Source: Sideroxydans sp. (lineage in GTDB: Bacteria > Pseudomonadota > Gammaproteobacteria > Burkholderiales > Gallionellaceae). Taken from it: 64,000 nt of DNA. The position numbers and the translations under genes are program-made. Positions within the stretch are counted from its first letter, which is position 1, and each line of letters opens with the position of its first letter. Below, one piece after another: positions 1 to 64,000 of the stretch. The notes beneath the pieces were generated by a model, which saw only the letters and a list, made by a program, of their open reading frames with translations, had not been told where the DNA came from and searched no databases. The stretch covers positions 1 to 64,000 of the forward strand of contig JAGXGC010000022.1 of assembly GCA_024636935.1 (NCBI GenBank). The letters are read 5' to 3'.

Positions 1-47
1 CGGTGATTCTGGCATCGTGAACACTCATTCTGGTGAATGGCTAAAAG

Positions 48-139
48 TGTTCACGTTCGAGCAGAATCGGTGTTCACGTTCCTTCAGAATGACTGTTCAC
101 GTTCGCCCAGAATGGGTGTTCACGTTGCTCCAGAATATG
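48..139. repeat. Four tandem 23-bp repeats, IS21-family-like terminus
   Basis: Four copies start at 48, 71, 94 and 117 with an exact 23-bp period. Each begins TGTTCACGTT and carries CAGAAT about 14 bases in; the three bases between are variable. A GTGAACAC at 17-24 is the inverted form of the core. Multiple short repeats at an element end are known for IS21-family transposons, where they bind the transposase. The transposase would lie left of the window, so the assignment is inference. Confidence 0.45.
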
Positions 140-212
140 CAGTTAGCCTACAACCATCCCGTAGCGGCCAATGTCCTTAGATATTGCAAGTCAGAGAACA
201 GGTGATAGTGGA

Positions 213-1415
213 ATGATTAAAAAGATATCCAGTGATCAGCTCAAGATTGGCATGTATGTCTACGACCTTAATCTTGCCTGGGAAAGTCACCCTTTTTCTT
301 GGCAATGTTTTCTTATCGAAGATGCCGAGACTTTATCTCTGATCCAAGGCTCTGGAGCCGGACAGTTTGAAATTGATACCGAACTTGGCGCTGACTTTGA
401 AGCCACTGCTTCACTTGAGGAGAAAGCTCAAAGCTTTCTGAACGAAGCATCCTCATCAGCCACCAGTATCTTGTCTGGCTATTCCGCTTCTGAACAATTC
501 AATCACGCCAAGAAACTATACTCAGACACCAATAAGCTGATGCAGAACATCATGAAGGATGTTCGCATGGGGCAAGGCGTTGATTTTGCGCAGTGCGAGC
601 CTGTCGTCGACAACATTCTCGATTCGATGTTTGCTTTTCCATCTACCTTCCTGCCCATAACGCAGATGAAGACCCGCGATGAGTACACATTTCAGCATTC
701 AGTATCTGTTTCCGCACTAGCCGTTTCGTTCGGCAGGATTTTGAAACTCCCACGCGAGGAGATAAAAGAGCTTTCTCTGGGTGGCTTGCTACACGACATC
801 GGAAAAGCAAACACCCCTAACCACATCCTGAACAAGCCGGGCAAGCTGGACGATGAAGAGTTCCGAGTCATGAGACATCATGTTGTGAGCTCTGCAGAGC
901 TGATCAAGCCTATGAAAGGCATCAGCGATATCGCGTTCAACGCGGCTGCACAGCATCATGAACGATATGATGGCACAGGATATCCTCAGGGGCTCAAAGG
1001 CGATCAGATCAGTCTGCACGGGCAGATGCTTGCCATCGTTGACGTCTATGATGCAATCACCTCACTGCGCGTTTACCACACCCCAATACCACCTCCAGAA
1101 GCACTACGAAGGATTTATCAGGGAAGTGGCACACACTTCAATCCACGGCTTGTGGATGCTTTCATTAAGGGTATAGGTATCTATCCAGCGGGCTCTCTGG
1201 TACGCCTAGAAAGCGACATGCTTGGGATAGTAAGAGAGGTATCGACAGATAAAATATTGCAACCAATCGTGCAACTGATCTACGACTGTAATAAATCATG
1301 CCACATCCCTCCTGAGCTACTAGATCTATCAGCCTGCAATGACAAGATCAGTTCACACGAAGCATTTGAGGATTGGGGCATAGATCAAGCTAGATGGATC
1401 TCAGTGAATTCCTAG
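213..1415 (+). CDS. HD-GYP domain c-di-GMP phosphodiesterase with DUF3391 N-terminus
   Basis: A 400-residue protein. The N-terminal ~130 residues look like the DUF3391 region usually paired with HD-GYP domains (KISSDQLKIGMYVYDL near the start). The catalytic part contains HDIGK, the HH pair in MRHHVV, and HHERYDGTGYP, the hallmark that gives the domain its name. Such enzymes hydrolyse cyclic di-GMP to pGpG or GMP in the cytoplasm and so lower biofilm signalling. The start at 213 (GTGGA just upstream) is preferred over a longer frame from 171 because MIKKIS matches the usual family N-terminus. It follows directly on the IS-like repeat, so its promoter may have been altered by that element. Confidence 0.9.
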   Translation: MIKKISSDQLKIGMYVYDLNLAWESHPFSWQCFLIEDAETLSLIQGSGAGQFEIDTELGADFEATASLEEKAQSFLNEASSSATSILSGYSASEQFNHAKKLYSDTNKLMQNIMKDVRMGQGVDFAQCEPVVDNILDSMFAFPSTFLPITQMKTRDEYTFQHSVSVSALAVSFGRILKLPREEIKELSLGGLLHDIGKANTPNHILNKPGKLDDEEFRVMRHHVVSSAELIKPMKGISDIAFNAAAQHHERYDGTGYPQGLKGDQISLHGQMLAIVDVYDAITSLRVYHTPIPPPEALRRIYQGSGTHFNPRLVDAFIKGIGIYPAGSLVRLESDMLGIVREVSTDKILQPIVQLIYDCNKSCHIPPELLDLSACNDKISSHEAFEDWGIDQARWISVNS

Positions 1416-1496
1416 CTTCCCCTCTCTGTAAATCCCACTCGATTCACAGCTTAAAGATCCCCCGTACTCGCTGCCATACTTTCTACAATCGAGAAC

Positions 1497-1946
1497 TTAC
1501 GGACGGATATAGGCCCAGCCCTCACGTTGCTTATGGATCAACTCGACCACTCCGGCTGGAACGTAGCCGATAGATGACAGCATGTCCGGTTTGGTCAGTT
1601 TCATTTTCTTCATAGTGTTTTCGCATGCCACGATCTTCACACCATCGGCCTTTGCCTTATCTATCCGAGCACCCACTTCAGACTCAAACTTGAGCATGCC
1701 GATCCCCGGGCCATAAACAACGATCTCGACATCCACATTGTCTTTGCCAAGCGCTTCCTGCAGATTCTTAGCATTGTTGAGGGCCAGATTCCATTTCCCC
1801 GGCTCCGAGTCGCTCACTTGCAGCACCACTTTCTCCCGCGTATTGGCAGCTTGAGAACCTGCATCTGCTGCTGCGCAGAATGATGCGAAAGATAACGTGA
1901 TAGCCAACAGTGTTGCGAAGGTCTTATGCTGAAATATATTTTTCAT
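1497..1946 (-). CDS. Exported DsrE-like protein
   Basis: 149 residues with an N-terminal signal peptide (LLAITLSFASFCAAADA) and a DsrE/DsrF-like body: KVVLQVSDSEPGKWNLALNNA and VEIVVYGPGIGML. A Cys in IVACENTMKKM lies where many DsrE-type proteins carry a sulfur-binding Cys. Last gene of the run downstream of soxB and in the same direction, which suggests a periplasmic role in handling sulfur intermediates. That role is inferred from context. Confidence 0.75.
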   Translation of the reverse strand: MKNIFQHKTFATLLAITLSFASFCAAADAGSQAANTREKVVLQVSDSEPGKWNLALNNAKNLQEALGKDNVDVEIVVYGPGIGMLKFESEVGARIDKAKADGVKIVACENTMKKMKLTKPDMLSSIGYVPAGVVELIHKQREGWAYIRP

Positions 1947-1984
1947 TTTCTCTTCACCCTGAGTTGTTTCAGTTCAATGATTAC

Positions 1985-2479
1985 TTAGAGATCACCTGTA
2001 CTCGCTGCCACCATCATGTCCTTCATGGCAGCCATCACTTTCTCTGCACTCTTGCGTGTGTCTTCCGGCATTGCCTTGATCATCTTCAGATCCATCATCA
2101 TGGAGATGACCCAGCGCTTGCCTGTCTTGTCTTCGATGATGGCGATGCGGCAGGGCATGAAGGCGATCATCATGTGGTCGGCAGTGAGCATCTTATTGGC
2201 GGTAAGTCCGTCGCAGAAGTTGAATATCTCCATGCGTTTGGCAGGTTTTCCGGTGAGGGCTTCGATTTCTTTGTAGAGCTTATTCACGCCGACGAATTTG
2301 AGGTTGTGTTGGTTGGCGCGCAGCTTGAGTGATTCCACCGCATCGTCGAAGCTGATGTCGTCCTGCACCTGGATGCTGGCGATCTGTAGCTGGACGTCGG
2401 TGTAGCTGAGTTCGTCTGCAGCGGCGAATTGAGTGACTGCCAGCAATAGGGCGGCGAAGAGTGTTTGCAGTGTTTTCAT
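1985..2479 (-). CDS. Exported DUF302 family protein
   Basis: 164 residues from the ATG at 2479, which has AAGGAA six bases upstream; longer in-frame starts exist but lack this site. A signal peptide (LQTLFAALLLAVTQFAAA) precedes a DUF302-type domain with the pattern FDDAVESLKLRANQHNLKFVGVNKL and a central FCDGL segment. DUF302 proteins are often found beside sulfur-oxidation genes, but their biochemical function is not established. It lies between a DsrE-like gene and a gene of unknown function in the sox operon tail. Confidence 0.75.
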   Translation of the reverse strand: MKTLQTLFAALLLAVTQFAAADELSYTDVQLQIASIQVQDDISFDDAVESLKLRANQHNLKFVGVNKLYKEIEALTGKPAKRMEIFNFCDGLTANKMLTADHMMIAFMPCRIAIIEDKTGKRWVISMMMDLKMIKAMPEDTRKSAEKVMAAMKDMMVAASTGDL

Positions 2480-2523
2480 TTGGATTCCTTTCATTGCGTG
2501 CATCATTCAATGATAGCTGCGCG

Positions 2524-3000
2524 CTAGGCCAGCAGTTTTATGCCTTGATTCCGAAATTGTTCGGCCTTGCCTTCATCTATGGACAGCTTGATCAGCTTGT
2601 GACAACGCGCCAGCGTCTCCACCAAGGCTTGCTTTTCATCTTCAGTGTCTTGCAGGCGCTGCACTACATTCTTGCCGTGTTCACCCAGTAATTGCTGTGC
2701 GAGCTCGATGAGCCCGGCACGACCCGTAGCAGTGGGTGTGAAAGTGGCATGACTCGTTGCCACTTGCGCACCGGCATCGCCTGACTTGCCCTCTGGCTGT
2801 ACAAAACCGTTGTCCACCAGCCACAGCAGATGCTCGTTGAAATCAGGCAGGTCTGCGTAGCGGCTCAGCAAGTCACCGAACTTTGTCTTGCCATCGACCA
2901 TGATGAGTATCGCCCGCAGTTTTTGCGGCACCGCGTCGCTGCGCTGCGCCAACTCTGCTGTCCCCTTGTCGGTTTTGACTAAAACCGCAGCACTATCCAT
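2524..3000 (-). CDS. Hypothetical protein in sox operon tail
   Basis: About 158 residues. No signal peptide or membrane segment is seen. The first half (VLVKTDKGTAELAQRSDAVPQKLRAILIMVDG, then DLLSRYADLPDFNEHLLWLVDNGFV) resembles a small winged-helix fold of the kind found in proteins paired with signalling or sulfur genes; the C-terminal half is helical and charged, with CHKLIKLSIDEGKAEQF. It almost touches the membrane-protein gene upstream, so the two are probably co-translated. I do not recognise the family. Confidence 0.7.
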   Translation of the reverse strand: MDSAAVLVKTDKGTAELAQRSDAVPQKLRAILIMVDGKTKFGDLLSRYADLPDFNEHLLWLVDNGFVQPEGKSGDAGAQVATSHATFTPTATGRAGLIELAQQLLGEHGKNVVQRLQDTEDEKQALVETLARCHKLIKLSIDEGKAEQFRNQGIKLLA

Positions 3001-3006
3001 GACCAC

Positions 3007-3303
3007 TTATACAAGCTCTTCGATGACACGGAAAATCAACCTCACGGTGATCAGCACGTAGACCGCACCGAACAGGAAGATCAGGGCAACGATCATGTTG
3101 ATGATGTTCGGCGGTAGATGAGTGAAGAAAGGTGTGACGAAATAGCCTGCCGTGAACAGAGTGACCAATCCCGTCAAAAATCCCCACTGCTTGCCCACGA
3201 CGCCGCCGGGTATCTTGCTGCGCAGTGAATACACCAGATACATACAGATCAGCATTACGCCAATGGCTGCGATATTTATGCCCAAGATAACTTGTGATTC
3301 CAT
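3007..3303 (-). CDS. Small integral membrane protein in sox operon
   Basis: 98 residues with three hydrophobic stretches: ILGINIAAIGVMLICMYLVY, FLTGLVTLFTAGYFVTPFF and IINMIVALIFLFGAVYVLI. It lies 56 bp after soxB in the same direction and directly before the next gene. Function unknown; the position suggests an inner-membrane accessory to periplasmic sulfur oxidation. Confidence 0.75.
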   Translation of the reverse strand: MESQVILGINIAAIGVMLICMYLVYSLRSKIPGGVVGKQWGFLTGLVTLFTAGYFVTPFFTHLPPNIINMIVALIFLFGAVYVLITVRLIFRVIEELV

Positions 3304-3359
3304 TTTTCTCCCCTTTCAGTTTCACTTCGTCGTTTTATTAATGAGTCTGCCAATCACCG

Positions 3360-5084
3360 TCAGACAATCCCCGGATTACCCCCTACTCCCTTCAGCTTCG
3401 GCACGTTGGGTGCCGTGACCTTGACCACTTTCTCGTTGCGCAAGTGACGTGCCACCAAGTCCCAGATCGGTTCGCCGCCTCTGTCTCGTGCGGCTTCGGA
3501 AACGGGTGCCCAGCCTGCGACTTTGTAGGTCTTGCTGGCTTCGAGCGGTTTGCCTGCCAGGCGCATGTCTTGGATGCGTTGACCCATCTTGGCATTCGGC
3601 TCGCAGGTGTATTCCAATCCGCCCACGCGCACCATGTCACCGCCCTGTTGGTAGTACGGGTCTGGATTGAACAGGTTGTCGCCCACGTCTTCGAGGATGG
3701 TCTTGATCTGTGCGCCGGTCATCTCGGTGAGTGTGGTGAACGGGTAGGTGATCGCGGTCTGGTTGAGCACGTCATCCATGGTGATGTCCGCACCGGGCAA
3801 CAGCGAGGTGCCCCAACGAAAGCCGGGTGAGAAGGCGATGGGGGCATCTTTCTCTTTCATCAATGCGTCGAGGATGACTTGGTCGAAGCTGCCGTTGAAG
3901 TTGCCACGGCGATAGAGCAGACCGTCGGTGGTGGCGAGTTTCTCGTCGAGCTTGGCGGCATAGGGTGCGCGATGTTTCTGAATCAGCGCGGCCATGTCTT
4001 TGTCTGCTGCGAGCAGGTTTGAGAACACCGGTAGCAGTTTGTAATGGAAACCTTTGACCTTGCCTCCCTTCACTTCGAAGTCGAGCACGCCGAGGAACTT
4101 TCCGTTGGAACCAGCGTTGGTCACCAGCGTGACGCCGCCTGCGTTCTTCACCGGGATAGGGGCGGGTATGCCGTCATGGGTGTGGCCGCCGAGGATGGCA
4201 TCTAGGCCGGTAACGCGCGAGGCGAGTTTGAGGTCAACGTCCATGCCGTTATGCGACAGCAACACGGCGACTTGCGCGCCTTTGCTGCGTGCTTCGTTGA
4301 TAACTTCTTGCAGGTTGTCTTCCTGAATGCCGTAGGACCAGTCCGGCACGAAGTAGCGCGGATTGGCGATGGTGCTGTAGGGAAAGGCCTGACCGATGAT
4401 GGCGACGGGTACGCCGTTCATCTCTTTAATGACGTAGGGCTTGAACACGGGGTCGCCGAAGTCGGTGGTCTTGACGTTCTGCGCGACCACATCCATCTTG
4501 CCGCTCAGCACGCCCTCTTCGGCGTCCTTGATACGCTGCGCGCCGTACATGCACTCGAAGTGCATGGTCATCACGTCCACGCCCAGCTCCAGACAGGCGT
4601 CAATCATGTCCTGCCCGTTGGTCCACAGCGCTTGCCCGCTGCCCTGCCAGGTGTCACCGCCATCCAGCAGCAAGGCGCCCGGGCGCGATGCGCGCACTTG
4701 TTTGACCAGCGTGGCGAGATGGGCGAAACCGCCGACCTTGCCATAGGTGCGCGCCGCTTCGGTGTAGTCGAGACAGGTGTAGGCATGCGCCTCGGGCGAG
4801 CCCGGCTTGACGCCGAAGCGCTTGAGCAGCGCGTTGCCCACCAGGTGCGGCGGCTGTCCGCTCATAGCGCCGATGCCGAGATTGATCGCCGGTTCGCGGA
4901 AGTACATCGGATTCAGTTGCGCGTGGCTGTCGGTGATGTGTAGCAGGCTGACATTGCCTTTGCGCGGCAGGTCGTACATGCGCGCGGCATCACTGGCTGC
5001 GTAGGATTCATTGCTGTTCAGTACGAAGCCGCCCGCCGAGGCGATGGCCAGTATCTGAAGAAATTCGCGTCGATTCATGCCCAT
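3360..5084 (-). CDS. soxB: SoxB, thiosulfohydrolase
   Basis: 574 residues, the normal SoxB length. The start MNRREFLQILAIASAGG is a twin-arginine export signal. The mature part is a 5'-nucleotidase-like metallophosphoesterase with metal-ligand motifs DSHAQ, GGDTWQGSGQ, SHNGMD and GGHTHDG. SoxB hydrolyses the terminal sulfonate from the SoxY-bound cysteine S-thiosulfonate in the periplasm, releasing sulfate; it uses two Mn ions in characterised homologues. It follows soxX in the operon. The ATG at 5078 is an equally good start. Confidence 0.97.
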   Translation of the reverse strand: MGMNRREFLQILAIASAGGFVLNSNESYAASDAARMYDLPRKGNVSLLHITDSHAQLNPMYFREPAINLGIGAMSGQPPHLVGNALLKRFGVKPGSPEAHAYTCLDYTEAARTYGKVGGFAHLATLVKQVRASRPGALLLDGGDTWQGSGQALWTNGQDMIDACLELGVDVMTMHFECMYGAQRIKDAEEGVLSGKMDVVAQNVKTTDFGDPVFKPYVIKEMNGVPVAIIGQAFPYSTIANPRYFVPDWSYGIQEDNLQEVINEARSKGAQVAVLLSHNGMDVDLKLASRVTGLDAILGGHTHDGIPAPIPVKNAGGVTLVTNAGSNGKFLGVLDFEVKGGKVKGFHYKLLPVFSNLLAADKDMAALIQKHRAPYAAKLDEKLATTDGLLYRRGNFNGSFDQVILDALMKEKDAPIAFSPGFRWGTSLLPGADITMDDVLNQTAITYPFTTLTEMTGAQIKTILEDVGDNLFNPDPYYQQGGDMVRVGGLEYTCEPNAKMGQRIQDMRLAGKPLEASKTYKVAGWAPVSEAARDRGGEPIWDLVARHLRNEKVVKVTAPNVPKLKGVGGNPGIV

Positions 5085-5168
5085 CGTGTTTCCTTTTTAG
5101 AAAGCAGGCTGATGCGGTGTGCGCACGATGCCGCCCCTCCGCGAACGGGAGGGACGAACCGTTACGTG

Positions 5169-5795
5169 TTACTTGTTGACGGGGGATTCAGGGTCCAGCA
5201 GCAGCGCTACCAGATCCTTCATCTGATCTTCTGTCAGGATGCCCATATGGCCGAAGCGCGGCATGTTGGCACATGCGTTGCCAGCCTTGGCGTTGTAGAT
5301 GCGGGCATAGGCGTAACGCTGGATGTCTTCACCGTAGCCACGCTCTTTACCGAAGTGCAGTAGGCTGGGGCCGATGGTGCCGTAGGCGATCTCGGTTGAA
5401 GACAGCTGGTGGCAGTTGTAGCAGTTGCCGCCGCGCGGATCTTCCGCCTTGTCCTTCCAGGTCATGCCTTTGCCGCTCTGCGCCAGTTTCTCGCCAGCTT
5501 TCCAGTCGCCCATGAATTTCCCATCGGCTGGCCACTTGATGGCTTCAGCTTCTTTGGCTTCCAGTTTGGCTTTCAGCTTCTTGGGCAGCTTGTCGACATA
5601 CTTGCTGCATGCAGCCTGCAACTCGTCTTGGTTGACGCGTGTCGCTTTGGCGATTCCTTTGTCACGGAAATCACGCTTCACGATCATGGCGGTCTTGGCG
5701 TCCAGATCTTTTGCAGTGTTACCCGCCTGCGACGGTACAGCAACCATGGCCAGTGAGATGCTGACCGCGAATCCAATCATCGATTTTGTATTCAT
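5169..5795 (-). CDS. soxX: SoxX, c-type cytochrome subunit of SoxAX
   Basis: 208 residues from the ATG at 5795, which has AGGAG nine bases upstream; an ATG at 5804 is too close to that site. Signal peptide (IGFAVSISLAMVAVPSQA), then a cytochrome c domain with one haem motif CYNCH and a distal Met in NMPRFGHMG. SoxX pairs with SoxA to attach thiosulfate oxidatively to the SoxY carrier and passes the electrons on. The region between signal and haem domain is longer than in short SoxX proteins. Confidence 0.95.
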   Translation of the reverse strand: MNTKSMIGFAVSISLAMVAVPSQAGNTAKDLDAKTAMIVKRDFRDKGIAKATRVNQDELQAACSKYVDKLPKKLKAKLEAKEAEAIKWPADGKFMGDWKAGEKLAQSGKGMTWKDKAEDPRGGNCYNCHQLSSTEIAYGTIGPSLLHFGKERGYGEDIQRYAYARIYNAKAGNACANMPRFGHMGILTEDQMKDLVALLLDPESPVNK

Positions 5796-5807
5796 GTTCG
5801 TCATCTC

Positions 5808-6629
5808 CTAGCGTTTCAGACCTGGGCCGACATACTTCGCGCCGTTCGCGCTGACTGCCAGATAAGTGGTCAATGCGATGGTTGCCTCGGAAGCGAACTT
5901 CGGCTCCGGGAAACGTTGCTGACGGAAGCAGTCGTTCAAGCGCCACTGGAAGGAGCGAGTTAGACCTTGCGAGACGCGGTAGGCGGGCCAGCTTGTGTAG
6001 GCAGTCTGTGCGTCCTTCTTGCTGCTGCGCATGTTGGGTAGGTCTTGCATGCGGATGCGCACGCCACTGGTGGCATGGCAAGTGGAGCATGCGAAGTCAT
6101 ATGGTCCGGCGCGATAGTTGAAAATGCGCTTGCCGATCTCGTAAGCTTCTTTCACTTGTGGATGCTTGGTGGAGACCTTCATCTTCATGCCTTTGGATTG
6201 ACCGGACACATAGGTCGCCAAGGATGAAATGTCGGAATCTTTCTTGTCGGAAGCAAATGGCTTGGCGGTGATCTGCTCTTCTGGGATGCCCTGCAAAGTA
6301 GTCATGCAGGTGAGCAGACGCGACTCAAGGTCCTGCACCTTTTTCGTGTCTTTAAAGTAGCGTGGCAATTCAGCATAAGCACCTTTGACCACACCCTTGC
6401 CTTTGCCAAGATCGCATTTCTCTAGGCTGACCTTGTTGGGGCCGCCCGGCGTCTTCCACAATTCCTCACCGCGCATCTCATCGAACTCGGCCGGATTTCC
6501 ATCACTGATCATCTCGCGATATTGTTCGATACGCTCTGAGTCGGTGACGGCATTTTCTTCCGCTACCGCTGTCAGGCTCGTCGATAATGCCAGCACCATC
6601 ACTGCCCTGAATATCTGATTGGTGTTCAT
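5808..6629 (-). CDS. soxA: SoxA, mono-haem catalytic subunit of SoxAX
   Basis: 273 residues. Signal peptide at the N-terminus, one CSTCH haem motif, and the sequence NDCFRQQRFPEP, where the Cys is the expected active-site haem ligand that carries the persulfide. The N-terminal haem motif of di-haem SoxA is missing: only isolated Cys residues (EKCDLG, LLTCMT) remain, which could form a disulfide. This is the mono-haem type of SoxA. Start supported by an AGGGAGAA site. Lies between soxZ and soxX. Confidence 0.95.
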   Translation of the reverse strand: MNTNQIFRAVMVLALSTSLTAVAEENAVTDSERIEQYREMISDGNPAEFDEMRGEELWKTPGGPNKVSLEKCDLGKGKGVVKGAYAELPRYFKDTKKVQDLESRLLTCMTTLQGIPEEQITAKPFASDKKDSDISSLATYVSGQSKGMKMKVSTKHPQVKEAYEIGKRIFNYRAGPYDFACSTCHATSGVRIRMQDLPNMRSSKKDAQTAYTSWPAYRVSQGLTRSFQWRLNDCFRQQRFPEPKFASEATIALTTYLAVSANGAKYVGPGLKR

Positions 6630-6686
6630 TTGTTCTCCCTGATATAAAAATGGCCATGCAGTCGCATAGCCAATTCATTCATCTTC

Positions 6687-7001
6687 TTATGCCGAGATCG
6701 TTACCTCGTCGCTGCGGGTATCGCCCTTGTTATCGATCCAGCTGATCTTCACCTTCTCGCCGGCACTGCCACCTTTGAACATGAACATCAGGTAAGGGTT
6801 CTTGGAGATCGACTGCCCGAACTGGGCGTCCAGTACTGTGCGGCCCTCATATTCCGCCTTGACCTCGGTGATGAACCAAGCGGGAATCAGGGTGCCGTCT
6901 GCGTCCTTGCGCAAACCGGTCTCCATGTCGTGCTGCATCAGGATCTTAACTTCAGTCATGCCCTCTTTGACAGAGGCGCGTATCTTCATTGGCTTGCCCA
7001 T
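6687..7001 (-). CDS. soxZ: SoxZ, sulfur carrier partner
   Basis: 104 residues, typical SoxZ length and pattern (MKIRASVKEGMTEVKILMQHDMETG at the start, SKNPYLMFMFKG in the middle). It forms the SoxYZ heterodimer that carries sulfur intermediates through the Sox cycle. No export signal of its own; in characterised systems it is exported folded with SoxY. Good ribosome-binding site (AAGGAA). Confidence 0.96.
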   Translation of the reverse strand: MGKPMKIRASVKEGMTEVKILMQHDMETGLRKDADGTLIPAWFITEVKAEYEGRTVLDAQFGQSISKNPYLMFMFKGGSAGEKVKISWIDNKGDTRSDEVTISA

Positions 7002-7039
7002 TTTGTCTTCCTTATCCGAGTGAATGATGTCCGCTACGG

Positions 7040-7519
7040 TTAACCGCCGCAGCCGCCCGCCGTGACTTTGACTTCTTTCGAAGTGCGGTAGAACTTGCCG
7101 TCAGCCTTGACCAACGCAACCACATGGGCCGTCTTGCCCATCTTTACACGGGTGGTGACCTCTGCCGCAGTGCCCTCTGGGATATTGAATACTGCTGCCA
7201 GCACGTTGGGGTTCTTGTCCACCATGATGGATATCTGCTCGACATTCGGCAGCGAACTCGAGATACCGACGGGTACCACCGCACCATTCTCGGCAATCTC
7301 GGGTACAGTCAAACGAATGAAGATCGAACTCTCTTCAGGATTGGTCGCCCCCAGTGAATTCAACGCTTCTTCTACAGCCTTGGATGTGAATGCCGGTTTA
7401 TTCCACTCCGCTAACGCGGCGCCCGGACGAAGCAGACTCGCACCACCGAACAAGGCTAACAAGCCTATGCCCCCGGTGGATAATGCTTTGCGACGTCCCA
7501 TATCTATCTGTTTACTCAT
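7040..7519 (-). CDS. soxY: SoxY, sulfur carrier protein
   Basis: 159 residues from the ATG at 7519, with GGGAGA upstream. A twin-arginine-like signal (MGRRKALSTGGIGLLAL) is followed by the SoxY fold, ending in VKVTAGGCGG. That C-terminal GGCGG swinging arm carries the Cys that binds thiosulfate. First gene of the operon soxYZAXB; no soxCD is present here, so sulfane sulfur would have to leave by another route (sulfur globules or Dsr/Hdr enzymes) if those genes are absent elsewhere too. Confidence 0.96.
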   Translation of the reverse strand: MSKQIDMGRRKALSTGGIGLLALFGGASLLRPGAALAEWNKPAFTSKAVEEALNSLGATNPEESSIFIRLTVPEIAENGAVVPVGISSSLPNVEQISIMVDKNPNVLAAVFNIPEGTAAEVTTRVKMGKTAHVVALVKADGKFYRTSKEVKVTAGGCGG

Positions 7520-7629
7520 CAAGATTCTCCCTTTCCCGTTTCGTTGTTCAAACAAGAACTGCACACTCGCCTGCATATTCCGCCTTGGCCAAATCACCTT
7601 CCAGTGACCCGCAAAGAGCAGAGCCGAAC

Positions 7630-7657
7630 CGTATACCCGACAAGATTGCGGTGTCAA
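7630..7657 (-). promoter_or_regulatory. Probable sigma70 promoter of the sox operon
   Basis: Reading the minus strand: TTGACA (7652-7657), a 16-bp spacer, then TATACG (7630-7635). This leaves a leader of about 105 bases before soxY. The rest of the 7520-7774 gap shows no gene. The match to the -35 box is perfect and to the -10 box 4 of 6. Confidence 0.55.
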
Positions 7658-7774
7658 TAACGCAACCATAGCCCTGATGGGGGGGGATGAGAACTATTTG
7701 GTGTGCCAAGAAGTGGAGGGACCGCCACGCACATAGTGCGCCTGAGGATTTCTTGATGAATTTCGGCATGCAAC

Positions 7775-7806
7775 AAAAAAGGCCTGCAATCGATGCAGGT
7801 CTTTTG
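7775..7806 (-). terminator. Rho-independent terminator after the FecR gene
   Basis: A stem of CCTGCA/TGCAGG extended by flanking A/T pairs. On the minus strand it is followed by CCTTTTTTG, so it terminates the large surface-protein gene that ends at 7825. Confidence 0.75.
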
Positions 7807-7824
7807 CAGCTAGCACAACAAAGA

Positions 7825-10614
7825 TCATCGGTGGAATGCAGCGACGCCATTTACTGTCGTTGTACTATTCTGAAATCCATACACGATGCCGGCACCGGTT
7901 GCCCCTATGCCAGTGAATGAACCGCCCAGTCCTCCCTGTATCGCAGCACCGTTTGCCGTAGCGGTGAAGGTCCCTCCACCGTTGCCATCGCCGAAGATGG
8001 TTTGCTGGATCGGCAAGTTTGTACCGGTCGCCACATAGTTGGTCGCCCCTACCGTGGCATTCACCCCGACATTCACTGTCATCGCGGTGAAGTTGGCCTG
8101 CAAGGTGGCCCCGTTCAAGGTGCCTACGTTACCCAGATTGTCAGTCGGGCTGGTGCCGCCCCCCAGTGTGTAGGTATACGTACCCGAAGCAGGCAAGGTC
8201 ACCGGCCCAGTCATCACCGGCGCCGTCAGCCAATGCAGGCTACTCCCCGTATTGCTAATGGAGGCTAATGCCGTGCTCGTCACACGGTCAGTCACGCCCA
8301 GATTACCGCCTTGCCAGCGGCCCCAACTGATTCCCGAAACAGCGTCCTTACCTTGATTGACTGCTAGAGCGGTTCCGATGGATATGCTATTGGAGTTCTG
8401 GCTGACGATTTGCCCACCACTATTGTTATTGGGTGCCATGTCAAAGCGGGTGAGATTTCCCGCTGCGTCTTTAAGCACTCGACCTGCGTTATTAAAAGCT
8501 CCGTTGGTATCAAAGTAAGTTGTGCCGTTTCCAGAGACCCCGAGTGCGTCATATCTGGAAATCGCCACCAGTTGATACGGTATAGCCAAATTAACCGTGG
8601 TGGCAGGCGCGCCGTTGAACGTATCGAGTTTGAATGCCGTGACTCCGCTGATGCTCTGCGTCGAGGCATCGGTCAAGAAATACTGCAGAAAAGCGCCGTT
8701 GACGCCATTGCCGGTGAGTTGGCCGGAAATATAGCCCTGTCCAGCGGCCCCGCCCACCAACACATTAAGTGTGCCGCCGCCATAAGTATCAAAGTGAGAG
8801 CGTGAATTGCCGACGCCACTATTAGAAGTCAGTGGCATCGAGGTGGCGCTGGCTGTCCAGTTAATACCTCCTCCGCTCAATGCCAGATTCGCCCCAACAG
8901 TTTGATTGGTGAAATTGACTGACAGACTGGCAGAACCGATTGTGCCTGCCGTCCCGTCTTGCATGGTTGGTGTGGTACCGCCATCCAGCAAATAGGTCGC
9001 AGTACCGACCAAAGCCTCCGGCAGATAGAACGGATTCACGCTGGGCCCGGTAATCCAGCTTCCGTAGCCACCCGAAAACGTCTGCGTGGCGGTAGAAGGC
9101 GCAGCTCCAGAATATGTCGTTGTTGTTGTCAGAGTCGGCACACTCGCATAACGCCCAAACTTGATCCCAGTCGTGCTAACGCTGTTCGCAGTGCCTGTCA
9201 CCGCCCCCGATGCGCTGGTCAAAGTATAGGTCGCCCCCGTGCTGCATGGTGCCGTTGAGCACCCGCCCCCCCACACCACAGAGAAGCTAGGATTGATTGC
9301 ATTCGGCGAGATGGATGCTGGCAAAGTCTCGAAGCTGTAAGGTTTGGAGAATGTGGAGAGCGAAAGGCTATCAGAGACCATCAATGAGGTCACCACATAG
9401 GGGTTAGTCACCGGTGCCGTCACCACAGGGGTAAAGGCCGTCGTCGTTCCGCCCTGAAGTAGCGTTTCCAATGTCGTCGTCGTTCCGTCCTGAACAAACG
9501 TTTGTGTAGTGGTGTTCAATGTTGTACCTGAGCTTGAGTTGACCAGCACAACAGGGACGAGCAACTGCGGGGCATTGATTACAGGCGTCGGTTGCAAAGC
9601 ACCAACCGGAGGAGGATTGTTCAAAACTGTTCCGGGACCTACTGGTGCAGTATCCGCCGCGACAGTCCTGATTGGCGCAGGTCCGGCTGCGCCGGGGCCA
9701 TCAGCTGCTGTCTGCGCCTTGTTTCCATCGCCGTTCTTGCGAGCCTGATCCCCGCCTTTCCCCGTTTGGTTTGCATTGCCATCCTGCGGTTTTTTTCCGC
9801 CGTCCTTTTGCCCCGAAGCTCCTTGCCCGGTTTTGCCGGCATTGTCTTCTTCATTCTCCTTGATGGTTTTGCTAGGGGCTGCAGCTACAGTGAAGATACT
9901 TGTATTGATCGGCGCCAGGATAGGCAGCGCATTCAGTCCGCTTGAGAAGCCCATTTGATTGGGCAGCACATTGACCGTGCCCAAGTTCGTCATGAGTGTC
10001 GTTTCACCTACGTTCACTTTGCTATATGTCCCTGGCTGTGGACCAGCGGGAGGGCCACCAACGGGCCCTCCGACTGGGCTTCCGGCAGGCCCTCCCATTG
10101 GCCCTCCCATTGGCCCTCCCATTGGCCCTCCCATTGGCTCTCCCATTGGGCCAATAGGTGGTACAACGTATGATTCGTGATCGGTGCCACGAATACCGAT
10201 AGTGGCTGATGGCGTCTTGATTCTGTAGTTGCGCTTGTTCTTGGATCCGATCAGGCCGGTCACTGCTCTGAAACCGCCTTTGAGCAATGAAAAGAAGCTG
10301 CGCTCACTGCCGTCCTGCTTGCCATTGAATACAAACTGGTCGAACTTCATCTGCGTATTCGGACGGATCGCGACAAAGCCCCCATCCAACATTTTGATTT
10401 GAGCCGAGGATGACATCGCAGTAGAGATGGAATCACCCTCGGATATCCTGTCGCCCTTCTTTAGGAATCGTGTCACCCCCGAAGTCGTGACCTTTACATT
10501 TCCGTGTACGAATTGAACCTTACCGGCCACGGCTGCTTCCGCAACTTGAGTCGAAAGCATCAGACTGACTGATGCGAAGGCTAGAAAATATTTTATTTGC
10601 TTGGTGATATTCAT
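7825..10614 (-). CDS. Large FecR-domain surface protein
   Basis: 929 residues from the ATG at 10614 (GAGG six bases upstream). Signal peptide (FLAFASVSLMLSTQVAEA), then a FecR-type domain (GKVQFVHGNVKV, FLKKGDRISEGDSI, ATIGIRGTDHESY), a PMGG repeat, a charged low-complexity linker, and a long Gly/Ser/Thr-rich C-terminal part. That part has two related beta-barrel-like segments with the pattern YTLGGGTSPTD..GNVGTLNGATLQANFT. The last ~110 residues resemble the barrel of TbpB-like or Slam-dependent surface proteins. It follows the TPR/barrel gene by 34 bp, so the pair may be a secreted protein and its outer-membrane assembly factor; this is inference. Confidence 0.7.
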   Translation of the reverse strand: MNITKQIKYFLAFASVSLMLSTQVAEAAVAGKVQFVHGNVKVTTSGVTRFLKKGDRISEGDSISTAMSSSAQIKMLDGGFVAIRPNTQMKFDQFVFNGKQDGSERSFFSLLKGGFRAVTGLIGSKNKRNYRIKTPSATIGIRGTDHESYVVPPIGPMGEPMGGPMGGPMGGPMGGPAGSPVGGPVGGPPAGPQPGTYSKVNVGETTLMTNLGTVNVLPNQMGFSSGLNALPILAPINTSIFTVAAAPSKTIKENEEDNAGKTGQGASGQKDGGKKPQDGNANQTGKGGDQARKNGDGNKAQTAADGPGAAGPAPIRTVAADTAPVGPGTVLNNPPPVGALQPTPVINAPQLLVPVVLVNSSSGTTLNTTTQTFVQDGTTTTLETLLQGGTTTAFTPVVTAPVTNPYVVTSLMVSDSLSLSTFSKPYSFETLPASISPNAINPSFSVVWGGGCSTAPCSTGATYTLTSASGAVTGTANSVSTTGIKFGRYASVPTLTTTTTYSGAAPSTATQTFSGGYGSWITGPSVNPFYLPEALVGTATYLLDGGTTPTMQDGTAGTIGSASLSVNFTNQTVGANLALSGGGINWTASATSMPLTSNSGVGNSRSHFDTYGGGTLNVLVGGAAGQGYISGQLTGNGVNGAFLQYFLTDASTQSISGVTAFKLDTFNGAPATTVNLAIPYQLVAISRYDALGVSGNGTTYFDTNGAFNNAGRVLKDAAGNLTRFDMAPNNNSGGQIVSQNSNSISIGTALAVNQGKDAVSGISWGRWQGGNLGVTDRVTSTALASISNTGSSLHWLTAPVMTGPVTLPASGTYTYTLGGGTSPTDNLGNVGTLNGATLQANFTAMTVNVGVNATVGATNYVATGTNLPIQQTIFGDGNGGGTFTATANGAAIQGGLGGSFTGIGATGAGIVYGFQNSTTTVNGVAAFHR
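10090..10149 (-). repeat. Five tandem 12-bp coding repeats (PMGG)
   Basis: Plus-strand unit CCCTCCCATTGG in copies starting at 10090, 10102, 10114 and 10126, with a degenerate fifth at 10138. On the coding strand it gives repeated Pro-Met-Gly-Gly. Copy-number change would keep the frame, so this can vary linker length but cannot switch the gene off. Confidence 0.85.
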
Positions 10615-10648
10615 GATCAACCTCATTCAAGAATGTTGCACATGCAGA

Positions 10649-11890
10649 CTATCGAAAATCCCTGCGTACCGTCATGGATGCATCGATACGATCAAAGCTG
10701 TAAATGGCTATATTGGATTTGTTGCGTGAATAACTGATCTGGGGACGGAACGTCCACAGCTTTGCAAAATGCCAATTAGCACCCAATGTGGCATCGGACA
10801 GTTTGTCATCGCGCTTGACCAGGAAGGCGAGATTCCTTTTGTCATACTGCCCTCTTTGAAAGCCAACGTTGGCAAACACCTCGGCCTCTTCGCTGAGTGA
10901 AGTTTGTCCGCCGAACCTCAAGCCATAGCCAGATTTGCTTCCGTCAGCACGATCATGCACCGCACCTTCTTTTAGCCCATTGATACTGCCAAACAGCGCG
11001 GATTTACCGTCATCCAAAATATGCAGCATCCCCGCACCGATGACTGCTTGATTGAAATCATTCACTTGATATGTGGGATCTGAATATCGATTCTTGCCGT
11101 ATTGCCCAAACACATTGAGCTGATTCTTGGGATTGAAAGTGTGCTGCCACCCCCCCGTGAACCCGTATGAATTTCTATTCTTCAGATGTGCCTGCTCATA
11201 GAAGCCCCAAGTCAGGCCCAATCGAAAAACTTCATCACCTGTTGCAAAGGCAGCGCCGGCTCGGGCATCCAAACTTCCAAAGTCATATGTATGCATCTTA
11301 TGATTGTTGCGCTGCCGCAGATCGACACCGCCATTTACACTCCATTGGCCAGTGAAGTCATGGTTAACCTCCCCGCCTATGGCACCCATATAGTAAGTGG
11401 CCGGTGTTTTCAGGCTGGTGGCATTCAAAGTGAACACCAGATCACCGAACGCAGGGATGGCTACATCCGATTGGCTGGTGGAATTATTGACGTTCGTATC
11501 ACGGCCGACAGTGCCCTCCAGATAGGCTGAATAACGCGTCTTCTTAGCCTCTTCTGCCGAATCGATCGCAGCAAGATATTTCTCGATAGTGATACGCGCA
11601 GCTTCCGGCGGCTCCTGCTTCATCACCGCTTCGAGTTCAGTCTTGGCGCGAGGAAGATCGCCCAGATGGAAATACGCACGGGCCATATCCAATCGCGCGC
11701 CCGCAAAGTTTGGATCAACAGCCAGAACACGCTCTAGGGCAAGCGTTGCTTTATCCGGATGGCCGCTATCCAGAGCAGCTATTCCCAATAGATAGTCAAA
11801 TTCCGAATTACCCGAATACTCGAAATCCTTTGCCGCCAAAAGCTGGTATGCATCTTCAGCTTTTCCTTCATTGAGCAGACCCGCTGCATC
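10649..11890 (-). pseudogene. 3' part of TPR/outer-membrane-barrel gene, split by the prophage
   Basis: About 412 residues of the original protein remain. Two or three TPR-like helices come first (NSEFDYLLGIAALDSGHPDKATLALERVL, AGARLDMARAYFHLGDLPRAKTELE), followed by a beta-barrel ending in Phe-Arg (DASMTVRRDFR), a layout like the DUF560/Slam family of surface-lipoprotein assembly modulators. The open frame runs on to 11929 only through prophage DNA. There is no signal peptide on this piece: it is on the other side of the prophage (49974-50175). Joining ...EQLLRD with AAGLLNEGKAED restores the frame exactly. Confidence 0.85.
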
Positions 11891-11891
11891 T
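11887..11891. repeat. Left copy of host target-site duplication CATCT
   Basis: CATCT here and at 49974-49978 flank the prophage. The uninterrupted host sequence would read GCATCTCGAAG. Because the last T of this copy could also be the first base of a TG...CA element, the duplication is five bases (element from 11892) or four (element from 11891). Confidence 0.75.
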
Positions 11892-12051
11892 GTGGGGGAG
11901 TGTTCGTATTGGCACATGGGAAGAACCAAGAAAAAACGGGAAGAAGTGGGATGCTGTGCGGGTTACAGGGCAATTAGAGATAAAAATCGAGGGTGGTTAA
12001 AAAAGCGCAAAAATGACCAAGGATTAACCATTTTTGCGCTTCATTTGGCAC
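11891..12051 (+). promoter_or_regulatory. Prophage left end with transposase-binding-like sites
   Basis: The terminal site is 11891-11915, ending TTGGCAC. An internal site at 12036-12051 reads, on the minus strand, GTGCCAAATG-N3-CGC, the same pattern as two sites at the right end. The arrangement is like the L sites of Mu bound by transposase A. Nothing else is seen in 11916-12003. Confidence 0.6.
12004..12040 (-). terminator. Perfect 12-bp inverted repeat after the repressor gene
   Basis: AGCGCAAAAATG (12004-12015) pairs with CATTTTTGCGCT (12029-12040) over a 13-nt loop. It lies 14 bp beyond the repressor stop and probably ends its transcript. The right arm overlaps a transposase-like site, so a role at the phage end is also possible. 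Confidence 0.5.
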
Positions 12052-12054
12052 AAC

Positions 12055-12795
12055 TTATATCTTGAATCGCCCGAATTTAAACGGGATCACAAGGCCGACA
12101 ATAAAGAATCGAGCCGCTTCTTCCGCTGTGTAGGTCTCGATGTTGGTCGAGCCATCACTCCTAACCACTATCGATCCATCCAACTTCAACTGAATACGCT
12201 TGAACCGCAAGTGTCCATCCTGTTGGATCGCATAGATCGCATCATCAATGAACCGACTGCACGATGTGTCAACCAGCACCTGATCCCCATGCGACAGTGT
12301 AGGTTCCATACTGTCACCAGACACTGACGCTATTTTTATATTGCTGAAGTTGCTGCCAACACGTTCACGCAGTAGTCGCACATCAACCCTTACCTGCACC
12401 ACGGCCTCTTCGTGAACCTCACTGCCGGGGCCAGCAGAGCCGCTCACGTTCACATATTTATCGATAGAGACCTGATCCCCTGCATACACTGGATTAGCAG
12501 GCGAGCTTGCTCCAAGCCCAATATCGTCAGCACCCCATGCATATAGCTTGTGAATATCCTCACTGAGGAACATCTCACCTACACCAGTTAACAGCCAGTT
12601 GGTGTTTATCTTGGCGCGCCCCAAATCAACTAACGCCTCCCCACCAGGCATGGAATTGCCAAGCTCATAATCCTTCAAGGAAGGTAATTTCATACCAGTT
12701 AGGACGCAGAACTCTTTTTGGGTCAAATGTAGCTCCGTGCGCGCATCTCTAATGCGCTTCCCAGTATCCACCTTCAGGTTGTCGCTAGAAATCAT
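12055..12795 (-). CDS. Phage repressor, HTH plus S24 peptidase
   Basis: 246 residues. The N-terminal XRE-type helix-turn-helix is RIRDARTELHLTQKEFCVLTGMKLPSLKDYELG; the C-terminal LexA/CI-like S24 domain has SGDSMEPTLSHGDQVLVD (catalytic Ser) and RFKRIQ (catalytic Lys). It is divergent from the early operon and lies next to five copies of AGCGACAACC, one inside its own first codons, so it should repress the early promoter and itself. The S24 domain implies RecA-stimulated self-cleavage, unlike the Mu c repressor, which lacks this domain. Confidence 0.92.
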   Translation of the reverse strand: MISSDNLKVDTGKRIRDARTELHLTQKEFCVLTGMKLPSLKDYELGNSMPGGEALVDLGRAKINTNWLLTGVGEMFLSEDIHKLYAWGADDIGLGASSPANPVYAGDQVSIDKYVNVSGSAGPGSEVHEEAVVQVRVDVRLLRERVGSNFSNIKIASVSGDSMEPTLSHGDQVLVDTSCSRFIDDAIYAIQQDGHLRFKRIQLKLDGSIVVRSDGSTNIETYTAEEAARFFIVGLVIPFKFGRFKI

Positions 12796-12912
12796 TTAGC
12801 GACAACCAAACAGCGACAACCAAACAGATGGTTGTCGCTATCAATAACTTCATGTTTATAAAACAAGTTCATTAAATTTCCTGCAAAGGTATGAAATAAC
12901 ATAGCGACAACC
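12777..12912. promoter_or_regulatory. Operator array of five AGCGACAACC half-sites
   Basis: Sites at 12777-12787 (minus orientation), 12797-12807 (plus), 12812-12821 (plus), 12830-12840 (minus) and 12902-12912 (plus). The third and fourth form a perfect 10-bp dyad with an 8-nt spacer. The fifth lies just upstream of the early promoter -35 box; the first two flank the repressor start. The position fits binding by the repressor, Ner or both. Confidence 0.75.
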
Positions 12913-12924
12913 ATGTCAGGCCAC

Positions 12925-12953
12925 TTGACAAGGTATGGAATCCCATTTCTAAT
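12925..12953 (+). promoter_or_regulatory. Early promoter Pe
   Basis: TTGACA (12925-12930), a 17-bp spacer, TCTAAT (12948-12953). It would start transcription about 30 bases before ner. An operator copy ends 12 bp upstream of the -35 box. Confidence 0.7.
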
Positions 12954-12988
12954 GCGAACCATCGAACAACCAAGCAAAGGCTAAAAAC

Positions 12989-13333
12989 ATGGCAACCAAC
13001 ACGGCAAAAAAACCAGTCGATCAAGACTGGGATTCTGCGGACGTTAAGTATGCGCTGCATAAGAAAGGGATCACCCTTTCCAGTATCGCCGAAGCCTACG
13101 GATTGACTAGCTCAAGCACGCTGTCATCGGTATTCACCCGCAGCTATCCACTCAACGAAAAGCGTATCGCCGATGCCATCGGTGTCCACCCTATGGAAAT
13201 ATGGCCTTCTCGCTACAACAAAGACGGTTCAGTCAAGCCACGAGGCTTCCGTGCATTGCAGTTTAACGCAACCGAGAAGGCGCGCAAGAGCAAGACAACT
13301 GCCGCCGACAGCAGATTCTTGAAGGTCGCCTGA
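12989..13333 (+). CDS. ner: Ner/Nlp-type transcriptional regulator
   Basis: 114 residues with a helix-turn-helix of the Ner/SfsB family: DVKYALHKKGITLSSIAEAYGLTSSSTLSSVFTRSYPLNEKRIADAIGVHPMEIWPSRY. In Mu, Ner is the first early gene and turns down both early and repressor transcription. Here it is likewise the first gene after Pe. Its C-terminal tail of about 30 residues is longer than in Mu Ner and basic. Confidence 0.9.
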   Translation: MATNTAKKPVDQDWDSADVKYALHKKGITLSSIAEAYGLTSSSTLSSVFTRSYPLNEKRIADAIGVHPMEIWPSRYNKDGSVKPRGFRALQFNATEKARKSKTTAADSRFLKVA

Positions 13334-13334
13334 C

Positions 13335-13778
13335 ATGCGCAAGATCGTGGACACATTGACTGGCGACCTATTCGCCACCGTGCCACAAGCGCACCCAATG
13401 ACACCGGGTGCATGGCGCTTTCGTGGCGAGATCGCCCATGTGATGGGTGAAGCCATCAAGACATGCTCCAAAGACCGTTACCAGATCGCCGCTGATATGA
13501 GCCGCCTACTTGGGCGCGAGGTATCGGTAAACACCCTAGATAAGTACACCTCCGAAGCCTCGGAGGATCACATCCCAAACCTTGAAACCGCCATCGCTTT
13601 TGATGCCGCTACCGAACAGATGGCGCTTGCCAATCTATTCGTCAGCAAGCTCGGATGCCGCGTGCTTCCCGGCAAGGAAAGCCTTCTGGTCGAACTGGTT
13701 AGATTGGACCAGATGAGGGCGGACATCACCAAGCAAGAGAAGGCGATCAAGCGCGTCCTTGGAGAAAGCCATGACTAA
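13335..13778 (+). CDS. Conserved early phage protein of unknown function
   Basis: 147 residues, starting two bases after the ner stop and overlapping the transposase start. GEAIKTCSKDRYQIAADMSRLLGREVSVNTLDKYTSEASEDHIPNLETAIAFDAAT suggests a DNA-binding fold with helix-turn-helix character. Proteins of this sort occur between ner and transposase in several Mu-like phages. I cannot name a function. Confidence 0.75.
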   Translation: MRKIVDTLTGDLFATVPQAHPMTPGAWRFRGEIAHVMGEAIKTCSKDRYQIAADMSRLLGREVSVNTLDKYTSEASEDHIPNLETAIAFDAATEQMALANLFVSKLGCRVLPGKESLLVELVRLDQMRADITKQEKAIKRVLGESHD

Positions 13779-15870
13779 TAAAGTCGACATCAAGGTGATC
13801 GCTGATGCCTTGGACGTAAGTAAGCAGGCATGTCAAAAGCGTGCACTCAAAGAATCATGGCCGTTTGATGAAGTGCCACATCCGGGCGGGGGAAAGCGCC
13901 TCTACCCCCTCGCCACCCTACCCAAAGTAGTGCGCGAAGCCATCCTGCACCACAGCGTTAAAAGCTTGCACTCAGACGATGCTCCCCTTTCATCGTCTGG
14001 GTTGGGGGTTGCGACCACAGTCGCAACTCCTACCTATCCCGTAGTACCGCTTGATCCAGATCATTGCACCGCCCGCCAGCGTGAAGAGAAGCTGGCACGC
14101 CAAACAGTGCTGCGCAAGCTGGATGAGTTGCAACACGCCTCCAGTTGCACACGCGAAGCGGCGATCACGACCATGCTGACGATGGCACGTGCCGGAACAC
14201 TTGGTGAATCCGTATGCGCAACCCTGCGCATGGCACGTGATGCCCGTGGCCGCAAGGGCGATGAATACCCATCGGTGCGCTCACTCAAGCGCTGGATCGC
14301 CAAGGACAAGGCTGGCGACCTGATGCCCAAGATCACGCAAGCCGACATGCGCATCCTGCCTTGGCACGCGCTGGCGATATCCCTGCGCCGCCGCCCTCAA
14401 GGCAGCAGCTTGACGTGGCTGCACAGTGAACTTGAATCGCAGTGGAATGCAGAATGGGGAACCGCCCCGAGCTACCACGTAGTGAGCCGATTATTCCGCG
14501 ATAAGTTCAGCCAGATCGACCAACTCAAAGGCCGCTATACAGGCTCCGCGTTGCGCAGCCACAAGTTCTATCAACACCGCACCAATGAAGGGCTTGTACC
14601 AGCGATGGAAGTCCACGCGGACGGCTGGAACACCCACTTCACTGCACCACACCCTGTGACAGGCGAGTTCATCACCTATGAAGTGTGGCACTACCACGAT
14701 GTAGCAACTCGCTTCGTCACCCCACCCGGATTGGGTTTAACCGAGAAATTCGAGGTGATCGCTAAGGGCTTGGAGAACTTCATTCGTGTGTTTGGCGTGC
14801 CGCTGATCGTGCAGACCGACTCCACCAAGATCGTGCGCGGATCGGCACGCTTCACCAAAGACCCAGTGCGCTCAATCGAAGAGCGTGTCGGCTGCACCGT
14901 CGTCCACCCCCAAGAGGTTGGAAACTCCCAAGCCAACGGCATCTGCGAAAACTTCAACGTCAGCTACCTAGACAAGCGCAGCCGTGAACTGGCGACCTAC
15001 CAGAGCAAAGGACAGATGGATGAACTGACCTTTAAGCGCGTCAAGAAACTCACCGCAGACATGGTGAAAGCGGCCAACGCAGGCGACCTAGTAGAGCGCG
15101 ACAAGAAAAAACTCGAAGCCGAGCGCATGGGTAAAGGGATGGTGTTCACCACTCATGCCGAAGCGGTGGAGTGGATCAACGGTATATGCGCAGACTATAA
15201 CAATCGCCCGCATCGCAGCCTGCCAAAGGTGCGCGGAGAGGATGGCAAGTTGCGCCACCAGACCCCCGCAGAAGCGGTAGCTCAACATGCTGCCAATGGC
15301 TGGAAACCTGAGCTGATGGGCGACACACCAGAAGCCCACGAAGCATTCCTGATCGACACCTTCCGTCCGCGCACCATCGTCAAAGTCACCCGCGAAACCG
15401 TCAGCCCATACGGCGGCATGCGCTTCCGCAATGCCGAGGTTCTTGGCCACTGGAACGGTAAGGAAGTCGTGGTGGTGTATGACATCCATGAATGGCAGAC
15501 CGTGCGCGTAGAACAAATGAACGGTGCGCTGATCTGCATCGCAGAGTTCGTCGCAGCCACAGGCTACCGCGCTGTCACCGCCTACGAGGATGCAGAAGAC
15601 AAACGTGCCAAGGCTCAGATACGCCGCCGTGAGAAACAGATCGAGCAGATCGAGGCGCGTCATCCAACAGCGGCCATCGAAGCACCCGTTAAAACAATCG
15701 TGGACTTCATCGACATTAACCCCGCGCCAGCAAAGGAGCGTGAGCTAACCATCGCAGACTTTTTACCCGCAGCAAAGAAGGAAGAGAAGGAATCGACCTA
15801 TAGCGACACCGTTATGTGGCTGTACGGCGATAACAAGGAAGCACCGAAAGAAGAGGTGGCCGCCAAGTAG
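13771..15870 (+). CDS. Transposase A (MuA-like, DDE)
   Basis: 699 residues from the ATG at 13771, with GGAGA five bases upstream; a TTG at 13759 is less likely. The N-terminal winged-helix domain (IKVIADALDVSKQACQKRALKESWPF...HPGGGKRLY) resembles the Mu DNA-binding domain. The catalytic core has Asp ~284 (HADGW), Asp ~350 (QTDS) and Glu ~393 (GICENFN), the DDE triad. It cuts and joins the phage ends during integration and replicative transposition. The C-terminal part would contact the B protein. Confidence 0.96.
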   Translation: MTNKVDIKVIADALDVSKQACQKRALKESWPFDEVPHPGGGKRLYPLATLPKVVREAILHHSVKSLHSDDAPLSSSGLGVATTVATPTYPVVPLDPDHCTARQREEKLARQTVLRKLDELQHASSCTREAAITTMLTMARAGTLGESVCATLRMARDARGRKGDEYPSVRSLKRWIAKDKAGDLMPKITQADMRILPWHALAISLRRRPQGSSLTWLHSELESQWNAEWGTAPSYHVVSRLFRDKFSQIDQLKGRYTGSALRSHKFYQHRTNEGLVPAMEVHADGWNTHFTAPHPVTGEFITYEVWHYHDVATRFVTPPGLGLTEKFEVIAKGLENFIRVFGVPLIVQTDSTKIVRGSARFTKDPVRSIEERVGCTVVHPQEVGNSQANGICENFNVSYLDKRSRELATYQSKGQMDELTFKRVKKLTADMVKAANAGDLVERDKKKLEAERMGKGMVFTTHAEAVEWINGICADYNNRPHRSLPKVRGEDGKLRHQTPAEAVAQHAANGWKPELMGDTPEAHEAFLIDTFRPRTIVKVTRETVSPYGGMRFRNAEVLGHWNGKEVVVVYDIHEWQTVRVEQMNGALICIAEFVAATGYRAVTAYEDAEDKRAKAQIRRREKQIEQIEARHPTAAIEAPVKTIVDFIDINPAPAKERELTIADFLPAAKKEEKESTYSDTVMWLYGDNKEAPKEEVAAK

Positions 15871-15926
15871 TTCTAGCTACCGGACGGCCTTTTGAAGCAA
15901 CAGCACTACAGCAAGGAGAAATATAC

Positions 15927-16655
15927 ATGAAACAGCATTTCGTAGAAACCAGCAACCACCGCCGCTTCATCGCGGGTGTATCCGCAGTCGAGAACCGTGG
16001 CAGCCCAGAAGCATGCATCCAGCTACTCACAGGATCACCCGGTACAGGCAAGAGCTGCACCGTTGATAACTGGGGAGCCAAGCGCGACGCCATCTATCTC
16101 GAAGGCATCCCCGGCATGAGCCTCAGCTTCATCCGTGACTATCTGGCAGATCAGACCAACGTCTATGCACGCGGCAAGTTCGCCCAGTACCAAGGCATGG
16201 TGGATCACTTCCGCCGCAGCCGCCAACCCATCATCCTAGACGAAGCGCAGCACGGCTTGCCCAATAAGGCCGAGTGCATCGAATACCTGCGCCGCATCGC
16301 CGAGCAAGCCAACGTCATCCTGGTGCTGGTGTGCCACACCTCCGAGAAGCACCGCTTCAGCGAGGATCGTCTGGCCCACATCGCCACCCGCGTATCCGAC
16401 GTGACCGAGCTGAAGCCAGCCAGCATCGAAGACTGCGCCATCTATCTGGGTGACCTATGCGAAGTGCGCGTGGATGCAGGCATCGCGCAGTTGGTATTCG
16501 AGCAATCACGCGGACGCTACCGCCTCATGTCCAACGCCGGACGTACCCTTGAGGCCATCGGTAACAAGATGGGTTTAACCGAGCTGACTGCCTCCGACAT
16601 CAAGGGCATCCGCCTATGTGAAGACGCCATGAAGGCGCTGAAGAAAGGGGCCTGA
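15927..16655 (+). CDS. Transposition ATPase B (MuB-like, AAA+)
   Basis: 242 residues. Walker A is GSPGTGKSCTVDNW, Walker B is PIILDEAQHG, with a sensor-like LVCHTSEKHRF. MuB binds target DNA, stimulates transposase A and provides target immunity. It has the short form without the long N-terminal DNA-binding extension of Mu itself, as in B3- or D3112-like phages. Preceded by AAGGAG. Confidence 0.94.
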   Translation: MKQHFVETSNHRRFIAGVSAVENRGSPEACIQLLTGSPGTGKSCTVDNWGAKRDAIYLEGIPGMSLSFIRDYLADQTNVYARGKFAQYQGMVDHFRRSRQPIILDEAQHGLPNKAECIEYLRRIAEQANVILVLVCHTSEKHRFSEDRLAHIATRVSDVTELKPASIEDCAIYLGDLCEVRVDAGIAQLVFEQSRGRYRLMSNAGRTLEAIGNKMGLTELTASDIKGIRLCEDAMKALKKGA

Positions 16656-16658
16656 TTG

Positions 16659-17021
16659 ATGTCAAGAAAAGGCCAAATCTCCCCTCGCACCGTCACGTTC
16701 GGCTTGCGCCAGCGTGCGTGGTGGGTGATGCGACGCCGCATCAGCTTCAGCCTAGCCGAACTGTTGGCCACACTGGCCGATGGTACAGAGCGCGATGCAG
16801 AAGGAAACCTGCGCAAATACCTGCGCGCCTTGGTAGCTGTTGGGATCGTGCGTGTAGAGGCCGAGTTGGAGCGTGGCACAGCACTCACCAGCCCCGGCTT
16901 CTATCGCTACCAGCTCATCGTCAATTCAGGTCGTAAAGCCCCGGTATGGCGCGCCAAGAGCAATAGCGTGTACGACCCGAACAGCGACACCACCTACCCA
17001 ATGGGGGAACGCCATGAATGA
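16659..17021 (+). CDS. Early phage protein, probable winged helix
   Basis: 120 residues from the ATG at 16659. Basic N-terminus (SRKGQISPRTVTFGLRQRAWWVMRRRISFSLAELLATLADG) and a central NLRKYLRALVAVGIVRVE that looks like a recognition helix with wing. Follows transposase B by three bases and overlaps the next gene. Such genes are common after B in transposable phages; function unknown. Confidence 0.7.
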   Translation: MSRKGQISPRTVTFGLRQRAWWVMRRRISFSLAELLATLADGTERDAEGNLRKYLRALVAVGIVRVEAELERGTALTSPGFYRYQLIVNSGRKAPVWRAKSNSVYDPNSDTTYPMGERHE

Positions 17022-17334
17022 TGCACACACATTCGATCTGGCGCAGAAAGCCGTGGCAGCTACCAGCATGACGGCAGTCGCCATCGCCATCGGTTACTCG
17101 CGCACCTCGGTCTCACTGTACCTATCTGGAAAGTATGGCGCTGGCGTAGAGAAGCTCGAAGCCGCCATCACCGCGCGCTACGACATCTACCCCTGCACTC
17201 ACACAGGCATCGAGATAAGCGGCCCCGACTGCACCCGCCGCGCCACTGCACCGCGTCCATTCGGTGGGCGTGCCAAAGAAGCTCACTGGTTGGCATGCCA
17301 AACGTGCCAGCACAACAAGGGAGGCAAATCATGA
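17014..17334 (+). CDS. Small HTH protein with C-terminal Cys pair
   Basis: 106 residues from the ATG at 17014, overlapping the preceding stop. SMTAVAIAIGYSRTSVSLYLSGKYGAGVEKLEAAITARY is a clear helix-turn-helix of the kind found in early proteins of Mu-like phages. The C-terminal half has Cys residues (YPCTHTG, PDCTRR, LACQTCQHN) that may bind a metal. Probably an early regulator; the target is unknown. Confidence 0.75.
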   Translation: MNDAHTFDLAQKAVAATSMTAVAIAIGYSRTSVSLYLSGKYGAGVEKLEAAITARYDIYPCTHTGIEISGPDCTRRATAPRPFGGRAKEAHWLACQTCQHNKGGKS

Positions 17335-17612
17335 TCGACCACGCACCAGAATTTAACGCCCGCCAACAAGCGGAGCAAGAGAACCGCGATATTGCTGAGT
17401 TGGACAAGCACGCAGCACCGCTGCATTGGATGCTGCTGGTCGTCTTGGTGATCCTCCTGGCATCCCAACTGTGGAAAGGCTGGCACCACTACTCCGATCT
17501 CGTGGCCGCCAACGAGGCGCTGATCCAATGCATGAACAGAAAATCGGTGGGCATCGCTGATGTGCTGATTCGTTGCGATGTGAAGGAGCTTGTCTCGGAG
17601 GTGCAGCCATGA
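17331..17612 (+). CDS. Small single-span membrane protein
   Basis: 93 residues from the ATG at 17331, with GGGAGG upstream and a TGA overlap with the previous gene. Charged N-terminus, one membrane segment (WMLLVVLVILLASQL), then a short domain with two Cys. Not recognised; the membrane location suggests an early host-directed or exclusion role, but this is a guess. Confidence 0.65.
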   Translation: MIDHAPEFNARQQAEQENRDIAELDKHAAPLHWMLLVVLVILLASQLWKGWHHYSDLVAANEALIQCMNRKSVGIADVLIRCDVKELVSEVQP

Positions 17613-17896
17613 CCTTCGAGATCATCGAGCAAGCACCACGCAAGGTGAGCAATGCCGCCCTGCGTCGGCAGATCGCCGAGAAGGCTTACCAGTGCGCGCG
17701 CTGGTTGCGCATCAACGGCTTTGAAGTACTCGCCGTCTTGGGGGGGGTACGTCAGCCGCGCGTTGTCATCCGCCCCAGCACGCTGTGCTACCAACTGGAA
17801 GGCGCAGTAGATGCGTTCGAGCGCAGCCCACGTGGAGAGCGGCGCTACCGCTACGCCGTGCGCTTCGACTGCATGATCGAGTGGGAATCCGTATGA
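17609..17896 (+). CDS. Small hypothetical early protein
   Basis: 95 residues from the ATG at 17609. Basic, with EKAYQCARWLRINGFEVLAVLGGVRQPRVVI followed by SPRGERRYRYAVRFDCMIEWES. No known motif seen. Four-base overlaps with both neighbours show it belongs to the tightly coupled early operon. Confidence 0.65.
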   Translation: MTFEIIEQAPRKVSNAALRRQIAEKAYQCARWLRINGFEVLAVLGGVRQPRVVIRPSTLCYQLEGAVDAFERSPRGERRYRYAVRFDCMIEWESV

Positions 17897-18138
17897 ACCC
17901 GACACGCACAAAGATGTTCCGTTGCAGCGAATGCGGGGAGTTGCACAACTACGAAGACGACGCACAGTCTTGCTGCGCACCCGTGGTGACCGAAGTGCCA
18001 TGTTGGGCTTGTAGCGAATGTGGAGACGTGACTGACGATGAAGACGCGGCCCGCTACTGCTGCCTAGCTGAAGACGTAGTGCTACTGCCAACACCCTTAC
18101 AACTTGAGGCCGCTGGCCAGCAAAGGTTGTTGCCATGA
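17893..18138 (+). CDS. Small Cys-rich, zinc-ribbon-like protein
   Basis: 81 residues. Two similar modules: FRCSECGELHNYEDDAQSCC and CWACSECGDVTDDEDAARYCC. Each has a CxxCG knuckle and a CC pair about 14 residues on, fitting a duplicated zinc-binding unit. The acidic loops resemble those of host-takeover phage proteins, but no function can be given. Confidence 0.7.
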   Translation: MNPTRTKMFRCSECGELHNYEDDAQSCCAPVVTEVPCWACSECGDVTDDEDAARYCCLAEDVVLLPTPLQLEAAGQQRLLP

Positions 18139-18344
18139 AAGCCGGCCAATTCGGGACATGGACAGAGCAACTGCTCTTTCGCATGGGCTACAAAACTGCC
18201 AAAGAGCGCCCTCAATGTTGGACTTGCCATCATGCGATCGGAAAGTGCCAAGAGAACGGATCGGTCAATCTGCGTTGCACCAAAGCAGATACCACCACGA
18301 CTCGAAGCGCAGTCTGCAACGAGTGGGAGGTGACTCATGGCTAA
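18135..18344 (+). CDS. Small Cys-containing early protein
   Basis: 69 residues: QCWTCHHAIGKCQENGSVNLRCTKADTTTT...AVCNEW. The Cys/His spacing suggests a metal site; the CWTCH string also matches a haem motif, but there is no signal peptide, so haem attachment is unlikely. Four-base overlap with the previous gene. Confidence 0.6.
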   Translation: MKAGQFGTWTEQLLFRMGYKTAKERPQCWTCHHAIGKCQENGSVNLRCTKADTTTTRSAVCNEWEVTHG

Positions 18345-18696
18345 AACCTTCACCGTCACCCACGGCAGCATCCGTATCAAGGTAAAGCTGCTGCCCACTG
18401 TCGATGACGTGCATCGCGCTTATACGGGCGGCACCAGCGTGCCACGCCGCAGCGGAGCCAAGATCGTGCATGGCTTCTTCAACGCCAACACACCAGTCAA
18501 GCACGTCGGCACCATCGTGCTACCTGAGCGGGGGGGCAACCTGAACGAGCTGGTACCGCACGAGACCACGCATGCCGTCATCCACCATTTCAACGGCGTA
18601 TTGAGCCATGCAGATGAAGACTGCGCGACAGCGGTCGGCATCATCAGCTCACGCATCTTCAAGCGTCTAAACCTGATCAAAGCGGAGGCCGCGTGA
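18337..18696 (+). CDS. Protein with HETTH metalloprotease-like motif
   Basis: 119 residues. NELVPHETTHAVIHHFNGVLSHADEDCATAVG contains HExxH followed about 16 residues later by acidic DED, an arrangement seen in small zinc metallopeptidases where a downstream Glu/Asp completes the site. No signal peptide. Found in the early operon; substrate unknown. It could be a degenerate or structural relative. Confidence 0.65.
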   Translation: MAKTFTVTHGSIRIKVKLLPTVDDVHRAYTGGTSVPRRSGAKIVHGFFNANTPVKHVGTIVLPERGGNLNELVPHETTHAVIHHFNGVLSHADEDCATAVGIISSRIFKRLNLIKAEAA

Positions 18697-19214
18697 TGTA
18701 TATACACGAAGCGATACTGCTCACACTACTCGCCAACCACAGCAGCTCCAACCCGCTGCCGTTCAACGACCTGCACCTTGCCAGCAAGATGTCCAAGAAG
18801 GGATTGCACGCCGCCCTAGACAAGATGTTCTATGCCACGCCAGCCGTCATCAATCGCGCCACCATCACCAAGAAGGGCGAGACACAGATGGTGGTATGGC
18901 CGACCTGCGTCGTCGTCCACCAAGGCATACAAACCATCGGCATCACGGGTGAGGCGTTCAAACGCAAGCAGGCGGTAAAGGCATCACTGCCACGCCCGCC
19001 GCGCTTTAACGAGCTGACCAAGTTAGTGCTGGACAAGGTCGTCACCCAGCCCGGCATCAGCCGTATGGACTTGTTCTCATATGCCATGTCCACGCAGTTC
19101 ATCAAGGACGCATCCAAGATCAAGAGTGCCATCGGCAACCTCACCTTCAAAGGATTCATCGTGAGTTCAGGTAAGGCGGGAAACCTCACCTACACACCGG
19201 GAGTAGCGAAATGA
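18696..19214 (+). CDS. Hypothetical early phage protein
   Basis: 172 residues; a GTG three bases earlier (18693) overlapping the previous stop is an equal candidate start. Two helical regions with winged-helix character (KMSKKGLHAALDKMF; RMDLFSYAMSTQFIKDASKIKSAIGNLTFKGFIVSSG). Looks like a DNA-binding protein with two small wHTH units, but I do not recognise the family. Confidence 0.65.
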   Translation: MYIHEAILLTLLANHSSSNPLPFNDLHLASKMSKKGLHAALDKMFYATPAVINRATITKKGETQMVVWPTCVVVHQGIQTIGITGEAFKRKQAVKASLPRPPRFNELTKLVLDKVVTQPGISRMDLFSYAMSTQFIKDASKIKSAIGNLTFKGFIVSSGKAGNLTYTPGVAK

Positions 19215-19753
19215 AGACCTCCTGCCCCGCGTGCGGCGCTGCCTTCTCGCTCGACGCACTCATCGGTAATGAAGGCGCACGCGAGGCCGTCATGGCCGCG
19301 CTGGCGATCCCTGCGCCCCTCGGCAAGCTGCTGGTGCAATACCTCAGCCTGTTCCGTCCCGCACAGCGCCAGCTCTCGTTCGACCGCGTGGCCAGCATCC
19401 TCAACGAACTGCTGCCCATGATCGCCGAAGCCAAGATCGAGCGCGGAGGCCGCATCTGGTCTGCCCCGCAAGAGTATTGGGCGATGGCACTCACCGAGAT
19501 GATCAACAAGCGCGACAACCTCACCCTGCCACTCAAGAGCCACGGCTACCTGCTAGCCATCATCGAAGGCTACGGCAACAAGGCTGAAGCCAAGCAAGAA
19601 ACCAGCACCGAGCAACAACGTGGCGGACGCACGCAAACAGGCTCAGCAGCGTTCAAGAGCGTCGATGAGGTGCTGGGTAAGCCAACCCAAAGCAAGCCCC
19701 GCGATGGCATGCCAGCACACGTTAAAGCAGCACTCAAACCAAGCAGTAATTAA
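19211..19753 (+). CDS. Early phage protein with N-terminal CPxCG knuckle
   Basis: 180 residues. Opens with CPACGAAFSLDALIG, a zinc-knuckle start, followed by a helical domain (RQLSFDRVASILNELLPMIAEAKIERGGRIW..WAMALTEMINKR) and a low-complexity Gln/Thr/Lys tail. Similar proteins occur in early regions of B3-like transposable phages. It is the last gene before the retroelement. Confidence 0.65.
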   Translation: MKTSCPACGAAFSLDALIGNEGAREAVMAALAIPAPLGKLLVQYLSLFRPAQRQLSFDRVASILNELLPMIAEAKIERGGRIWSAPQEYWAMALTEMINKRDNLTLPLKSHGYLLAIIEGYGNKAEAKQETSTEQQRGGRTQTGSAAFKSVDEVLGKPTQSKPRDGMPAHVKAALKPSSN

Positions 19754-19768
19754 CCAAGGAGAAACACC

Positions 19769-20131
19769 ATGAACAAAGCAATCAACTTTGTAATACCAGA
19801 ACCAAAAGAAGGTGAGATCTACGCTGGAACCATCATCAATCCTGATGGCACTGGGAAACACACCTTTCTACTGCCCGGCGACAACGACGATGCCGACTGG
19901 CAGACCCAGATGGACTGGGCCGCATCCATCGGCGGCGAGCTGCCGGATCGCGTGCAGCAAGCCATGCTCTACAAGCACCTGCCTGAGCTTTTCCAGAAGG
20001 ATTGGTACTGGTCTAGCGAGCAGCGCGGCTCCGGTTCCGCTTGGGTTCAGGACTTCTACGACGGCAGCCAGGATTGGTACAGCACCTTCTTCAAGTGCCG
20101 CGCTAGAGCCGTCCGCAGCGTATCCCTTTAA
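19769..20131 (+). CDS. DGR target protein 1 (DUF1566/CLec-like)
   Basis: 120 residues, with AAGGAG upstream. The body (FLLPGDNDDADWQTQMDWAASIGGELPDRVQQAMLY) and the ending WYWSS..RGSGSAWVQDF...KCRARAVR follow the DUF1566 pattern, a C-type-lectin-like fold used as scaffold by DGR variable proteins. Residues ~85-117 are the variable repeat: ten positions that are Asn in the template read V, D, Y, D, S, D, Y, S, F, F here. No signal peptide or membrane segment. Likely role: ligand binding through a diversified surface; the ligand is unknown. Confidence 0.92.
   Translation: MNKAINFVIPEPKEGEIYAGTIINPDGTGKHTFLLPGDNDDADWQTQMDWAASIGGELPDRVQQAMLYKHLPELFQKDWYWSSEQRGSGSAWVQDFYDGSQDWYSTFFKCRARAVRSVSL
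20021..20118 (+). repeat. DGR variable repeat VR1
   Basis: 98 bp aligned without gaps to the template at 21091-21188. It differs at 13 positions, all where the template has A (six to G, seven to T). The last ~25 bases (from AAGTGCCGCG to CCGCAG) and the first 24 are identical to the template. Confidence 0.95.
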
Positions 20132-20161
20132 CACTTCAGCATTCATCAATTGGAGATCGCA

Positions 20162-20533
20162 ATGAACAACGCAAAGAACGAATTCCTGAAATCCCTGCTC
20201 AAGGCAGGAGAAGAGTATGGCGGCCTGCTATTGGGCAAGGACGGCGAGCCAGATCAGCACATCGTATTACTTCCCGGCGAGGCACAAGCCGTGAACTGGG
20301 ACGATGCCAAGAAATTCGCCGCCGACGCAGGCGGTGAACTGCCAACGCGCCGCGAACAAGCACTGCTGTTCGCCAACCTGCCTGAGCATTTCACACCGAA
20401 CTGGTATTGGTCTGGCGCGCAGCGCGGCTCCGGTTCCGCTTGGGTTCAGGACTTCGACATCGGCTACCAGCTTTGGAACTTCACCAGCTTCAAGTGCCGC
20501 GCTAGAGCCGTCCGCAGATCAGTAGCCATTTAA
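20162..20533 (+). CDS. DGR target protein 2 (DUF1566/CLec-like)
   Basis: 123 residues from the ATG at 20162, with GGAG upstream. A paralogue of target 1: VLLPGEAQAVNWDDAKKFAADAGGELPTRREQALLFANLPEHF, then NWYWSGAQRGSGSAWVQDF. The variable repeat covers residues ~87-119 near the C-terminus. Relative to target 1, seven of the diversified residues differ (Y/D, D/I, S/Y, D/L, Y/N, S/F, F/S) while the framework is the same. A tandem pair sharing one template allows two independent specificities. Confidence 0.92.
   Translation: MNNAKNEFLKSLLKAGEEYGGLLLGKDGEPDQHIVLLPGEAQAVNWDDAKKFAADAGGELPTRREQALLFANLPEHFTPNWYWSGAQRGSGSAWVQDFDIGYQLWNFTSFKCRARAVRRSVAI
20420..20517 (+). repeat. DGR variable repeat VR2
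   Basis: 98 bp, gap-free to the template. 13 differences, all at template adenines (A to G, T or, once, C). One of the ten template Asn codons (AAC) is unchanged. Ends identical to the template; the match runs two bases further at the 3' end than for VR1. Confidence 0.95.
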
Positions 20534-20558
20534 CGATTCAATAATTCATTTATTCAGC

Positions 20559-20927
20559 ATGGCAATCACCTCAGAACTGCCCATATACAAAGTGGCCTAC
20601 GACCTACTCGGCGTCATCACGGATCTGTCTGCAAATATGCGGAGGGATTTCAAGCAAAGCTTAGGCGGCAAATTGCGTGATGAGTGCGTAGAGATCGTGA
20701 CGCTCATCTTCCGCGCTAACTGCGCTAGGGAGAAAGCGCCACATCTCGACGCGCTGATCGAGCGGTTGCAGGTTGCCGAGTTGCTGTTGCGTATATCGCG
20801 CGACAAGCTGCTCATCTCGACCAGCCAGTACGCCAAGGCTGTCGCGTTGACCGACAAGGTCGGCAAGCAGGCTGGGGGATGGCGCAAATACGCAATGTCG
20901 CCCGCTTCGTCAGGGTCAAGGCCATGA
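20559..20927 (+). CDS. avd: Avd, DGR accessory protein
   Basis: 122 residues, basic and fully helical in appearance: PIYKVAYDLLGVITDLSANMRRDFKQSLGGKLRDECVEIVTLIFRANCA, then HLDALIERLQVAELLLRISRDKLLISTSQYAKAVALTDKVGKQAGGW. This is the four-helix-bundle (S23/23S-IVP-like) family to which Avd belongs. Avd forms a pentamer that binds the reverse transcriptase and template RNA and is required for mutagenic cDNA synthesis. Its place between targets and template matches the Bordetella phage BPP-1 order. No clear ribosome-binding site. Confidence 0.9.
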   Translation: MAITSELPIYKVAYDLLGVITDLSANMRRDFKQSLGGKLRDECVEIVTLIFRANCAREKAPHLDALIERLQVAELLLRISRDKLLISTSQYAKAVALTDKVGKQAGGWRKYAMSPASSGSRP

Positions 20928-22324
20928 CGACTGTGCGAAAAGTTGATCTGGTCGTGCCGCTGGCCACACAGGCCACCGCCATGCGCACCGCAGATACCGC
21001 TGGGCTAGATACCCAAGGCAGGTCTGGCGCAGTTTCCTTGCTGACCGTCTATAGCGGTCGCCGAGGCGACGTAGAAAGCACGATACATCGCAGCGCGGCT
21101 CCGGTTCCGCTTGGAATCAGAACTTCAACAACGGCAACCAGAATTGGAACAACACCAACAACAAGTGCCGCGCTAGAGCCGTCCGCAGATGAACAAACGC
21201 GCCACCATGCTGAATTCTCTTTTGAAGAGTTGGTACAAGCCTATCTCGACTGTCGCCGCACCAAGCGCAACAGTGCCAGCGCATTGGCTTTCGAGACGAA
21301 TCTGGAACGTAACCTATGTCGTCTGAACGATGAACTGCTGGAAGGCCGCTATCAGCCCGGCAAGAGCATCTGCTTCGTCATCACCAGACCAAAACTACGT
21401 GAAGTATGGGCCGCAGAGTTCCGTGACCGCATCGTGCATCACCTGCTTTACAACCGCATCGCACCTCGCTTCTACGCAGGATTCATCGCAGATTCATGCG
21501 CCTGCATTCCCGGTCGCGGCACACTGTATGGCGCGAAGCGTCTGGAAGCGAAGATCCGCAGCATCACCCAGAATTGGAGCCAGCCCGCGCATTACCTGAA
21601 GCTGGATCTCGCCAACTTCTTCGTTAGCATCGACAAGCGCGTGGTGCGCCAACTGTTGGCCAAGCGTGTAGATGGCTGGTGGCTGCAATTGGCCGAGCAG
21701 GTGCTGTTCCACGATCCGCGCCAAGACTTCGAGCTGCGCGGCGATCCGGATCTGCTCGCCCGCGTCCCTGCGCATAAGCGCCTTACCAGCCAGCCAGCGC
21801 ACCTCGGCCTGCCCATTGGCAACCTGAGCAGCCAGTTCTTCGCCAACGTCTATTTGGACTTGATGGATCAGTTCATCAAGCACGAATTGCACTGCAAGCA
21901 CTACATCCGCTACGTCGATGACTTTCTGTTGTTGCATACGTCACCGCAGTGGCTGAACGCCGCGAAGTGGGAGATCGAGGAGTTCCTACGCGACAACCTC
22001 GGGGCGCGCATCAATCCCAGCAAGACCATCCTGCAACCGATAGAACGCGGTGTGGACTTCGTGGGCCAAGTCGTTAAACCGTGGCGCAGATATACCCGCC
22101 GCCGCACGTTTAACGATGCCTTGAGCCGCGCTGCGCAAATCCCGGCACATGAGTTGTTCGAGACCGCAAACAGCTACTTCGGCCTGCTGCGCCAATCTAC
22201 GCATAGCCACCGCGACCGCACGATGCTGGCCAATGTCCTGCGCCATCGCGGCCACTGCATCAACAAGGATTTAACCAAGACGTATAGGCAATCAACCAAG
22301 GGAGGCTCCAATGGCAACCAGTAA
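20924..22324 (+). CDS. DGR reverse transcriptase
   Basis: The RT domain begins near FEELVQAYLDCRRTKR (21221 on). Motifs: catalytic Asp in YLKLDLANFFVSIDKR; LPIGNLSSQFFANVYL, the (I/V/L)GxxxSQ signature that separates DGR enzymes from other RTs; and YVDDFLLLH. It copies the template RNA with adenine-specific errors. The start is uncertain. In this frame the nearest ATG codons (20924, overlapping the avd stop, or 20879) place the template inside the coding region; a TTG at 21230 is possible. An ATG at 21189 would give an N-terminus (MNKRATMLNSL) like known DGR RTs, but is one base out of frame across a T run at 21220-21223. Confidence 0.93.
   Translation: MTTVRKVDLVVPLATQATAMRTADTAGLDTQGRSGAVSLLTVYSGRRGDVESTIHRSAAPVPLGIRTSTTATRIGTTPTTSAALEPSADEQTRHHAEFSFEELVQAYLDCRRTKRNSASALAFETNLERNLCRLNDELLEGRYQPGKSICFVITRPKLREVWAAEFRDRIVHHLLYNRIAPRFYAGFIADSCACIPGRGTLYGAKRLEAKIRSITQNWSQPAHYLKLDLANFFVSIDKRVVRQLLAKRVDGWWLQLAEQVLFHDPRQDFELRGDPDLLARVPAHKRLTSQPAHLGLPIGNLSSQFFANVYLDLMDQFIKHELHCKHYIRYVDDFLLLHTSPQWLNAAKWEIEEFLRDNLGARINPSKTILQPIERGVDFVGQVVKPWRRYTRRRTFNDALSRAAQIPAHELFETANSYFGLLRQSTHSHRDRTMLANVLRHRGHCINKDLTKTYRQSTKGGSNGNQ
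21091..21188 (+). repeat. DGR template repeat (TR)
   Basis: 98 bp, the invariant donor. In the target frame it encodes ten Asn codons (AAY) in a stretch of 16 (W-NQNFNNGNQNWNNTNNK), the classic design in which A-mutagenesis at codon positions 1 and 2 gives the widest residue choice without stop codons. It ends in a TGA in that frame, overlapping an ATG at 21189. Surrounding non-coding-looking DNA from 20928 to about 21220 probably forms the template RNA. Confidence 0.95.
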
Positions 22325-22628
22325 CCAACTGCTCAACCTATTGTCGCATCACATCGGCAAGGGCAATGGCATCGGCGTCAAAGCGCTGGCTCAACAACTC
22401 AGCGCCAAAGAACGCCACGTGCGCACGCTGATCAGTGAGCTACGTGATGACGGACACGCCATCTGCGGCACGCCAAAGCATGGCTACTACGTCGCCTCCA
22501 CACCTGAAGAGATGACACAGACCTGCGAATTCCTGCGCCGCCGCGCCATGCATAGCTTGGGGCTAGAAGCCAAGCTGCGCCGTATTCCGCTGCCCGATCT
22601 GCTCGGCCAGCTACACCTACCCACTTAA
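22311..22628 (+). CDS. Small HTH protein
   Basis: 105 residues; the start overlaps the RT stop and has GGGAGG upstream. QLLNLLSHHIGKGNGIGVKALAQQLSAKERHVRTLISELRDDGHAICGTPKHGYYVA is a textbook winged helix. It may regulate early transcription or the retroelement; no direct evidence. Resembles small wHTH proteins preceding gam in other transposable phages. Confidence 0.75.
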   Translation: MATSNQLLNLLSHHIGKGNGIGVKALAQQLSAKERHVRTLISELRDDGHAICGTPKHGYYVASTPEEMTQTCEFLRRRAMHSLGLEAKLRRIPLPDLLGQLHLPT

Positions 22629-22640
22629 CGGAGACCAAAG

Positions 22641-22823
22641 ATGACCATCACTTTTGCAACCTATTGGATTCCCCTAGCCATCACGCTCATCGGCGTGTTC
22701 TGGGCGCTGTTCATCGTCGATGACGGCGGCGGCATGTTCAGCGGCATCGGAAATCTTTTCGCACTCATCCCTGTCAGCGTCATAAGCGCAATCGCTTGGA
22801 TCGTCTGGGCAATTTATAAATAA
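22641..22823 (+). CDS. Small two-span membrane protein
   Basis: 60 residues with two hydrophobic segments (WIPLAITLIGVFWALFIV and LIPVSVISAIAWIVWAIY). Preceded by GGAG. Unknown; size and layout suit a kil-like or exclusion protein of an early operon, which is inference only. Confidence 0.65.
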   Translation: MTITFATYWIPLAITLIGVFWALFIVDDGGGMFSGIGNLFALIPVSVISAIAWIVWAIYK

Positions 22824-22839
22824 CCAACCGGAGACACAC

Positions 22840-23355
22840 ATGGCACCAAAGACCCGCATCAAAGCAAAAGCCCAAGTAAACATCCCGCAAACCAAGGATG
22901 AGGCCGCACGCGACATCCGCTCCATCGGCGACGCGCAGCGCAACCTGCTGCGCACCACCGCCGAGATGAATGACGCCATCGCCCACATCACCGCGACCTA
23001 CCAGCCCGTGCTGGAGACCATCGGAGACGACCTCAAAAAGCTACAGGAAGGCGTGCAGTTCTACTGCGAAGCCAACCGCGACGAACTGTGCGGAAAAGGT
23101 AAGACCGCCAACCTCGTCACAGGCGAAGTGCAATGGCGTCAACGCCCCCCCAGCGTGCGTGTGACAGGTGCCGAGAGTGTCATCGAGACACTGCAACGCC
23201 TCGGCTTGAGCCAGTTCGTGCGCGAGAAGCTGGAAGTGAATAAAGAAGCCATCCTCAACGACCCAGACGGCGTGAAGGGCGTGGCAGGCATCACCGTCGT
23301 GACAGGCGTTGAGGATTTTGTGATCACGCCGTTCGAGCAGGAAGTAGCTGCTTAA
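22840..23355 (+). CDS. gam: Gam, host-nuclease inhibitor (Ku-like)
   Basis: 171 residues. Matches the Mu Gam family: ARDIRSIGDAQRNLLRTTAEMNDAIAHITATYQPVLETIGDD, then GEVQWRQRPPSVRVTGAESVIETLQRLGLSQFVREKLEVNKEAIL. Gam binds linear DNA ends and protects them from exonucleases. Order gam-gemA-mor is as in Mu. Confidence 0.95.
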   Translation: MAPKTRIKAKAQVNIPQTKDEAARDIRSIGDAQRNLLRTTAEMNDAIAHITATYQPVLETIGDDLKKLQEGVQFYCEANRDELCGKGKTANLVTGEVQWRQRPPSVRVTGAESVIETLQRLGLSQFVREKLEVNKEAILNDPDGVKGVAGITVVTGVEDFVITPFEQEVAA

Positions 23356-23357
23356 CC

Positions 23358-23789
23358 ATGAACCGCTACCCCACCGACCAACGCCGCCGCGACCTTGCCG
23401 CTATCCACGCAGCCAAGCGCGACCTCGCCATGACCGACGATGCCTACCGCGACATCCTGTGGTCGGTGGCGCGCGTGCGGTCGTCTGCCGATCTGGATCA
23501 GGCAGGCCGTAGCAAGGTGCTGGATCACTTCCGCGCCTGCGGTTGGAAGCCCGTGCCAAAGGTTAACGAGTGGGCGTTCATCGACAAAGCCGCGCCGGAT
23601 CGCCAGCCCCTGCTGCGCAAGATCTGCATGGTGTGCAAGAGCATGAAGGTGGGCAAGGCATACGCCGAGGGCGCAGGCAAGCGCCAAACAGGCGTCGACC
23701 GCAAGCTGGAGATGATGGATCAAGGCCAACTGTGGATTCTGGCTGGCGTGCTGGAACACACGAAGAAGAGCAAGGAGCAGGCGAAGTGA
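23358..23789 (+). CDS. gemA: GemA/gp16-like regulator (DUF1018)
   Basis: 143 residues. N-terminus LAAIHAAKRDLAMTDDAYRDILWSVARVRSSADLDQAGRSKVLDHFRACGW is the DUF1018 signature. Mu GemA alters host gene expression and supercoiling. Starts two bases after gam stops and overlaps mor. Confidence 0.92.
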   Translation: MNRYPTDQRRRDLAAIHAAKRDLAMTDDAYRDILWSVARVRSSADLDQAGRSKVLDHFRACGWKPVPKVNEWAFIDKAAPDRQPLLRKICMVCKSMKVGKAYAEGAGKRQTGVDRKLEMMDQGQLWILAGVLEHTKKSKEQAK

Positions 23790-24202
23790 AGCCCGAAACC
23801 GTCAAGGCCAATCAATTGACCGTCACCCCAGTCAACTTGCTCGAAGTGGTTGAGATCATCGGCGAAGCGGCAGCGTTAAAACTGGTCGAGCGTTACGGCG
23901 GCACCACCCCGCGCCTGCCCGCCATCCGCAACATCACACCCGATCACCCGCTGGCTCAATGTATCGGCATCGAAGCGCTCACCGAGTTAGTAAAGAATAC
24001 TGGCGGCGGACGTTGGCTGTATGTTGCCCGCTGCGCGCGCGGCCTGCGCGAAGCGCGTAATCGCGAGATCGTGCGGCTCTACAGCCCGCCCAACAACATC
24101 CCAGTGCCAGTGCTGGCTAGACGCTTCAATCTTAGTGATCGGCAGGTGTGGACTATCCTCGGCAGTACCGTGGAGGATGACAGGCAGACGGGGTTGTTTT
24201 AA
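23786..24202 (+). CDS. mor: Mor/C-family transcription activator
   Basis: 138 residues from the GTG at 23786 (AAGGAG upstream), overlapping gemA. LLEVVEIIGEAAALKLVERYGGTTPRLP, then GRWLYVARCARGLREARNREIVRLYSPPNNIPVPVLARRFNLSDRQVWTIL, which ends in the helix-turn-helix. Mor-type activators are dimers that bind inverted repeats near -43 and recruit RNA polymerase. No second member (C) is seen, so this one may drive all late promoters. Confidence 0.93.
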   Translation: MKPETVKANQLTVTPVNLLEVVEIIGEAAALKLVERYGGTTPRLPAIRNITPDHPLAQCIGIEALTELVKNTGGGRWLYVARCARGLREARNREIVRLYSPPNNIPVPVLARRFNLSDRQVWTILGSTVEDDRQTGLF

Positions 24203-24232
24203 GGTGCGGGCTGTAGGCACAAGGAGAGAGTC

Positions 24233-24532
24233 ATGGGAAAAAGGCTCAGCGAAGAGGAAAACTATCAGCTTCGCAAAAAGCATTCTGATGAGCAACGCAA
24301 GCGGATCATGTTGTCAGTGGACACGTTCCCGTACTTAATGCTTGATGTGGCGGACCCTAGAAGAGCAAAACCTGAATGCTGCGCAATGGATGGAAAAGCT
24401 CTTCGTTACGACCACCCATATTGGACTGATCACTATCCACCGTGTACAAAGACTTGTTTGTGTGGAGTGATCCAATACAGCGAGAAAATGCTGTTGAAAC
24501 ACGGAATCCCTATTGTTGATGGTGGCAATTAA
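24233..24532 (+). CDS. Stand-alone mini-MuF protein
   Basis: 99 residues. RKRIMLSVDTFPYLMLDVADPRRAKPECCAMDGKALRYDHPYWTDHYPPCTKTCLCGVIQYSEKMLLKHG aligns along its length with the central segment of the full MuF protein (31308-32492), which has TFPYLQYDA, the WDGMVLPVDDPFWQSHAPVKEFGCKC block and SGRDLARRG. The Cys/His pattern is kept. It lacks the head-binding and C-terminal domains. It may be a duplicated module, a decoy or an antagonist of a MuF-linked toxin; the function is not known. Confidence 0.75.
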   Translation: MGKRLSEEENYQLRKKHSDEQRKRIMLSVDTFPYLMLDVADPRRAKPECCAMDGKALRYDHPYWTDHYPPCTKTCLCGVIQYSEKMLLKHGIPIVDGGN

Positions 24533-24567
24533 TGAAGATAATGTGCACCCACATGAAGGAGTTAACC

Positions 24568-24930
24568 ATGAAAGCCATTGCCTTTGTTTTAACCATGCTG
24601 ATCGCAACCAGCGCCCATGCTGGCATAACTGAGGATCTGTGCACCTTGGCAAAAGCAGAAACTCACGGATTCCGCTGCAAGGTGAATCACGGTGACGATT
24701 CACATACGCTGCTCATTAAGAAGGATGTGCGCGAGTCCGACACGGAAGAGAAGAAAGCCAATGCCAGAGTGCGCATGGCCGACGTGATTGAGAGTCACTT
24801 CCGTACTGGTGGCGATCTTGTGTTGATCCGTTTCACTGGGATCGATGGAAAGCTTTACGAGAGATCCTGTATCAAGATCAAGAATACATACAAACCATCT
24901 TGCTACGACGCAGTGCGCATTAAAGAATAA
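24568..24930 (+). CDS. Secreted small protein
   Basis: 120 residues from the ATG at 24568 with AAGGAG upstream. Signal peptide (AIAFVLTMLIATSAHA), then a body with three Cys, including CIKIKNTYKPSCYD, that could form a disulfide. Not recognised. It is the last early or middle gene and is followed at once by a terminator. Confidence 0.65.
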   Translation: MKAIAFVLTMLIATSAHAGITEDLCTLAKAETHGFRCKVNHGDDSHTLLIKKDVRESDTEEKKANARVRMADVIESHFRTGGDLVLIRFTGIDGKLYERSCIKIKNTYKPSCYDAVRIKE

Positions 24931-24950
24931 CCCGCCCTAGCACCCCCTCC

Positions 24951-24976
24951 AAGCCCCGCCCTTCGCGGGGCTTTCT
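24951..24976 (+). terminator. Rho-independent terminator of the early/middle operon
   Basis: AGCCCCGC / GCGGGGCT stem with a short CCTTC loop, followed by TTTCTCTTT. It separates early genes from the lysis operon. Confidence 0.85.
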
Positions 24977-24981
24977 CTTTG

Positions 24982-25028
24982 CACTGAAGCGCTTCAGTGT
25001 CGCCCATTACGCGCGCGCGCGTAATCAT
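24982..25028 (+). promoter_or_regulatory. Lysis-operon late promoter with activator dyad
   Basis: A perfect 18-bp palindrome, CACTGAAGC/GCTTCAGTG (24982-24999), followed by TCGCC, a second 20-bp palindrome of ATTAC flanking alternating GC (25006-25025), and a TAATCA -10-like box at 25022. A near-identical dyad stands before the protease gene (32861). The location matches the Mu Plys promoter. Confidence 0.65.
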
Positions 25029-25035
25029 GCGCGAC

Positions 25036-25203
25036 ATGGACAACACATCACCAAACACCTGCGGCACTTGCGCCATCTGGACGCGACATGACGACAAGCG
25101 CATGCCTCAACATGGGCAGTGCGCTAAGAAGTCTGGGGGCTACTACACGCACCAGGGCAATGCCTGCTCGTTCAATCCGATCTTGTGGAAGAAGAAGCCA
25201 TGA
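25036..25203 (+). CDS. Small Cys-rich protein, first late gene
   Basis: 55 residues: NTCGTCAIWTRHDDKRMPQHGQCAKK...GNACSF. The pattern resembles short phage Cys-rich proteins of unknown role. An ATG at 25027 is another start. The -10-like box just upstream suggests a very short or absent leader. Overlaps the endolysin start. Confidence 0.6.
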   Translation: MDNTSPNTCGTCAIWTRHDDKRMPQHGQCAKKSGGYYTHQGNACSFNPILWKKKP

Positions 25204-25712
25204 GGAAGATCGACCGCATCGTTATCCATTGTTCCGATACACCGAACGGTAGGACGCTCTTCACTGGCAAGCCGAGCGATCGCAACTACATCACGCCGGT
25301 GATGGAGATCGACAGTTGGCACAAGGCACGTGGCTTCAAACGCCTGCCTAACTGGCGCTCACGCCAGAACCCCGGCCTTTCATCCATCGGTTATCACTAC
25401 GTGGTTTACACGCGCGGGTTCGTTGAGACGGGTCGCCACGTCGATGAGATCGGCGCGCATGCGAAAGGCTACAACGCCACGAGTATCGGCATCTGTGTGA
25501 TCGGTCGCGATCAATTCACGCCGCAGCAATGGGCCGCGCTCGATCATCTGGTCGATTCACTGCGCGAGATCTATCCGCTGGCCAAGGTGGTCGGCCACGG
25601 CTCACTCAACAAGCACAAGACCTGCCCCAACTTCGATGTGGCTGCATGGCTCGATAGCGGCCTGCCTGATGCCAACAAGATATTCAACCCTGAACCAGGA
25701 GCGATTGCATGA
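25200..25712 (+). CDS. Endolysin, N-acetylmuramoyl-L-alanine amidase
   Basis: 170 residues of the T7-lysozyme (amidase_2) type. Zinc ligands are visible as His in IVIHCSDTP, His in VVGHGSLN and Cys in KTCPNFD; GYHYVVYTRG and GYNATSIGICVIG are typical. It cleaves the amide bond between the glycan and the peptide stem at lysis. No signal peptide, so it depends on the holin encoded next. Confidence 0.95.
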   Translation: MRKIDRIVIHCSDTPNGRTLFTGKPSDRNYITPVMEIDSWHKARGFKRLPNWRSRQNPGLSSIGYHYVVYTRGFVETGRHVDEIGAHAKGYNATSIGICVIGRDQFTPQQWAALDHLVDSLREIYPLAKVVGHGSLNKHKTCPNFDVAAWLDSGLPDANKIFNPEPGAIA

Positions 25713-25948
25713 ACACCACCGTCACCCCCGTCGTCGTCGATCCCAAGCCTTGGTGGATGTCCAAGACTATCTGGCTCAACCTAGTCAGCGCCGTGCTGTT
25801 GGCGCTGGAGCTGAAGTTCGACCTGCTGCAACCCTATCTGCCGGGCAGTGTGTACGCATGGTTCGCCGTGTTCCTGTCGGTCGCCAATCCAGTGCTGCGC
25901 ATCATCACCGCATCGCCCATCACGTTCGGTTTCACTAAGAGCGAATGA
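25709..25948 (+). CDS. Holin-like membrane protein
   Basis: 79 residues with two or three hydrophobic segments (IWLNLVSAVLLALEL, VYAWFAVFLSVANPVLRIIT). The position between endolysin and spanin genes, with four-base overlaps, supports a holin that opens the inner membrane. Confidence 0.8.
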   Translation: MNTTVTPVVVDPKPWWMSKTIWLNLVSAVLLALELKFDLLQPYLPGSVYAWFAVFLSVANPVLRIITASPITFGFTKSE

Positions 25949-26454
25949 GCAACTTATTCAATCCCGGCTTCTGGCTCGTGGCGCTGTTGCTGGCGCTGGG
26001 CTTATTTGGTGCGGGCTATTCATCGGGGAACAAACATGCGAACACGCAATGCATCGCCAATCAGGTCGTCGCGCAAGACGCTGCGCAAGTCGAAATCGCC
26101 ACAACAAACACGAAGCGTGAGGCTGTCGCAAGCAGTCGCGAACTATCAAGAGGTCGTATCGGCGCAACGTATGCGCAAATTGGAAAAGCCGCGCAGCAAT
26201 TGGAAGTGGAAATGGCTGCAAGTGCTGTTGGTGCTGTTGGTTGTGGCCTTGATGCTAACGGGATGCGCCTCTGGAATGCCGCCAATCGCGGAGCAACCGA
26301 GGCGGTGCGCAGCGAGCCTGACTACTCCATGCCCACTGCCCCCGCCGCTATCGAATGGCTCGGATCACGCGATGCTGCAGAACCATATCGAGTCGATGGA
26401 GCTGTACGCGCAGTGCCGCGATCAGCTGGCGAAGTTGGTGGAGTGCTCAAGTGA
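25945..26454 (+). CDS. Rz-like inner-membrane spanin
   Basis: 169 residues. An N-terminal signal anchor (FWLVALLLALGLFGAGYSSG) is followed by a periplasmic part. With the overlapping lipoprotein gene in another frame, this fits the Rz/Rz1 spanin pair that fuses inner and outer membranes in the last step of lysis. The coiled-coil region is weaker than in lambda Rz, so confidence is moderate. Confidence 0.7.
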   Translation: MSNLFNPGFWLVALLLALGLFGAGYSSGNKHANTQCIANQVVAQDAAQVEIATTNTKREAVASSRELSRGRIGATYAQIGKAAQQLEVEMAASAVGAVGCGLDANGMRLWNAANRGATEAVRSEPDYSMPTAPAAIEWLGSRDAAEPYRVDGAVRAVPRSAGEVGGVLK

Positions 26455-26515
26455 AACCGGAAGACCAAGCGCAAGAACTGGAGCTGATGGAATGGGAAGC
26501 GCACCAAGAGATTAG
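26171..26515 (+). CDS. Rz1-like outer-membrane spanin lipoprotein, embedded in Rz
   Basis: 114 residues read in the +1 frame inside the Rz gene. A basic start and hydrophobic segment (WLQVLLVLLVVALML) lead to the lipobox LTGC, then a Pro-rich stretch (PCPLPPPLSN) typical of Rz1. It extends 61 bases past the Rz stop. The start ATG is at 26171. Confidence 0.78.
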   Translation: MRKLEKPRSNWKWKWLQVLLVLLVVALMLTGCASGMPPIAEQPRRCAASLTTPCPLPPPLSNGSDHAMLQNHIESMELYAQCRDQLAKLVECSSETGRPSARTGADGMGSAPRD

Positions 26516-26678
26516 AGGCTTGCCGGAGCCAGATGTCATTCCGGCGACACATTGCCGCGACATTGATTGCGGCGAAGAGATACCGGAAGCGCGCCGCGAG
26601 GCGTATCCGCGAGTGCGGTTTTGTGTGGCGTGTCAGGCACGCCGGGATAAAGCGAGAGGTGGTTTATGTTGCAAATAG
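26451..26678 (+). CDS. TraR/DksA-type zinc-finger protein
   Basis: 75 residues from the GTG at 26451, overlapping Rz1. THCRDIDCGEEIPEARREAYPRVRFCVACQARRD is the C4 zinc finger of the TraR/YbiI family. Phage members of this family bind the RNA polymerase secondary channel and can replace DksA/ppGpp. The start is not certain; an ATG at 26487 is a shorter option. Confidence 0.85.
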   Translation: MKPEDQAQELELMEWEAHQEIRGLPEPDVIPATHCRDIDCGEEIPEARREAYPRVRFCVACQARRDKARGGLCCK

Positions 26679-27073
26679 AAATCTGGCAGTTGGTGGGTTC
26701 GCTGGCGGCGATTGTGGTGACCTTTGCCACCATGATTTGGGCGTTCGGCAAGATGCTGGCGGGGCAGTTCAAAGATAGCTTGGATGCGCGCTTTGCCACC
26801 CAAGATGAGCTGCGCAAACAGCGCGAGCATGCGATGGATGAACGCTTCCGCCGTATGGAAGAAGACCTTGAAGGCAAAGCGCCGCACTACAACGAGCGCA
26901 TATCCTACCTTGAGGCCAACGCCAAAAAATCCCCCACGCATGATGATCTAGCGGGGCTTCACGAAAAGATTAACGGTGTCAGCAATGAAATCAGCGAACT
27001 GACTGGCGCGTTCAGTGGCGTGAAGACATTGCTTGAAACCCTGCATCGTCACCTGTTAAACGGGGGTAAATGA
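26666..27073 (+). CDS. DUF2730-like membrane/coiled-coil protein
   Basis: 135 residues. One N-terminal membrane segment (LVGSLAAIVVTFATMIWAFG), then a long helical, charged region (DELRKQREHAMDERFRRMEEDLEGK) and a final helix. The layout matches the DUF2730 proteins found between lysis and terminase genes in Mu-like phages. Function unknown. Confidence 0.75.
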   Translation: MLQIEIWQLVGSLAAIVVTFATMIWAFGKMLAGQFKDSLDARFATQDELRKQREHAMDERFRRMEEDLEGKAPHYNERISYLEANAKKSPTHDDLAGLHEKINGVSNEISELTGAFSGVKTLLETLHRHLLNGGK

Positions 27074-27378
27074 TGAGCACTTACGCTGAAGAGATTAACG
27101 CATCGCGTCGACTAGCTATCTTGTTGGCGCTGGGATTTGCACCTGGCTACACCCTCAATCGTACTGCTCTGCGCCGCTTTGTAGAGCGCACGGGCTACAT
27201 CACCAGTGTGGATTTGTTGAATACCGAGCTGTCTTGGTTGGCCGAGATGGGCTACATCGATCTGCTTGAGTTGGACGCGGTGTATCTGACCGCGCGCGGT
27301 GAGGATGTATCGCTAGGGCGCATTCAAGTGCCGGGTGTACGTCGCCCATCGCCGGGAGAGACCAATGGCCCACGGTGA
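27070..27378 (+). CDS. Mu gp26-like small protein
   Basis: 102 residues; an ATG three bases later is equal. SRRLAILLALGFAPGYTLNRTALRRFVERTGYITSVDLLNTELSWLAEMGYIDL looks like a winged helix, as in the ArsR-like fold reported for this family. Sits where Mu gp26 sits. Role in virion production not established. Confidence 0.75.
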   Translation: MMSTYAEEINASRRLAILLALGFAPGYTLNRTALRRFVERTGYITSVDLLNTELSWLAEMGYIDLLELDAVYLTARGEDVSLGRIQVPGVRRPSPGETNGPR

Positions 27379-27862
27379 TGATGCACGCCGCGCCGTCCGC
27401 GCGGCTTACGTTTTTGACCAGCTCGCACTTGAGTCCGCAGCGACCAAGTGCAACATCCCCTATGACACCGTGCGCAACTGGAAGCGCGAAGCCAAGAAGC
27501 TGGGCGACGATTGGGACAAGGCACGTGGCGCGCAGATGATCGCAGGCGGTGGCATCGAAGACGTAGTGCGCCAAACCTTAGGCATCGTCGTGCAACAGGT
27601 GCAAGCCACCGTGCAGGCTATCCAAGATTCGGATATGCCACCCGGCGAAAAGGTGCAGATGCTGGCTAGCCTTGCCGATGCGTACAACAAGCTGATGGCC
27701 GCGAGCCGCAAGATGATGCCGGAGACAGACAAGCTAGCTGTGGCCACGGATGTGGCGAAGCGGCTGGCTGAATTCGTGCGGGAAAATTATCCGCAGCACG
27801 CGCCCGCGTTCGCGGAGATCCTCGGGCCGTTTGGTGATGATCTGGCGAGGGCTTATGGCTAA
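27365..27862 (+). CDS. DUF1804 protein, probable small terminase subunit
   Basis: 165 residues from the ATG at 27365. N-terminal homeodomain-like HTH (ARRAVRAAYVFDQLALESAATKCNIPYDTVRNWKREAKKLGDDWDKAR) and a helical body. This is the Mu gp27/DUF1804 family, thought to recognise packaging DNA ahead of the large terminase. Confidence 0.87.
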   Translation: MAHGDDARRAVRAAYVFDQLALESAATKCNIPYDTVRNWKREAKKLGDDWDKARGAQMIAGGGIEDVVRQTLGIVVQQVQATVQAIQDSDMPPGEKVQMLASLADAYNKLMAASRKMMPETDKLAVATDVAKRLAEFVRENYPQHAPAFAEILGPFGDDLARAYG

Positions 27863-28082
27863 GCTATCAGCTTCTGCTGAACACGCGCTATCTGTGGTTG
27901 CACACGCCTCAATGGCTAAGGATATGGCAAAGAACGTCGAAGGAATGGGCGGCTTTTATGAGTTCTGGCTGAAAGAGCAGACACCCAAAGACCGCGAAAT
28001 CGTCGAGTCATACATCAAGCTGTCGAAGCTGGCTTATAAGGATTTTACCTCCATGCTGGCCAAGGACATGAAGCATGGCTAA
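27855..28082 (+). CDS. Small hypothetical protein between terminase genes
   Basis: 75 residues, overlapping both neighbours. Helical: SASAEHALSVVAHASMAKDMAKNVEGMGGFYEFWLKEQTPKDREIVESYIKLSKLAYKDF. No motif recognised; the tight coupling suggests a part in packaging. Confidence 0.65.
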   Translation: MAKLSASAEHALSVVAHASMAKDMAKNVEGMGGFYEFWLKEQTPKDREIVESYIKLSKLAYKDFTSMLAKDMKHG

Positions 28083-29820
28083 CAACACCTCCGAAAAAGA
28101 TTTCCTCAAGGAGATTGCCGAGCTGACGCAGGGGCTGCGCGCGGAGATCGAGGCCAAGCAGGTCGGCCTCGACCCGTCGCCAGCGGCCAAGCGCGCACGG
28201 CGTAAGCGCGTGCTGGTGGACGGCGACTTCGAGTTCTTTTGCTACACCTACTTCCGGCACCACATCCGTCCGCCTTCGTCGGAGTTTCACCGGCACTTCT
28301 TCAAGCGCTTCCCGCAGATTTTGGACAAGCCGAGCGGCGCGAAGGAATGGTGGGTGGCGCCGCGCGGCGAGGCAAAGTCATCGCTGACCACCAAGGTCGG
28401 CCCGTGCTGGGTGGCCGTGCGCGCGCTGCTGCAAAAGCCCACGATCCGCGCAGAGGTGGGCTGGCAAGGCGACGTGCCGTACTTCATCGACTACATCACC
28501 ATGCTGGGCGCGGAAACCAAGCTGCCGACCAAGCTGCTCGAAGTCGTTAAAGTCGAGCTGACGGTTAACGCCGCACTGGCGCTGGATTTTCCGGAGGCGT
28601 GCGGCGCGACGAAGAACTGGAAGATCGGCGACTTCACCACACGCAGCGGCGTGAAGATGGAAGCGTTCGGTGCCGAGCAGGCGATTCGCGGTACTTTCCA
28701 CGGCGCATCTCGCCCCAAGCTGCTCCTGGGCGACGATCTGATCACCGACAAGGAAGCCAAGAGCCCGACCGAATGCAACAACCGCTGGGACTGGCTGGAA
28801 AAGGCCGTGGACTTCCTCGGCCCGCCGGATGGCTCCGTTAAATTCGTCGGCGTCGGTACCGTGCTCAACAAGAACGATCCGATCAGCCAGGCCAAGGGCG
28901 CGATCGGACACCTGGTACACCACTTCCGCGCGCTGATCGAGCTGCCGAAGCGCATGGATATGTGGGAGGAATGCCAGGCACTGATGCTCAACCAGGACAA
29001 GCCCGCCGAAGAAGCCGCCAACGAGCGCGGCGAAGTACTCGAAGAGAATCAGCTCCCGTCCCATCTGTTCTATCAGGCGCACCAGGCCGAGATGGATAGC
29101 GGCGCGGTGATCTCGTGGCCGGGCGTGCGCAGCCTGTATTGGCTGATGCGCCAGCGGGCGAAGAATGCCAAGGCATTCGCCACGGAAATGCAGGGCGACC
29201 CGCGCAGCGATGAGGACAAGGTTTTCGCCCCGGTGGCGTTTTGGGTGTCGCGCCTGTCGCACTGGAAGCCGTTCGGCGCGTGCGACCCGTCGATGGGTAA
29301 GGGCGAGAAGTCCGACCCGTCGGCGATTGTAGGGGGCTTTTACGACACCGAGCGCCAGAAGCTGCACGTTGACTATGCCGCCATCAAGCGCCGGGTGCCG
29401 AGCAAGCTGGAGGCCGATCTGATCGCATTCCAGCAGGAATTCAAGTGCCAGGCTATCGGCTTCGAAAACAACAACGCGTATGAACACATGCGCCAGTCAT
29501 TTGTCACGGCCGGGCTGGCCAAGAGCGTGGCGCTGCCACTGGTGGCGGTCACGGCCACGGTCGATCCGGAGGTACGCATCGATTCGCTGGAACCGTATAT
29601 CACCGACGCGTTTGAGCCGCGCATCCTATTCAACCCAGCGCTGACACTACTTCTGGCCGAGATGGATAGCTGGCCGGAAAAGCAATCAGCCCATCACTAC
29701 GATGGGCTGTGCGCGCTGCACATCCTGTGGATGATTGCCGTATCGCGCAGCGCGCCGATGGAATTCCAATCATCCGGTCAACGTGTCGCCACATCCGGCG
29801 GCATGTCCGGATTCATGTGA
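28075..29820 (+). CDS. Terminase large subunit (Mu gp28-like)
   Basis: 581 residues. ATPase: WWVAPRGEAKSS is the Walker A-like region and KLLLGDDLITDKEA the Walker B. Nuclease: FGACDPSMGKGEKSDPSAIVGGFYD and later acidic residues (LEPYITDAFEPRI). It pumps phage DNA into the head and cuts it by the headful rule in Mu-type phages. Base composition here is more GC-rich than in the tail genes. Confidence 0.95.
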   Translation: MANNTSEKDFLKEIAELTQGLRAEIEAKQVGLDPSPAAKRARRKRVLVDGDFEFFCYTYFRHHIRPPSSEFHRHFFKRFPQILDKPSGAKEWWVAPRGEAKSSLTTKVGPCWVAVRALLQKPTIRAEVGWQGDVPYFIDYITMLGAETKLPTKLLEVVKVELTVNAALALDFPEACGATKNWKIGDFTTRSGVKMEAFGAEQAIRGTFHGASRPKLLLGDDLITDKEAKSPTECNNRWDWLEKAVDFLGPPDGSVKFVGVGTVLNKNDPISQAKGAIGHLVHHFRALIELPKRMDMWEECQALMLNQDKPAEEAANERGEVLEENQLPSHLFYQAHQAEMDSGAVISWPGVRSLYWLMRQRAKNAKAFATEMQGDPRSDEDKVFAPVAFWVSRLSHWKPFGACDPSMGKGEKSDPSAIVGGFYDTERQKLHVDYAAIKRRVPSKLEADLIAFQQEFKCQAIGFENNNAYEHMRQSFVTAGLAKSVALPLVAVTATVDPEVRIDSLEPYITDAFEPRILFNPALTLLLAEMDSWPEKQSAHHYDGLCALHILWMIAVSRSAPMEFQSSGQRVATSGGMSGFM

Positions 29821-29828
29821 GGTAGATC

Positions 29829-31321
29829 ATGAGCACTTTAAAGAAGGAACAGAAAGACGAGATCGCCACCACGCGCGACGGCCGCGACATCACACGAGGC
29901 TACGTGGACGCGCTGCCGCTGCTGCCATCCACCGACAAGCTGCTGGCGCTCAAGGGCAACGGCGATCTGACGATCTACCAGGAAGTGCTGCGCGACGACC
30001 AGGTGAAGGCCTGCTTCGGCCAGCGCGTGCGCGCGGTGATCTCGCGTCCGTGGGAAGTGAAGCCCGGCGGCGACAAGCGCATCGACAAGCAGGCCGCCGA
30101 GTTCATCGAAGAGCAGATCAAGAAGCTCGCGTTCGACGACATCACCGAGAAGATGCTCTACGGCGTGTTCTACGGCTATGCGGTGGCCGAGCCGCTGTAT
30201 GCGGTGAGGATGGCAAGATCGTGTTGGATGCAAGCCGTGGCGGCGTCAAGGTGCGCGACCGGCGGCGCTTCGGCTTTGCGCCGGATATGTCGCTGCGCCT
30301 GCGCACGTCCGCTAATCCGATGGGCGAGGTACTTCCCGAGAAGAAGTTCTGGCACTTCGCCACCGGCAGCGACCACGACGACGAACCCTACGGCCTCGGT
30401 CTGGCGCATTGGCTCTACTGGCCGGTGTTCTTCAAGCGCAGCGGAGTGAAGTTCTGGCTGATCTTCCTGGAGAAGTTCGGCAGCCCAACTGCTGTGGGGG
30501 AATATGAGCCTGGTACCAGCCAAGAGGATCAGGACAAGCTGTTGTCCGCGCTGCAAGCCATCCAGACCGACAGCGCGATCATCCATCCAAAAGGCATGAT
30601 GGCGACGCTGCTGGAGGCCACACGCGGCGGCACAGCTGATTACACCGAACTCTACGACCGCATGGATGCAGCCATTGCCCGCGTGACGCTGGGCCAGACG
30701 GCTAGCACCCAAGGCTCGCCCGGTAAACTGGGCAATGATGATCTGCAGGGAGACGTGCGCGCGGACATCGTTAAGGCCGACGCCGACTTGGTATGCATGA
30801 GCTTCAACGCTACGGTGGTGAAGTGGCTGGTCGAATGGAATTTCCCCGGCGCTGCACTGCCGCAGGTATGGCGCAAGTGCGAGGACGAGGAAGACGCGAA
30901 CACCACCAGCGAGCGAGACGAACGCATCAGCAAGATGGGGTTCAAGCCGACGCTGAAGTACATCCAGGATACGTATGGTGGGGAGTGGGTAGAGGTCAAT
31001 TCTTCCGACAAAGATACGCCGACTGGCCAAGTTGGAGATGCCGAGTTTGCTGAGAACTACCGCAGGGTATCTGGTGCTTTTATCAAAGACACTGACGAGT
31101 TAGACGCCCTAGCGGCAGGTATGGCGAGCGATTGGGAGCGCGTCACCGATCCGTTGATCGCGCCCATCGTGGCGCTGGCGGCGGAAGTGAGCAGCTTTGC
31201 GGAGTTTCAGGCGCGGCTGCCGGATCTGATCCAAGACATGGATACTGTGCAACTGGCCGAGATGTTGGCGCAGGGGCAGTTCGCCGCGCGGATCTGGGGC
31301 AAGGTCAATGCCGAAGATTAA
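29829..31321 (+). pseudogene. Portal protein (Mu gp29/DUF935), one-base frameshift
   Basis: Two frames together make one normal-length portal. The first (29829 to ~30206) begins STLKKEQKDEIATTRDGRDITRG and runs to EPLYAV; the second picks up EDGKIVLDASRGGVKVRDRRRFGF and continues to 31321. The sequence GCGGTGAGGATGGC at 30201-30214 appears to lack one G of an expected GTGGAG. Portal is essential for DNA packaging, so if the deletion is real the prophage cannot make infectious particles; a sequencing error at this spot is the alternative. The N-terminal frame would go on into a spurious tail ending at 30449. Confidence 0.88.
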
Positions 31322-32492
31322 GCTCGAACCCTTGCCGCCCGAAGAGGCGATCGCCTTCTTCCGGCAGAAGGGCTACAAGATCGGATTCGACTGGCGCGAC
31401 GTCTGGCAGCAGGAACATCAGGCTGGCTTCACTGTGGCCAAAGCCATGCAACTGGACATCCTGCGCGATATCCGCACGGCAGTGGATAGCGCGCTGGTCA
31501 ACGGCACCACTTTCGCCGACTTTCGCAAAACGCTGGAACCGATGCTGGTGCAAAAAGGCTGGTGGGGTCGCGCCGATATGGAAGACCCACTTACCAAAGA
31601 GATCAAGAACGTGCAGCTTGGCAGCACGCGCCGTCTCAAAACGATCTACGACACCAACCTGCGCACAGCGCACAGCGAGGGACGGTGGGAGCGCATCCAA
31701 GCGAGCAAGCAGACCTTCCCCTATCTGCAATACGACGCGAACAACAGCGAGAACCCGCGTCTACAGCATTCCGCCTGGGATGGCATGGTGCTGCCGGTGG
31801 ATGATCCTTTCTGGCAGTCGCATGCGCCGGTCAAAGAATTCGGCTGCAAGTGCCGAGTGATCCAGATGTCAGGGCGCGATCTGGCGCGGCGCGGATTAGA
31901 GGTGAGTGCAACGCCCAAGGTGCCGACGGTGACCTATACCAACAAGCGCACCGGCGAAGTGCAGCAGATACCACAGGGGGTGCACCCCGCATTCAATTAC
32001 CCGATGGGCGGGCGGCTGACCAACCTGCCGAAGATGATCACCGAGAAGCTGGATGCAGTCGACGTGCCGCTGGCCGCTGGTGTGCTCAAGGGAATCGTAT
32101 CTGGCGAAGCGTTCGCACGCTTCTTTGCAAAGCCGGAAGGTGTGTTCCCTATCGGTGTGCTGGTTACAGCGGATGCTGAGCTGATCGGCGCGAAGACACA
32201 TACGGTGCGCTTGTCTGCTGAGACGATGCAGAAGCAGATCGACGTGCACCCAGAGCTTGCGCTGGAGGAATATGCGTTCGTGCAGCAGGCCATCGAGCGC
32301 GGCGTGCGTATCCAAGATGGTGATACCGCGTTGGTCTATCTGTTGGAACTGGACGGGTATGTGACGGTGGTTAAAGCGACAGGTAGCGGCAAGGCTGTGT
32401 TCATGACCAGCTTCCGCAGGCTGTCGAGCAGCCAAGTGAAACGGGATGAAGAGATCCGCAGGTTGTTACGCAAGCAGGAAGGGAATAAGTAG
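31308..32492 (+). CDS. MuF-like head morphogenesis protein with C-terminal extra domain
   Basis: 394 residues. The MuF core covers the first ~215: TIYDTNLRTAHSEGRWERIQ, TFPYLQYDANN, HSAWDGMVLPVDDPFWQSHAPVKEFGCKCRV. It joins the portal during head assembly. After a linker a second domain (~residues 262-394) with FPIGVLVTADAEL, KQIDVHPELALEEYAFVQQAIERG and ALVYLLELDGYVTVVKATGSGKAVFMTSFRRL resembles the RelE/barnase-like PBECR nuclease domains often fused to MuF proteins. The nuclease idea is inference. Confidence 0.9.
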   Translation: MPKIKLEPLPPEEAIAFFRQKGYKIGFDWRDVWQQEHQAGFTVAKAMQLDILRDIRTAVDSALVNGTTFADFRKTLEPMLVQKGWWGRADMEDPLTKEIKNVQLGSTRRLKTIYDTNLRTAHSEGRWERIQASKQTFPYLQYDANNSENPRLQHSAWDGMVLPVDDPFWQSHAPVKEFGCKCRVIQMSGRDLARRGLEVSATPKVPTVTYTNKRTGEVQQIPQGVHPAFNYPMGGRLTNLPKMITEKLDAVDVPLAAGVLKGIVSGEAFARFFAKPEGVFPIGVLVTADAELIGAKTHTVRLSAETMQKQIDVHPELALEEYAFVQQAIERGVRIQDGDTALVYLLELDGYVTVVKATGSGKAVFMTSFRRLSSSQVKRDEEIRRLLRKQEGNK

Positions 32493-32494
32493 CG

Positions 32495-32620
32495 GGCGGT
32501 GGGGCCCCCCGATCCGGTTACCCGGCAACCCCACATGGCGCTCCGGCATCTCTGCCGTGCTACGGCCGGGGGAATAGCACCGTGTCGCGCCCGCAGAGGA
32601 AGTATATTCCCCTTCGGAAC
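32495..32620 (+). ncRNA. Candidate structured RNA between MuF and protease genes
   Basis: No good reading frame, but several nested pairings: GTGGGG (32499-32504) with CCCCAC (32529-32534), enclosing CCGG-TTAC-CCGG; GCCGT (32554-32558) with ACGGC (32562-32566); and GGGGAATA (32569-32576) with TATTCCCC (32605-32612). The whole stretch is GC-rich compared with the AT-richer sequence after 32680. I do not recognise a known family. The remainder of the 413-base gap holds a hairpin (32655) and the late promoter (32861). Confidence 0.4.
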
Positions 32621-32654
32621 GATGCGCCAGCTGCCAAAAATGCCGCCAGATGTA

Positions 32655-32674
32655 AAAACGCCCTGTGGCGTTTT
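32655..32674 (+). terminator. Hairpin terminator AAAACGCC/GGCGTTTT
   Basis: Perfect 8-bp stem with a CTGT loop ending in four T. Symmetric, so it could act in both directions. Closes the terminase-portal-MuF transcript. Confidence 0.65.
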
Positions 32675-32860
32675 GACACCCAAACAAGCGCCCGATGTAG
32701 CTAAAATCGCGGCGCGACGTTTTTAACGGGGGTCTAACGGCCTCCTTGGGCGTGTTTTAACCCACTCTCAGGTGTTGAATCTGACACATGCATTCAGCTT
32801 TGCATTTTTAGGGGTTGAGTGTTAGGGTAAAAAAGAGATCAAGTTCTGGCATCTCCTCCG

Positions 32861-32915
32861 CACTGAAGCCCTTCAGTATCGCCGCGCAACACATGCCCCG
32901 GGAAAATGGGCGGCA
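32861..32915 (+). promoter_or_regulatory. Late promoter with activator dyad before protease gene
   Basis: CACTGAAGCCCTTCAGTATCGCC repeats the lysis-promoter element with two changes in the right half; the CTGAAG and CTTCAG arms are perfect. The distance from ACTG to the ATG at 32915 is 53 bases, the same as from ACTG at 24983 to the ATG at 25036. Equivalent to the Mu PI promoter. Confidence 0.6.
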
Positions 32916-34054
32916 TGAAAAAACCAATCCAAATCTTCAAGCCAGGCAAACGCACTGCGATGAACGGTGCAAAGCTGGAAATTTCTGAGTCTGACATGGT
33001 GGCTTGTGCTGCCGCCTACGATCCGGCGAAGCATGAGGCTCCGCTCTGCGTTGGTCATCCCAAGCTCAACAAACCCCGTTTTGGTGGGGTTGCTACTCTC
33101 GACTTTTCAGAGGGTATTCTCAACGCTTCCCCGAAAGATGTTCTGGTTGAATTTGCGGAATGGGTCGAGAGGAAGATGTTCCCCAGTGTTTCCGCTTCCT
33201 TCTGGACTCCAGATGCGCCTGGCAATCCTGTGCCGGGCGTGTACTACCTTCGTCACGTCGGTTTTCTAGGTGCGATGCCACCAGCCGTTAAAGGGTTGAA
33301 CGAGCACGGCATCAGCTTCGCCGATAGCGAAGAGGGAATCGTTGAATTCTCCGAGTTGGATTTTGGCGGCTACGACGATATGTCAGTGGCCAAGCTGTTT
33401 CGAAACATCCGTGAATTCTTCATCGGCAAATTCAGTCAAGACGAAGCCGACCGCGTGCTGCCTGACTATCAGATCAGCAGCCTTGAAGCGGCCGCCACCG
33501 AAGAGATCATCGAGGATCGTAACGAGTCACAAGCCGGTGCGGGCGGTTCCGCATCATTTTCCGAAAGTAGAGGTGATCAAGTGACCCCAGAACAAAAAGT
33601 TGCACTCGAGGCGGAAAACGCCAAATTGAAACAACAGGTAGCTGATGCGGATGAGCGCGACAGAGTTGCCAGGGCAACGGCTAGCCATGCTGGCCACGTA
33701 TCCTTTGCCGAAGGCTTGGTCAAGGAAGGCAAGTTGCTACCTGTTAGCAAGGATGTCGTCATCGCCACGATGGACTTCATGGCCGATCAAGAATCAGTGG
33801 TCGAGTTTGGTGAAGGTGATGCCAAAAAGCCACTGCTCGATGCATACAAGGCTTCGTTGTTGGCCAACCCGAAGCTGGTCGAGTTCGCCGAGGTATCGGG
33901 CGCGACTGGTGATGCTGCTGGCGTAGTCAACTTTGCTGCGCCATCCGGCTACGGTGTGGATAGCGACCGCTTGGCGCTGCACACCAAGGCGTTGGTGTAC
34001 CAGTCTGCCAACAAAACGACTTACGAGGCCGCGTTGGCCGCAGTAAGCCAGTAA
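32915..34054 (+). CDS. Capsid maturation protease and scaffold (Mu gpI/Z-like)
   Basis: 379 residues (ATG 32915; 32906 also possible). The N-terminal half (DMVACAAAYDPAKHEAPLCVGHPKLNKPRFGGVATL, FPSVSASFW) is the Mu I-type serine protease family; the C-terminal half (TPEQKVALEAENAKLKQQVADADERD onward) is a coiled-coil scaffold. In Mu the scaffold Z is made from an internal start in the same frame; the GTG at about 33581, just before the coiled coil, could serve this here. Confidence 0.85.
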   Translation: MKKPIQIFKPGKRTAMNGAKLEISESDMVACAAAYDPAKHEAPLCVGHPKLNKPRFGGVATLDFSEGILNASPKDVLVEFAEWVERKMFPSVSASFWTPDAPGNPVPGVYYLRHVGFLGAMPPAVKGLNEHGISFADSEEGIVEFSELDFGGYDDMSVAKLFRNIREFFIGKFSQDEADRVLPDYQISSLEAAATEEIIEDRNESQAGAGGSASFSESRGDQVTPEQKVALEAENAKLKQQVADADERDRVARATASHAGHVSFAEGLVKEGKLLPVSKDVVIATMDFMADQESVVEFGEGDAKKPLLDAYKASLLANPKLVEFAEVSGATGDAAGVVNFAAPSGYGVDSDRLALHTKALVYQSANKTTYEAALAAVSQ

Positions 34055-34081
34055 CCCTATCCATCACAAAGGAGAACCAAG

Positions 34082-34423
34082 ATGAAGAATGCAATCAGTT
34101 TGCTGGCGCTGACCATGACGGCCAGTGGCGTGATCACCTCAAACCGTTTCGTGACACCTGCCGGTGCAGTGGCAGGTGCTGGCGTGAATGCGCAGGGTGT
34201 ATCTGATACAGATGCTGCAATCGGCGACAAGCTTGCTGTGCATACGCTCGGTACCGCCATTGTCGAAACTGGCGCAGCCATCGCGGCAGGCGCTCTGATC
34301 GAGACCGATGCAACGGGCCGTGCCATCACCAAGGCGGCAGGTGCCACGGTGGCGCGTCTGGCACCCGGTGAAGTGTCGACCGCAGCAGGCCAGTTCGTCG
34401 AAGTCGTACTGATCCCGAACTAA
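34082..34423 (+). CDS. Head decoration protein (DUF2190-like)
   Basis: 113 residues, small and Ala/Gly/Thr-rich: ITSNRFVTPAGAVAGAGVNAQGVSDTDAAIGDKLAVHTLGTAIVETGAAI. The beta-rich pattern is that of DUF2190 capsid-cement proteins, encoded between scaffold and capsid. It would bind the outside of the head and stabilise it. Confidence 0.82.
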   Translation: MKNAISLLALTMTASGVITSNRFVTPAGAVAGAGVNAQGVSDTDAAIGDKLAVHTLGTAIVETGAAIAAGALIETDATGRAITKAAGATVARLAPGEVSTAAGQFVEVVLIPN

Positions 34424-34461
34424 GCCGGATCATTTCAAATCAATTTTTAAGGAGCTACACA

Positions 34462-35520
34462 ATGAAAAGCAAATACTCTTTCTGGCACATCGTCGCGATT
34501 TCTGTCGCGGCACTAGGGCTGGCATTCGCGGCACATGCTGGCGTGCTTGATCCTAACGCGGCGATGGCCATCGGTTTGGTTGGCAACATGACCAATGCGC
34601 AAGCGCGCGTAGTCGATCCTATTCTTTCGACAGTCGCTCAGGGCTACAAGAATGGCCGCATGGTGGCTGATTATCTGTTCCCGGTTGTTCCTGTCGATCA
34701 GCGCGGTGGCAAGATTCTGGAGTTCGGCAAGGAAGATTTCGAGTTGTACAACACAGCACGTGCACCCGGCGCGGATACGAAGGAAGTTCAGTTCGGTCAT
34801 CTTGGCAAGCCGTATGCCCTTGAGGGGCATCGCCTGATGGGCAAGGTGCCGTTCGAGCATCTTCAGGAAGCGACGCAGGTGCCTGGCATCAACCTGGGGC
34901 GCGGCGCGGTCAATAAGACGCAGAACATCATCTTGTTGAGCGCTGAATATCAGGCTGCTGTAATCGCCCGCAATGCAGCCAACTACGCGGCAAGCAACAA
35001 GGCTGCGTTGGCAGGCACATCACGTTGGGATGACTATGCATCCGGCGTATCTGACCCCGCTGCGGACATCGATACTGCCGTTGAAAGCATCCGTGCTCAA
35101 GTTGGCATGCGCCCCAACACCGTGGTGTTGTCCCCCAAGGCGTTCAAAGCGGCAAAGCGCCATCCAAAGATTATTGACCGTGTGAAATACACGGGCCGTG
35201 ACAGCGTGACATTGGAGATGTTAGCCAATCTGTTCGATGTGGAACGTGTCGTAAGCGGTGATGCGATTTACAACAACGCCGGAGCAATGACCGATGTGTG
35301 GGGTAAGGATGTGATCGTGGCCTACACCGAGATTGCCACAGCGGACGATGGCGGCTTGCCCAGCTACGGTTATACATACCGTTTGCGCAATTACCCGATG
35401 GTCGAGTCGGCATTCATGGATCGCGGAAAGAACAGCTGGATGTATCCGGTCAACGATGAGCGCGCACCCGTCATCGCCGCCGCTTCTGCCGGTTACCTGC
35501 TCCAGACCGTCGTCTCTTAA
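34462..35520 (+). CDS. Major capsid protein (Mu gpT-like) with hydrophobic N-terminus
   Basis: 352 residues, with AAGGAG upstream. The body has the family pattern QARVVDPILSTVAQGYKNGRMVADYLFPVVPVDQRGGKILEFGKEDFELYNTARAPGA and MRPNTVVLSPKAFKAAKRHPKIIDRVKYTG. Unusual is the N-terminus: KSKYSFWHIVAISVAALGLAFAAHAGVLDPN reads like a signal peptide with an AHA cleavage site. In the phage this piece may simply be the delta-domain cut off by the maturation protease. It is the main head shell protein. Confidence 0.9.
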   Translation: MKSKYSFWHIVAISVAALGLAFAAHAGVLDPNAAMAIGLVGNMTNAQARVVDPILSTVAQGYKNGRMVADYLFPVVPVDQRGGKILEFGKEDFELYNTARAPGADTKEVQFGHLGKPYALEGHRLMGKVPFEHLQEATQVPGINLGRGAVNKTQNIILLSAEYQAAVIARNAANYAASNKAALAGTSRWDDYASGVSDPAADIDTAVESIRAQVGMRPNTVVLSPKAFKAAKRHPKIIDRVKYTGRDSVTLEMLANLFDVERVVSGDAIYNNAGAMTDVWGKDVIVAYTEIATADDGGLPSYGYTYRLRNYPMVESAFMDRGKNSWMYPVNDERAPVIAAASAGYLLQTVVS

Positions 35521-35550
35521 TCCATAACCCCCGAGCGTTGGACAGCGCCC

Positions 35551-35572
35551 CCCGCCCGAACTGTCGGGCGGG
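35551..35572 (+). terminator. Intercistronic hairpin after the capsid gene
   Basis: CCCGCCCGA/TCGGGCGGG, a perfect 9-bp stem with an ACTG loop and no T run. More likely an mRNA stabiliser or partial attenuator giving high capsid expression than a full terminator, because the operon continues. Confidence 0.5.
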
Positions 35573-35591
35573 TCTGTAAGAGGTACACGAC

Positions 35592-35939
35592 ATGGCAAAG
35601 AAAACTTATTCAGTACTAAGCCCGATCAAGCACGATGGCAAGGAATATGCGGTCGATGAAACCATTGATCTGGAAGACAAGGAAGCGGAAGACCTGCGCG
35701 CCGTAAATGCGATCAGCGATGCGACGGGTGTAACAAGTAACACGATAACAGCCCCAGTCGACGAAGCTGAACGCATCGCCTCCATCATGGCTGCCATCGG
35801 TCAGCTCGATATCAACAACAAGGCGCTGTGGGTAAAGAGCGGTGCACCAAAAACCGAAGCCCTCACCGCGATCACCGGATGGCCTGTTGTGGCCGCTGAC
35901 CGCGATGCGGCCTGGGCGCAGATCTCCGCTGGCAAGTAA
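35592..35939 (+). CDS. Small head-region protein (gp35-like)
   Basis: 115 residues. YSVLSPIKHDGKEYAVDETIDLEDKEAEDLRAVNAISD resembles the N-terminal part of Mu gp35-type proteins, followed by a helical ending with ITGWPVVAADRDAAWAQISAG. Encoded just after capsid. Role unknown. Confidence 0.7.
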   Translation: MAKKTYSVLSPIKHDGKEYAVDETIDLEDKEAEDLRAVNAISDATGVTSNTITAPVDEAERIASIMAAIGQLDINNKALWVKSGAPKTEALTAITGWPVVAADRDAAWAQISAGK

Positions 35940-35945
35940 TCCGTC

Positions 35946-36446
35946 ATGACCTACGCCACCCCCACCACTCTACTCAATCAGTTCGCCGCCGAAGAGATCG
36001 CGCAGCGTGCGGATCGGAGTATCCCGCGCCTAGTGTCGGCCGAGATGTTGAAGACAGCGGCGGCGGGCGGAGTTATGAGCGGGTACACACTAGACGAGCA
36101 GGCAGCAACTGCTACGGCACTGGCCTTGATCGAGGGGAAGTTGCTGGATGCGGATAGTGTGATCGACGGCTATCTGTTGTCGAAGTATCAGGTGCCGTTG
36201 AGCGCCGTGCCGCGTCTGGTGGTTGGGGTCGCATGCGATCTAGCACGCTATGCGCTGTATGACGATATCGCCACCGAACAGATCACGCAGCGCCACAAGG
36301 ACGCAATCAAGCTGCTGGATTCGATCAGTAAGGGCACGGTAAATCTCGGCGCGAACGATAGCCAGGTGCAGCCGCAAGATCACGCGACCGTGAAATACGC
36401 TGCACCGGATCGTGTGTTTAACGCAACTTCGCTGGAGGGGTTCTAG
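35946..36446 (+). CDS. Head completion protein, DUF1320 (Mu gp36-like)
   Basis: 166 residues. YATPTTLLNQFAAEEIAQRADR, LDADSVIDGYLLSKYQVPLSAVPRLVVGVACDLARYALYD and the HKDAIKLLDSISKGTVNLG ending are the DUF1320 family. It is an adaptor at the portal vertex in Mu-like and related phages. Confidence 0.9.
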   Translation: MTYATPTTLLNQFAAEEIAQRADRSIPRLVSAEMLKTAAAGGVMSGYTLDEQAATATALALIEGKLLDADSVIDGYLLSKYQVPLSAVPRLVVGVACDLARYALYDDIATEQITQRHKDAIKLLDSISKGTVNLGANDSQVQPQDHATVKYAAPDRVFNATSLEGF

Positions 36447-36973
36447 TGATCGGCGGCATCCTCATGCGTGCTGATGTCGATTCGCGCAGCGTTCGCTCGA
36501 AGCTGGCCGAGTTGATCGCGCTGGGTCAAGACCCTTCCGATGCGCTACGTGACATCGCAACCCTTGGTGAGAATTCGACGCGCGAGCGGTTCCGTCTGCA
36601 GATCAGCCCGGAGGGTAACCGTTGGAAGCCGAGCCTGCGCGTGCGATTACGGGGCGGCAAGACGTTGACGAAAGACGGCCATTTGAGTGGTTCGATCACT
36701 AGCCGTTCCGGCCGCAGCTTTGCCGAGTGGGGAACCAATCGTGTGTACGGTCCAGCCATGCAGTTAGGTTTTGATGGGTCGGTCAATGTGACATCACATA
36801 CGCGGGTGATCACCTCCGCGTTCGGCCACAAATTGAGGTTTGGTGTAGCCGTCAACGTGGGCGCTTATACCTTGCGCCAAAAGATCGTGGCACGGCCATA
36901 CCTAGGTGTGAACGATGAGAACGCGGCTGACATTCTGGATCTGCTGTCGGATCGCATAGAGGGCGCGCGCTGA
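36446..36973 (+). CDS. Tail completion/virion morphogenesis protein (Mu gpG-like)
   Basis: 175 residues from the GTG at 36446 overlapping the previous stop. RFRLQISPEGNRWKPSLRVRLRGGKTLTKDGHLSGSITSR and GTNRVYGPAMQLGFDG follow the phage virion morphogenesis family. It probably caps the tail for head joining. Confidence 0.87.
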   Translation: MIGGILMRADVDSRSVRSKLAELIALGQDPSDALRDIATLGENSTRERFRLQISPEGNRWKPSLRVRLRGGKTLTKDGHLSGSITSRSGRSFAEWGTNRVYGPAMQLGFDGSVNVTSHTRVITSAFGHKLRFGVAVNVGAYTLRQKIVARPYLGVNDENAADILDLLSDRIEGAR

Positions 36974-37569
36974 TGTTCGCCGAGATGGAGATCGGTCTGG
37001 TCGATGCAATCACTGCGAGTGCATTGAGCGCCAAGCTGGCCTGCGTGGAAACGTTGCCAGAGTTGGATGGCGACAACCTGGTGCAGAAGTTTGCGGCGCA
37101 AGCCCCTGCTGTATTTGTTGTGGCGGGCGTGCATGCCTCGGTGCAAGACGGCTCGATCACAGTGCCGTTCGGTTTGGCCTGTGTGGCACGCAATGCGCGC
37201 GGACACGCAGACGCAAGACGCGGTGATGGCAAGACGCTGGGGATGTATCAGATCGTGTCTGCCGTATTGGGCTTGATGGAGTCTGGGCGCGCTGGCGGAT
37301 ATGTGTGGCGCGTGACAGGTGTGGATTTGATGCTGGATGACAAGCTAACTAAGGCTGGCCTGACCTGCGCGGTGGTGCATGTATCCACTACTGCTCAACT
37401 TCCCGCTGGGCTAGATGAGACCGTGCTGGCTGATTTCACAACGATGCGCGCTGACTACGATGTTAAGCCACAAGTCTCGGCAGCCGAACACACCAAGTGG
37501 GTCGGCGATGTCCCTGATTATTTAACAAGCAAGCCTGAGCTTCAGGATCTGCAAACTGTTCAACCATAA
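36973..37569 (+). CDS. DUF1834 protein (Mu gp37-like)
   Basis: 198 residues. IGLVDAITASALSAKLACVETLPELDGDNLVQKFAAQAPAVFVVAG and GMYQIVSAVLGLMESGR match DUF1834, a tail-terminator-type family encoded before the sheath genes in Mu-like phages. Confidence 0.85.
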   Translation: MFAEMEIGLVDAITASALSAKLACVETLPELDGDNLVQKFAAQAPAVFVVAGVHASVQDGSITVPFGLACVARNARGHADARRGDGKTLGMYQIVSAVLGLMESGRAGGYVWRVTGVDLMLDDKLTKAGLTCAVVHVSTTAQLPAGLDETVLADFTTMRADYDVKPQVSAAEHTKWVGDVPDYLTSKPELQDLQTVQP

Positions 37570-37579
37570 GGAGATGACC

Positions 37580-37765
37580 ATGCAACTGCCATTCGGACAA
37601 CCCGTTACCGCCAAACCCCTCAAGGGGCTGCGCGTGCGCAAGGAAGACGGCACTTATCTACCAGAGGCTGGCGATACCGTCACCCACAGCAGCTACTGGG
37701 CACGCCGTGAGAATGATGGCGACGTGACGTTAAGCGAGCTGGCCAAAGCTAAAAAGCCTGCGTAA
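37580..37765 (+). CDS. DUF2635 protein (Mu gp38-like)
   Basis: 61 residues from the ATG at 37580 (AAGGAG upstream; 37574 is too close to it). FGQPVTAKPLKGLRVRKEDGTYLPEAGDTVTHSSYWARRENDGDVTL is DUF2635, a short protein found before the sheath gene in all Mu-type phages. Function unknown. Confidence 0.85.
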   Translation: MQLPFGQPVTAKPLKGLRVRKEDGTYLPEAGDTVTHSSYWARRENDGDVTLSELAKAKKPA

Positions 37766-37804
37766 TACCGTTAATAAATTTAGTTATCTAACAGGAGACT
37801 CATC

Positions 37805-39283
37805 ATGCCGGACAACATCACTTACCAAACTATTCCCGTCGATTGGCGCGTGCCCGGTCAATTCATCGAGATTGACCACGCCCGTGCCGTGCGAGGATTG
37901 CCGCAGATGCAGCACAAGATGTTGATCCTTGGCCAGCGCCTTGCGACAGGCACAGTGCAGGCTGGTGTGTTGAGTAAGGTCACCCGCAAAGAAGATGGTG
38001 TGGGCTACTTCGGGCGTGGCTCGATGTTGGCTCAGCAGATCGCGGCGGTGATGAAGGTCAATCCCTACACCGAGTGTTACGCGCTGGCACTGGATGATAA
38101 TCCTGCGGGTGCGTTTGCAGCTGGCACGCTGGCGTTCACCGGCCCTTCTACCGCGACTGGCACGCTGTATCTATATATCGGGGGCCGTCGCCTGACGGTG
38201 GGTATCACCAGTGGCCACACGGCCGCACAGATCGCCACAGCCGTGGCAGCGGCGATCAACGCAGATGTGGATGGTGCGGTGACGGCTGCGGCTGCCCTTG
38301 GCACGGTGACGGTGACTGCGCGCCATAAGGGCGAGGAAGGTAACAGCATCGACCTGCGTGTGAATTACTACCAGGGCGAATTCACACCGAATGGTGTGGC
38401 GCTGGTGATCACGGCGATGACTGGAGGTGCTGGCAACCCGGATGTGACCGCTGCGATCACGGCGATGTCTTCGCTGGCGGCCTACTCGATCTTGATGGCT
38501 TGGACTGATGTGGCCAACGTCACGTTGATGGAGACTGAACTGCAATCACGTTGGGGCGGCATGGATATGCGCGCTGGGCACGTGTTCTGCCACAAGGCTG
38601 GCAGCTACAGCACGCTGTCTACTTATGGCGCAGCGCGCAACAGCGGCCACAGCACATTCAGCGGCCTGAAAGCTTCGCCAACCTTGCTTTGGGTGATCTC
38701 TGCTCAGTTCGGCGCGGTGTGCGAATTCTCTGGCGCGAACGATCCTGCCCTGCCTTTCCGCACACTGGCGTTGCCCGATGTGATGGCACCGGTCGAGGCG
38801 GATCGCTTCACCGACACCGAGCGCAACCTGTTGCTGCATGACGGCATCAGCACCATCGTGTTCGATCAATCTGGCGCGGCCAGCATCGAGCAGGTAGTGA
38901 CGACCTATCAGACCAACAGTTTCGGCATGGACGATGTGAGCCTGCTGAAGTTGAACACGAAGTGGACGGTGGACTATCTACGCTTCCTGTTCCGCTTCGC
39001 GATCGCAACGGATTACCCGCGCCACAAATTGGCTGAAGACAACGTGCTGGAACGCATCCAGCCGGGACAGCAGATCGCTACGCCAAAACTGATCCGCAAC
39101 ACGCTGATCGGTGCGGCTGCCAAGGCGGAGAAAGCCGGTCTGTTAGAAGACCTGGAGCAGTTCAAGGCAGATCTGATCGTGGTTCGATCTACAGCGGATA
39201 CCTGCCGTATCAATTCCATCTTGTCGCCGAACGTGGTCAACCAGTTCGATGTGTTCGCGGCATCCGTTCAATACGTACTGTAA
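37805..39283 (+). CDS. Tail sheath protein (Mu gpL-like)
   Basis: 492 residues, normal sheath length. N-terminus IPVDWRVPGQFIEIDHARAVRGLPQMQHKMLILGQRL; the C-terminal part TKWTVDYLRFLFRFAIATDYPRHKLAEDN is the conserved sheath core. It forms the contractile outer tail. Good ribosome-binding site (CAGGAGA). Confidence 0.95.
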   Translation: MPDNITYQTIPVDWRVPGQFIEIDHARAVRGLPQMQHKMLILGQRLATGTVQAGVLSKVTRKEDGVGYFGRGSMLAQQIAAVMKVNPYTECYALALDDNPAGAFAAGTLAFTGPSTATGTLYLYIGGRRLTVGITSGHTAAQIATAVAAAINADVDGAVTAAAALGTVTVTARHKGEEGNSIDLRVNYYQGEFTPNGVALVITAMTGGAGNPDVTAAITAMSSLAAYSILMAWTDVANVTLMETELQSRWGGMDMRAGHVFCHKAGSYSTLSTYGAARNSGHSTFSGLKASPTLLWVISAQFGAVCEFSGANDPALPFRTLALPDVMAPVEADRFTDTERNLLLHDGISTIVFDQSGAASIEQVVTTYQTNSFGMDDVSLLKLNTKWTVDYLRFLFRFAIATDYPRHKLAEDNVLERIQPGQQIATPKLIRNTLIGAAAKAEKAGLLEDLEQFKADLIVVRSTADTCRINSILSPNVVNQFDVFAASVQYVL

Positions 39284-39295
39284 GGAGAGACAACC

Positions 39296-39646
39296 ATGTC
39301 ACAAGTATTCGGACGCGCTTTCATCACCGTAGCGGGCAAACGCTACAACACCAAGGAGGGCGCAAGCCTGAAGTTCGGCGGTATCAGCCGTGAAGCCGTG
39401 ATCGGCGACAGCGGTGTTGCTGGGCACCAGGAGAAGATCGAAGCGCCGCAGGTGGATTGCACCATCATCCACACGGCCAACATCAGCTTGAAAGAGATCC
39501 AAGCGATCAAGGATGCCACGATCAGCTTCGACACCGACAACGGCAAGAGCTTCGTGATCACCGATGCATTTAACGGCCCCGCACCAGAGCTGTCGCGCGA
39601 CGGTATCAAGGCATCCTTCTATGGCTCGCAGTGCGAGGAAGTGTGA
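39296..39646 (+). CDS. Tail tube protein (Mu gpM-like)
   Basis: 116 residues. FITVAGKRYNTKEGASLKFGGISREAVIGDSGVAGHQEKIEAPQVDCTI is the Mu gpM tube family. It stacks as hexamer rings to form the inner tail tube through which DNA passes. Confidence 0.93.
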   Translation: MSQVFGRAFITVAGKRYNTKEGASLKFGGISREAVIGDSGVAGHQEKIEAPQVDCTIIHTANISLKEIQAIKDATISFDTDNGKSFVITDAFNGPAPELSRDGIKASFYGSQCEEV

Positions 39647-39966
39647 TGACTACCGTCACAGGCAAATTCCGGCATGGCATGAAAGTCGGCGAGAAGCTGT
39701 TCAACGGCTTTGAGCTGCGTGAGGTGTATGTGGAAGACATGATGTGCGCGGAGCTTGAGGCCGCGAAGATGGGTGGCGGCATTGAAACGCCGATCATCTT
39801 CAACGGCCAGATGATGTTGCGCCAACTCGTGAAAGTGACGACCGACGATGGCGACGAATTCGCGGGGCCTTTCACCACCAACATGCTGATCAAGCTGAAA
39901 CCAGCCGACTACCGCGCACTGCGTAACAAACAGACGGAGATCGATGCGCTGGGGGAAGCCGTATAG
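39646..39966 (+). CDS. Tail assembly chaperone (Mu gp41-like, upstream frame)
   Basis: 106 residues from the ATG at 39646, overlapping the tube-gene stop. LREVYVEDMMCAELEAAKMGGGIETPIIFNGQMMLRQLVKV is the gp41/TAC family. It ends DALGEAV; the GGGGGAA at 39951-39957 lies four codons before the stop and would permit a -1 shift into the next frame. Chaperones the tape measure before tube assembly. Confidence 0.87.
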   Translation: MTTVTGKFRHGMKVGEKLFNGFELREVYVEDMMCAELEAAKMGGGIETPIIFNGQMMLRQLVKVTTDDGDEFAGPFTTNMLIKLKPADYRALRNKQTEIDALGEAV

Positions 39967-40100
39967 CGCATCAGGGGAATGTGCTGGATTGCATTCTGCT
40001 GATCGCGCTAAAGACCGGCTGGCCGCGCCAAGAGATTCTTGGACTGCCAGCCGCTGAATTTAACTACTACCTAGATAAGTTAACGAAGAAACAATCATGA
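39951..40100 (+). CDS. Frameshift extension of the tail chaperone (gp42-like)
   Basis: The -1 frame is open from the GGGGGAA slippery stretch to the TGA at 40098-40100, which overlaps the tape-measure start. It encodes ...NVLDCILLIALKTGWPRQEILGLPAAEFNYYLDKLTKKQS, about 48 residues, whose LPAAEFNYYL pattern is like the short second frames of tail-chaperone pairs in P2- and Mu-type phages. A GTG at 39981 could also start a free 39-residue form. Confidence 0.7.
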   Translation, partial: GGSRIAHQGNVLDCILLIALKTGWPRQEILGLPAAEFNYYLDKLTKKQS

Positions 40101-41881
40101 GCTCACGTGACCTTACGCTATCCATGCGGCTATATGCCGACACCGCCCGCTTCGTTGCGGGTTTGGTGCATGGGGAGCGTGGCGTTAAAACTTTCGCGGG
40201 CGGAGTAAAGCGTGAGTTCGAGGCGCTCAAGGGAGTGCTTGGATCGGTCGAGGGTAAGCTTGCGTCACTGGGCGTTTCGGTTGGTGTTGTGGCGGCCATT
40301 GCTCAGTCCGCCAAGATGGATAAGGGTTTGACTCAGATCGGGCAAACGGCGGGCGCTTCCAAGCAAGACGTTGCGGATCTGCGCAGGGAGCTGTTCCGCA
40401 TGGGCTCCGAAACGGGCCGTCAGGTAGATGATCTGCAGATGGGTTTTAACAATGCGGTGCAAGCCGGTCTGAACTTCCGCGAAGCCCTGCCGGTGATCGA
40501 TGCCACCAACAAAGCGATGGCGGTGACGGGCGCTAATGCGGATAGCTTGACCGGCTCGCTGACCGTGGCAGCAACGGCGTTTGATTTTGATCTATCCAAG
40601 CCTGGCATGGCGGTGGACATCCTGGACAGAATGACGGTGGCCGGGCGACTTGGAAACGCAGAACTGGAGAACCTTTCTTCTATCTTCGGCCGCGTGGGGC
40701 CCAATGCGGCTGCAGCGGGTTTTGGATTCGATAAGACACTGGCCTTCATCGAAGGCTTGTCGCAGATCGAGCGCCAGCCCGAGCGTCTGGCTACGCTGGC
40801 TGATAGCACGCTGCGCTTGTTCACCAATCTGCGTTACATGAAAGAAGCACAGGCTGCAACAGGCGTTCGCTTCTTCGATGCGAAGGGACAGCGTCGCGAT
40901 GCATTGGCCGTGCTGGCCGACATCAAGAAACAATACGACACACTGGGCACCGAGAAGGATCGCTCAGTGTTCATCCAAAAAGCGTTCGGCAATGCCGATC
41001 TGGATACCATCAAAGGTATGCGCGTGTTGTTGTCCGGCGACATGCTGGGCAAGGTCAACCAATTCTCTGCGCAGATATCCAATGCGGGCGGCGCGATCGC
41101 GCGCGACCTGCCGGATGCGATCAACAACGCCGTCGACCAGACCAGCCGCTTGAAGACTGCCCTGCGCTCGGCTGCAGACGATTTTGCAAAGCCCATCAAC
41201 GAAACGCTCTCCAACCTCATCAAGTTTGGCATGGATAAAAAGGAGAACGGCGGCCTCGGATTGGATGGCAAGGATATGTTGCTGGGTGGTGCTGCGCTGA
41301 CACTGGGTACGCTGGCCACCGCACGCTATGGCGGCAAGGCGCTGAGCGCGTTGTCAAAGCGTCTGGGTGGTACGGCGGCAGGCGTGGCTGAGGGTAAGGC
41401 GCTGGAGGCCGCTGCAGGGGTGATGCCGGTGTTCGTGGTGAACATGCCGGGCAGCGGGTTTGGCGGTACGCCTGGAGTCGGAGTAGACATCGGCAAGGGG
41501 TCGGTGACCACGGGCGGCGCGATGCGCAAATTGCTGATTAGCGCGGCTTTGTTGGGCGGCTCTAACCTATCTGCACTTCGTTTGATGGGGGTCGGTGCAA
41601 TGACTACGGCCGCAGGAGTTGGCACGGCATCATTGGCTGGTGGATATGCAGTTGGCCACACTGATCTTGGCGGAAATATCGCGCTGCAAATAATGAAGTT
41701 CTTCGGCAGCAAGGATGCTGAGATGGCGCTGAATACGCTGAATGCCGAGACCAAGCTGAACGGCGAACTGCGTATCAAGGTGGACCGCGACGGCAACCCG
41801 TCGGTGATGGGGTTCAAGACAGACCAGCCAGGCTTGCGCGTCAACGTGCACAACGGCTTATACATGGCGGGAGGTAACTGA
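40097..41881 (+). CDS. Tail tape measure protein
   Basis: 594 residues. Helical N-terminal half with TMP family features (DKGLTQIGQTAGASKQDVADLRRELFRMGSETGRQVDDLQMGFNNAVQAGLNFREALPVI), hydrophobic segments near residues 410-430 and 510-540, and a C-terminal ordered piece. It sets tail length and helps DNA entry. Confidence 0.93.
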   Translation: MSSRDLTLSMRLYADTARFVAGLVHGERGVKTFAGGVKREFEALKGVLGSVEGKLASLGVSVGVVAAIAQSAKMDKGLTQIGQTAGASKQDVADLRRELFRMGSETGRQVDDLQMGFNNAVQAGLNFREALPVIDATNKAMAVTGANADSLTGSLTVAATAFDFDLSKPGMAVDILDRMTVAGRLGNAELENLSSIFGRVGPNAAAAGFGFDKTLAFIEGLSQIERQPERLATLADSTLRLFTNLRYMKEAQAATGVRFFDAKGQRRDALAVLADIKKQYDTLGTEKDRSVFIQKAFGNADLDTIKGMRVLLSGDMLGKVNQFSAQISNAGGAIARDLPDAINNAVDQTSRLKTALRSAADDFAKPINETLSNLIKFGMDKKENGGLGLDGKDMLLGGAALTLGTLATARYGGKALSALSKRLGGTAAGVAEGKALEAAAGVMPVFVVNMPGSGFGGTPGVGVDIGKGSVTTGGAMRKLLISAALLGGSNLSALRLMGVGAMTTAAGVGTASLAGGYAVGHTDLGGNIALQIMKFFGSKDAEMALNTLNAETKLNGELRIKVDRDGNPSVMGFKTDQPGLRVNVHNGLYMAGGN

Positions 41882-43068
41882 TGGCCTGGCGCGATCAATG
41901 GCAGACGGCGACCTTTCGCGGTGTGAAGTTCCGTTTCCGTTCGGCCTCGGCAGTATTGGGTCGACGCAATGTGGTGCACAGCTATCCTGGGCGTGACGAT
42001 CCTTATGTGGAAGACATGGGGCGCAAGGCGCGCGAGTTCACGCTGGAGGCGTTCGTTCTTGGCACCGACTACATGGCTTGGCGAGATCAACTGGAGGCAG
42101 CCTGCGAACAGTCCGGCCCCGGTGAGTTAGTACACCCGACGCGCGGCCGCATGCAGGTGGCGGTACAGGATTGCCGCCCGACCGAGAGCGTAGATGCGGG
42201 CGGGATGGCTAGTTACTCGCTGTCTTTCATTGAGGCAGGCGGTAATGCGTTTCCCACGGTGCGCGTGGATACACAGGCGGCGATCACGGTTGCTGCTGAT
42301 GCTGCTGTCGCGGCGATACGCGCAGATTTCGCCAATAAATTTTCCATCTCTGGCATGCCTTCGTTTGTGAGTGTACGCGCGCTGGCCAGCGTGAACTCGG
42401 CGCTGGACACAGCCTATGGTGCGACGCTGAGAGGATTTGCGCAGGTCAATGTGTTGCCCGGTATCTATGCTGATTTGAGTACGCTGAAGGGGCAAGCAGA
42501 GCAGTGGCTCAGCCTGCCTGCAACACTGGGCGAGAAACTCTCTGCTCAAGTGGAAATGATCGGCGATCTATTCAATGCGGAGCATGCGTATTCAGCGGGT
42601 GGTGCGGTGGCGGAATCTGTCAGCGCGCAACCGAGCAATATCTCAACGCCCGCGCAGGCGCAGGCCACCCAGAACGCGGTGGCGGTGGCGCAGTTGATGC
42701 AACGCAGTGGGCTGGTGGTAGCAGCCCGCGCTGCGGGGGCAATATCTTATGCGAGCAGCAATGATGCACTGCTGGTGCGCGATAGCTTGGTGGACCGTTT
42801 GGATGCAGCAGCAGAGATAGCTTCGGACGAGGTGTATTTCGCGCTGAGCAATCTGCGCGCGGTGCTGGTGCGTGATATCGGCGCACGTGCGGCGAATCTG
42901 ACACGACTGATCCAATACACACCGGGGCAGACGCTTCCCGCCATCGTGCTGGCTTACAAGCTTTATGGCGATGCCGAGCGGGCGGATGAGATCGTGGCGC
43001 GCAACCGTGTACGCCATGCGGGGTTCGTGCCGGGCGGGCAGCCGTTGGAGGTGCTGACCAATGGTTGA
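41881..43068 (+). CDS. DNA circularisation/tail protein (Mu gpN-like)
   Basis: 395 residues. TATFRGVKFRFRSASAVLGRRNVVHSYPGRDDPYVEDMGRKAREFTLEAFVLGTDYMAWRDQLEAACEQSGPGELVHPTRG is the DNA circulation N-terminal family. In Mu, gpN is a tail/baseplate protein also found with ejected DNA. Overlaps the next gene by eight bases. Confidence 0.92.
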   Translation: MAWRDQWQTATFRGVKFRFRSASAVLGRRNVVHSYPGRDDPYVEDMGRKAREFTLEAFVLGTDYMAWRDQLEAACEQSGPGELVHPTRGRMQVAVQDCRPTESVDAGGMASYSLSFIEAGGNAFPTVRVDTQAAITVAADAAVAAIRADFANKFSISGMPSFVSVRALASVNSALDTAYGATLRGFAQVNVLPGIYADLSTLKGQAEQWLSLPATLGEKLSAQVEMIGDLFNAEHAYSAGGAVAESVSAQPSNISTPAQAQATQNAVAVAQLMQRSGLVVAARAAGAISYASSNDALLVRDSLVDRLDAAAEIASDEVYFALSNLRAVLVRDIGARAANLTRLIQYTPGQTLPAIVLAYKLYGDAERADEIVARNRVRHAGFVPGGQPLEVLTNG

Positions 43069-44161
43069 GATCAAGATCGGCGACCAGGTATACGGCGGTT
43101 GGAAGCGCGCGCGCATCGGGCGCGGCATCGAGCAGATCGCGGGTAGCTTTGAGTTGACGGTTTCTGAGCGTTGGCCCGGGCAAGCCGTACCGCGCCAGAT
43201 CCGCCGTGGCGAGCGCTGCACGATCCTCGTCGACGGTGAGACGGTAATCACCGGATGGGTGGACGATGCGCTGCCGTCGTTTGCAGCAGATGCGCATGAG
43301 TTCCGTGTTAGCGGGCGCGATGCGACCGGCGATTTGGTGGATTGTTCGGCGATCCATAAGACGGGGCAATGGTCGGGCATGAAGCTGGACAAGATCGTGC
43401 GCGACATCTGCTTGCCTTTCGGCATCAAGGTGATAGTCGATACAGATATTGGTGCGGCTTTCTCCAGCTTCAGCATCTCCGAGGGTGAGTCCGCATTTGA
43501 ATGTATCGAGCGGGCGTGCCGCATGCGCGCGGTGATGCCGGTCTCTGATGGCAAGGCCGGATTGGTGCTGACGCGCGCGAAAGATGGCGAGTCGGTTGCG
43601 GAGTTGATCGAGGGGGTGAACATCCTGTCGGCCGACGGCGAATTCGGGATGAAAGAACGCCATTCGCGTTACATCGTAAAGGGACAGGATCGCGGCAGCG
43701 ATGATGATTCCGATGCGCCCGAAACACACACCCAGGTGAATGCAGAAGCGGTTGATGAACAGGTGACCCGCTATCGCCCACTGGTGGTTTTGGCGGAAAG
43801 CCGTGGCCCACACGCGACCTACAAGGACCGTGCGACATGGGAGCGCAATGTACGTCGTGGCCGCAGTAGTGTGGCGACTGTGGTAGCGCAGGGTTGGCGA
43901 AACCTTGCCTCTGGCCTGCTGTGGCAGCCAAACACGATGGTGCATTTAGTTTCGCCTTGGTTGGGCGTGGATGCGTATTTGCTTGTGGTGGCGGTGACTT
44001 TTACCCTGGACGACGAACGCGGGGCGGTGACCTCTTTGCGCTTATCCAGTCGCGACGCGTTCGATTTGATCGTGGGTAAGAAGACACCGGGGCTGAACGG
44101 AAAGATTAGGGAATCAAAGTCTCGCGAAAAATCATTGGGCACTGACTGGAGCACGTTCTGA
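43061..44161 (+). CDS. Baseplate hub protein (Mu gpP/gp44-like)
   Basis: 366 residues. YGGWKRARIGRGIEQIAGSFELTVSERWPGQ, ILVDGETVITGWVDDALPSF and FRVSGRDATGDLVDCSAI are the gpD/gp27-like hub fold. Makes the ring that links tube to spike. The C-terminal end is basic and Ser-rich. Confidence 0.93.
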   Translation: MVEIKIGDQVYGGWKRARIGRGIEQIAGSFELTVSERWPGQAVPRQIRRGERCTILVDGETVITGWVDDALPSFAADAHEFRVSGRDATGDLVDCSAIHKTGQWSGMKLDKIVRDICLPFGIKVIVDTDIGAAFSSFSISEGESAFECIERACRMRAVMPVSDGKAGLVLTRAKDGESVAELIEGVNILSADGEFGMKERHSRYIVKGQDRGSDDDSDAPETHTQVNAEAVDEQVTRYRPLVVLAESRGPHATYKDRATWERNVRRGRSSVATVVAQGWRNLASGLLWQPNTMVHLVSPWLGVDAYLLVVAVTFTLDDERGAVTSLRLSSRDAFDLIVGKKTPGLNGKIRESKSREKSLGTDWSTF

Positions 44162-44742
44162 TGATTTCCACGTTCAATAAACTGGTCGATCCGCTGCGCC
44201 GCCGTGTACGGCTGATGATTGGCCGCGCGGTGCTGGCGGCTGCGGCAGACGATAGCAAGGGCATCCAACTGGTACAGGTGAAGCTGCTTGATGGCGAGGT
44301 GGGTGATGGTGTCGAGCGGATGCAGAATTATGGATATACCTCGGTACCTAAGGCGGGTGCGGAAGGTGTGATGGTATGCGTCTCCGGGGATCGTAATCAC
44401 GGGATCGTGGTGGTGATGGATGATCGCCGCTACCGGCTGAAGAATCTGCAACCGGGCGAGGTGGCGCTGTACACCGACGAGGGCGACACCATCGTGATGA
44501 AGCGTGGTCGCAAGATCGAGGTGACGGCTGGCGCAGAAGTAAAAGTGACCGCACCAATCGTTAAAGTTGAGGCGAGCACCAAGGTGACTTTAACGTCACC
44601 TCTGGTGGAGATGACGCAGAACTTGAGCGTAGGCGGGTCGGTGGCGGTGATGGGTGATGTGACGGCAGATGGCATCAGCCTCGCGAACCATATGCATGGC
44701 GGTGTTGTCGCTGGTGGTAGCAATACCGGAGTACCGGCATGA
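44161..44742 (+). CDS. Baseplate spike protein (Mu gp45-like)
   Basis: 193 residues. KGIQLVQVKLLDGEVGDGVERMQNYGYTSVPKAGAEGVMVCVSGDRNHGIVVV is the OB-fold start; the following repeats (VTAGAEVKVTAPIVKVEASTKVTLTSPLVEM) form the triangular beta-helix, and the ending NHMHGG carries the HxH iron site of membrane-piercing spikes. Confidence 0.93.
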   Translation: MISTFNKLVDPLRRRVRLMIGRAVLAAAADDSKGIQLVQVKLLDGEVGDGVERMQNYGYTSVPKAGAEGVMVCVSGDRNHGIVVVMDDRRYRLKNLQPGEVALYTDEGDTIVMKRGRKIEVTAGAEVKVTAPIVKVEASTKVTLTSPLVEMTQNLSVGGSVAVMGDVTADGISLANHMHGGVVAGGSNTGVPA

Positions 44743-45200
44743 GCGATATACGTACGATCTTCGTAGACATGGCACACGGCGTGGATTTCGCTATCGAGTC
44801 AATGCTGCTCGCCCAGGATGATGGCTTGAGCACTGCGCTGATGTTGAGCCTATTCACCGACCGCCGTGCCGGTAATGACGATGTACTTCCTGCGGGCGCG
44901 GATGATCGGCGTGGCGTGTGGATGGATGGTTATGTGGAGGTGCCGGGCGATCTGATGGGTAGCCGCTTATGGCTGCTGCAGCGCGCGAAGCTGTTGCCGG
45001 AGACGGTGATCCGCGTGCGCGAGTATTGCGAGGAGGCGCTGGACTGGATGGTGCGCGACGGTGTGGCGAAGTCGGTTCTGGTGACTGCGTGGATAGAGCG
45101 CAGCGCACCTATCGGCGTGATCGGCGCGCAGGTGGATATCGCGAAGCCGGACGGCACGACGACACGATTTAAATTCGAGAAACTCTGGAGTGCGACGTAA
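44739..45200 (+). CDS. Baseplate protein (Mu gp46-like)
   Basis: 153 residues. MLLAQDDGLSTALMLSLFTDRRAGNDDVLPAGADDRRGVWMDGY is the gp46 family (GpW/gp25-related baseplate wedge). Four-base overlap with the spike gene and adjacent to gp47. Confidence 0.92.
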   Translation: MSDIRTIFVDMAHGVDFAIESMLLAQDDGLSTALMLSLFTDRRAGNDDVLPAGADDRRGVWMDGYVEVPGDLMGSRLWLLQRAKLLPETVIRVREYCEEALDWMVRDGVAKSVLVTAWIERSAPIGVIGAQVDIAKPDGTTTRFKFEKLWSAT

Positions 45201-46255
45201 TGCCATTCAATAGACCGACTTTACAGCAACTGATCGACCGCTCGGTGGGCGATATCGAGGCTGGTTTACCCGGCACTGATGCGAAGTTGCGCCGAACTAA
45301 TTTGAATGTGCTGGCCAAGAGTATGGCTGCTGTTTCGCACGGACTACATGCGTACATCGCTTGGCTGGCCAACCAGCCGCTGCCGGATACGGCCGAGGCT
45401 GAGTATCTTGATCGGCATGCCACGCTGTGGCTGGACCAGCCGCGTAAGCCTGCGGTGGCTGCGGTGGGCGATGTAACTTTTAGTGGAGCGAATGGCGTGG
45501 TGATCCCAGCGGGAACTTCGCTGGTACGGGCGGATGCGGCGGAGTTTGTGACGACGGCAGAAGGTACGATCGCACTCGGCGTGGCAGCGGTTGCTGTGGC
45601 GGCGGTAGATGCGGGTGCTGCGGGGAATTCTGTATCGGGTATCACGCTGACTTTGACCACCCCCATCGCAGGCATTACCTCTACCGCAATCATCTCTGCC
45701 ACCGCCCTCACCGGTGGTGCTGACATTGAAACCGATGATGCCTTACGTGCACGCGTGCTCGCCCGTATTAAACAGGCTCCGCACGGTGGCGCTGCATTCG
45801 ACTACGAAGCTTGGGCTTTAGAAGTCGGTGGCGTCACCCGCGCATGGGTCTATCCAATGGAGCTTGGCCCCGGCACAGTCACCGTGCGCTTCGTGCGCGA
45901 CAACGACGCGTCAATTATTCCTGATGCAGGCGAAGTAACTGCCGTGCAAGATTACATCGATGCGCGTCGACCAGTGACCGCTCAAGTGACTGTAGTTGCG
46001 CCCATCGCGGTCCCGCTCAACTTCACACTCTCTATTGCACCCGTTTCAGCGGCCGTAAAAGCTGCTGTCGAGGCCGAGTTGGTAGACATGATCAGCCGCG
46101 AAGCGGTGCCAGGCGGAACCATCCTGCTATCGCATATTCGTGAAGCTATTAGTATCGCGACTGGAGAGGTGGATCACACGCTTACCTCGCCCGTAGTAAA
46201 CGTGATGCATACAACTGGGCAGATCGCCACGATGGGGGTTGTGACATGGGTATGA
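45200..46255 (+). CDS. Baseplate J-like protein (Mu gp47)
   Basis: 351 residues. PTLQQLIDRSVGDIEAGLPGTDAKLRRTNLNVLAKSMAAVSHGLHAYIAWLANQPLPDTAEAEYLDRHA and GGADIETDDALRARVLARIKQAPHGGAAFDYEAWA define the baseplate J family. It forms the wedge that triggers sheath contraction. Confidence 0.95.
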   Translation: MPFNRPTLQQLIDRSVGDIEAGLPGTDAKLRRTNLNVLAKSMAAVSHGLHAYIAWLANQPLPDTAEAEYLDRHATLWLDQPRKPAVAAVGDVTFSGANGVVIPAGTSLVRADAAEFVTTAEGTIALGVAAVAVAAVDAGAAGNSVSGITLTLTTPIAGITSTAIISATALTGGADIETDDALRARVLARIKQAPHGGAAFDYEAWALEVGGVTRAWVYPMELGPGTVTVRFVRDNDASIIPDAGEVTAVQDYIDARRPVTAQVTVVAPIAVPLNFTLSIAPVSAAVKAAVEAELVDMISREAVPGGTILLSHIREAISIATGEVDHTLTSPVVNVMHTTGQIATMGVVTWV

Positions 46256-46824
46256 GTGCGGCTGCATATTTGAGCCAACTTCAAGCCTTGTTACCACAAG
46301 GCCCAGCTTGGACACGTGAGCCGGATGCTTTGCTTACCCGCTTGTTGTTGGCATTCGCAGAAGAATTCACGCGTTGTGACGCACGAGCAGATCAAGTAAT
46401 CAGCGAGTCAGACCCTCGCAGCGTCTACGACTTGCTGCTGGACTGGGAACGTGTAGCAGGGATCACTCCGCTGGATGGAGAGAGCATCGAGCAGCGCCGT
46501 GCCGCGCTGACCGCAAAGCTCACCGGACGAGGTGGGCAGTCGCGCGCCTACTTCATCGCGTTGGCCGCACGGCTCGGATTCGCGGGCGTGACCATCACCG
46601 AATATCAACAGATGAACTGCAACGGCGATTGCGAAGATGCGCTCTATAGCTTGGCAGATGCGTTCGTGTGGATGCTCAACATCCCCGCGCTGGGCGGCAT
46701 ATATTCAGGCAACTGCAACAGCCCCTGCGACAGCGCGCTCGGGTCGTGGGGCTATACCGCGTTGGAGAACGAGATCAATGATGATAAGCCCGCACACACC
46801 ACCGTCTTATTTAATTACGTTTAA
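46246..46824 (+). CDS. DUF2313 baseplate/fibre-linking protein (Mu gp48)
   Basis: 192 residues. YLSQLQALLPQGPAWTREPDALLTRLLLAFAEEFTRCDARADQVISESDPRSVYDLLLDWERVAGI is the DUF2313 family. Four Cys lie in the C-terminal half (NCNGDCED, NCNSPCDS), which may bind a metal. It connects fibres to the baseplate. Confidence 0.9.
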   Translation: MGMSAAAYLSQLQALLPQGPAWTREPDALLTRLLLAFAEEFTRCDARADQVISESDPRSVYDLLLDWERVAGITPLDGESIEQRRAALTAKLTGRGGQSRAYFIALAARLGFAGVTITEYQQMNCNGDCEDALYSLADAFVWMLNIPALGGIYSGNCNSPCDSALGSWGYTALENEINDDKPAHTTVLFNYV

Positions 46825-46836
46825 CAGGAGACCAAG

Positions 46837-47727
46837 ATGCGCAGAATAAATACCACCCACAAGGCCGCCGATCTATTCGGGCCGGGCAAAGACGGATTCC
46901 GTAACGGAGATATGGGCACCGGCATCATGCCAACCGAGCTGAATGCGGAATGGTTCAACATGATGCAGGAAGAAATTGCCGGCGTGGTTGAGGCGGCTGG
47001 ACTGGCGCTGAATTCCGGGAATTCTGCCCAATTGCAGGAAGCCATCAAACGCCTGATCGACGCCCAGTCCGGAAACTACGCCCTCGACACCGGAGCGGCC
47101 AATGCCTATGTAGTGGCACTCGATCCGGCCATCGTGGCCTATGCAGACGGCATGACTGTACGGGTTAAGGTTGTCAACGCCAATACTGGCGCATCGACGC
47201 TGAATGCAGGTGGTGGTGCCAAGTCGCTTGTGAATGATGTTGGAACAGCACTAGCTGTCGGTGACATACCAGCTAGCAGTGTTTTCACTGCCACTTATAT
47301 TCTGGCTGCGGACAAGTTCTACATCACCTCGATGGTGCAGTCTCAGGGGGATGCACGTTATGCCAAGTTGGAAGGCTTACTGACGCAAGCTTTCGTGGCT
47401 GCGGACGGTGCGACTGGGAAGCAGGTAGTGAATATCAGCCAATTTGCAAAATCACTTTCCGGGTCCGGTTATCAGAAGCTTCCTGGTGGTTTTATTATTC
47501 AGTGGGGCGGACTTACAAATACAGGGGGAAGTCAGGCTGTAACCTTTCCGATAGCTTTCCCTGCTGCTGTAGCTTCTATAACTAGTAATGGAGGTTGGGC
47601 TACTGGCGGAAATTATTTGACATCCGTGTCGGGACTAACAACAACTGGATTCACGATGAATTCGTATACATCCAATACGGGCGTTCTTGTGACTTGTAAT
47701 GCTGTATGGATTGCTATCGGATATTAA
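46837..47727 (+). CDS. Tail fibre protein
   Basis: 296 residues. The N-terminal phage-binding part (DLFGPGKDGFRNGDMGTGIMPTELNAEWFNMMQEEIAGVVEAAGL) is a common fibre module; the C-terminal ~90 residues (GYQKLPGGFIIQWGGLTNTGGSQAVTFPIAFP..) is a receptor-binding tip like those of Mu S or T4-like fibres. It shares no sequence with the DGR template, so it is not a DGR target. The later half is more AT-rich than its neighbours, a sign of module exchange. Confidence 0.88.
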   Translation: MRRINTTHKAADLFGPGKDGFRNGDMGTGIMPTELNAEWFNMMQEEIAGVVEAAGLALNSGNSAQLQEAIKRLIDAQSGNYALDTGAANAYVVALDPAIVAYADGMTVRVKVVNANTGASTLNAGGGAKSLVNDVGTALAVGDIPASSVFTATYILAADKFYITSMVQSQGDARYAKLEGLLTQAFVAADGATGKQVVNISQFAKSLSGSGYQKLPGGFIIQWGGLTNTGGSQAVTFPIAFPAAVASITSNGGWATGGNYLTSVSGLTTTGFTMNSYTSNTGVLVTCNAVWIAIGY

Positions 47728-47736
47728 GGAGAGAAC

Positions 47737-48309
47737 ATGCCCATCTATTTTGCAAAATCAACTGGCGGCTTTTACACCACCCAAATCCACGGCTCCAGCA
47801 TCCCTGATGATGCAGTCGAAATCACCAATGCCGAGCACTCTGCATTGCTGGCGGCACAGTCTCAAGGCAAGCGCATCACCTCCGACGCATCCGGCCGCCC
47901 GATAGCCATCGACCCACCACTGCCGAGCATCGAGCAGCAGATCGCATCCGCGCTGGCGGGAACCTACGCCGACGTCGACGCCATCTATGCCGCCGCCATC
48001 GGCGGTCGCGCACCGGAATACGAGCAGGCCGAGCAAGCTGCCCTTGCATACCAAGCGGCTGGCTACACCGGCACGGCGTCGCCCTATGTGGCGGACTACG
48101 CTGTCACAGCAGGCATCACCGACCGTCAATCCGCCGAACTCATCATCGCCCGCGCCAATGGCCTGCGTGCGGCGGTGCTGGTGATGCGCTCCACCCGCTT
48201 CACCGCCCAGTCCGCGATGCGCGCTGCCACCACGCAAGCCGAGCTGGATGCGGCGGTGGCAGCGTGGACGGCGTTCATCGCCCAGGTGCGCATCCAGCTG
48301 GGGCTGTAA
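47737..48309 (+). CDS. Fibre-associated protein (assembly/DUF4376-like)
   Basis: 190 residues. PIYFAKSTGGFYTTQIHGSSIPDDAVEITNAEHSALLAAQSQGKRITSDASGRPIAIDPP is the N-terminus seen in tail-fibre-assembly (Tfa-like) proteins; the Ala-rich helical remainder ending in WTAFIAQVRIQLGL is like DUF4376. Follows the fibre gene by nine bases. Confidence 0.75.
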   Translation: MPIYFAKSTGGFYTTQIHGSSIPDDAVEITNAEHSALLAAQSQGKRITSDASGRPIAIDPPLPSIEQQIASALAGTYADVDAIYAAAIGGRAPEYEQAEQAALAYQAAGYTGTASPYVADYAVTAGITDRQSAELIIARANGLRAAVLVMRSTRFTAQSAMRAATTQAELDAAVAAWTAFIAQVRIQLGL

Positions 48310-48725
48310 TGGTCAAACTCGCCCTCTACAAAGGACGCGGAAAGCTAGGCAACCGCATCACGCGCTGGTGGACGGGCTCGATCTATTCGCACTGCGAGCT
48401 GGTGGTGTGCGGCGTGTGCCTCTCGGCGAGCTTTATGGATGGCGGCGTGCGCGCCAAGCAGATCGATCTGGACAGCGGCCACTGGGACGTGATCCCGCTG
48501 CCCTGGGCAGATGTGGCACAGGTGCTGGCATTCTTCGAGCAAACCAAAGGCCGCGCCTACGACTGGCTCGGCCTGTTTCGCGGCCAGCTTTTCAACCGAG
48601 GCGGGCGAGACGGCAGCAAGTATTTCTGCTCAGAATGGTGCGCCGAAGCGATCGGCATCCCAGGGGCCGAGATGTATAGCCCGGCGCGGTTGGGGGAGCT
48701 TTGTGAGGTTATGAGGGGTAGGTAG
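48309..48725 (+). CDS. NlpC/P60-like cysteine peptidase family protein
   Basis: 138 residues from the ATG at 48309. ITRWWTGSIYSHCELVV carries a His/Cys pair and KYFCSEWCAEAIG a Cys; GRAYDWLGLFRG lies between. Resembles small papain-like (YiiX/CHAP-related) phage enzymes, which cut peptidoglycan or remain inactive structural parts. Which Cys is catalytic cannot be settled by eye. Confidence 0.7.
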   Translation: MVKLALYKGRGKLGNRITRWWTGSIYSHCELVVCGVCLSASFMDGGVRAKQIDLDSGHWDVIPLPWADVAQVLAFFEQTKGRAYDWLGLFRGQLFNRGGRDGSKYFCSEWCAEAIGIPGAEMYSPARLGELCEVMRGR

Positions 48726-48738
48726 AAAGACGGTGCGA

Positions 48739-48766
48739 CCGTTAAAGTGCTCTAACACTCTAACGG
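48739..48766 (+). terminator. Hairpin ending the tail operon
   Basis: CCGTTA-A-AGTG pairs with CACT-C-TAACGG over a 6-nt loop. No strong T run follows. Sits 14 bp after the last tail-operon gene. Confidence 0.5.
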
Positions 48767-48808
48767 CCACCTCCCGCAGATAAAGCCTGCGTTCAGCCAA
48801 AGCACCGT

Positions 48809-48851
48809 ACTGCTCGCGAGCAGCGTGCCGAGGCTACCACGCTAGGCAGGT
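48809..48851 (+). promoter_or_regulatory. Putative late promoter of com, activator dyad
   Basis: A 14-bp palindrome, CTGCTCG/CGAGCAG (48810-48823), within ACTG...CAGCGTGCC, which keeps the outer bases of the CTGAAG-type dyads at 24982 and 32861 (ACTG...CAGTGTCGCC). TATTGAT at 48851 could be the -10 box. Corresponds to Pmom in Mu. Weaker than the other two. Confidence 0.4.
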
Positions 48852-48855
48852 ATTG

Positions 48856-49038
48856 ATGGAAACAGTTAGATGCGGTAAGTGCACCAAGATGTTGGCGAGA
48901 GCCGACTACATACAGATTGAGATCAAGTGTCCGCGCTGCGGCACATTGAACCTGAAGGCCAAGAGTCTCGAACCAGAACGCCGTGGAGCGTCTATCCGAA
49001 AGGAAGCGCACCATGACAAGAAAGACCCCGATCTTTAA
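48856..49038 (+). CDS. com: Com-like zinc-finger translational regulator
   Basis: 60 residues. Four Cys in CGKC and CPRC knuckles (VRCGKCTKMLARADYIQIEIKCPRCGTLNLKAKS), the Mu Com pattern. Mu Com binds mom mRNA and opens its start region. Here its 3' end overlaps the adenine methylase gene by 26 bases, so it may control that gene in the same way. Confidence 0.88.
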   Translation: METVRCGKCTKMLARADYIQIEIKCPRCGTLNLKAKSLEPERRGASIRKEAHHDKKDPDL

Positions 49039-49804
49039 CAATCAGGAACACGCGCCGATCATCCCTTGGGTGGGTGGTAAGCGTAGGCTGGCCAAGCACA
49101 TCATTCCGATGTTCCCAGTGCATAGCTGCTATGTCGAGCCATTCTGCGGTGCAGCAGCGCTGTACTTCCTGAAGCCGCAAGCCAAGGTGGAGGTGCTGAA
49201 CGACGTGAACGGTGAGCTGGTGAATCTATACCGGGTGGTGAAGCACCACATGGATGAGTTCATGCGCCAGTTCCGTTGGGCGCTGACCAGTCGCCAGATG
49301 TACAAGTGGCTACAGGCCACGCCAGAGGAAACGCTCACGGATGTGCAACGCGCAGCCCGCTTCTTCTACCTTCAGAAGAACAGCTTTGGCGGCAAGGTAA
49401 GCGGCCAGACATTCGGCACTGCCACCACCAGTGGCCCACGCCTCAACCTGCTACGTTTGGAAGAAGACATCAGCCAAGCGCATCTGCGCCTATCCCAGAC
49501 CTTCATCGAGCATCTTGATTGGGAAGCCTGCATCGCCAAGTATGACCGTCCCCATACCCTGTTCTACTGCGACCCGCCCTACTGGCAGACAGAGGGCTAC
49601 GGTGTCGAGTTCGGCATCGATCAGTATGACCGCATGGCTGAACTGGCCAGAACGATCAAGGGAAAGATGGTGATCAGCGTGAACGATATTCCGGCGATGC
49701 GGAAAGCCTTCGCTGGGCTGCCAATGGATAGCCTCCCGATCAGCTACACGGTGGGTGGTGGCAAGGGGAGTAAAGCCGCTGAGTTGGTGATACGAAACTG
49801 GTGA
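49013..49804 (+). CDS. D12-class DNA adenine N6-methyltransferase
   Basis: 263 residues from the ATG at 49013 (AAGGAA upstream). Motifs in order: PWVGGKRRLAKHI (SAM-binding), YVEPFCGAAALYF, and FYCDPPYWQ (the DPPY catalytic motif). It takes the place of mom behind com, so phage DNA protection here is probably by adenine methylation. Recognition site unknown; a Dam-like GATC site is possible. Confidence 0.92.
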   Translation: MTRKTPIFNNQEHAPIIPWVGGKRRLAKHIIPMFPVHSCYVEPFCGAAALYFLKPQAKVEVLNDVNGELVNLYRVVKHHMDEFMRQFRWALTSRQMYKWLQATPEETLTDVQRAARFFYLQKNSFGGKVSGQTFGTATTSGPRLNLLRLEEDISQAHLRLSQTFIEHLDWEACIAKYDRPHTLFYCDPPYWQTEGYGVEFGIDQYDRMAELARTIKGKMVISVNDIPAMRKAFAGLPMDSLPISYTVGGGKGSKAAELVIRNW

Positions 49805-49926
49805 GGCCGCTTTCGTTTAACGGGAAAGTTGCTGAGTATTATTTCGTATTGGTTTGGCGGGGGTTAGATAGGCTGTTAAAGTCGCCCCCGATTTGCTACT
49901 TTTAACGCGATGCGGCAGTTTGGGCA

Positions 49927-49973
49927 GTGCCAAATGCACCGCAAATCAGTGCCAAATGCGTCGCGCGCTTACA
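49927..49973 (+). promoter_or_regulatory. Prophage right end with two transposase-binding-like sites
   Basis: GTGCCAAATG-N3-CGC at 49927-49942 and again at 49949-49964, 22 bp apart, then GCGCTTACA to the end. The same pattern occurs inverted at the left end (12036-12051). Two closely spaced sites at the right end are as in Mu R1/R2. The rest of 49805-49926 has no gene. Confidence 0.7.
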
Positions 49974-49978
49974 CATCT
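49974..49978. repeat. Right copy of host target-site duplication CATCT
   Basis: Partner of 11887-11891. Preceded by the phage end ...TTACA and followed by the unique host sequence CGAAGTAACTG. Confidence 0.75.
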
Positions 49979-50175
49979 CGAAGTAACTGCTCAGGCACAC
50001 CGACACTGCCTCTCTGCATCTGGATAGTTTCATTTTCCTCCACAGGAACGGTTGGGATTGGAGGTGCAGAGAATGCCCGAATGACCACCCCACCTCTTGC
50101 ATAGGCAGAGCCATACAGCCCGACACACATGAAAAGCGCAATAGTTATGAAACTTCGTAATAACCTACTTCTCAT
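49974..50175 (-). pseudogene. 5' part of TPR/outer-membrane-barrel gene, split by the prophage
   Basis: The first 67 codons of the interrupted gene, with AAGGAG six bases before the ATG at 50175. A clear signal peptide (LLRSFITIALFMCVGLYGSAYA) and a Pro-rich start of the mature protein, up to PEQLLRD. After two more codons of prophage sequence it stops. It continues in frame at 11890-10649. The promoter of the surface-protein operon should lie upstream of 50175, now 38 kb from the FecR gene. Confidence 0.85.
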
Positions 50176-50317
50176 CCCTACTCCTTCGAATTTTCATGGC
50201 GATACATAAAGACAGTGCCGCCAGAATAAGCGCATACCGCATGAACAAAGTCCCACTCACGATGCATTCTATTACCCCAGTCATCATCAGTCGCCACGTT
50301 TTAGTCACGCAAAAGGA

Positions 50318-50346
50318 AAAAGCCCACCTTTGCGGGTGGGCTTTTT
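50318..50346 (-). terminator. Terminator downstream of tRNA-Phe
   Basis: AGCCCACC/GGTGGGCT stem with A- and T-rich flanks on both sides. It can end tRNA-Phe transcription from the minus strand. Confidence 0.8.
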
Positions 50347-50353
50347 CTTATTT

Positions 50354-50429
50354 TGGTGGCTCGGGGCGGAATCGAACCACCGACACGCGGATTTTCAATC
50401 CGCTGCTCTACCAACTGAGCTACCGAGCC
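50354..50429 (-). tRNA. tRNA-Phe (anticodon GAA)
   Basis: 76 nt on the minus strand, beginning GGCTCGGTAGCTCAGTTGGT and ending in encoded CCA. Anticodon loop ATTGAAAATC with GAA; T-loop GGTTCGATTCC. The acceptor stem GGCTCGG/CCGAGCC is fully paired. Confidence 0.97.
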
Positions 50430-50478
50430 GTTTTTTTTGCCAACCTTCCCGGACGGGTCGGTTAAAACGAAGGCGCGC

Positions 50479-50507
50479 ATTGTAGCCATAAGCCGCACTT
50501 CGGGCAA
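50479..50507 (-). promoter_or_regulatory. Promoter of tRNA-Phe
   Basis: On the minus strand TTGCCC (50502-50507), 17 bp, TACAAT (50479-50484), about 50 bases before the tRNA. Confidence 0.5.
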
Positions 50508-50510
50508 CAC

Positions 50511-50547
50511 AAAAAACGAACCCCGCACTAGGCGGGGTTCGTTTTTT
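50511..50547 (-). terminator. Terminator of the groESL operon
   Basis: ACGAACCCCGC / GCGGGGTTCGT stem with A run and T run on either side. Lies 75 bp after groEL. Confidence 0.88.
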
Positions 50548-50620
50548 ACTACTATTGAGCCGTAGCGTGCGGTTCGAGTGAAGGATACAACCCAGCAACC
50601 GAGCCGCGCAGCAGGTTCAA

Positions 50621-52267
<1,647 letters not shown>

Positions 52268-52293
52268 TTATTTCTCCTGAATTGGTTGCGTAC

Positions 52294-52584
52294 TTAGGCT
52301 TCGATGATGCCGATGATGTCGTCTTCGCGCATTTGCAGCAGCTCAACACCATCCATCTTGAAAGACTGACCGGAATACTTACCGAACAGCACCTTGTCGC
52401 CGACCTTGACGTTCATCGGACGCACTTTGCCGTCGTCACCGATCTTGCCATTGCCTACAGCGACGATTTCGCCTTGGTCTGGCTTCTCGGTTGCAGCGTC
52501 AGGGATGACGATGCCGGAAGCGGTCTTGCGCTCTTCTTCCATGCGCTTGACGATGACGCGATCATGCAAAGGACGAATCTTCAT
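52294..52584 (-). CDS. groES: GroES co-chaperonin
   Basis: 96 residues: [43 protein letters not shown], the standard GroES. Forms the lid of the GroEL cavity. First gene of the operon, with AGGAGA before the start and a heat-shock promoter and CIRCE operator upstream. Confidence 0.99.
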
Positions 52585-52632
52585 GCTTATTTCTCCTAAA
52601 TCAGTGAGTTAATGATTTGCGATAGCGAACAG

Positions 52633-52688
52633 TTAGCACTCTCCGCCAGCGACTGCTAATAATAGGGGCGCCCCCCTCTCAATTCAAG
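52633..52688 (-). promoter_or_regulatory. groESL sigma32 promoter and CIRCE operator
   Basis: On the minus strand CTTGAA (52683-52688), 14 bp, CCCCTATTA (52660-52668): a good sigma32 match. Directly downstream lies TTAGCACTC-N9-GACTGCTAA on the plus strand (52633-52659), one base from the CIRCE consensus bound by HrcA. Both positive and negative heat-shock control are therefore expected. Confidence 0.85.
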
Positions 52689-52708
52689 AGCAAGCGGGTA
52701 ATTTCTTT

Positions 52709-53611
52709 TCAGGGACGAACCAGAACGGCAGTCAACGCAGACTCAAGATCTGGATAAACGCATTGCGCGCCTGCTTCCTGCAAGCGGTGGGGCAATACGC
52801 GCTGCCCTTCCAGCAACAGCGCAGCCCGATCACCCAAGGCCAGCCTGAGCAGGAATGCCGGCGCAACGAATAATGCCGGTCGGTGCAGAACGGCAGCCAG
52901 CGTATGGGTGAACTCGGCATTGGTCACCGGGTTGGGCGAAGTCATATTGAATGCGCCGCTAAGTTGATCATCTTGCAGAAGACGTAGAACATATCGTATG
53001 TAATCATCGATGAGCACCCAGCTCATCCATTGTTTACCATCGCCCAGTCTGGCGCCCAAACCCAACCGGAACGGCAACAGCATGCGTGCCAACAGACCGC
53101 CGTCTTTACTGAGCACAAGCCCGGTTCGCAACACACACACACGGACGCCATGTTGGCCTGCCTCGGCAGCGACCGCCTCCCAGTCCGTACACAGATGTGC
53201 CGAAAAATCCTCCCCAGAGCCTGATGTTTCAATGAGCTCCTCGTCACCGCGACCACCGTAATAACCAATGGCGGAACCCGACAACAACACGGCAGGTTTG
53301 TGTGTGGCTTGCGCAATACGTGAGACCAACTTTTCAGTGAGGGCAATGCGGCTATCGCGTAGGACTTTTCTGCGCTGACGAGTCCAGGGCGCATCGACGA
53401 TGGGCTCGCCGGCCAAGTTGATGACTGCATCGAAATGCCGATCCGGATGCCAGTCATCTAGCGAGGCAAGCGCCTGCACACCAGCACCGCATTTGACCGA
53501 TACGGTCTCAGGATGGCGACTGAACACAGTCAAGGTATGTTTCTCGGCAAGCAAGGCACGGCACAAGGCGCGGCCGATCAGGCCTGTACCGCCCGTAATG
53601 AGGATGTTCAT
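52709..53611 (-). CDS. TIGR01777-family NAD(P)-dependent epimerase-like protein
   Basis: 300 residues. ILITGGTGLIGRALCRALL is the Rossmann nucleotide-binding start; DAVINLAGEPIVDAPWTRQRRKVLRDSRI and GSAIGYYGGRGDEEL (YfcH-type) follow. An SDR-superfamily protein without an established substrate. Divergent from bioA with a 51-bp gap. Confidence 0.92.
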   Translation of the reverse strand: MNILITGGTGLIGRALCRALLAEKHTLTVFSRHPETVSVKCGAGVQALASLDDWHPDRHFDAVINLAGEPIVDAPWTRQRRKVLRDSRIALTEKLVSRIAQATHKPAVLLSGSAIGYYGGRGDEELIETSGSGEDFSAHLCTDWEAVAAEAGQHGVRVCVLRTGLVLSKDGGLLARMLLPFRLGLGARLGDGKQWMSWVLIDDYIRYVLRLLQDDQLSGAFNMTSPNPVTNAEFTHTLAAVLHRPALFVAPAFLLRLALGDRAALLLEGQRVLPHRLQEAGAQCVYPDLESALTAVLVRP

Positions 53612-53662
53612 GACCAGTCCCTCGTTTCAATTGGAGCTTCATCTTACGTTATGATGGCCCGC

Positions 53663-54979
53663 ATGACATCCAACACCTCACTGCTGACGCGCAGCCTTTC
53701 CGCCGTCTGGCATCCCTGCACGCAGATGAAGCGCCACGAGACCTTGCCATTGGTGCCTATCGCACGCGGAAAAGGCGTGTGGCTCTATGATTTCGAAGGA
53801 AATCGTTATCTGGATACGGTCAGCTCCTGGTGGGTGAATCTGTTTGGGCATAGCGAGCCGCGCATCAACACCGCGCTTACCGACCAGCTCGGCAAACTGG
53901 AACATGTGATGCTGGCCGGATTCACCCATGAGCCGGTGGTGCTACTGTCGGAACGCTTACGCGAACTGGCGCCCGCCGGACTCGGCCATTGCTTCTACGG
54001 ATCGGATGGTGCATCAGCCACCGAGATCGCGCTGAAGATGAGTGCGCATTACTGGCGCAATAATGGCCAAGCGCAGAAGACTCAGTTCATCAGCCTGCAG
54101 AACAGTTATCACGGCGAGACGCTGGGCGCGCTGTCGGTGACTGATGTGGCATTGTTCCGCGATGCATACGGCCCACTTATAAGACAGAACGCCACCGTCC
54201 CCAGTCCGGACTGGCGCAATGCTCAAGATGGAGAAAGCGCAGAGGCCTTTGCGCTACGTTGCGCGGACGCACTCGACCAACATCTGCAACAACATCACAC
54301 CCAGATCGCCGCGATAATCGTCGAACCACTAATACAAGGCGCAGCTGGGATGGCGATGTATCACCCCGCCTATTTGAAACGTGCGCGCGAATTGTGTTCG
54401 CAGTACGGAGTACACCTCATAGCAGACGAGATCGCAGTCGGCATGGGGCGAACCGGTACGCTATTCGCCTGTGAACAAGCCGACATCAGTCCCGACTTCC
54501 TGCTGTTGTCGAAGGGCATCACCGGCGGCTATCTGCCTTTGTCGGTGGTGATGACGACCGATGACATCTATCAGGCTTTCTACGCTGACGAGACTGCACG
54601 CGGTTTTCTGCATTCACACTCCTACACCGGAAACCCGCTGGCGTGTCGTGCTGCGCTGGCAACGCTGGATATCTTTGCGCAAGATGATGTACTCAAGGTC
54701 AATCGCGATAAAGCCGACTTTCTCAACCGCATCGCCGAACCACTACGCTCGCACCCACGCGTGCGGAACTTCCGCAACACCGGCATGGTCTGGGCGTTCG
54801 AGGTTGAATCGTTACACGCAGATTTTGCGCAACGCTGTTTCAGCCTCGGCCTACAGCAAGAATTGTTGTTACGCCCGATGGGCAACACGGTATATTTCAT
54901 GCCACCTTACGTCATCACCGAAGAGGAAATGCAACTGATGGTCTCGCGCACGCTGGCCATCATCAACGAACTGTCATGA
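53663..54979 (+). CDS. bioA: BioA, DAPA aminotransferase
   Basis: 438 residues from the ATG at 53663 (53651 also in frame). AVWHPCTQMKRHETLPLVPIARGKGVWLYDFEGNRYLD is the BioA start; the PLP Lys is in LLLSKGITGGYLPLSVVMTT; HSHSYTGNPLACRAAL is typical. It makes 7,8-diaminopelargonate from KAPA with SAM as amino donor, in biotin synthesis. It is followed with a four-base overlap by dacB. Confidence 0.95.
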   Translation: MTSNTSLLTRSLSAVWHPCTQMKRHETLPLVPIARGKGVWLYDFEGNRYLDTVSSWWVNLFGHSEPRINTALTDQLGKLEHVMLAGFTHEPVVLLSERLRELAPAGLGHCFYGSDGASATEIALKMSAHYWRNNGQAQKTQFISLQNSYHGETLGALSVTDVALFRDAYGPLIRQNATVPSPDWRNAQDGESAEAFALRCADALDQHLQQHHTQIAAIIVEPLIQGAAGMAMYHPAYLKRARELCSQYGVHLIADEIAVGMGRTGTLFACEQADISPDFLLLSKGITGGYLPLSVVMTTDDIYQAFYADETARGFLHSHSYTGNPLACRAALATLDIFAQDDVLKVNRDKADFLNRIAEPLRSHPRVRNFRNTGMVWAFEVESLHADFAQRCFSLGLQQELLLRPMGNTVYFMPPYVITEEEMQLMVSRTLAIINELS

Positions 54980-56427
54980 AACTGCTTGTCACGCTACTCA
55001 CCGCTTTATTCATCACCCTCGATGCCGGGGCTGTTTCTCTGCCGACTAGCGTTACGGATGAATTGAAGAAAACAGGCATTCCTGTTTCCGCCGTCTCTAT
55101 CGAGATCCGCGAGGTTGGGCGCCGCAACACTTTACTCAGCCTGAACGCCCAGCGCCCTATGAACCCGGCCTCCAACATGAAGCTGCTGACCACCTATGTG
55201 GGGCTCGACCTGCTCGGCCCGGCCTACACATGGAAGACCGAGGCCTATATCGATGGCGAGTTAAAAAATGGCGAACTCGATGGCGACCTAATCCTGAAAG
55301 GCTACGGCGACCCCAAGTTCACGATTGAACAATTCTGGCTGTGGCTCTCCGATTTGCGCGCGCGCGGTTTGCGCGACATCAAGGGTGATCTGGTACTCGA
55401 CCGCAGTTATTACGACTTGCAGCCACACGACCCCGCTGAATTCGACAACGATCCACTACGCGCCTACAACGTCGGGCCGGATGCATTGCTACTGAACTTC
55501 AACACCCTGCGCCTGCGTTACCTGCCGAACGGCGAAAACCTGAGGGTCGTGAGCCAGCCGCCCATCTCCGGATTCACGCTGGAGAACCAGCTCGAACCGG
55601 CCAGCGGAAAGTTCAACTGTCGCGACTGGGACGAGCGCTTCTCAGTACAGCCCGGTGGTGACAGTGTCGTGTTGCAGGGCAACTATCCAATCGAGTGCGG
55701 CGAACGCGAACAAAGCCTATCCATCATGCCGCACACCCGCTATGTGGAAGCCGTATTCCGGGCCATCTGGCAAGAACTGGGTGGCACATTGAACGGCATA
55801 CAACGCGAAGCAGTAGTCACGCCAAGTGCACAATTGTTCTCCACCCATCGCTCTGAACCATTGAGTTCAGTCATTCGCGACATCAACAAGTACAGCAACA
55901 ATGTCATGGCGCGCCAGCTATTCCTGACACTGGGTGAGACCTTGCCGCTGGAGAATGAGCCTGGCGACATGCCTGCCGTTTTCTCCGGTAGCGAAACCAG
56001 CCGTCGCATGAGCATCGAACGCAGCATCTTCGCCACGCAGAACTGGCTGACCCGTGAAGGCATGGAGTTCAAGGAGTTGGTTCTGGAGAACGGCGCCGGT
56101 TTGTCGCGCATCGAACGCATCAGCGCTGCGCACTTGGCACAGCTACTGGAACATGCCGCCGCGAACCCTCTAAGTGCCGAGTTGCAATCTTCGCTGCCCA
56201 TCCTTGGCGTCGATGGTTCTGTTCAAGACCGCCTCAGCGGCACCTCCGTTGCCAGTCACGCCCATCTAAAGACCGGCACCCTGGAAGGCGTAAAAGCACT
56301 CTCCGGATACGTGCACTCGAAGCGCAACAAAGATTGGGTAGTGGTGTTCTTGATCAATCATTCGAATGCCAAGCACGGACAGGATGCGCAAGATGCGCTG
56401 ATCGAGTGGCTAGTGACTACTCGCTGA
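54976..56427 (+). CDS. dacB: D-alanyl-D-alanine carboxypeptidase/endopeptidase (PBP4)
   Basis: 483 residues with a signal peptide (LLVTLLTALFITLDAGA). Active-site triad motifs: SNMK (SxxK) in MNPASNMKLLTTY, SNN in DINKYSNNVMARQL, and KTG in LKTGTLEGVKALSGY. The PBP4-type insert lies between the first two. Trims or opens peptidoglycan cross-links in the periplasm. Confidence 0.96.
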   Translation: MKLLVTLLTALFITLDAGAVSLPTSVTDELKKTGIPVSAVSIEIREVGRRNTLLSLNAQRPMNPASNMKLLTTYVGLDLLGPAYTWKTEAYIDGELKNGELDGDLILKGYGDPKFTIEQFWLWLSDLRARGLRDIKGDLVLDRSYYDLQPHDPAEFDNDPLRAYNVGPDALLLNFNTLRLRYLPNGENLRVVSQPPISGFTLENQLEPASGKFNCRDWDERFSVQPGGDSVVLQGNYPIECGEREQSLSIMPHTRYVEAVFRAIWQELGGTLNGIQREAVVTPSAQLFSTHRSEPLSSVIRDINKYSNNVMARQLFLTLGETLPLENEPGDMPAVFSGSETSRRMSIERSIFATQNWLTREGMEFKELVLENGAGLSRIERISAAHLAQLLEHAAANPLSAELQSSLPILGVDGSVQDRLSGTSVASHAHLKTGTLEGVKALSGYVHSKRNKDWVVVFLINHSNAKHGQDAQDALIEWLVTTR

Positions 56428-56448
56428 TCTTAGCCGCACATCCTCATC

Positions 56449-57246
56449 ATGAACCGACTTATTTCCCGTTTCCTTGCCTTGTTGCTTTTGCCGCTTTGCG
56501 TGCCCAGCCAGGCGTCCGATCTAACCCAAAGCGGCAACGAATTCGGTGTGTCCCTAGGCTCTTATCGCTACGAAGAACCCGGATTGATGTCTTTACAGGG
56601 AGTCAAAGGCGGTTTTGATCTGCGCACCACCAAAGCCTATCCCAACCGTCGCACTTTCTTGCGCGGAGAATTACGCTACGCTGGAGGAACAGTGGATTAC
56701 ACCAGCAACGGCACGGGTAGCAGCAGCGGCGAACCGGACTGGTACATCGAAGGTCGTGCAATGATTGGCAACGACTGGCTGCTGACTAATGCCGCATTTT
56801 CCACTTACGTTGGACTCGGTTATCGCTTTCTGATGAACGATGGACGGGGCATCACCAGCACGGGCGCTGCTGGATATCGACGCACGAGCACCTATATCTA
56901 TCTTCCAGTAGGAATCAGCTATCGAACTTGGCTGAAAAGTGGGAACAAAATTGTTGGCACGTTCGAATACGACAATCTGCTTTCCGGGAATCAATTCACA
57001 AAGCTATCGGACACCGGCCTCGGCTACAGCGACCTCGACAGCAAACAGAACGATGGTTATGGCATGAAGTTACGACTGTCATATGTGACGCCACGCTGGT
57101 CAGTCGGGCCCTATCTGCATTATTGGAACATCGCCGATTCAGAGATCAAATCTCGCTACCGATACGGCGTACCCGATGGGTATGTCGTTTGGGAACCGCA
57201 CAACCGTACGATGGAGATCGGCTTGGATCTTAGCCGACCGTTCTGA
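56449..57246 (+). CDS. Outer-membrane beta-barrel protein
   Basis: 265 residues. Signal peptide (FLALLLLPLCVPSQA), then alternating-residue strands (GVSLGSYRYEEPGL, TFLRGELRYAGGTVDY, STYVGLGYRFLMND) ending in Phe (LDLSRPF), the outer-membrane sorting signal. Probably an 8- to 10-strand barrel. Function unknown. Confidence 0.8.
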   Translation: MNRLISRFLALLLLPLCVPSQASDLTQSGNEFGVSLGSYRYEEPGLMSLQGVKGGFDLRTTKAYPNRRTFLRGELRYAGGTVDYTSNGTGSSSGEPDWYIEGRAMIGNDWLLTNAAFSTYVGLGYRFLMNDGRGITSTGAAGYRRTSTYIYLPVGISYRTWLKSGNKIVGTFEYDNLLSGNQFTKLSDTGLGYSDLDSKQNDGYGMKLRLSYVTPRWSVGPYLHYWNIADSEIKSRYRYGVPDGYVVWEPHNRTMEIGLDLSRPF

Positions 57247-57336
57247 TCACATCAGTCTCCCATTCTTTACTTCAAGCGCCCCTTACCCCCGCACTATTGA
57301 TTAAGGCGAAGAGAAGAGCGACCACTCGCTAGGCCC

Positions 57337-57376
57337 AAAAGATATAGATAACCACCAGTGAATATCTATATCTTTT
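57337..57376 (+). terminator. Perfect 14-bp inverted repeat ending in T run
   Basis: AAAAGATATAGATA and TATCTATATCTTTT, 12-nt loop. Works in both directions by symmetry; AT-rich, so weaker than GC hairpins. Ends the dacB/OMP transcript. The remaining gap to 57483 holds AT-rich promoter-like sequence for the next gene. Confidence 0.6.
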
Positions 57377-57483
57377 GCAAAGTATATAGGCCTTATTTCT
57401 GCTTGCAGCTTCTTTACATATCAAATTAATATCACCACGCCCTTAGCAGGGTATTTTATTCACCACTGATGCAAGGAAAAACA

Positions 57484-58029
57484 ATGAAAAAGATTATCTC
57501 CACTGTTCTGCTGGCTACTGCTGTTGCAACACCCGCCCTGGCTGCCGATCAATACTATGTCTCTCTCGACACCGGCACCTATTCGATGGCAAAAACCACC
57601 TATGCCAGCCCCGGCGCGCTGGACATCATCGGCGGTTATCGCTTCGCAGATAATATGGCACTCGAGGTTGGCTACATGATCGTTGGCGATACCACTCTCC
57701 AATATACAAATGGCAGCACTATTGGAAAGCAGTCCGTCCTTCATGCAAGTGGCGTCTTTAGTTTTCCAATTAATGACTCTTTTGATTTCTTCGGCAAACT
57801 GGGCTTTAATTCACTGAGTGGCAAAATCACAGGCACTGGAATTTATGCCTCCACGAATAGTAGTGCGACCACAACCAACCTTACCTATGGCATTGGCGGC
57901 CAATACAAATTCACCCCGCAAATTGCAGCCCGGCTTCAATATGAAGCACTTGGAAAAGCCAAGGCAAGCTCGACAGATACTGGCTCCGATGTAACACGCG
58001 CCTCCGTCGGCGTGGTCTACAGCTTCTAA
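57484..58029 (+). CDS. Small outer-membrane beta-barrel (OmpA/OmpW-like)
   Basis: 181 residues from the ATG at 57484 with AAGGAA upstream. Signal peptide (IISTVLLATAVATPALA), then strands YYVSLDTGTYSMAK, LDIIGGYRFADNMALEVGYMIVG, FFGKLGFNSLSGKI and a C-terminal VGVVYSF. Size fits an 8-strand barrel of the OmpA-like porin group. Confidence 0.85.
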   Translation: MKKIISTVLLATAVATPALAADQYYVSLDTGTYSMAKTTYASPGALDIIGGYRFADNMALEVGYMIVGDTTLQYTNGSTIGKQSVLHASGVFSFPINDSFDFFGKLGFNSLSGKITGTGIYASTNSSATTTNLTYGIGGQYKFTPQIAARLQYEALGKAKASSTDTGSDVTRASVGVVYSF

Positions 58030-58047
58030 ATTACACTGTTCAAACTG

Positions 58048-58071
58048 GAAAGCCGGGCTTCCCCGGCTTTC
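58048..58071. terminator. Bidirectional terminator between OMP gene and ubiD
   Basis: GAAAGCCGG/CCGGCTTTC with a GCTTCC-type loop. Lies between convergent genes and can serve both. Confidence 0.8.
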
Positions 58072-58093
58072 TAGCTTTCAAGGCAGAAGAAAG

Positions 58094-59557
58094 CTACAGC
58101 CCCAACTTACCCCACTTCGCGTCAACTTTAGCTTTGACTGCATCATCCATCACGATAGGTGTGCCCCATTCGCGCTGCGTCTCGCCGGGGAATTTATTAG
58201 TCGCATCCAATCCCATCTTGCCGCCTAGCCCACTTACCGGCGAAGCAAAATCGAGGTAGTCGATGGGCGTGTTCTCCACCAACAATGTATCCCGCACTGG
58301 GTCCATGCGCGTGGTGATCGCCCACATCACTTCTTTCCAATCGCGCACGTCGATGTCGTCATCCACCACGATGATAAACTTGGTGTACATGAACTGACGC
58401 AGGAAACTCCAGATGCCGAACATCACGCGCTTGGCGTGCCCGGCGTACTGTTTCTTGATACTCACTACCGCCATTCGATAGCTACACCCTTCCGGCGGCA
58501 GATAGAAATCCGTGATCTCTGGGAATTGTTTTTGCAGCAACGGCACGAACACTTCATTCAATGCCACGCCAAGCATGGCCGGCTCATCGGGCGGCTTGCC
58601 GGTGTAGGTGGAGTGATAGATCGGGTCTTTGCGCATGGTGATGCGCTCGATGGTGAATACCGGAAACTTGTCCTGCTCGTTGTAGTAACCGGTGTGGTCG
58701 CCGTACGGGCCTTCCAGTGCAGTCTCATCCGGATGGATCACACCTTCCAACACGATCTCAGCAGAAGCAGGCACTTGCAGGTCGTTACCGATGCACTTCA
58801 CCAATTCTGTCTTGCTACCGCGCAACAAACCAGCGAACTGATATTCACTCAATGAATCCGGCACTGGCGTGACTGCGCCGAGAATGGTGGCCGGGTCGGC
58901 ACCGATCACGACTGAGATCGGGAACGGCTGCCCCGGATTCTTCTGGCAGTGATCACGAAAATCCAGCGCACCGCCACGATGCGCCAACCAGCGCATGATG
59001 ACCTTATTCGGGCTTAGCACCTGCTGACGATAGATACCAAGATTCTGCCGCATCTTGTTCGGCCCGCGCGTGACCACCAAGCCCCAAGTGATGAGCGGCG
59101 CGACATCGCCGGGCCAACAATGCTGGATTGGCAATTTCACCAGATCGATCTCTTTGCCTTCCCACACTACTTCCTGACAAGGCGCAGACGACAGTACCTT
59201 GGGAGACATGGTCATCACTTGCTTGAGTATCGGCCATTTACCCCAAGCGTCTTTCAAGCCTTTGGGTGGCTCGGGTTCTTTCAAGTAGGCGAGCAACTTG
59301 CCCACTTCACGCAACGCGCTGACATCTTCCTCGCCCATCCCCAGTGCGACACGACGCGGCGTACCGAACAAATTGGCGAGTACCGGCATATTGTGCCCAG
59401 CTACGTTCTCGAACAGCAGTGCCGGACCTTGCGCACGCAGCACCCGATCACATATCTCGGTCATCTCCAGATGGGTGGAGACGGGAGCTGTGATGCGCTT
59501 AAGTTCGCCCATGGCTTCCAGTTGCGCGATGAAATCTCGCAGGTCTTTATATTCCAT
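58094..59557 (-). CDS. ubiD: UbiD, 4-hydroxy-3-polyprenylbenzoate decarboxylase
   Basis: 487 residues. [37 protein letters not shown] and the later [20 protein letters not shown] are the UbiD family. The ubiquinone-pathway enzyme uses prenylated FMN made by UbiX to remove the carboxyl group. Its start overlaps the stop of the acyltransferase gene upstream by one base. Confidence 0.96.
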
Positions 59558-60429
59558 CAGTAGAACCTCTCCTCGCCCTCGGGGCGCGTCTTGAACCGCT
59601 TATGCAACCAGAAATACTGTTCCGGCATTTCCAATACTCGCTGTTCGATGAATTCGTTCATGCGGCGCGCATCGGCGACATCGTCTCCGCTTGGATAGTT
59701 CTCCCAAGCAGGATAGAACGTCAACACATAACCGCCTCCACCTGGGAGCACACGCGTGATACTGGGCACGACCTTGGCGCCGGTCATTTGCGAGATACGA
59801 GGCAACGAAGTCATAGTTGCGGCAGGCACTCCAAAGAACGGGATGAATGCACCATCCTTCACGCCTTGATCCTGATCCGGAGGATAGATAAAAGGCATGT
59901 TGCTGCGCATGCCTTTCAAAATAGGACGCAACCCTTGTTGCCGAGAGTACAGATGTTGATCGCGGAAACGTGCGCGCTTCTGCAGCAACAAATCGGTCAA
60001 ATACTGGCTCTTCTGATTGGCATACATACATACCGTATCCACCTGCTGCGCCACCCACTGACCACCTGCATCCATACCGACGAAATGGGGCGTGAGCAGA
60101 ATCATCGGCTGCCCCTTTACCGCCTCGAAATGTTCGACCCCTTCCACGCGGATCAGAGAATTGATACGATCAGCACTCGACCACCACAAGATGCATCGTT
60201 CGACCAGACCACGGAAGAACATCTTGAAGTGGGCGCGCAACAGTTTGTTTCGCTCCGCTTCATTCATGCCTGGGAAGCACAGTTTGAGATTGACCCCCCC
60301 CACGAGGCGGCGCTCCCCAGCCAACAGATAGATTAGGTTGCCCAGTGTATTGCCGATAGCCACTATCACGCGGAATGGTAAAAAGTGGATCAACCACAAG
60401 ATGAACACACCCAGTCTTGCCAACATCAA
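59557..60429 (-). CDS. LpxL-type lipid A acyltransferase (first of pair)
   Basis: 290 residues. N-terminal membrane segment ([21 protein letters not shown]), catalytic HFVGMD (HxxxxD) in [16 protein letters not shown], and [25 protein letters not shown]. Transfers a secondary acyl chain to lipid A in the inner membrane. Four-base overlap with the second acyltransferase. Confidence 0.93.
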
Positions 60430-61289
60430 TGCATCCCTTCAGCCGGCGGCAGGTTCGCGCCACGCGGTACTTTATAACGGTTATAGCTCCAAAGATATTG
60501 CTCGGGATGCCGGCGTATCAATGCTTCCAGCGCGGCATTCAACTGCACGGGTACAGAAGTATCCGCATCGAACTCAAATGGAGAAAAGTGCAGCGCATAC
60601 CCCTCACCGCGAGGCAGCCGCTCCCCCAAGCACATCACGACTGATGCCCCACTGGATTGAACCAAGCGCCCAAGCAAAGTCATCGTGTAAGCCGGCCGGC
60701 CGAAGAAGGGTGCCCATTCTCCCTCACCGTTACCCGGCGCCTGATCGGGCAACACCCCGATGACCTCACCTCGCTTGAGCGCTTTGAGTAACAGCCGGAC
60801 ACCACCTAGGTCGGTCGGCGCCAATTTCATCTGGCCGCGCTCACGGCCTTGATGCATCAGTTTGTCCAGCGCAGGATAACGTGGCGGACGATACATACAG
60901 GTCATCGGAAATTTTGCGGCCACATACAGCCCGATCACTTCGAAACAACCAATATGTGGTGTCAGCACGATCACCCCCCTACCTTGTGCCTGTGCAGCCT
61001 GGAAATGCGCCCAACCATGACATTGCTGCACGTTATCGACCACCTGCTGCAAGGGGCGGCGCCATACCCAAGGCAACTCCAACACGCTCCTGCCCGCCTC
61101 TCTGATATTGGCGTGCAATAGCGCCTTGTACTCAAATTCGGTACCGGCAACACCGGATGAATGCAGATTCTCGCGCAAACGCGCGGCATATCGCCCGGAC
61201 GACCAATAGATCAGCCAGCCCAACAGCCCTCCCAGCCGATATAGCAAGGGCAGTGGCAAACGCGATAGGAAGTTAAACAACAAGGTCAT
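60426..61289 (-). CDS. LpxL-type lipid A acyltransferase (second of pair)
   Basis: 287 residues. N-terminus LFNFLSRLPLPLLYRLGGLLGWLIYW, catalytic box ITLTPHIGCFEVIG reads HxxxxE instead of HxxxxD, and LPDQAPGNGEGEWAPFFGRPAYTMT follows. The two tandem copies probably place two different secondary chains. Divergent from metK. Confidence 0.92.
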   Translation of the reverse strand: MTLLFNFLSRLPLPLLYRLGGLLGWLIYWSSGRYAARLRENLHSSGVAGTEFEYKALLHANIREAGRSVLELPWVWRRPLQQVVDNVQQCHGWAHFQAAQAQGRGVIVLTPHIGCFEVIGLYVAAKFPMTCMYRPPRYPALDKLMHQGRERGQMKLAPTDLGGVRLLLKALKRGEVIGVLPDQAPGNGEGEWAPFFGRPAYTMTLLGRLVQSSGASVVMCLGERLPRGEGYALHFSPFEFDADTSVPVQLNAALEALIRRHPEQYLWSYNRYKVPRGANLPPAEGMH

Positions 61290-61371
61290 TCAAGAAAACC
61301 CATAAATTAACGGGAGAAGGATTTGATATACTGCGCGCCCATTTAACTATTCAAGAAGTGATCGGAGAGCC

Positions 61372-62535
<1,164 letters not shown>

Positions 62536-62549
62536 TTCGCATCATCCAT

Positions 62550-62634
62550 CCCGCCGAGGGGCGCTGCAGCAGTCACCACATGGTGAACCTGTCAGGCTCG
62601 GCGGAGATGGTTCAACATGTAGCAACGGCGCCCA
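62550..62634 (+). ncRNA. SAH riboswitch
   Basis: CCCGCCGAGGGGCGCTGCAGC at 62550 pairs CCGCCGAG with CTCGGCGG (62598-62605), and the bulge GGGCGC can form the pseudoknot with GGCGCCC (62627-62633). This is the SAH aptamer known upstream of ahcY in beta- and gammaproteobacteria. Binding SAH exposes the ribosome-binding site (GGAG at 62657) and turns ahcY on. Confidence 0.9.
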
Positions 62635-62666
62635 TTCATTAACTCATTAAATGAATGGAGTGCTTT

Positions 62667-64000
<1,334 letters not shown>

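What the first reader, a model, noticed from the sequence alone, without database searches (positions are those of the whole stretch)
19769..22324. Complete diversity-generating retroelement with proof of adenine mutagenesis
Two 98-bp variable repeats (20021-20118 and 20420-20517) align gap-free to one template (21091-21188). Each differs at 13 positions; all 26 differences are at template A, none at C, G or T. Target genes, avd, template and an RT with the DGR-specific IGNLSSQ motif follow in the classic order. The two repeats differ from each other at seven residues, so both were rewritten separately. This is direct sequence evidence of past activity.
Basis: partly seen in the sequence, partly recalled or inferred. 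Interest (0 to 1): 0.95.

Follow-up and report, generated by a model that had tools for sequence, protein, structure and literature searches.

The report
Mutation template inside its enzyme's gene
In this prophage the template that likely serves to hypermutate two predicted lectin-fold genes lies inside the open reading frame of the reverse transcriptase predicted to copy it, directly after a conserved folded RNA (RT-15), so one transcript is likely both the enzyme's message and the mutation template.

Summary
The finding is real. Two 98-bp repeats align without gaps to one template; all 26 differences fall on template A. With avd and a DGR-type reverse transcriptase (RT) they form a DGR in the early region of a Mu-like prophage. 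Relatives were catalogued in 2012.

(1) The 195 nt directly 5' of the template match Rfam RT-15, a structured RNA whose Rfam name gives no DGR link. RT-15 abuts the template across the family, shows strong covariation, and no RNA constraint was seen 3' of the template. In BPP-1 the DGR RNA lies 3' of the template. (2) The template sits inside the RT frame: here every start codon ahead of the RT core lies 5' of the template. Among 159 representatives, template-to-RT spacing keeps frame in 156 of 158 measured. In a mainly Pseudomonas set the likely RT start codon is inside the template.

Best reading: a DGR lineage with a 5' RNA scaffold, whose transcript is likely both RT message and template. 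Current activity of this copy is untested.

The parts
19769..20131 (+). target gene 1, 120 aa, with VR1 at its 3' end
   Evidence: ORF; phrog_4245 5e-8; aligns with target 2 relatives in A2; its own structure was not modelled
20021..20118 (+). variable repeat VR1
   Evidence: 13 of 98 differences from TR, all at A
20162..20533 (+). target gene 2, 123 aa (ATG start chosen; TTG at 20150 also possible), with VR2 at its 3' end; predicted C-type lectin fold
   Evidence: model pLDDT 96.2; best PDB match 8q4e, Legionella Lcl C-terminal domain, E 1.1e-4
20420..20517 (+). variable repeat VR2
   Evidence: 13 of 98 differences from TR, all at A
20559..20927 (+). avd, 122 aa
   Evidence: PF22296 8e-12; phrog_3206 2e-31
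20896..21090 (+). RT-15 RNA (Rfam RF03018); overlaps the 3' end of avd and the 5' part of the RT frame, ends where the TR begins
   Evidence: 163.9 bits, gathering 82; covariation over 59 loci
20924..20927 (+). ATGA: likely RT start codon overlapping the avd stop codon
   Evidence: sequence; start codon within 12 nt of the avd stop in 98 of 129 open-class loci with avd found
21090..21188 (+). template repeat TR (21091-21188 as given, plus one shared base)
21165..21188 (+). TR 3' end (IMH-like), identical in TR, VR1 and VR2
   Evidence: 0 mismatches in the last 24 nt in 228 of 273 TR-VR pairs of the family
20924..22324 (+). RT gene from its likely start, 466 aa; the open frame begins at ATG 20879
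   Evidence: DGR RT 8ub7_A is the best sequence match in the PDB, 4e-39
20924..21202 (+). RT leader, residues 1-93, written in RT-15 and TR letters; predicted disordered
   Evidence: pLDDT under 50 over residues 1-93
13759..16655 (+). MuA-like transposase and MuB-like gene of the host prophage (context)
22840..23355 (+). Mu Gam-like gene downstream of the DGR (context)
   Evidence: PF07352 2e-36

Best explanation
This is a diversity-generating retroelement whose template repeat lies inside the open reading frame of its reverse transcriptase and directly 3' of a conserved RT-15 RNA, so that one transcript likely serves both as enzyme message and as mutation template, with RT-15 as the predicted 5' scaffold for the RT-Avd complex. 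Shown by sequence: an A-only footprint in two target genes; RT-15 ending where the TR begins; covariation in RT-15; raised synonymous conservation over RT-15 plus TR that drops to background right after the TR; an RT frame kept across TR and RT-15 in steps of three. Inferred: ribosomes start RT at 20924 (ATGA overlap with avd) and read through RT-15 and TR, making a disordered leader of about 93 residues that is under frame constraint only; on transcripts not being translated RT-15 folds and holds RT and Avd beside the TR; cDNA starts at the 3' end of the TR (GTCCGCAG), errs at A and replaces VR1 or VR2 in the two predicted lectin-fold targets. Since a ribosome and the folded RNA cannot share the same stretch, message use and template use of one RNA molecule would exclude each other. 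The priming site and the role of the targets are not known.
For: A-only footprint, and 3457 A against 58 non-A substitutions in TR-VR pairs of the 159 representatives (the detector allows few non-A, so the 58 is held down). RT-15 at 20896-21090 with the TR at its end; TR starts 3-7 nt behind the RT-15 end motif in 137 of 144 loci. RT-15 hits over the cut-off in genomes: 14 distinct loci, all 14 followed by an RT with a TR. Covariation: 39 of 56 pairs changed on both sides, 286 cells against 80 in shuffles (0 of 500), 34-66 in slid controls. Synonymous conservation 1.24-2.10 times expectation over 20909-21193, 0.89-1.13 from 21194 on and 0.82-1.19 along the RT core. TR end to RT core: 13 lengths, 156 of 158 in one class modulo 3. 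RT-15 length in frame in 120 of 130 loci whose RT frame is open through it, in 5 of 21 with a stop between RT-15 and the core; as events on a tree 30 of 36 and 1 of 10. In the window no start codon lies between TR start and RT core. Leader pLDDT under 50. In L010 the leader runs into another inserted frame and RT has its own ATGA-coupled start.
Against: An open frame alone is weak: BPP-1 is also open for 702 nt upstream of the brt start. TTG at 21230 inside the RT core could be a start in the window. In phage Haboob (L202) the annotated RT start lies behind the TR, and 14 of 151 relatives have some start codon behind the TR. 112 of 130 open loci have a start codon inside or behind the TR, so RT-15 need not be translated there. 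10 of 130 open loci break the RT-15 frame; of the 6 such events on the tree 5 have an ATG in the TR, L180 has not. The independent-pairs test of start mode against RT-15 frame is inconclusive: 8 pairs, median p 0.6. Folding the window stretch alone gives z -0.34. No RNA, protein or mutation data were available; RT-15 binding to RT-Avd is inference only.
Confidence: 0.68

Rival explanations
1. An ordinary DGR: the RT frame through the TR is a gene-calling accident, RT starts late (for instance at TTG 21230), and RT-15 acts only as a regulator of RT expression, not as part of the template RNA.
For: Open frames are common here, BPP-1 included; a TTG exists in the core; Haboob is annotated with a start behind the TR.
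Against: Frame kept in 156 of 158 TR-to-core spacers and 120 of 130 RT-15 lengths against 5 of 21; TTG 21230 would cut into the first predicted core helix (residues 100-113); RT-15 persists where the RT start is inside the TR, which does not fit a plain leader regulator; no other conserved RNA was seen near the TR.
Confidence: 0.12
2. A DGR of the described layout that is no longer active in this prophage: the footprint is old.
For: The identical copy L002/L121 has identical VRs; L004 and L005 (different metagenome records) share identical VRs with one difference elsewhere in 2800 columns.
Against: All parts have intact frames; zero non-A differences between the TR and both VRs; 9 relative pairs with unchanged TR and 256 of 261 VR changes at template A. 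Identical pairs may be one source or reflect rare firing.
Confidence: 0.12
3. The RT-15/TR-coded leader is itself a working protein domain of RT (for instance RNA binding), and RT-15 conservation is partly protein conservation.
For: Frame is kept and a consensus leader is seen.
Against: Little codon-position bias over RT-15 and TR; both-side compensatory changes; leader predicted disordered; leader mostly lost in loci with the start inside the TR and separated from RT in L010.
Confidence: 0.05

Closest known systems
Bordetella phage BPP-1 DGR (mtd-avd-TR-brt)
   Same: A-specific TR/VR pair, avd upstream of TR, related RT (8ub7, 4e-39), C-type lectin fold target (recalled for Mtd)
   Different: There Rfam RF03022 (Phage_DGR) lies 3' of the TR in a 144-nt gap before brt, avd abuts the TR, and TR and VR differ at 5 positions near the 3' end. 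Here RT-15 lies 5', no RF03022 hit, no gap, and TR and VR 3' ends are identical
Two-VR DGR of Sideroxydans lithotrophicus ES-1 and 'group 3' DGRs (Schillinger 2012, PMC3521204, passages seen)
   Same: Two VRs; [quoted passage not shown]
   Different: The passages seen say nothing of RT-15, of frame constraint or of a start codon inside the TR
Burkholderia phage Magia DGR (MT701587; PMC7883833, passages seen)
   Same: RT 64% identical, RT-15 end motif, TR directly behind it, two short targets; the authors name a potential DGR
   Different: Other phage type (integrase); the passages seen mention neither RT-15 nor a TR inside the RT frame
Pseudomonas phage Cruim01 (PP179333)
   Same: RT-15 annotated as misc_RNA next to the RT; RT CDS annotated from the ATG inside the TR
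   Different: The listed annotation of the stretch names no DGR, TR or VR
Rfam RT-15 (RF03018)
   Same: The RNA here is a member, 163.9 bits against 82
   Different: Listed only as 'RT-15 RNA', sRNA; no DGR role in what the tool shows

Membership tests
Diversity-generating retroelement | TR and VR that differ at template A only | tested here: met
   26 of 26
Diversity-generating retroelement | DGR-type reverse transcriptase | tested here: met
   phrog_1423 3e-111; DGR RT structures are the top five Foldseek matches; IGNLSSQ in the translation (motif significance recalled)
Diversity-generating retroelement | accessory Avd protein | tested here: met
   PF22296, phrog_3206
Diversity-generating retroelement | C-type lectin fold target with the VR at its C-terminus | tested here: met
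   target 2 model; target 1 by alignment only
Diversity-generating retroelement | mutagenic retrohoming seen in action | not testable with these tools
   no reads or cultures; family-level pairs only
BPP-1-type DGR | structured Phage_DGR RNA 3' of the TR | tested here: not met
   no RF03022 in the window at gathering or at E up to 1 in 20500-21500, none in 6 relatives; present in BPP-1; no synonymous constraint 3' of the TR
BPP-1-type DGR | IMH/IMH* difference between VR and TR ends | tested here: not met
   0 differences over the last 24 nt here; 228 of 273 family pairs identical; BPP-1 has 5
Rfam RT-15 RNA | score over gathering and the family fold | tested here: met
Mu-like transposable prophage (host element) | MuA-, MuB- and Gam-like genes plus head and tail genes | tested here: met

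The most novel reading that the evidence does not exclude
RT-15 marks a whole lineage of DGRs built in mirror image to BPP-1: the RNA scaffold sits 5' of the template, the template is itself translated as the leader of its own reverse transcriptase, and ribosome passage versus RNA folding sets whether a transcript makes enzyme or makes mutations. Homing direction is set by something outside the repeat, since TR and VR ends are identical.
Probability: 0.35. Interest if true: 0.78.

Novelty: new variant of a known kind. Interest (0 to 1): 0.6.

Why it matters
If true, it gives a function to an Rfam RNA family that carries no DGR label, supplies a second and differently placed RNA scaffold for DGRs, and shows that a mutation template can be coding sequence of the enzyme that reads it. 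Tools and designs that expect a non-coding 3' spacer or an IMH/IMH* difference may misread such loci. It can be tested, since relatives occur in sequenced phages of culturable bacteria.

Tried and rejected
Looked for a hidden RNA 3' of the TR inside the RT codons: no synonymous constraint. RNAalifold proposed 4 pairs between the TR end (GCAG) and RT codons (CTGC), paired in 99-100% of 150 sequences, but with changes on one side only and explicable by codon constraint: not claimed. Stem-loop behind the VRs: no perfect stem of 6 or more in the window; 73 of 273 VRs against 32 of 273 shuffled: weak, not used. More TR copies in the window: none. Single-sequence fold of 20890-21260: z -0.34, not informative. 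Independent-pairs test of start mode and RT-15 frame: inconclusive. Open frame as proof of coding: rejected, since BPP-1 has one too. Mu-like backbone as a family trait: rejected; of 74 representatives with long flanks, the window's own copy included, 3 match its MuA and 2 its MuB.
Full report
Observation. The repeats and template are as described: 98 bp without gaps, 13 differences each, 26 of 26 at template A; A to T 15, A to G 10, A to C 1. VR1 and VR2 differ from each other at 12 nucleotides in 7 codons. No further copy of the TR was found in the window. avd and RT are confirmed by Pfam and PHROGs.

Setting. The window is G000:C3:1-64000 of a 2.70-Mb genome in 36 contigs. The DGR sits in a Mu-like prophage: repressor-like genes, MuA, MuB, Gam, then terminase, head genes, tail sheath, baseplate, a separate tail fibre gene (46837-47727) with an assembly gene, and a DNA methyltransferase. 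The targets lie in the early region, about 26 kb from the fibre gene. The held 17,333 bases of a 37,187-bp viral contig (L002) are identical to the window from 12989 on. A one-contig genome of the same genus carries a relative (L027); its size of 3,003,656 bases fits Sideroxydans lithotrophicus ES-1 (recalled).

RT-15. Rfam places RT-15 at 20896-21090, with the TR at its end. Hits over the family's cut-off: 7 of 158 genomes of the family, 9 of 399 of the order, 3 of 398 of the phylum, own genome counted each time. These are 14 distinct loci; all 14 are followed by an RT with a TR. Three weaker hits of the order (L037-L039) are below the cut-off and have no such RT in the stretch held.

Relatives. 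RT searches gave 23 viral loci, the best 80 of 265 genome loci and the best 80 of at least 591 viral loci: a sample of close relatives, not of all DGRs. Of 198 loci, 195 have the RT; 159 representatives remain at 92% nucleotide identity. Substitutions: A to G 51.5%, A to T 31.7%, A to C 16.8% of 3457, against 58 non-A, a number held down by the detector. Nine pairs of 87-94% identical relatives have an unchanged TR; 256 of their 261 VR differences lie at template A. Six of the nine are among four Pseudomonas loci. In three further pairs the TR differs too, and 71 of 85 VR differences lie at A. Most other pairs were (nearly) identical throughout, VRs included, and may be one source.

RNA evidence. 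On an alignment made without structure, the window and 58 hand-picked relatives support the Rfam fold: 92.6% of cells paired, 39 of 56 pairs with both-side changes, 286 cells against 80 in shuffles (0 of 500), 34-66 in slid controls. RNAalifold on 150 loci finds the main helices. The motif near the RT-15 3' end is in 151 of 159. Of the other 8, 5 of 6 searched again score over the Rfam cut-off, L055 has none and looks broken (no avd, no TR-VR pair), and L035 and L036 were found as RT-15 hits. Synonymous conservation is 1.24-2.10 times expectation from 20909 to 21193 with little codon-position bias, then 0.89-1.13 with strong third-position bias from 21194 (120 loci); along the RT core it stays at 0.82-1.19. 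The TR part of this is also constrained by the target frame. So the conserved RNA seen is RT-15 plus TR, with no sign of one behind the TR.

Reading frame. The window's RT frame is open well upstream; its start codons ahead of the core are ATG 20879, 20924 and 20981, two GTG and one TTG, all 5' of the TR, with one TTG (21230) inside the core. TR end to RT core takes 13 lengths in 158 representatives, 156 in one class modulo 3. RT-15 length is in frame in 120 of 130 open loci and 5 of 21 with a stop between RT-15 and the core. On a quick RT tree (40 of 156 inner branches starred) the class changes 8 times; RT-15 length changes are multiples of 3 in 30 of 36 events in open lineages and 1 of 10 otherwise, but the independent-pairs test is inconclusive. 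All 21 stop-class loci (16 titled Pseudomonas) have an ATG inside the TR, and 18 of 21 have no start codon behind it; the record of phage Cruim01 starts RT at that ATG, that of Haboob behind the TR. In the open class a start codon lies within 12 nt of the avd stop in 98 of 129, as in the window. But 112 of 130 open loci also have a start codon inside or behind the TR, so reading through RT-15 is necessary in 18 of 130, the window among them. In L010 an inserted frame that looks like a methyltransferase (by eye) takes over the leader and RT has its own ATG. AlphaFold2 leaves residues 1-93 under pLDDT 50.

Comparison. In BPP-1, Rfam RF03022 (Phage_DGR) lies 3' of the TR in the 144-nt gap before brt; avd abuts the TR; TR and VR differ at 5 positions near the 3' end. 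A 2026 paper says that in BPP-1 the 3' spacer recruits bRT-Avd and primes cDNA (PMC12875486, passages). Here that side shows no such RNA, and TR and VR ends are identical in 228 of 273 pairs, so the cue for homing direction must be sought elsewhere. Caution: BPP-1 is also open for 702 nt ahead of brt, so openness alone proves nothing; the weight lies on frame-keeping and on missing start codons.

Targets. Target 2 is predicted as a C-type lectin fold (pLDDT 96.2; best PDB match Legionella Lcl C-terminal domain). In four named phages the cassette's listed neighbours are non-structural, such as recT, ssb, methyltransferase, glycosyltransferase or integrase genes, or hypothetical. Whether the targets join the virion or act early in the cell is open; receptor binding or decoration is my guess, about 0.6.

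What is known. DGRs with two VRs, Sideroxydans ES-1 included, and TRs overlapping an annotated RT ORF were catalogued in 2012 (PMC3521204, passages). I found no text linking RT-15 to DGRs: ('RT-15 RNA', 'RT-15 motif', 'RF03018') found 0 papers; one search found 0 but asked for the singular form only; one search listed 25 of 282 papers, none with RT-15. The source paper of RT-15 (recalled as Weinberg 2017) is not held, so a prior mention cannot be excluded.

Verdict. A new variant of a known kind: a usual outcome (A-mutagenesis of lectin-fold targets) by an unusual layout (5' RNA, coding template).

Noticed in passing
L007, about 11064-12851 (minus strand): A second, unrelated DGR on the opposite strand: a repeat pair with 13 differences, all at A, and an RT frame of 328 aa.
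   Followed up: partly
L010 8001-8850: An inserted methyltransferase-like frame (judged by eye) sits between TR and RT, is fused to the RT-15/TR leader, and ends in an ATGA overlap with an RT start of its own.
   Followed up: partly
L055 around 6033: RT with a TR-like stretch ahead of it but no avd, no RT-15 and no TR-VR pair found: looks like a broken element.
   Followed up: partly
window 21165-21188 against 20095-20118 and 20494-20517: TR and VR 3' ends are identical, so the IMH/IMH* mark of direction known from BPP-1 is missing.
   Followed up: partly
window VR1 and VR2: A to C is rare here (1 of 26) and the least common change in the family (16.8% of 3457), so misincorporation is uneven or selected.
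   Followed up: no
window 62550-62640 (+): SAH riboswitch, Rfam RF01057, 59.1 bits.
   Followed up: no
window 50354-50429 (-): tRNA-Phe close to the right end expected for the prophage from the L002 contig length.
   Followed up: no
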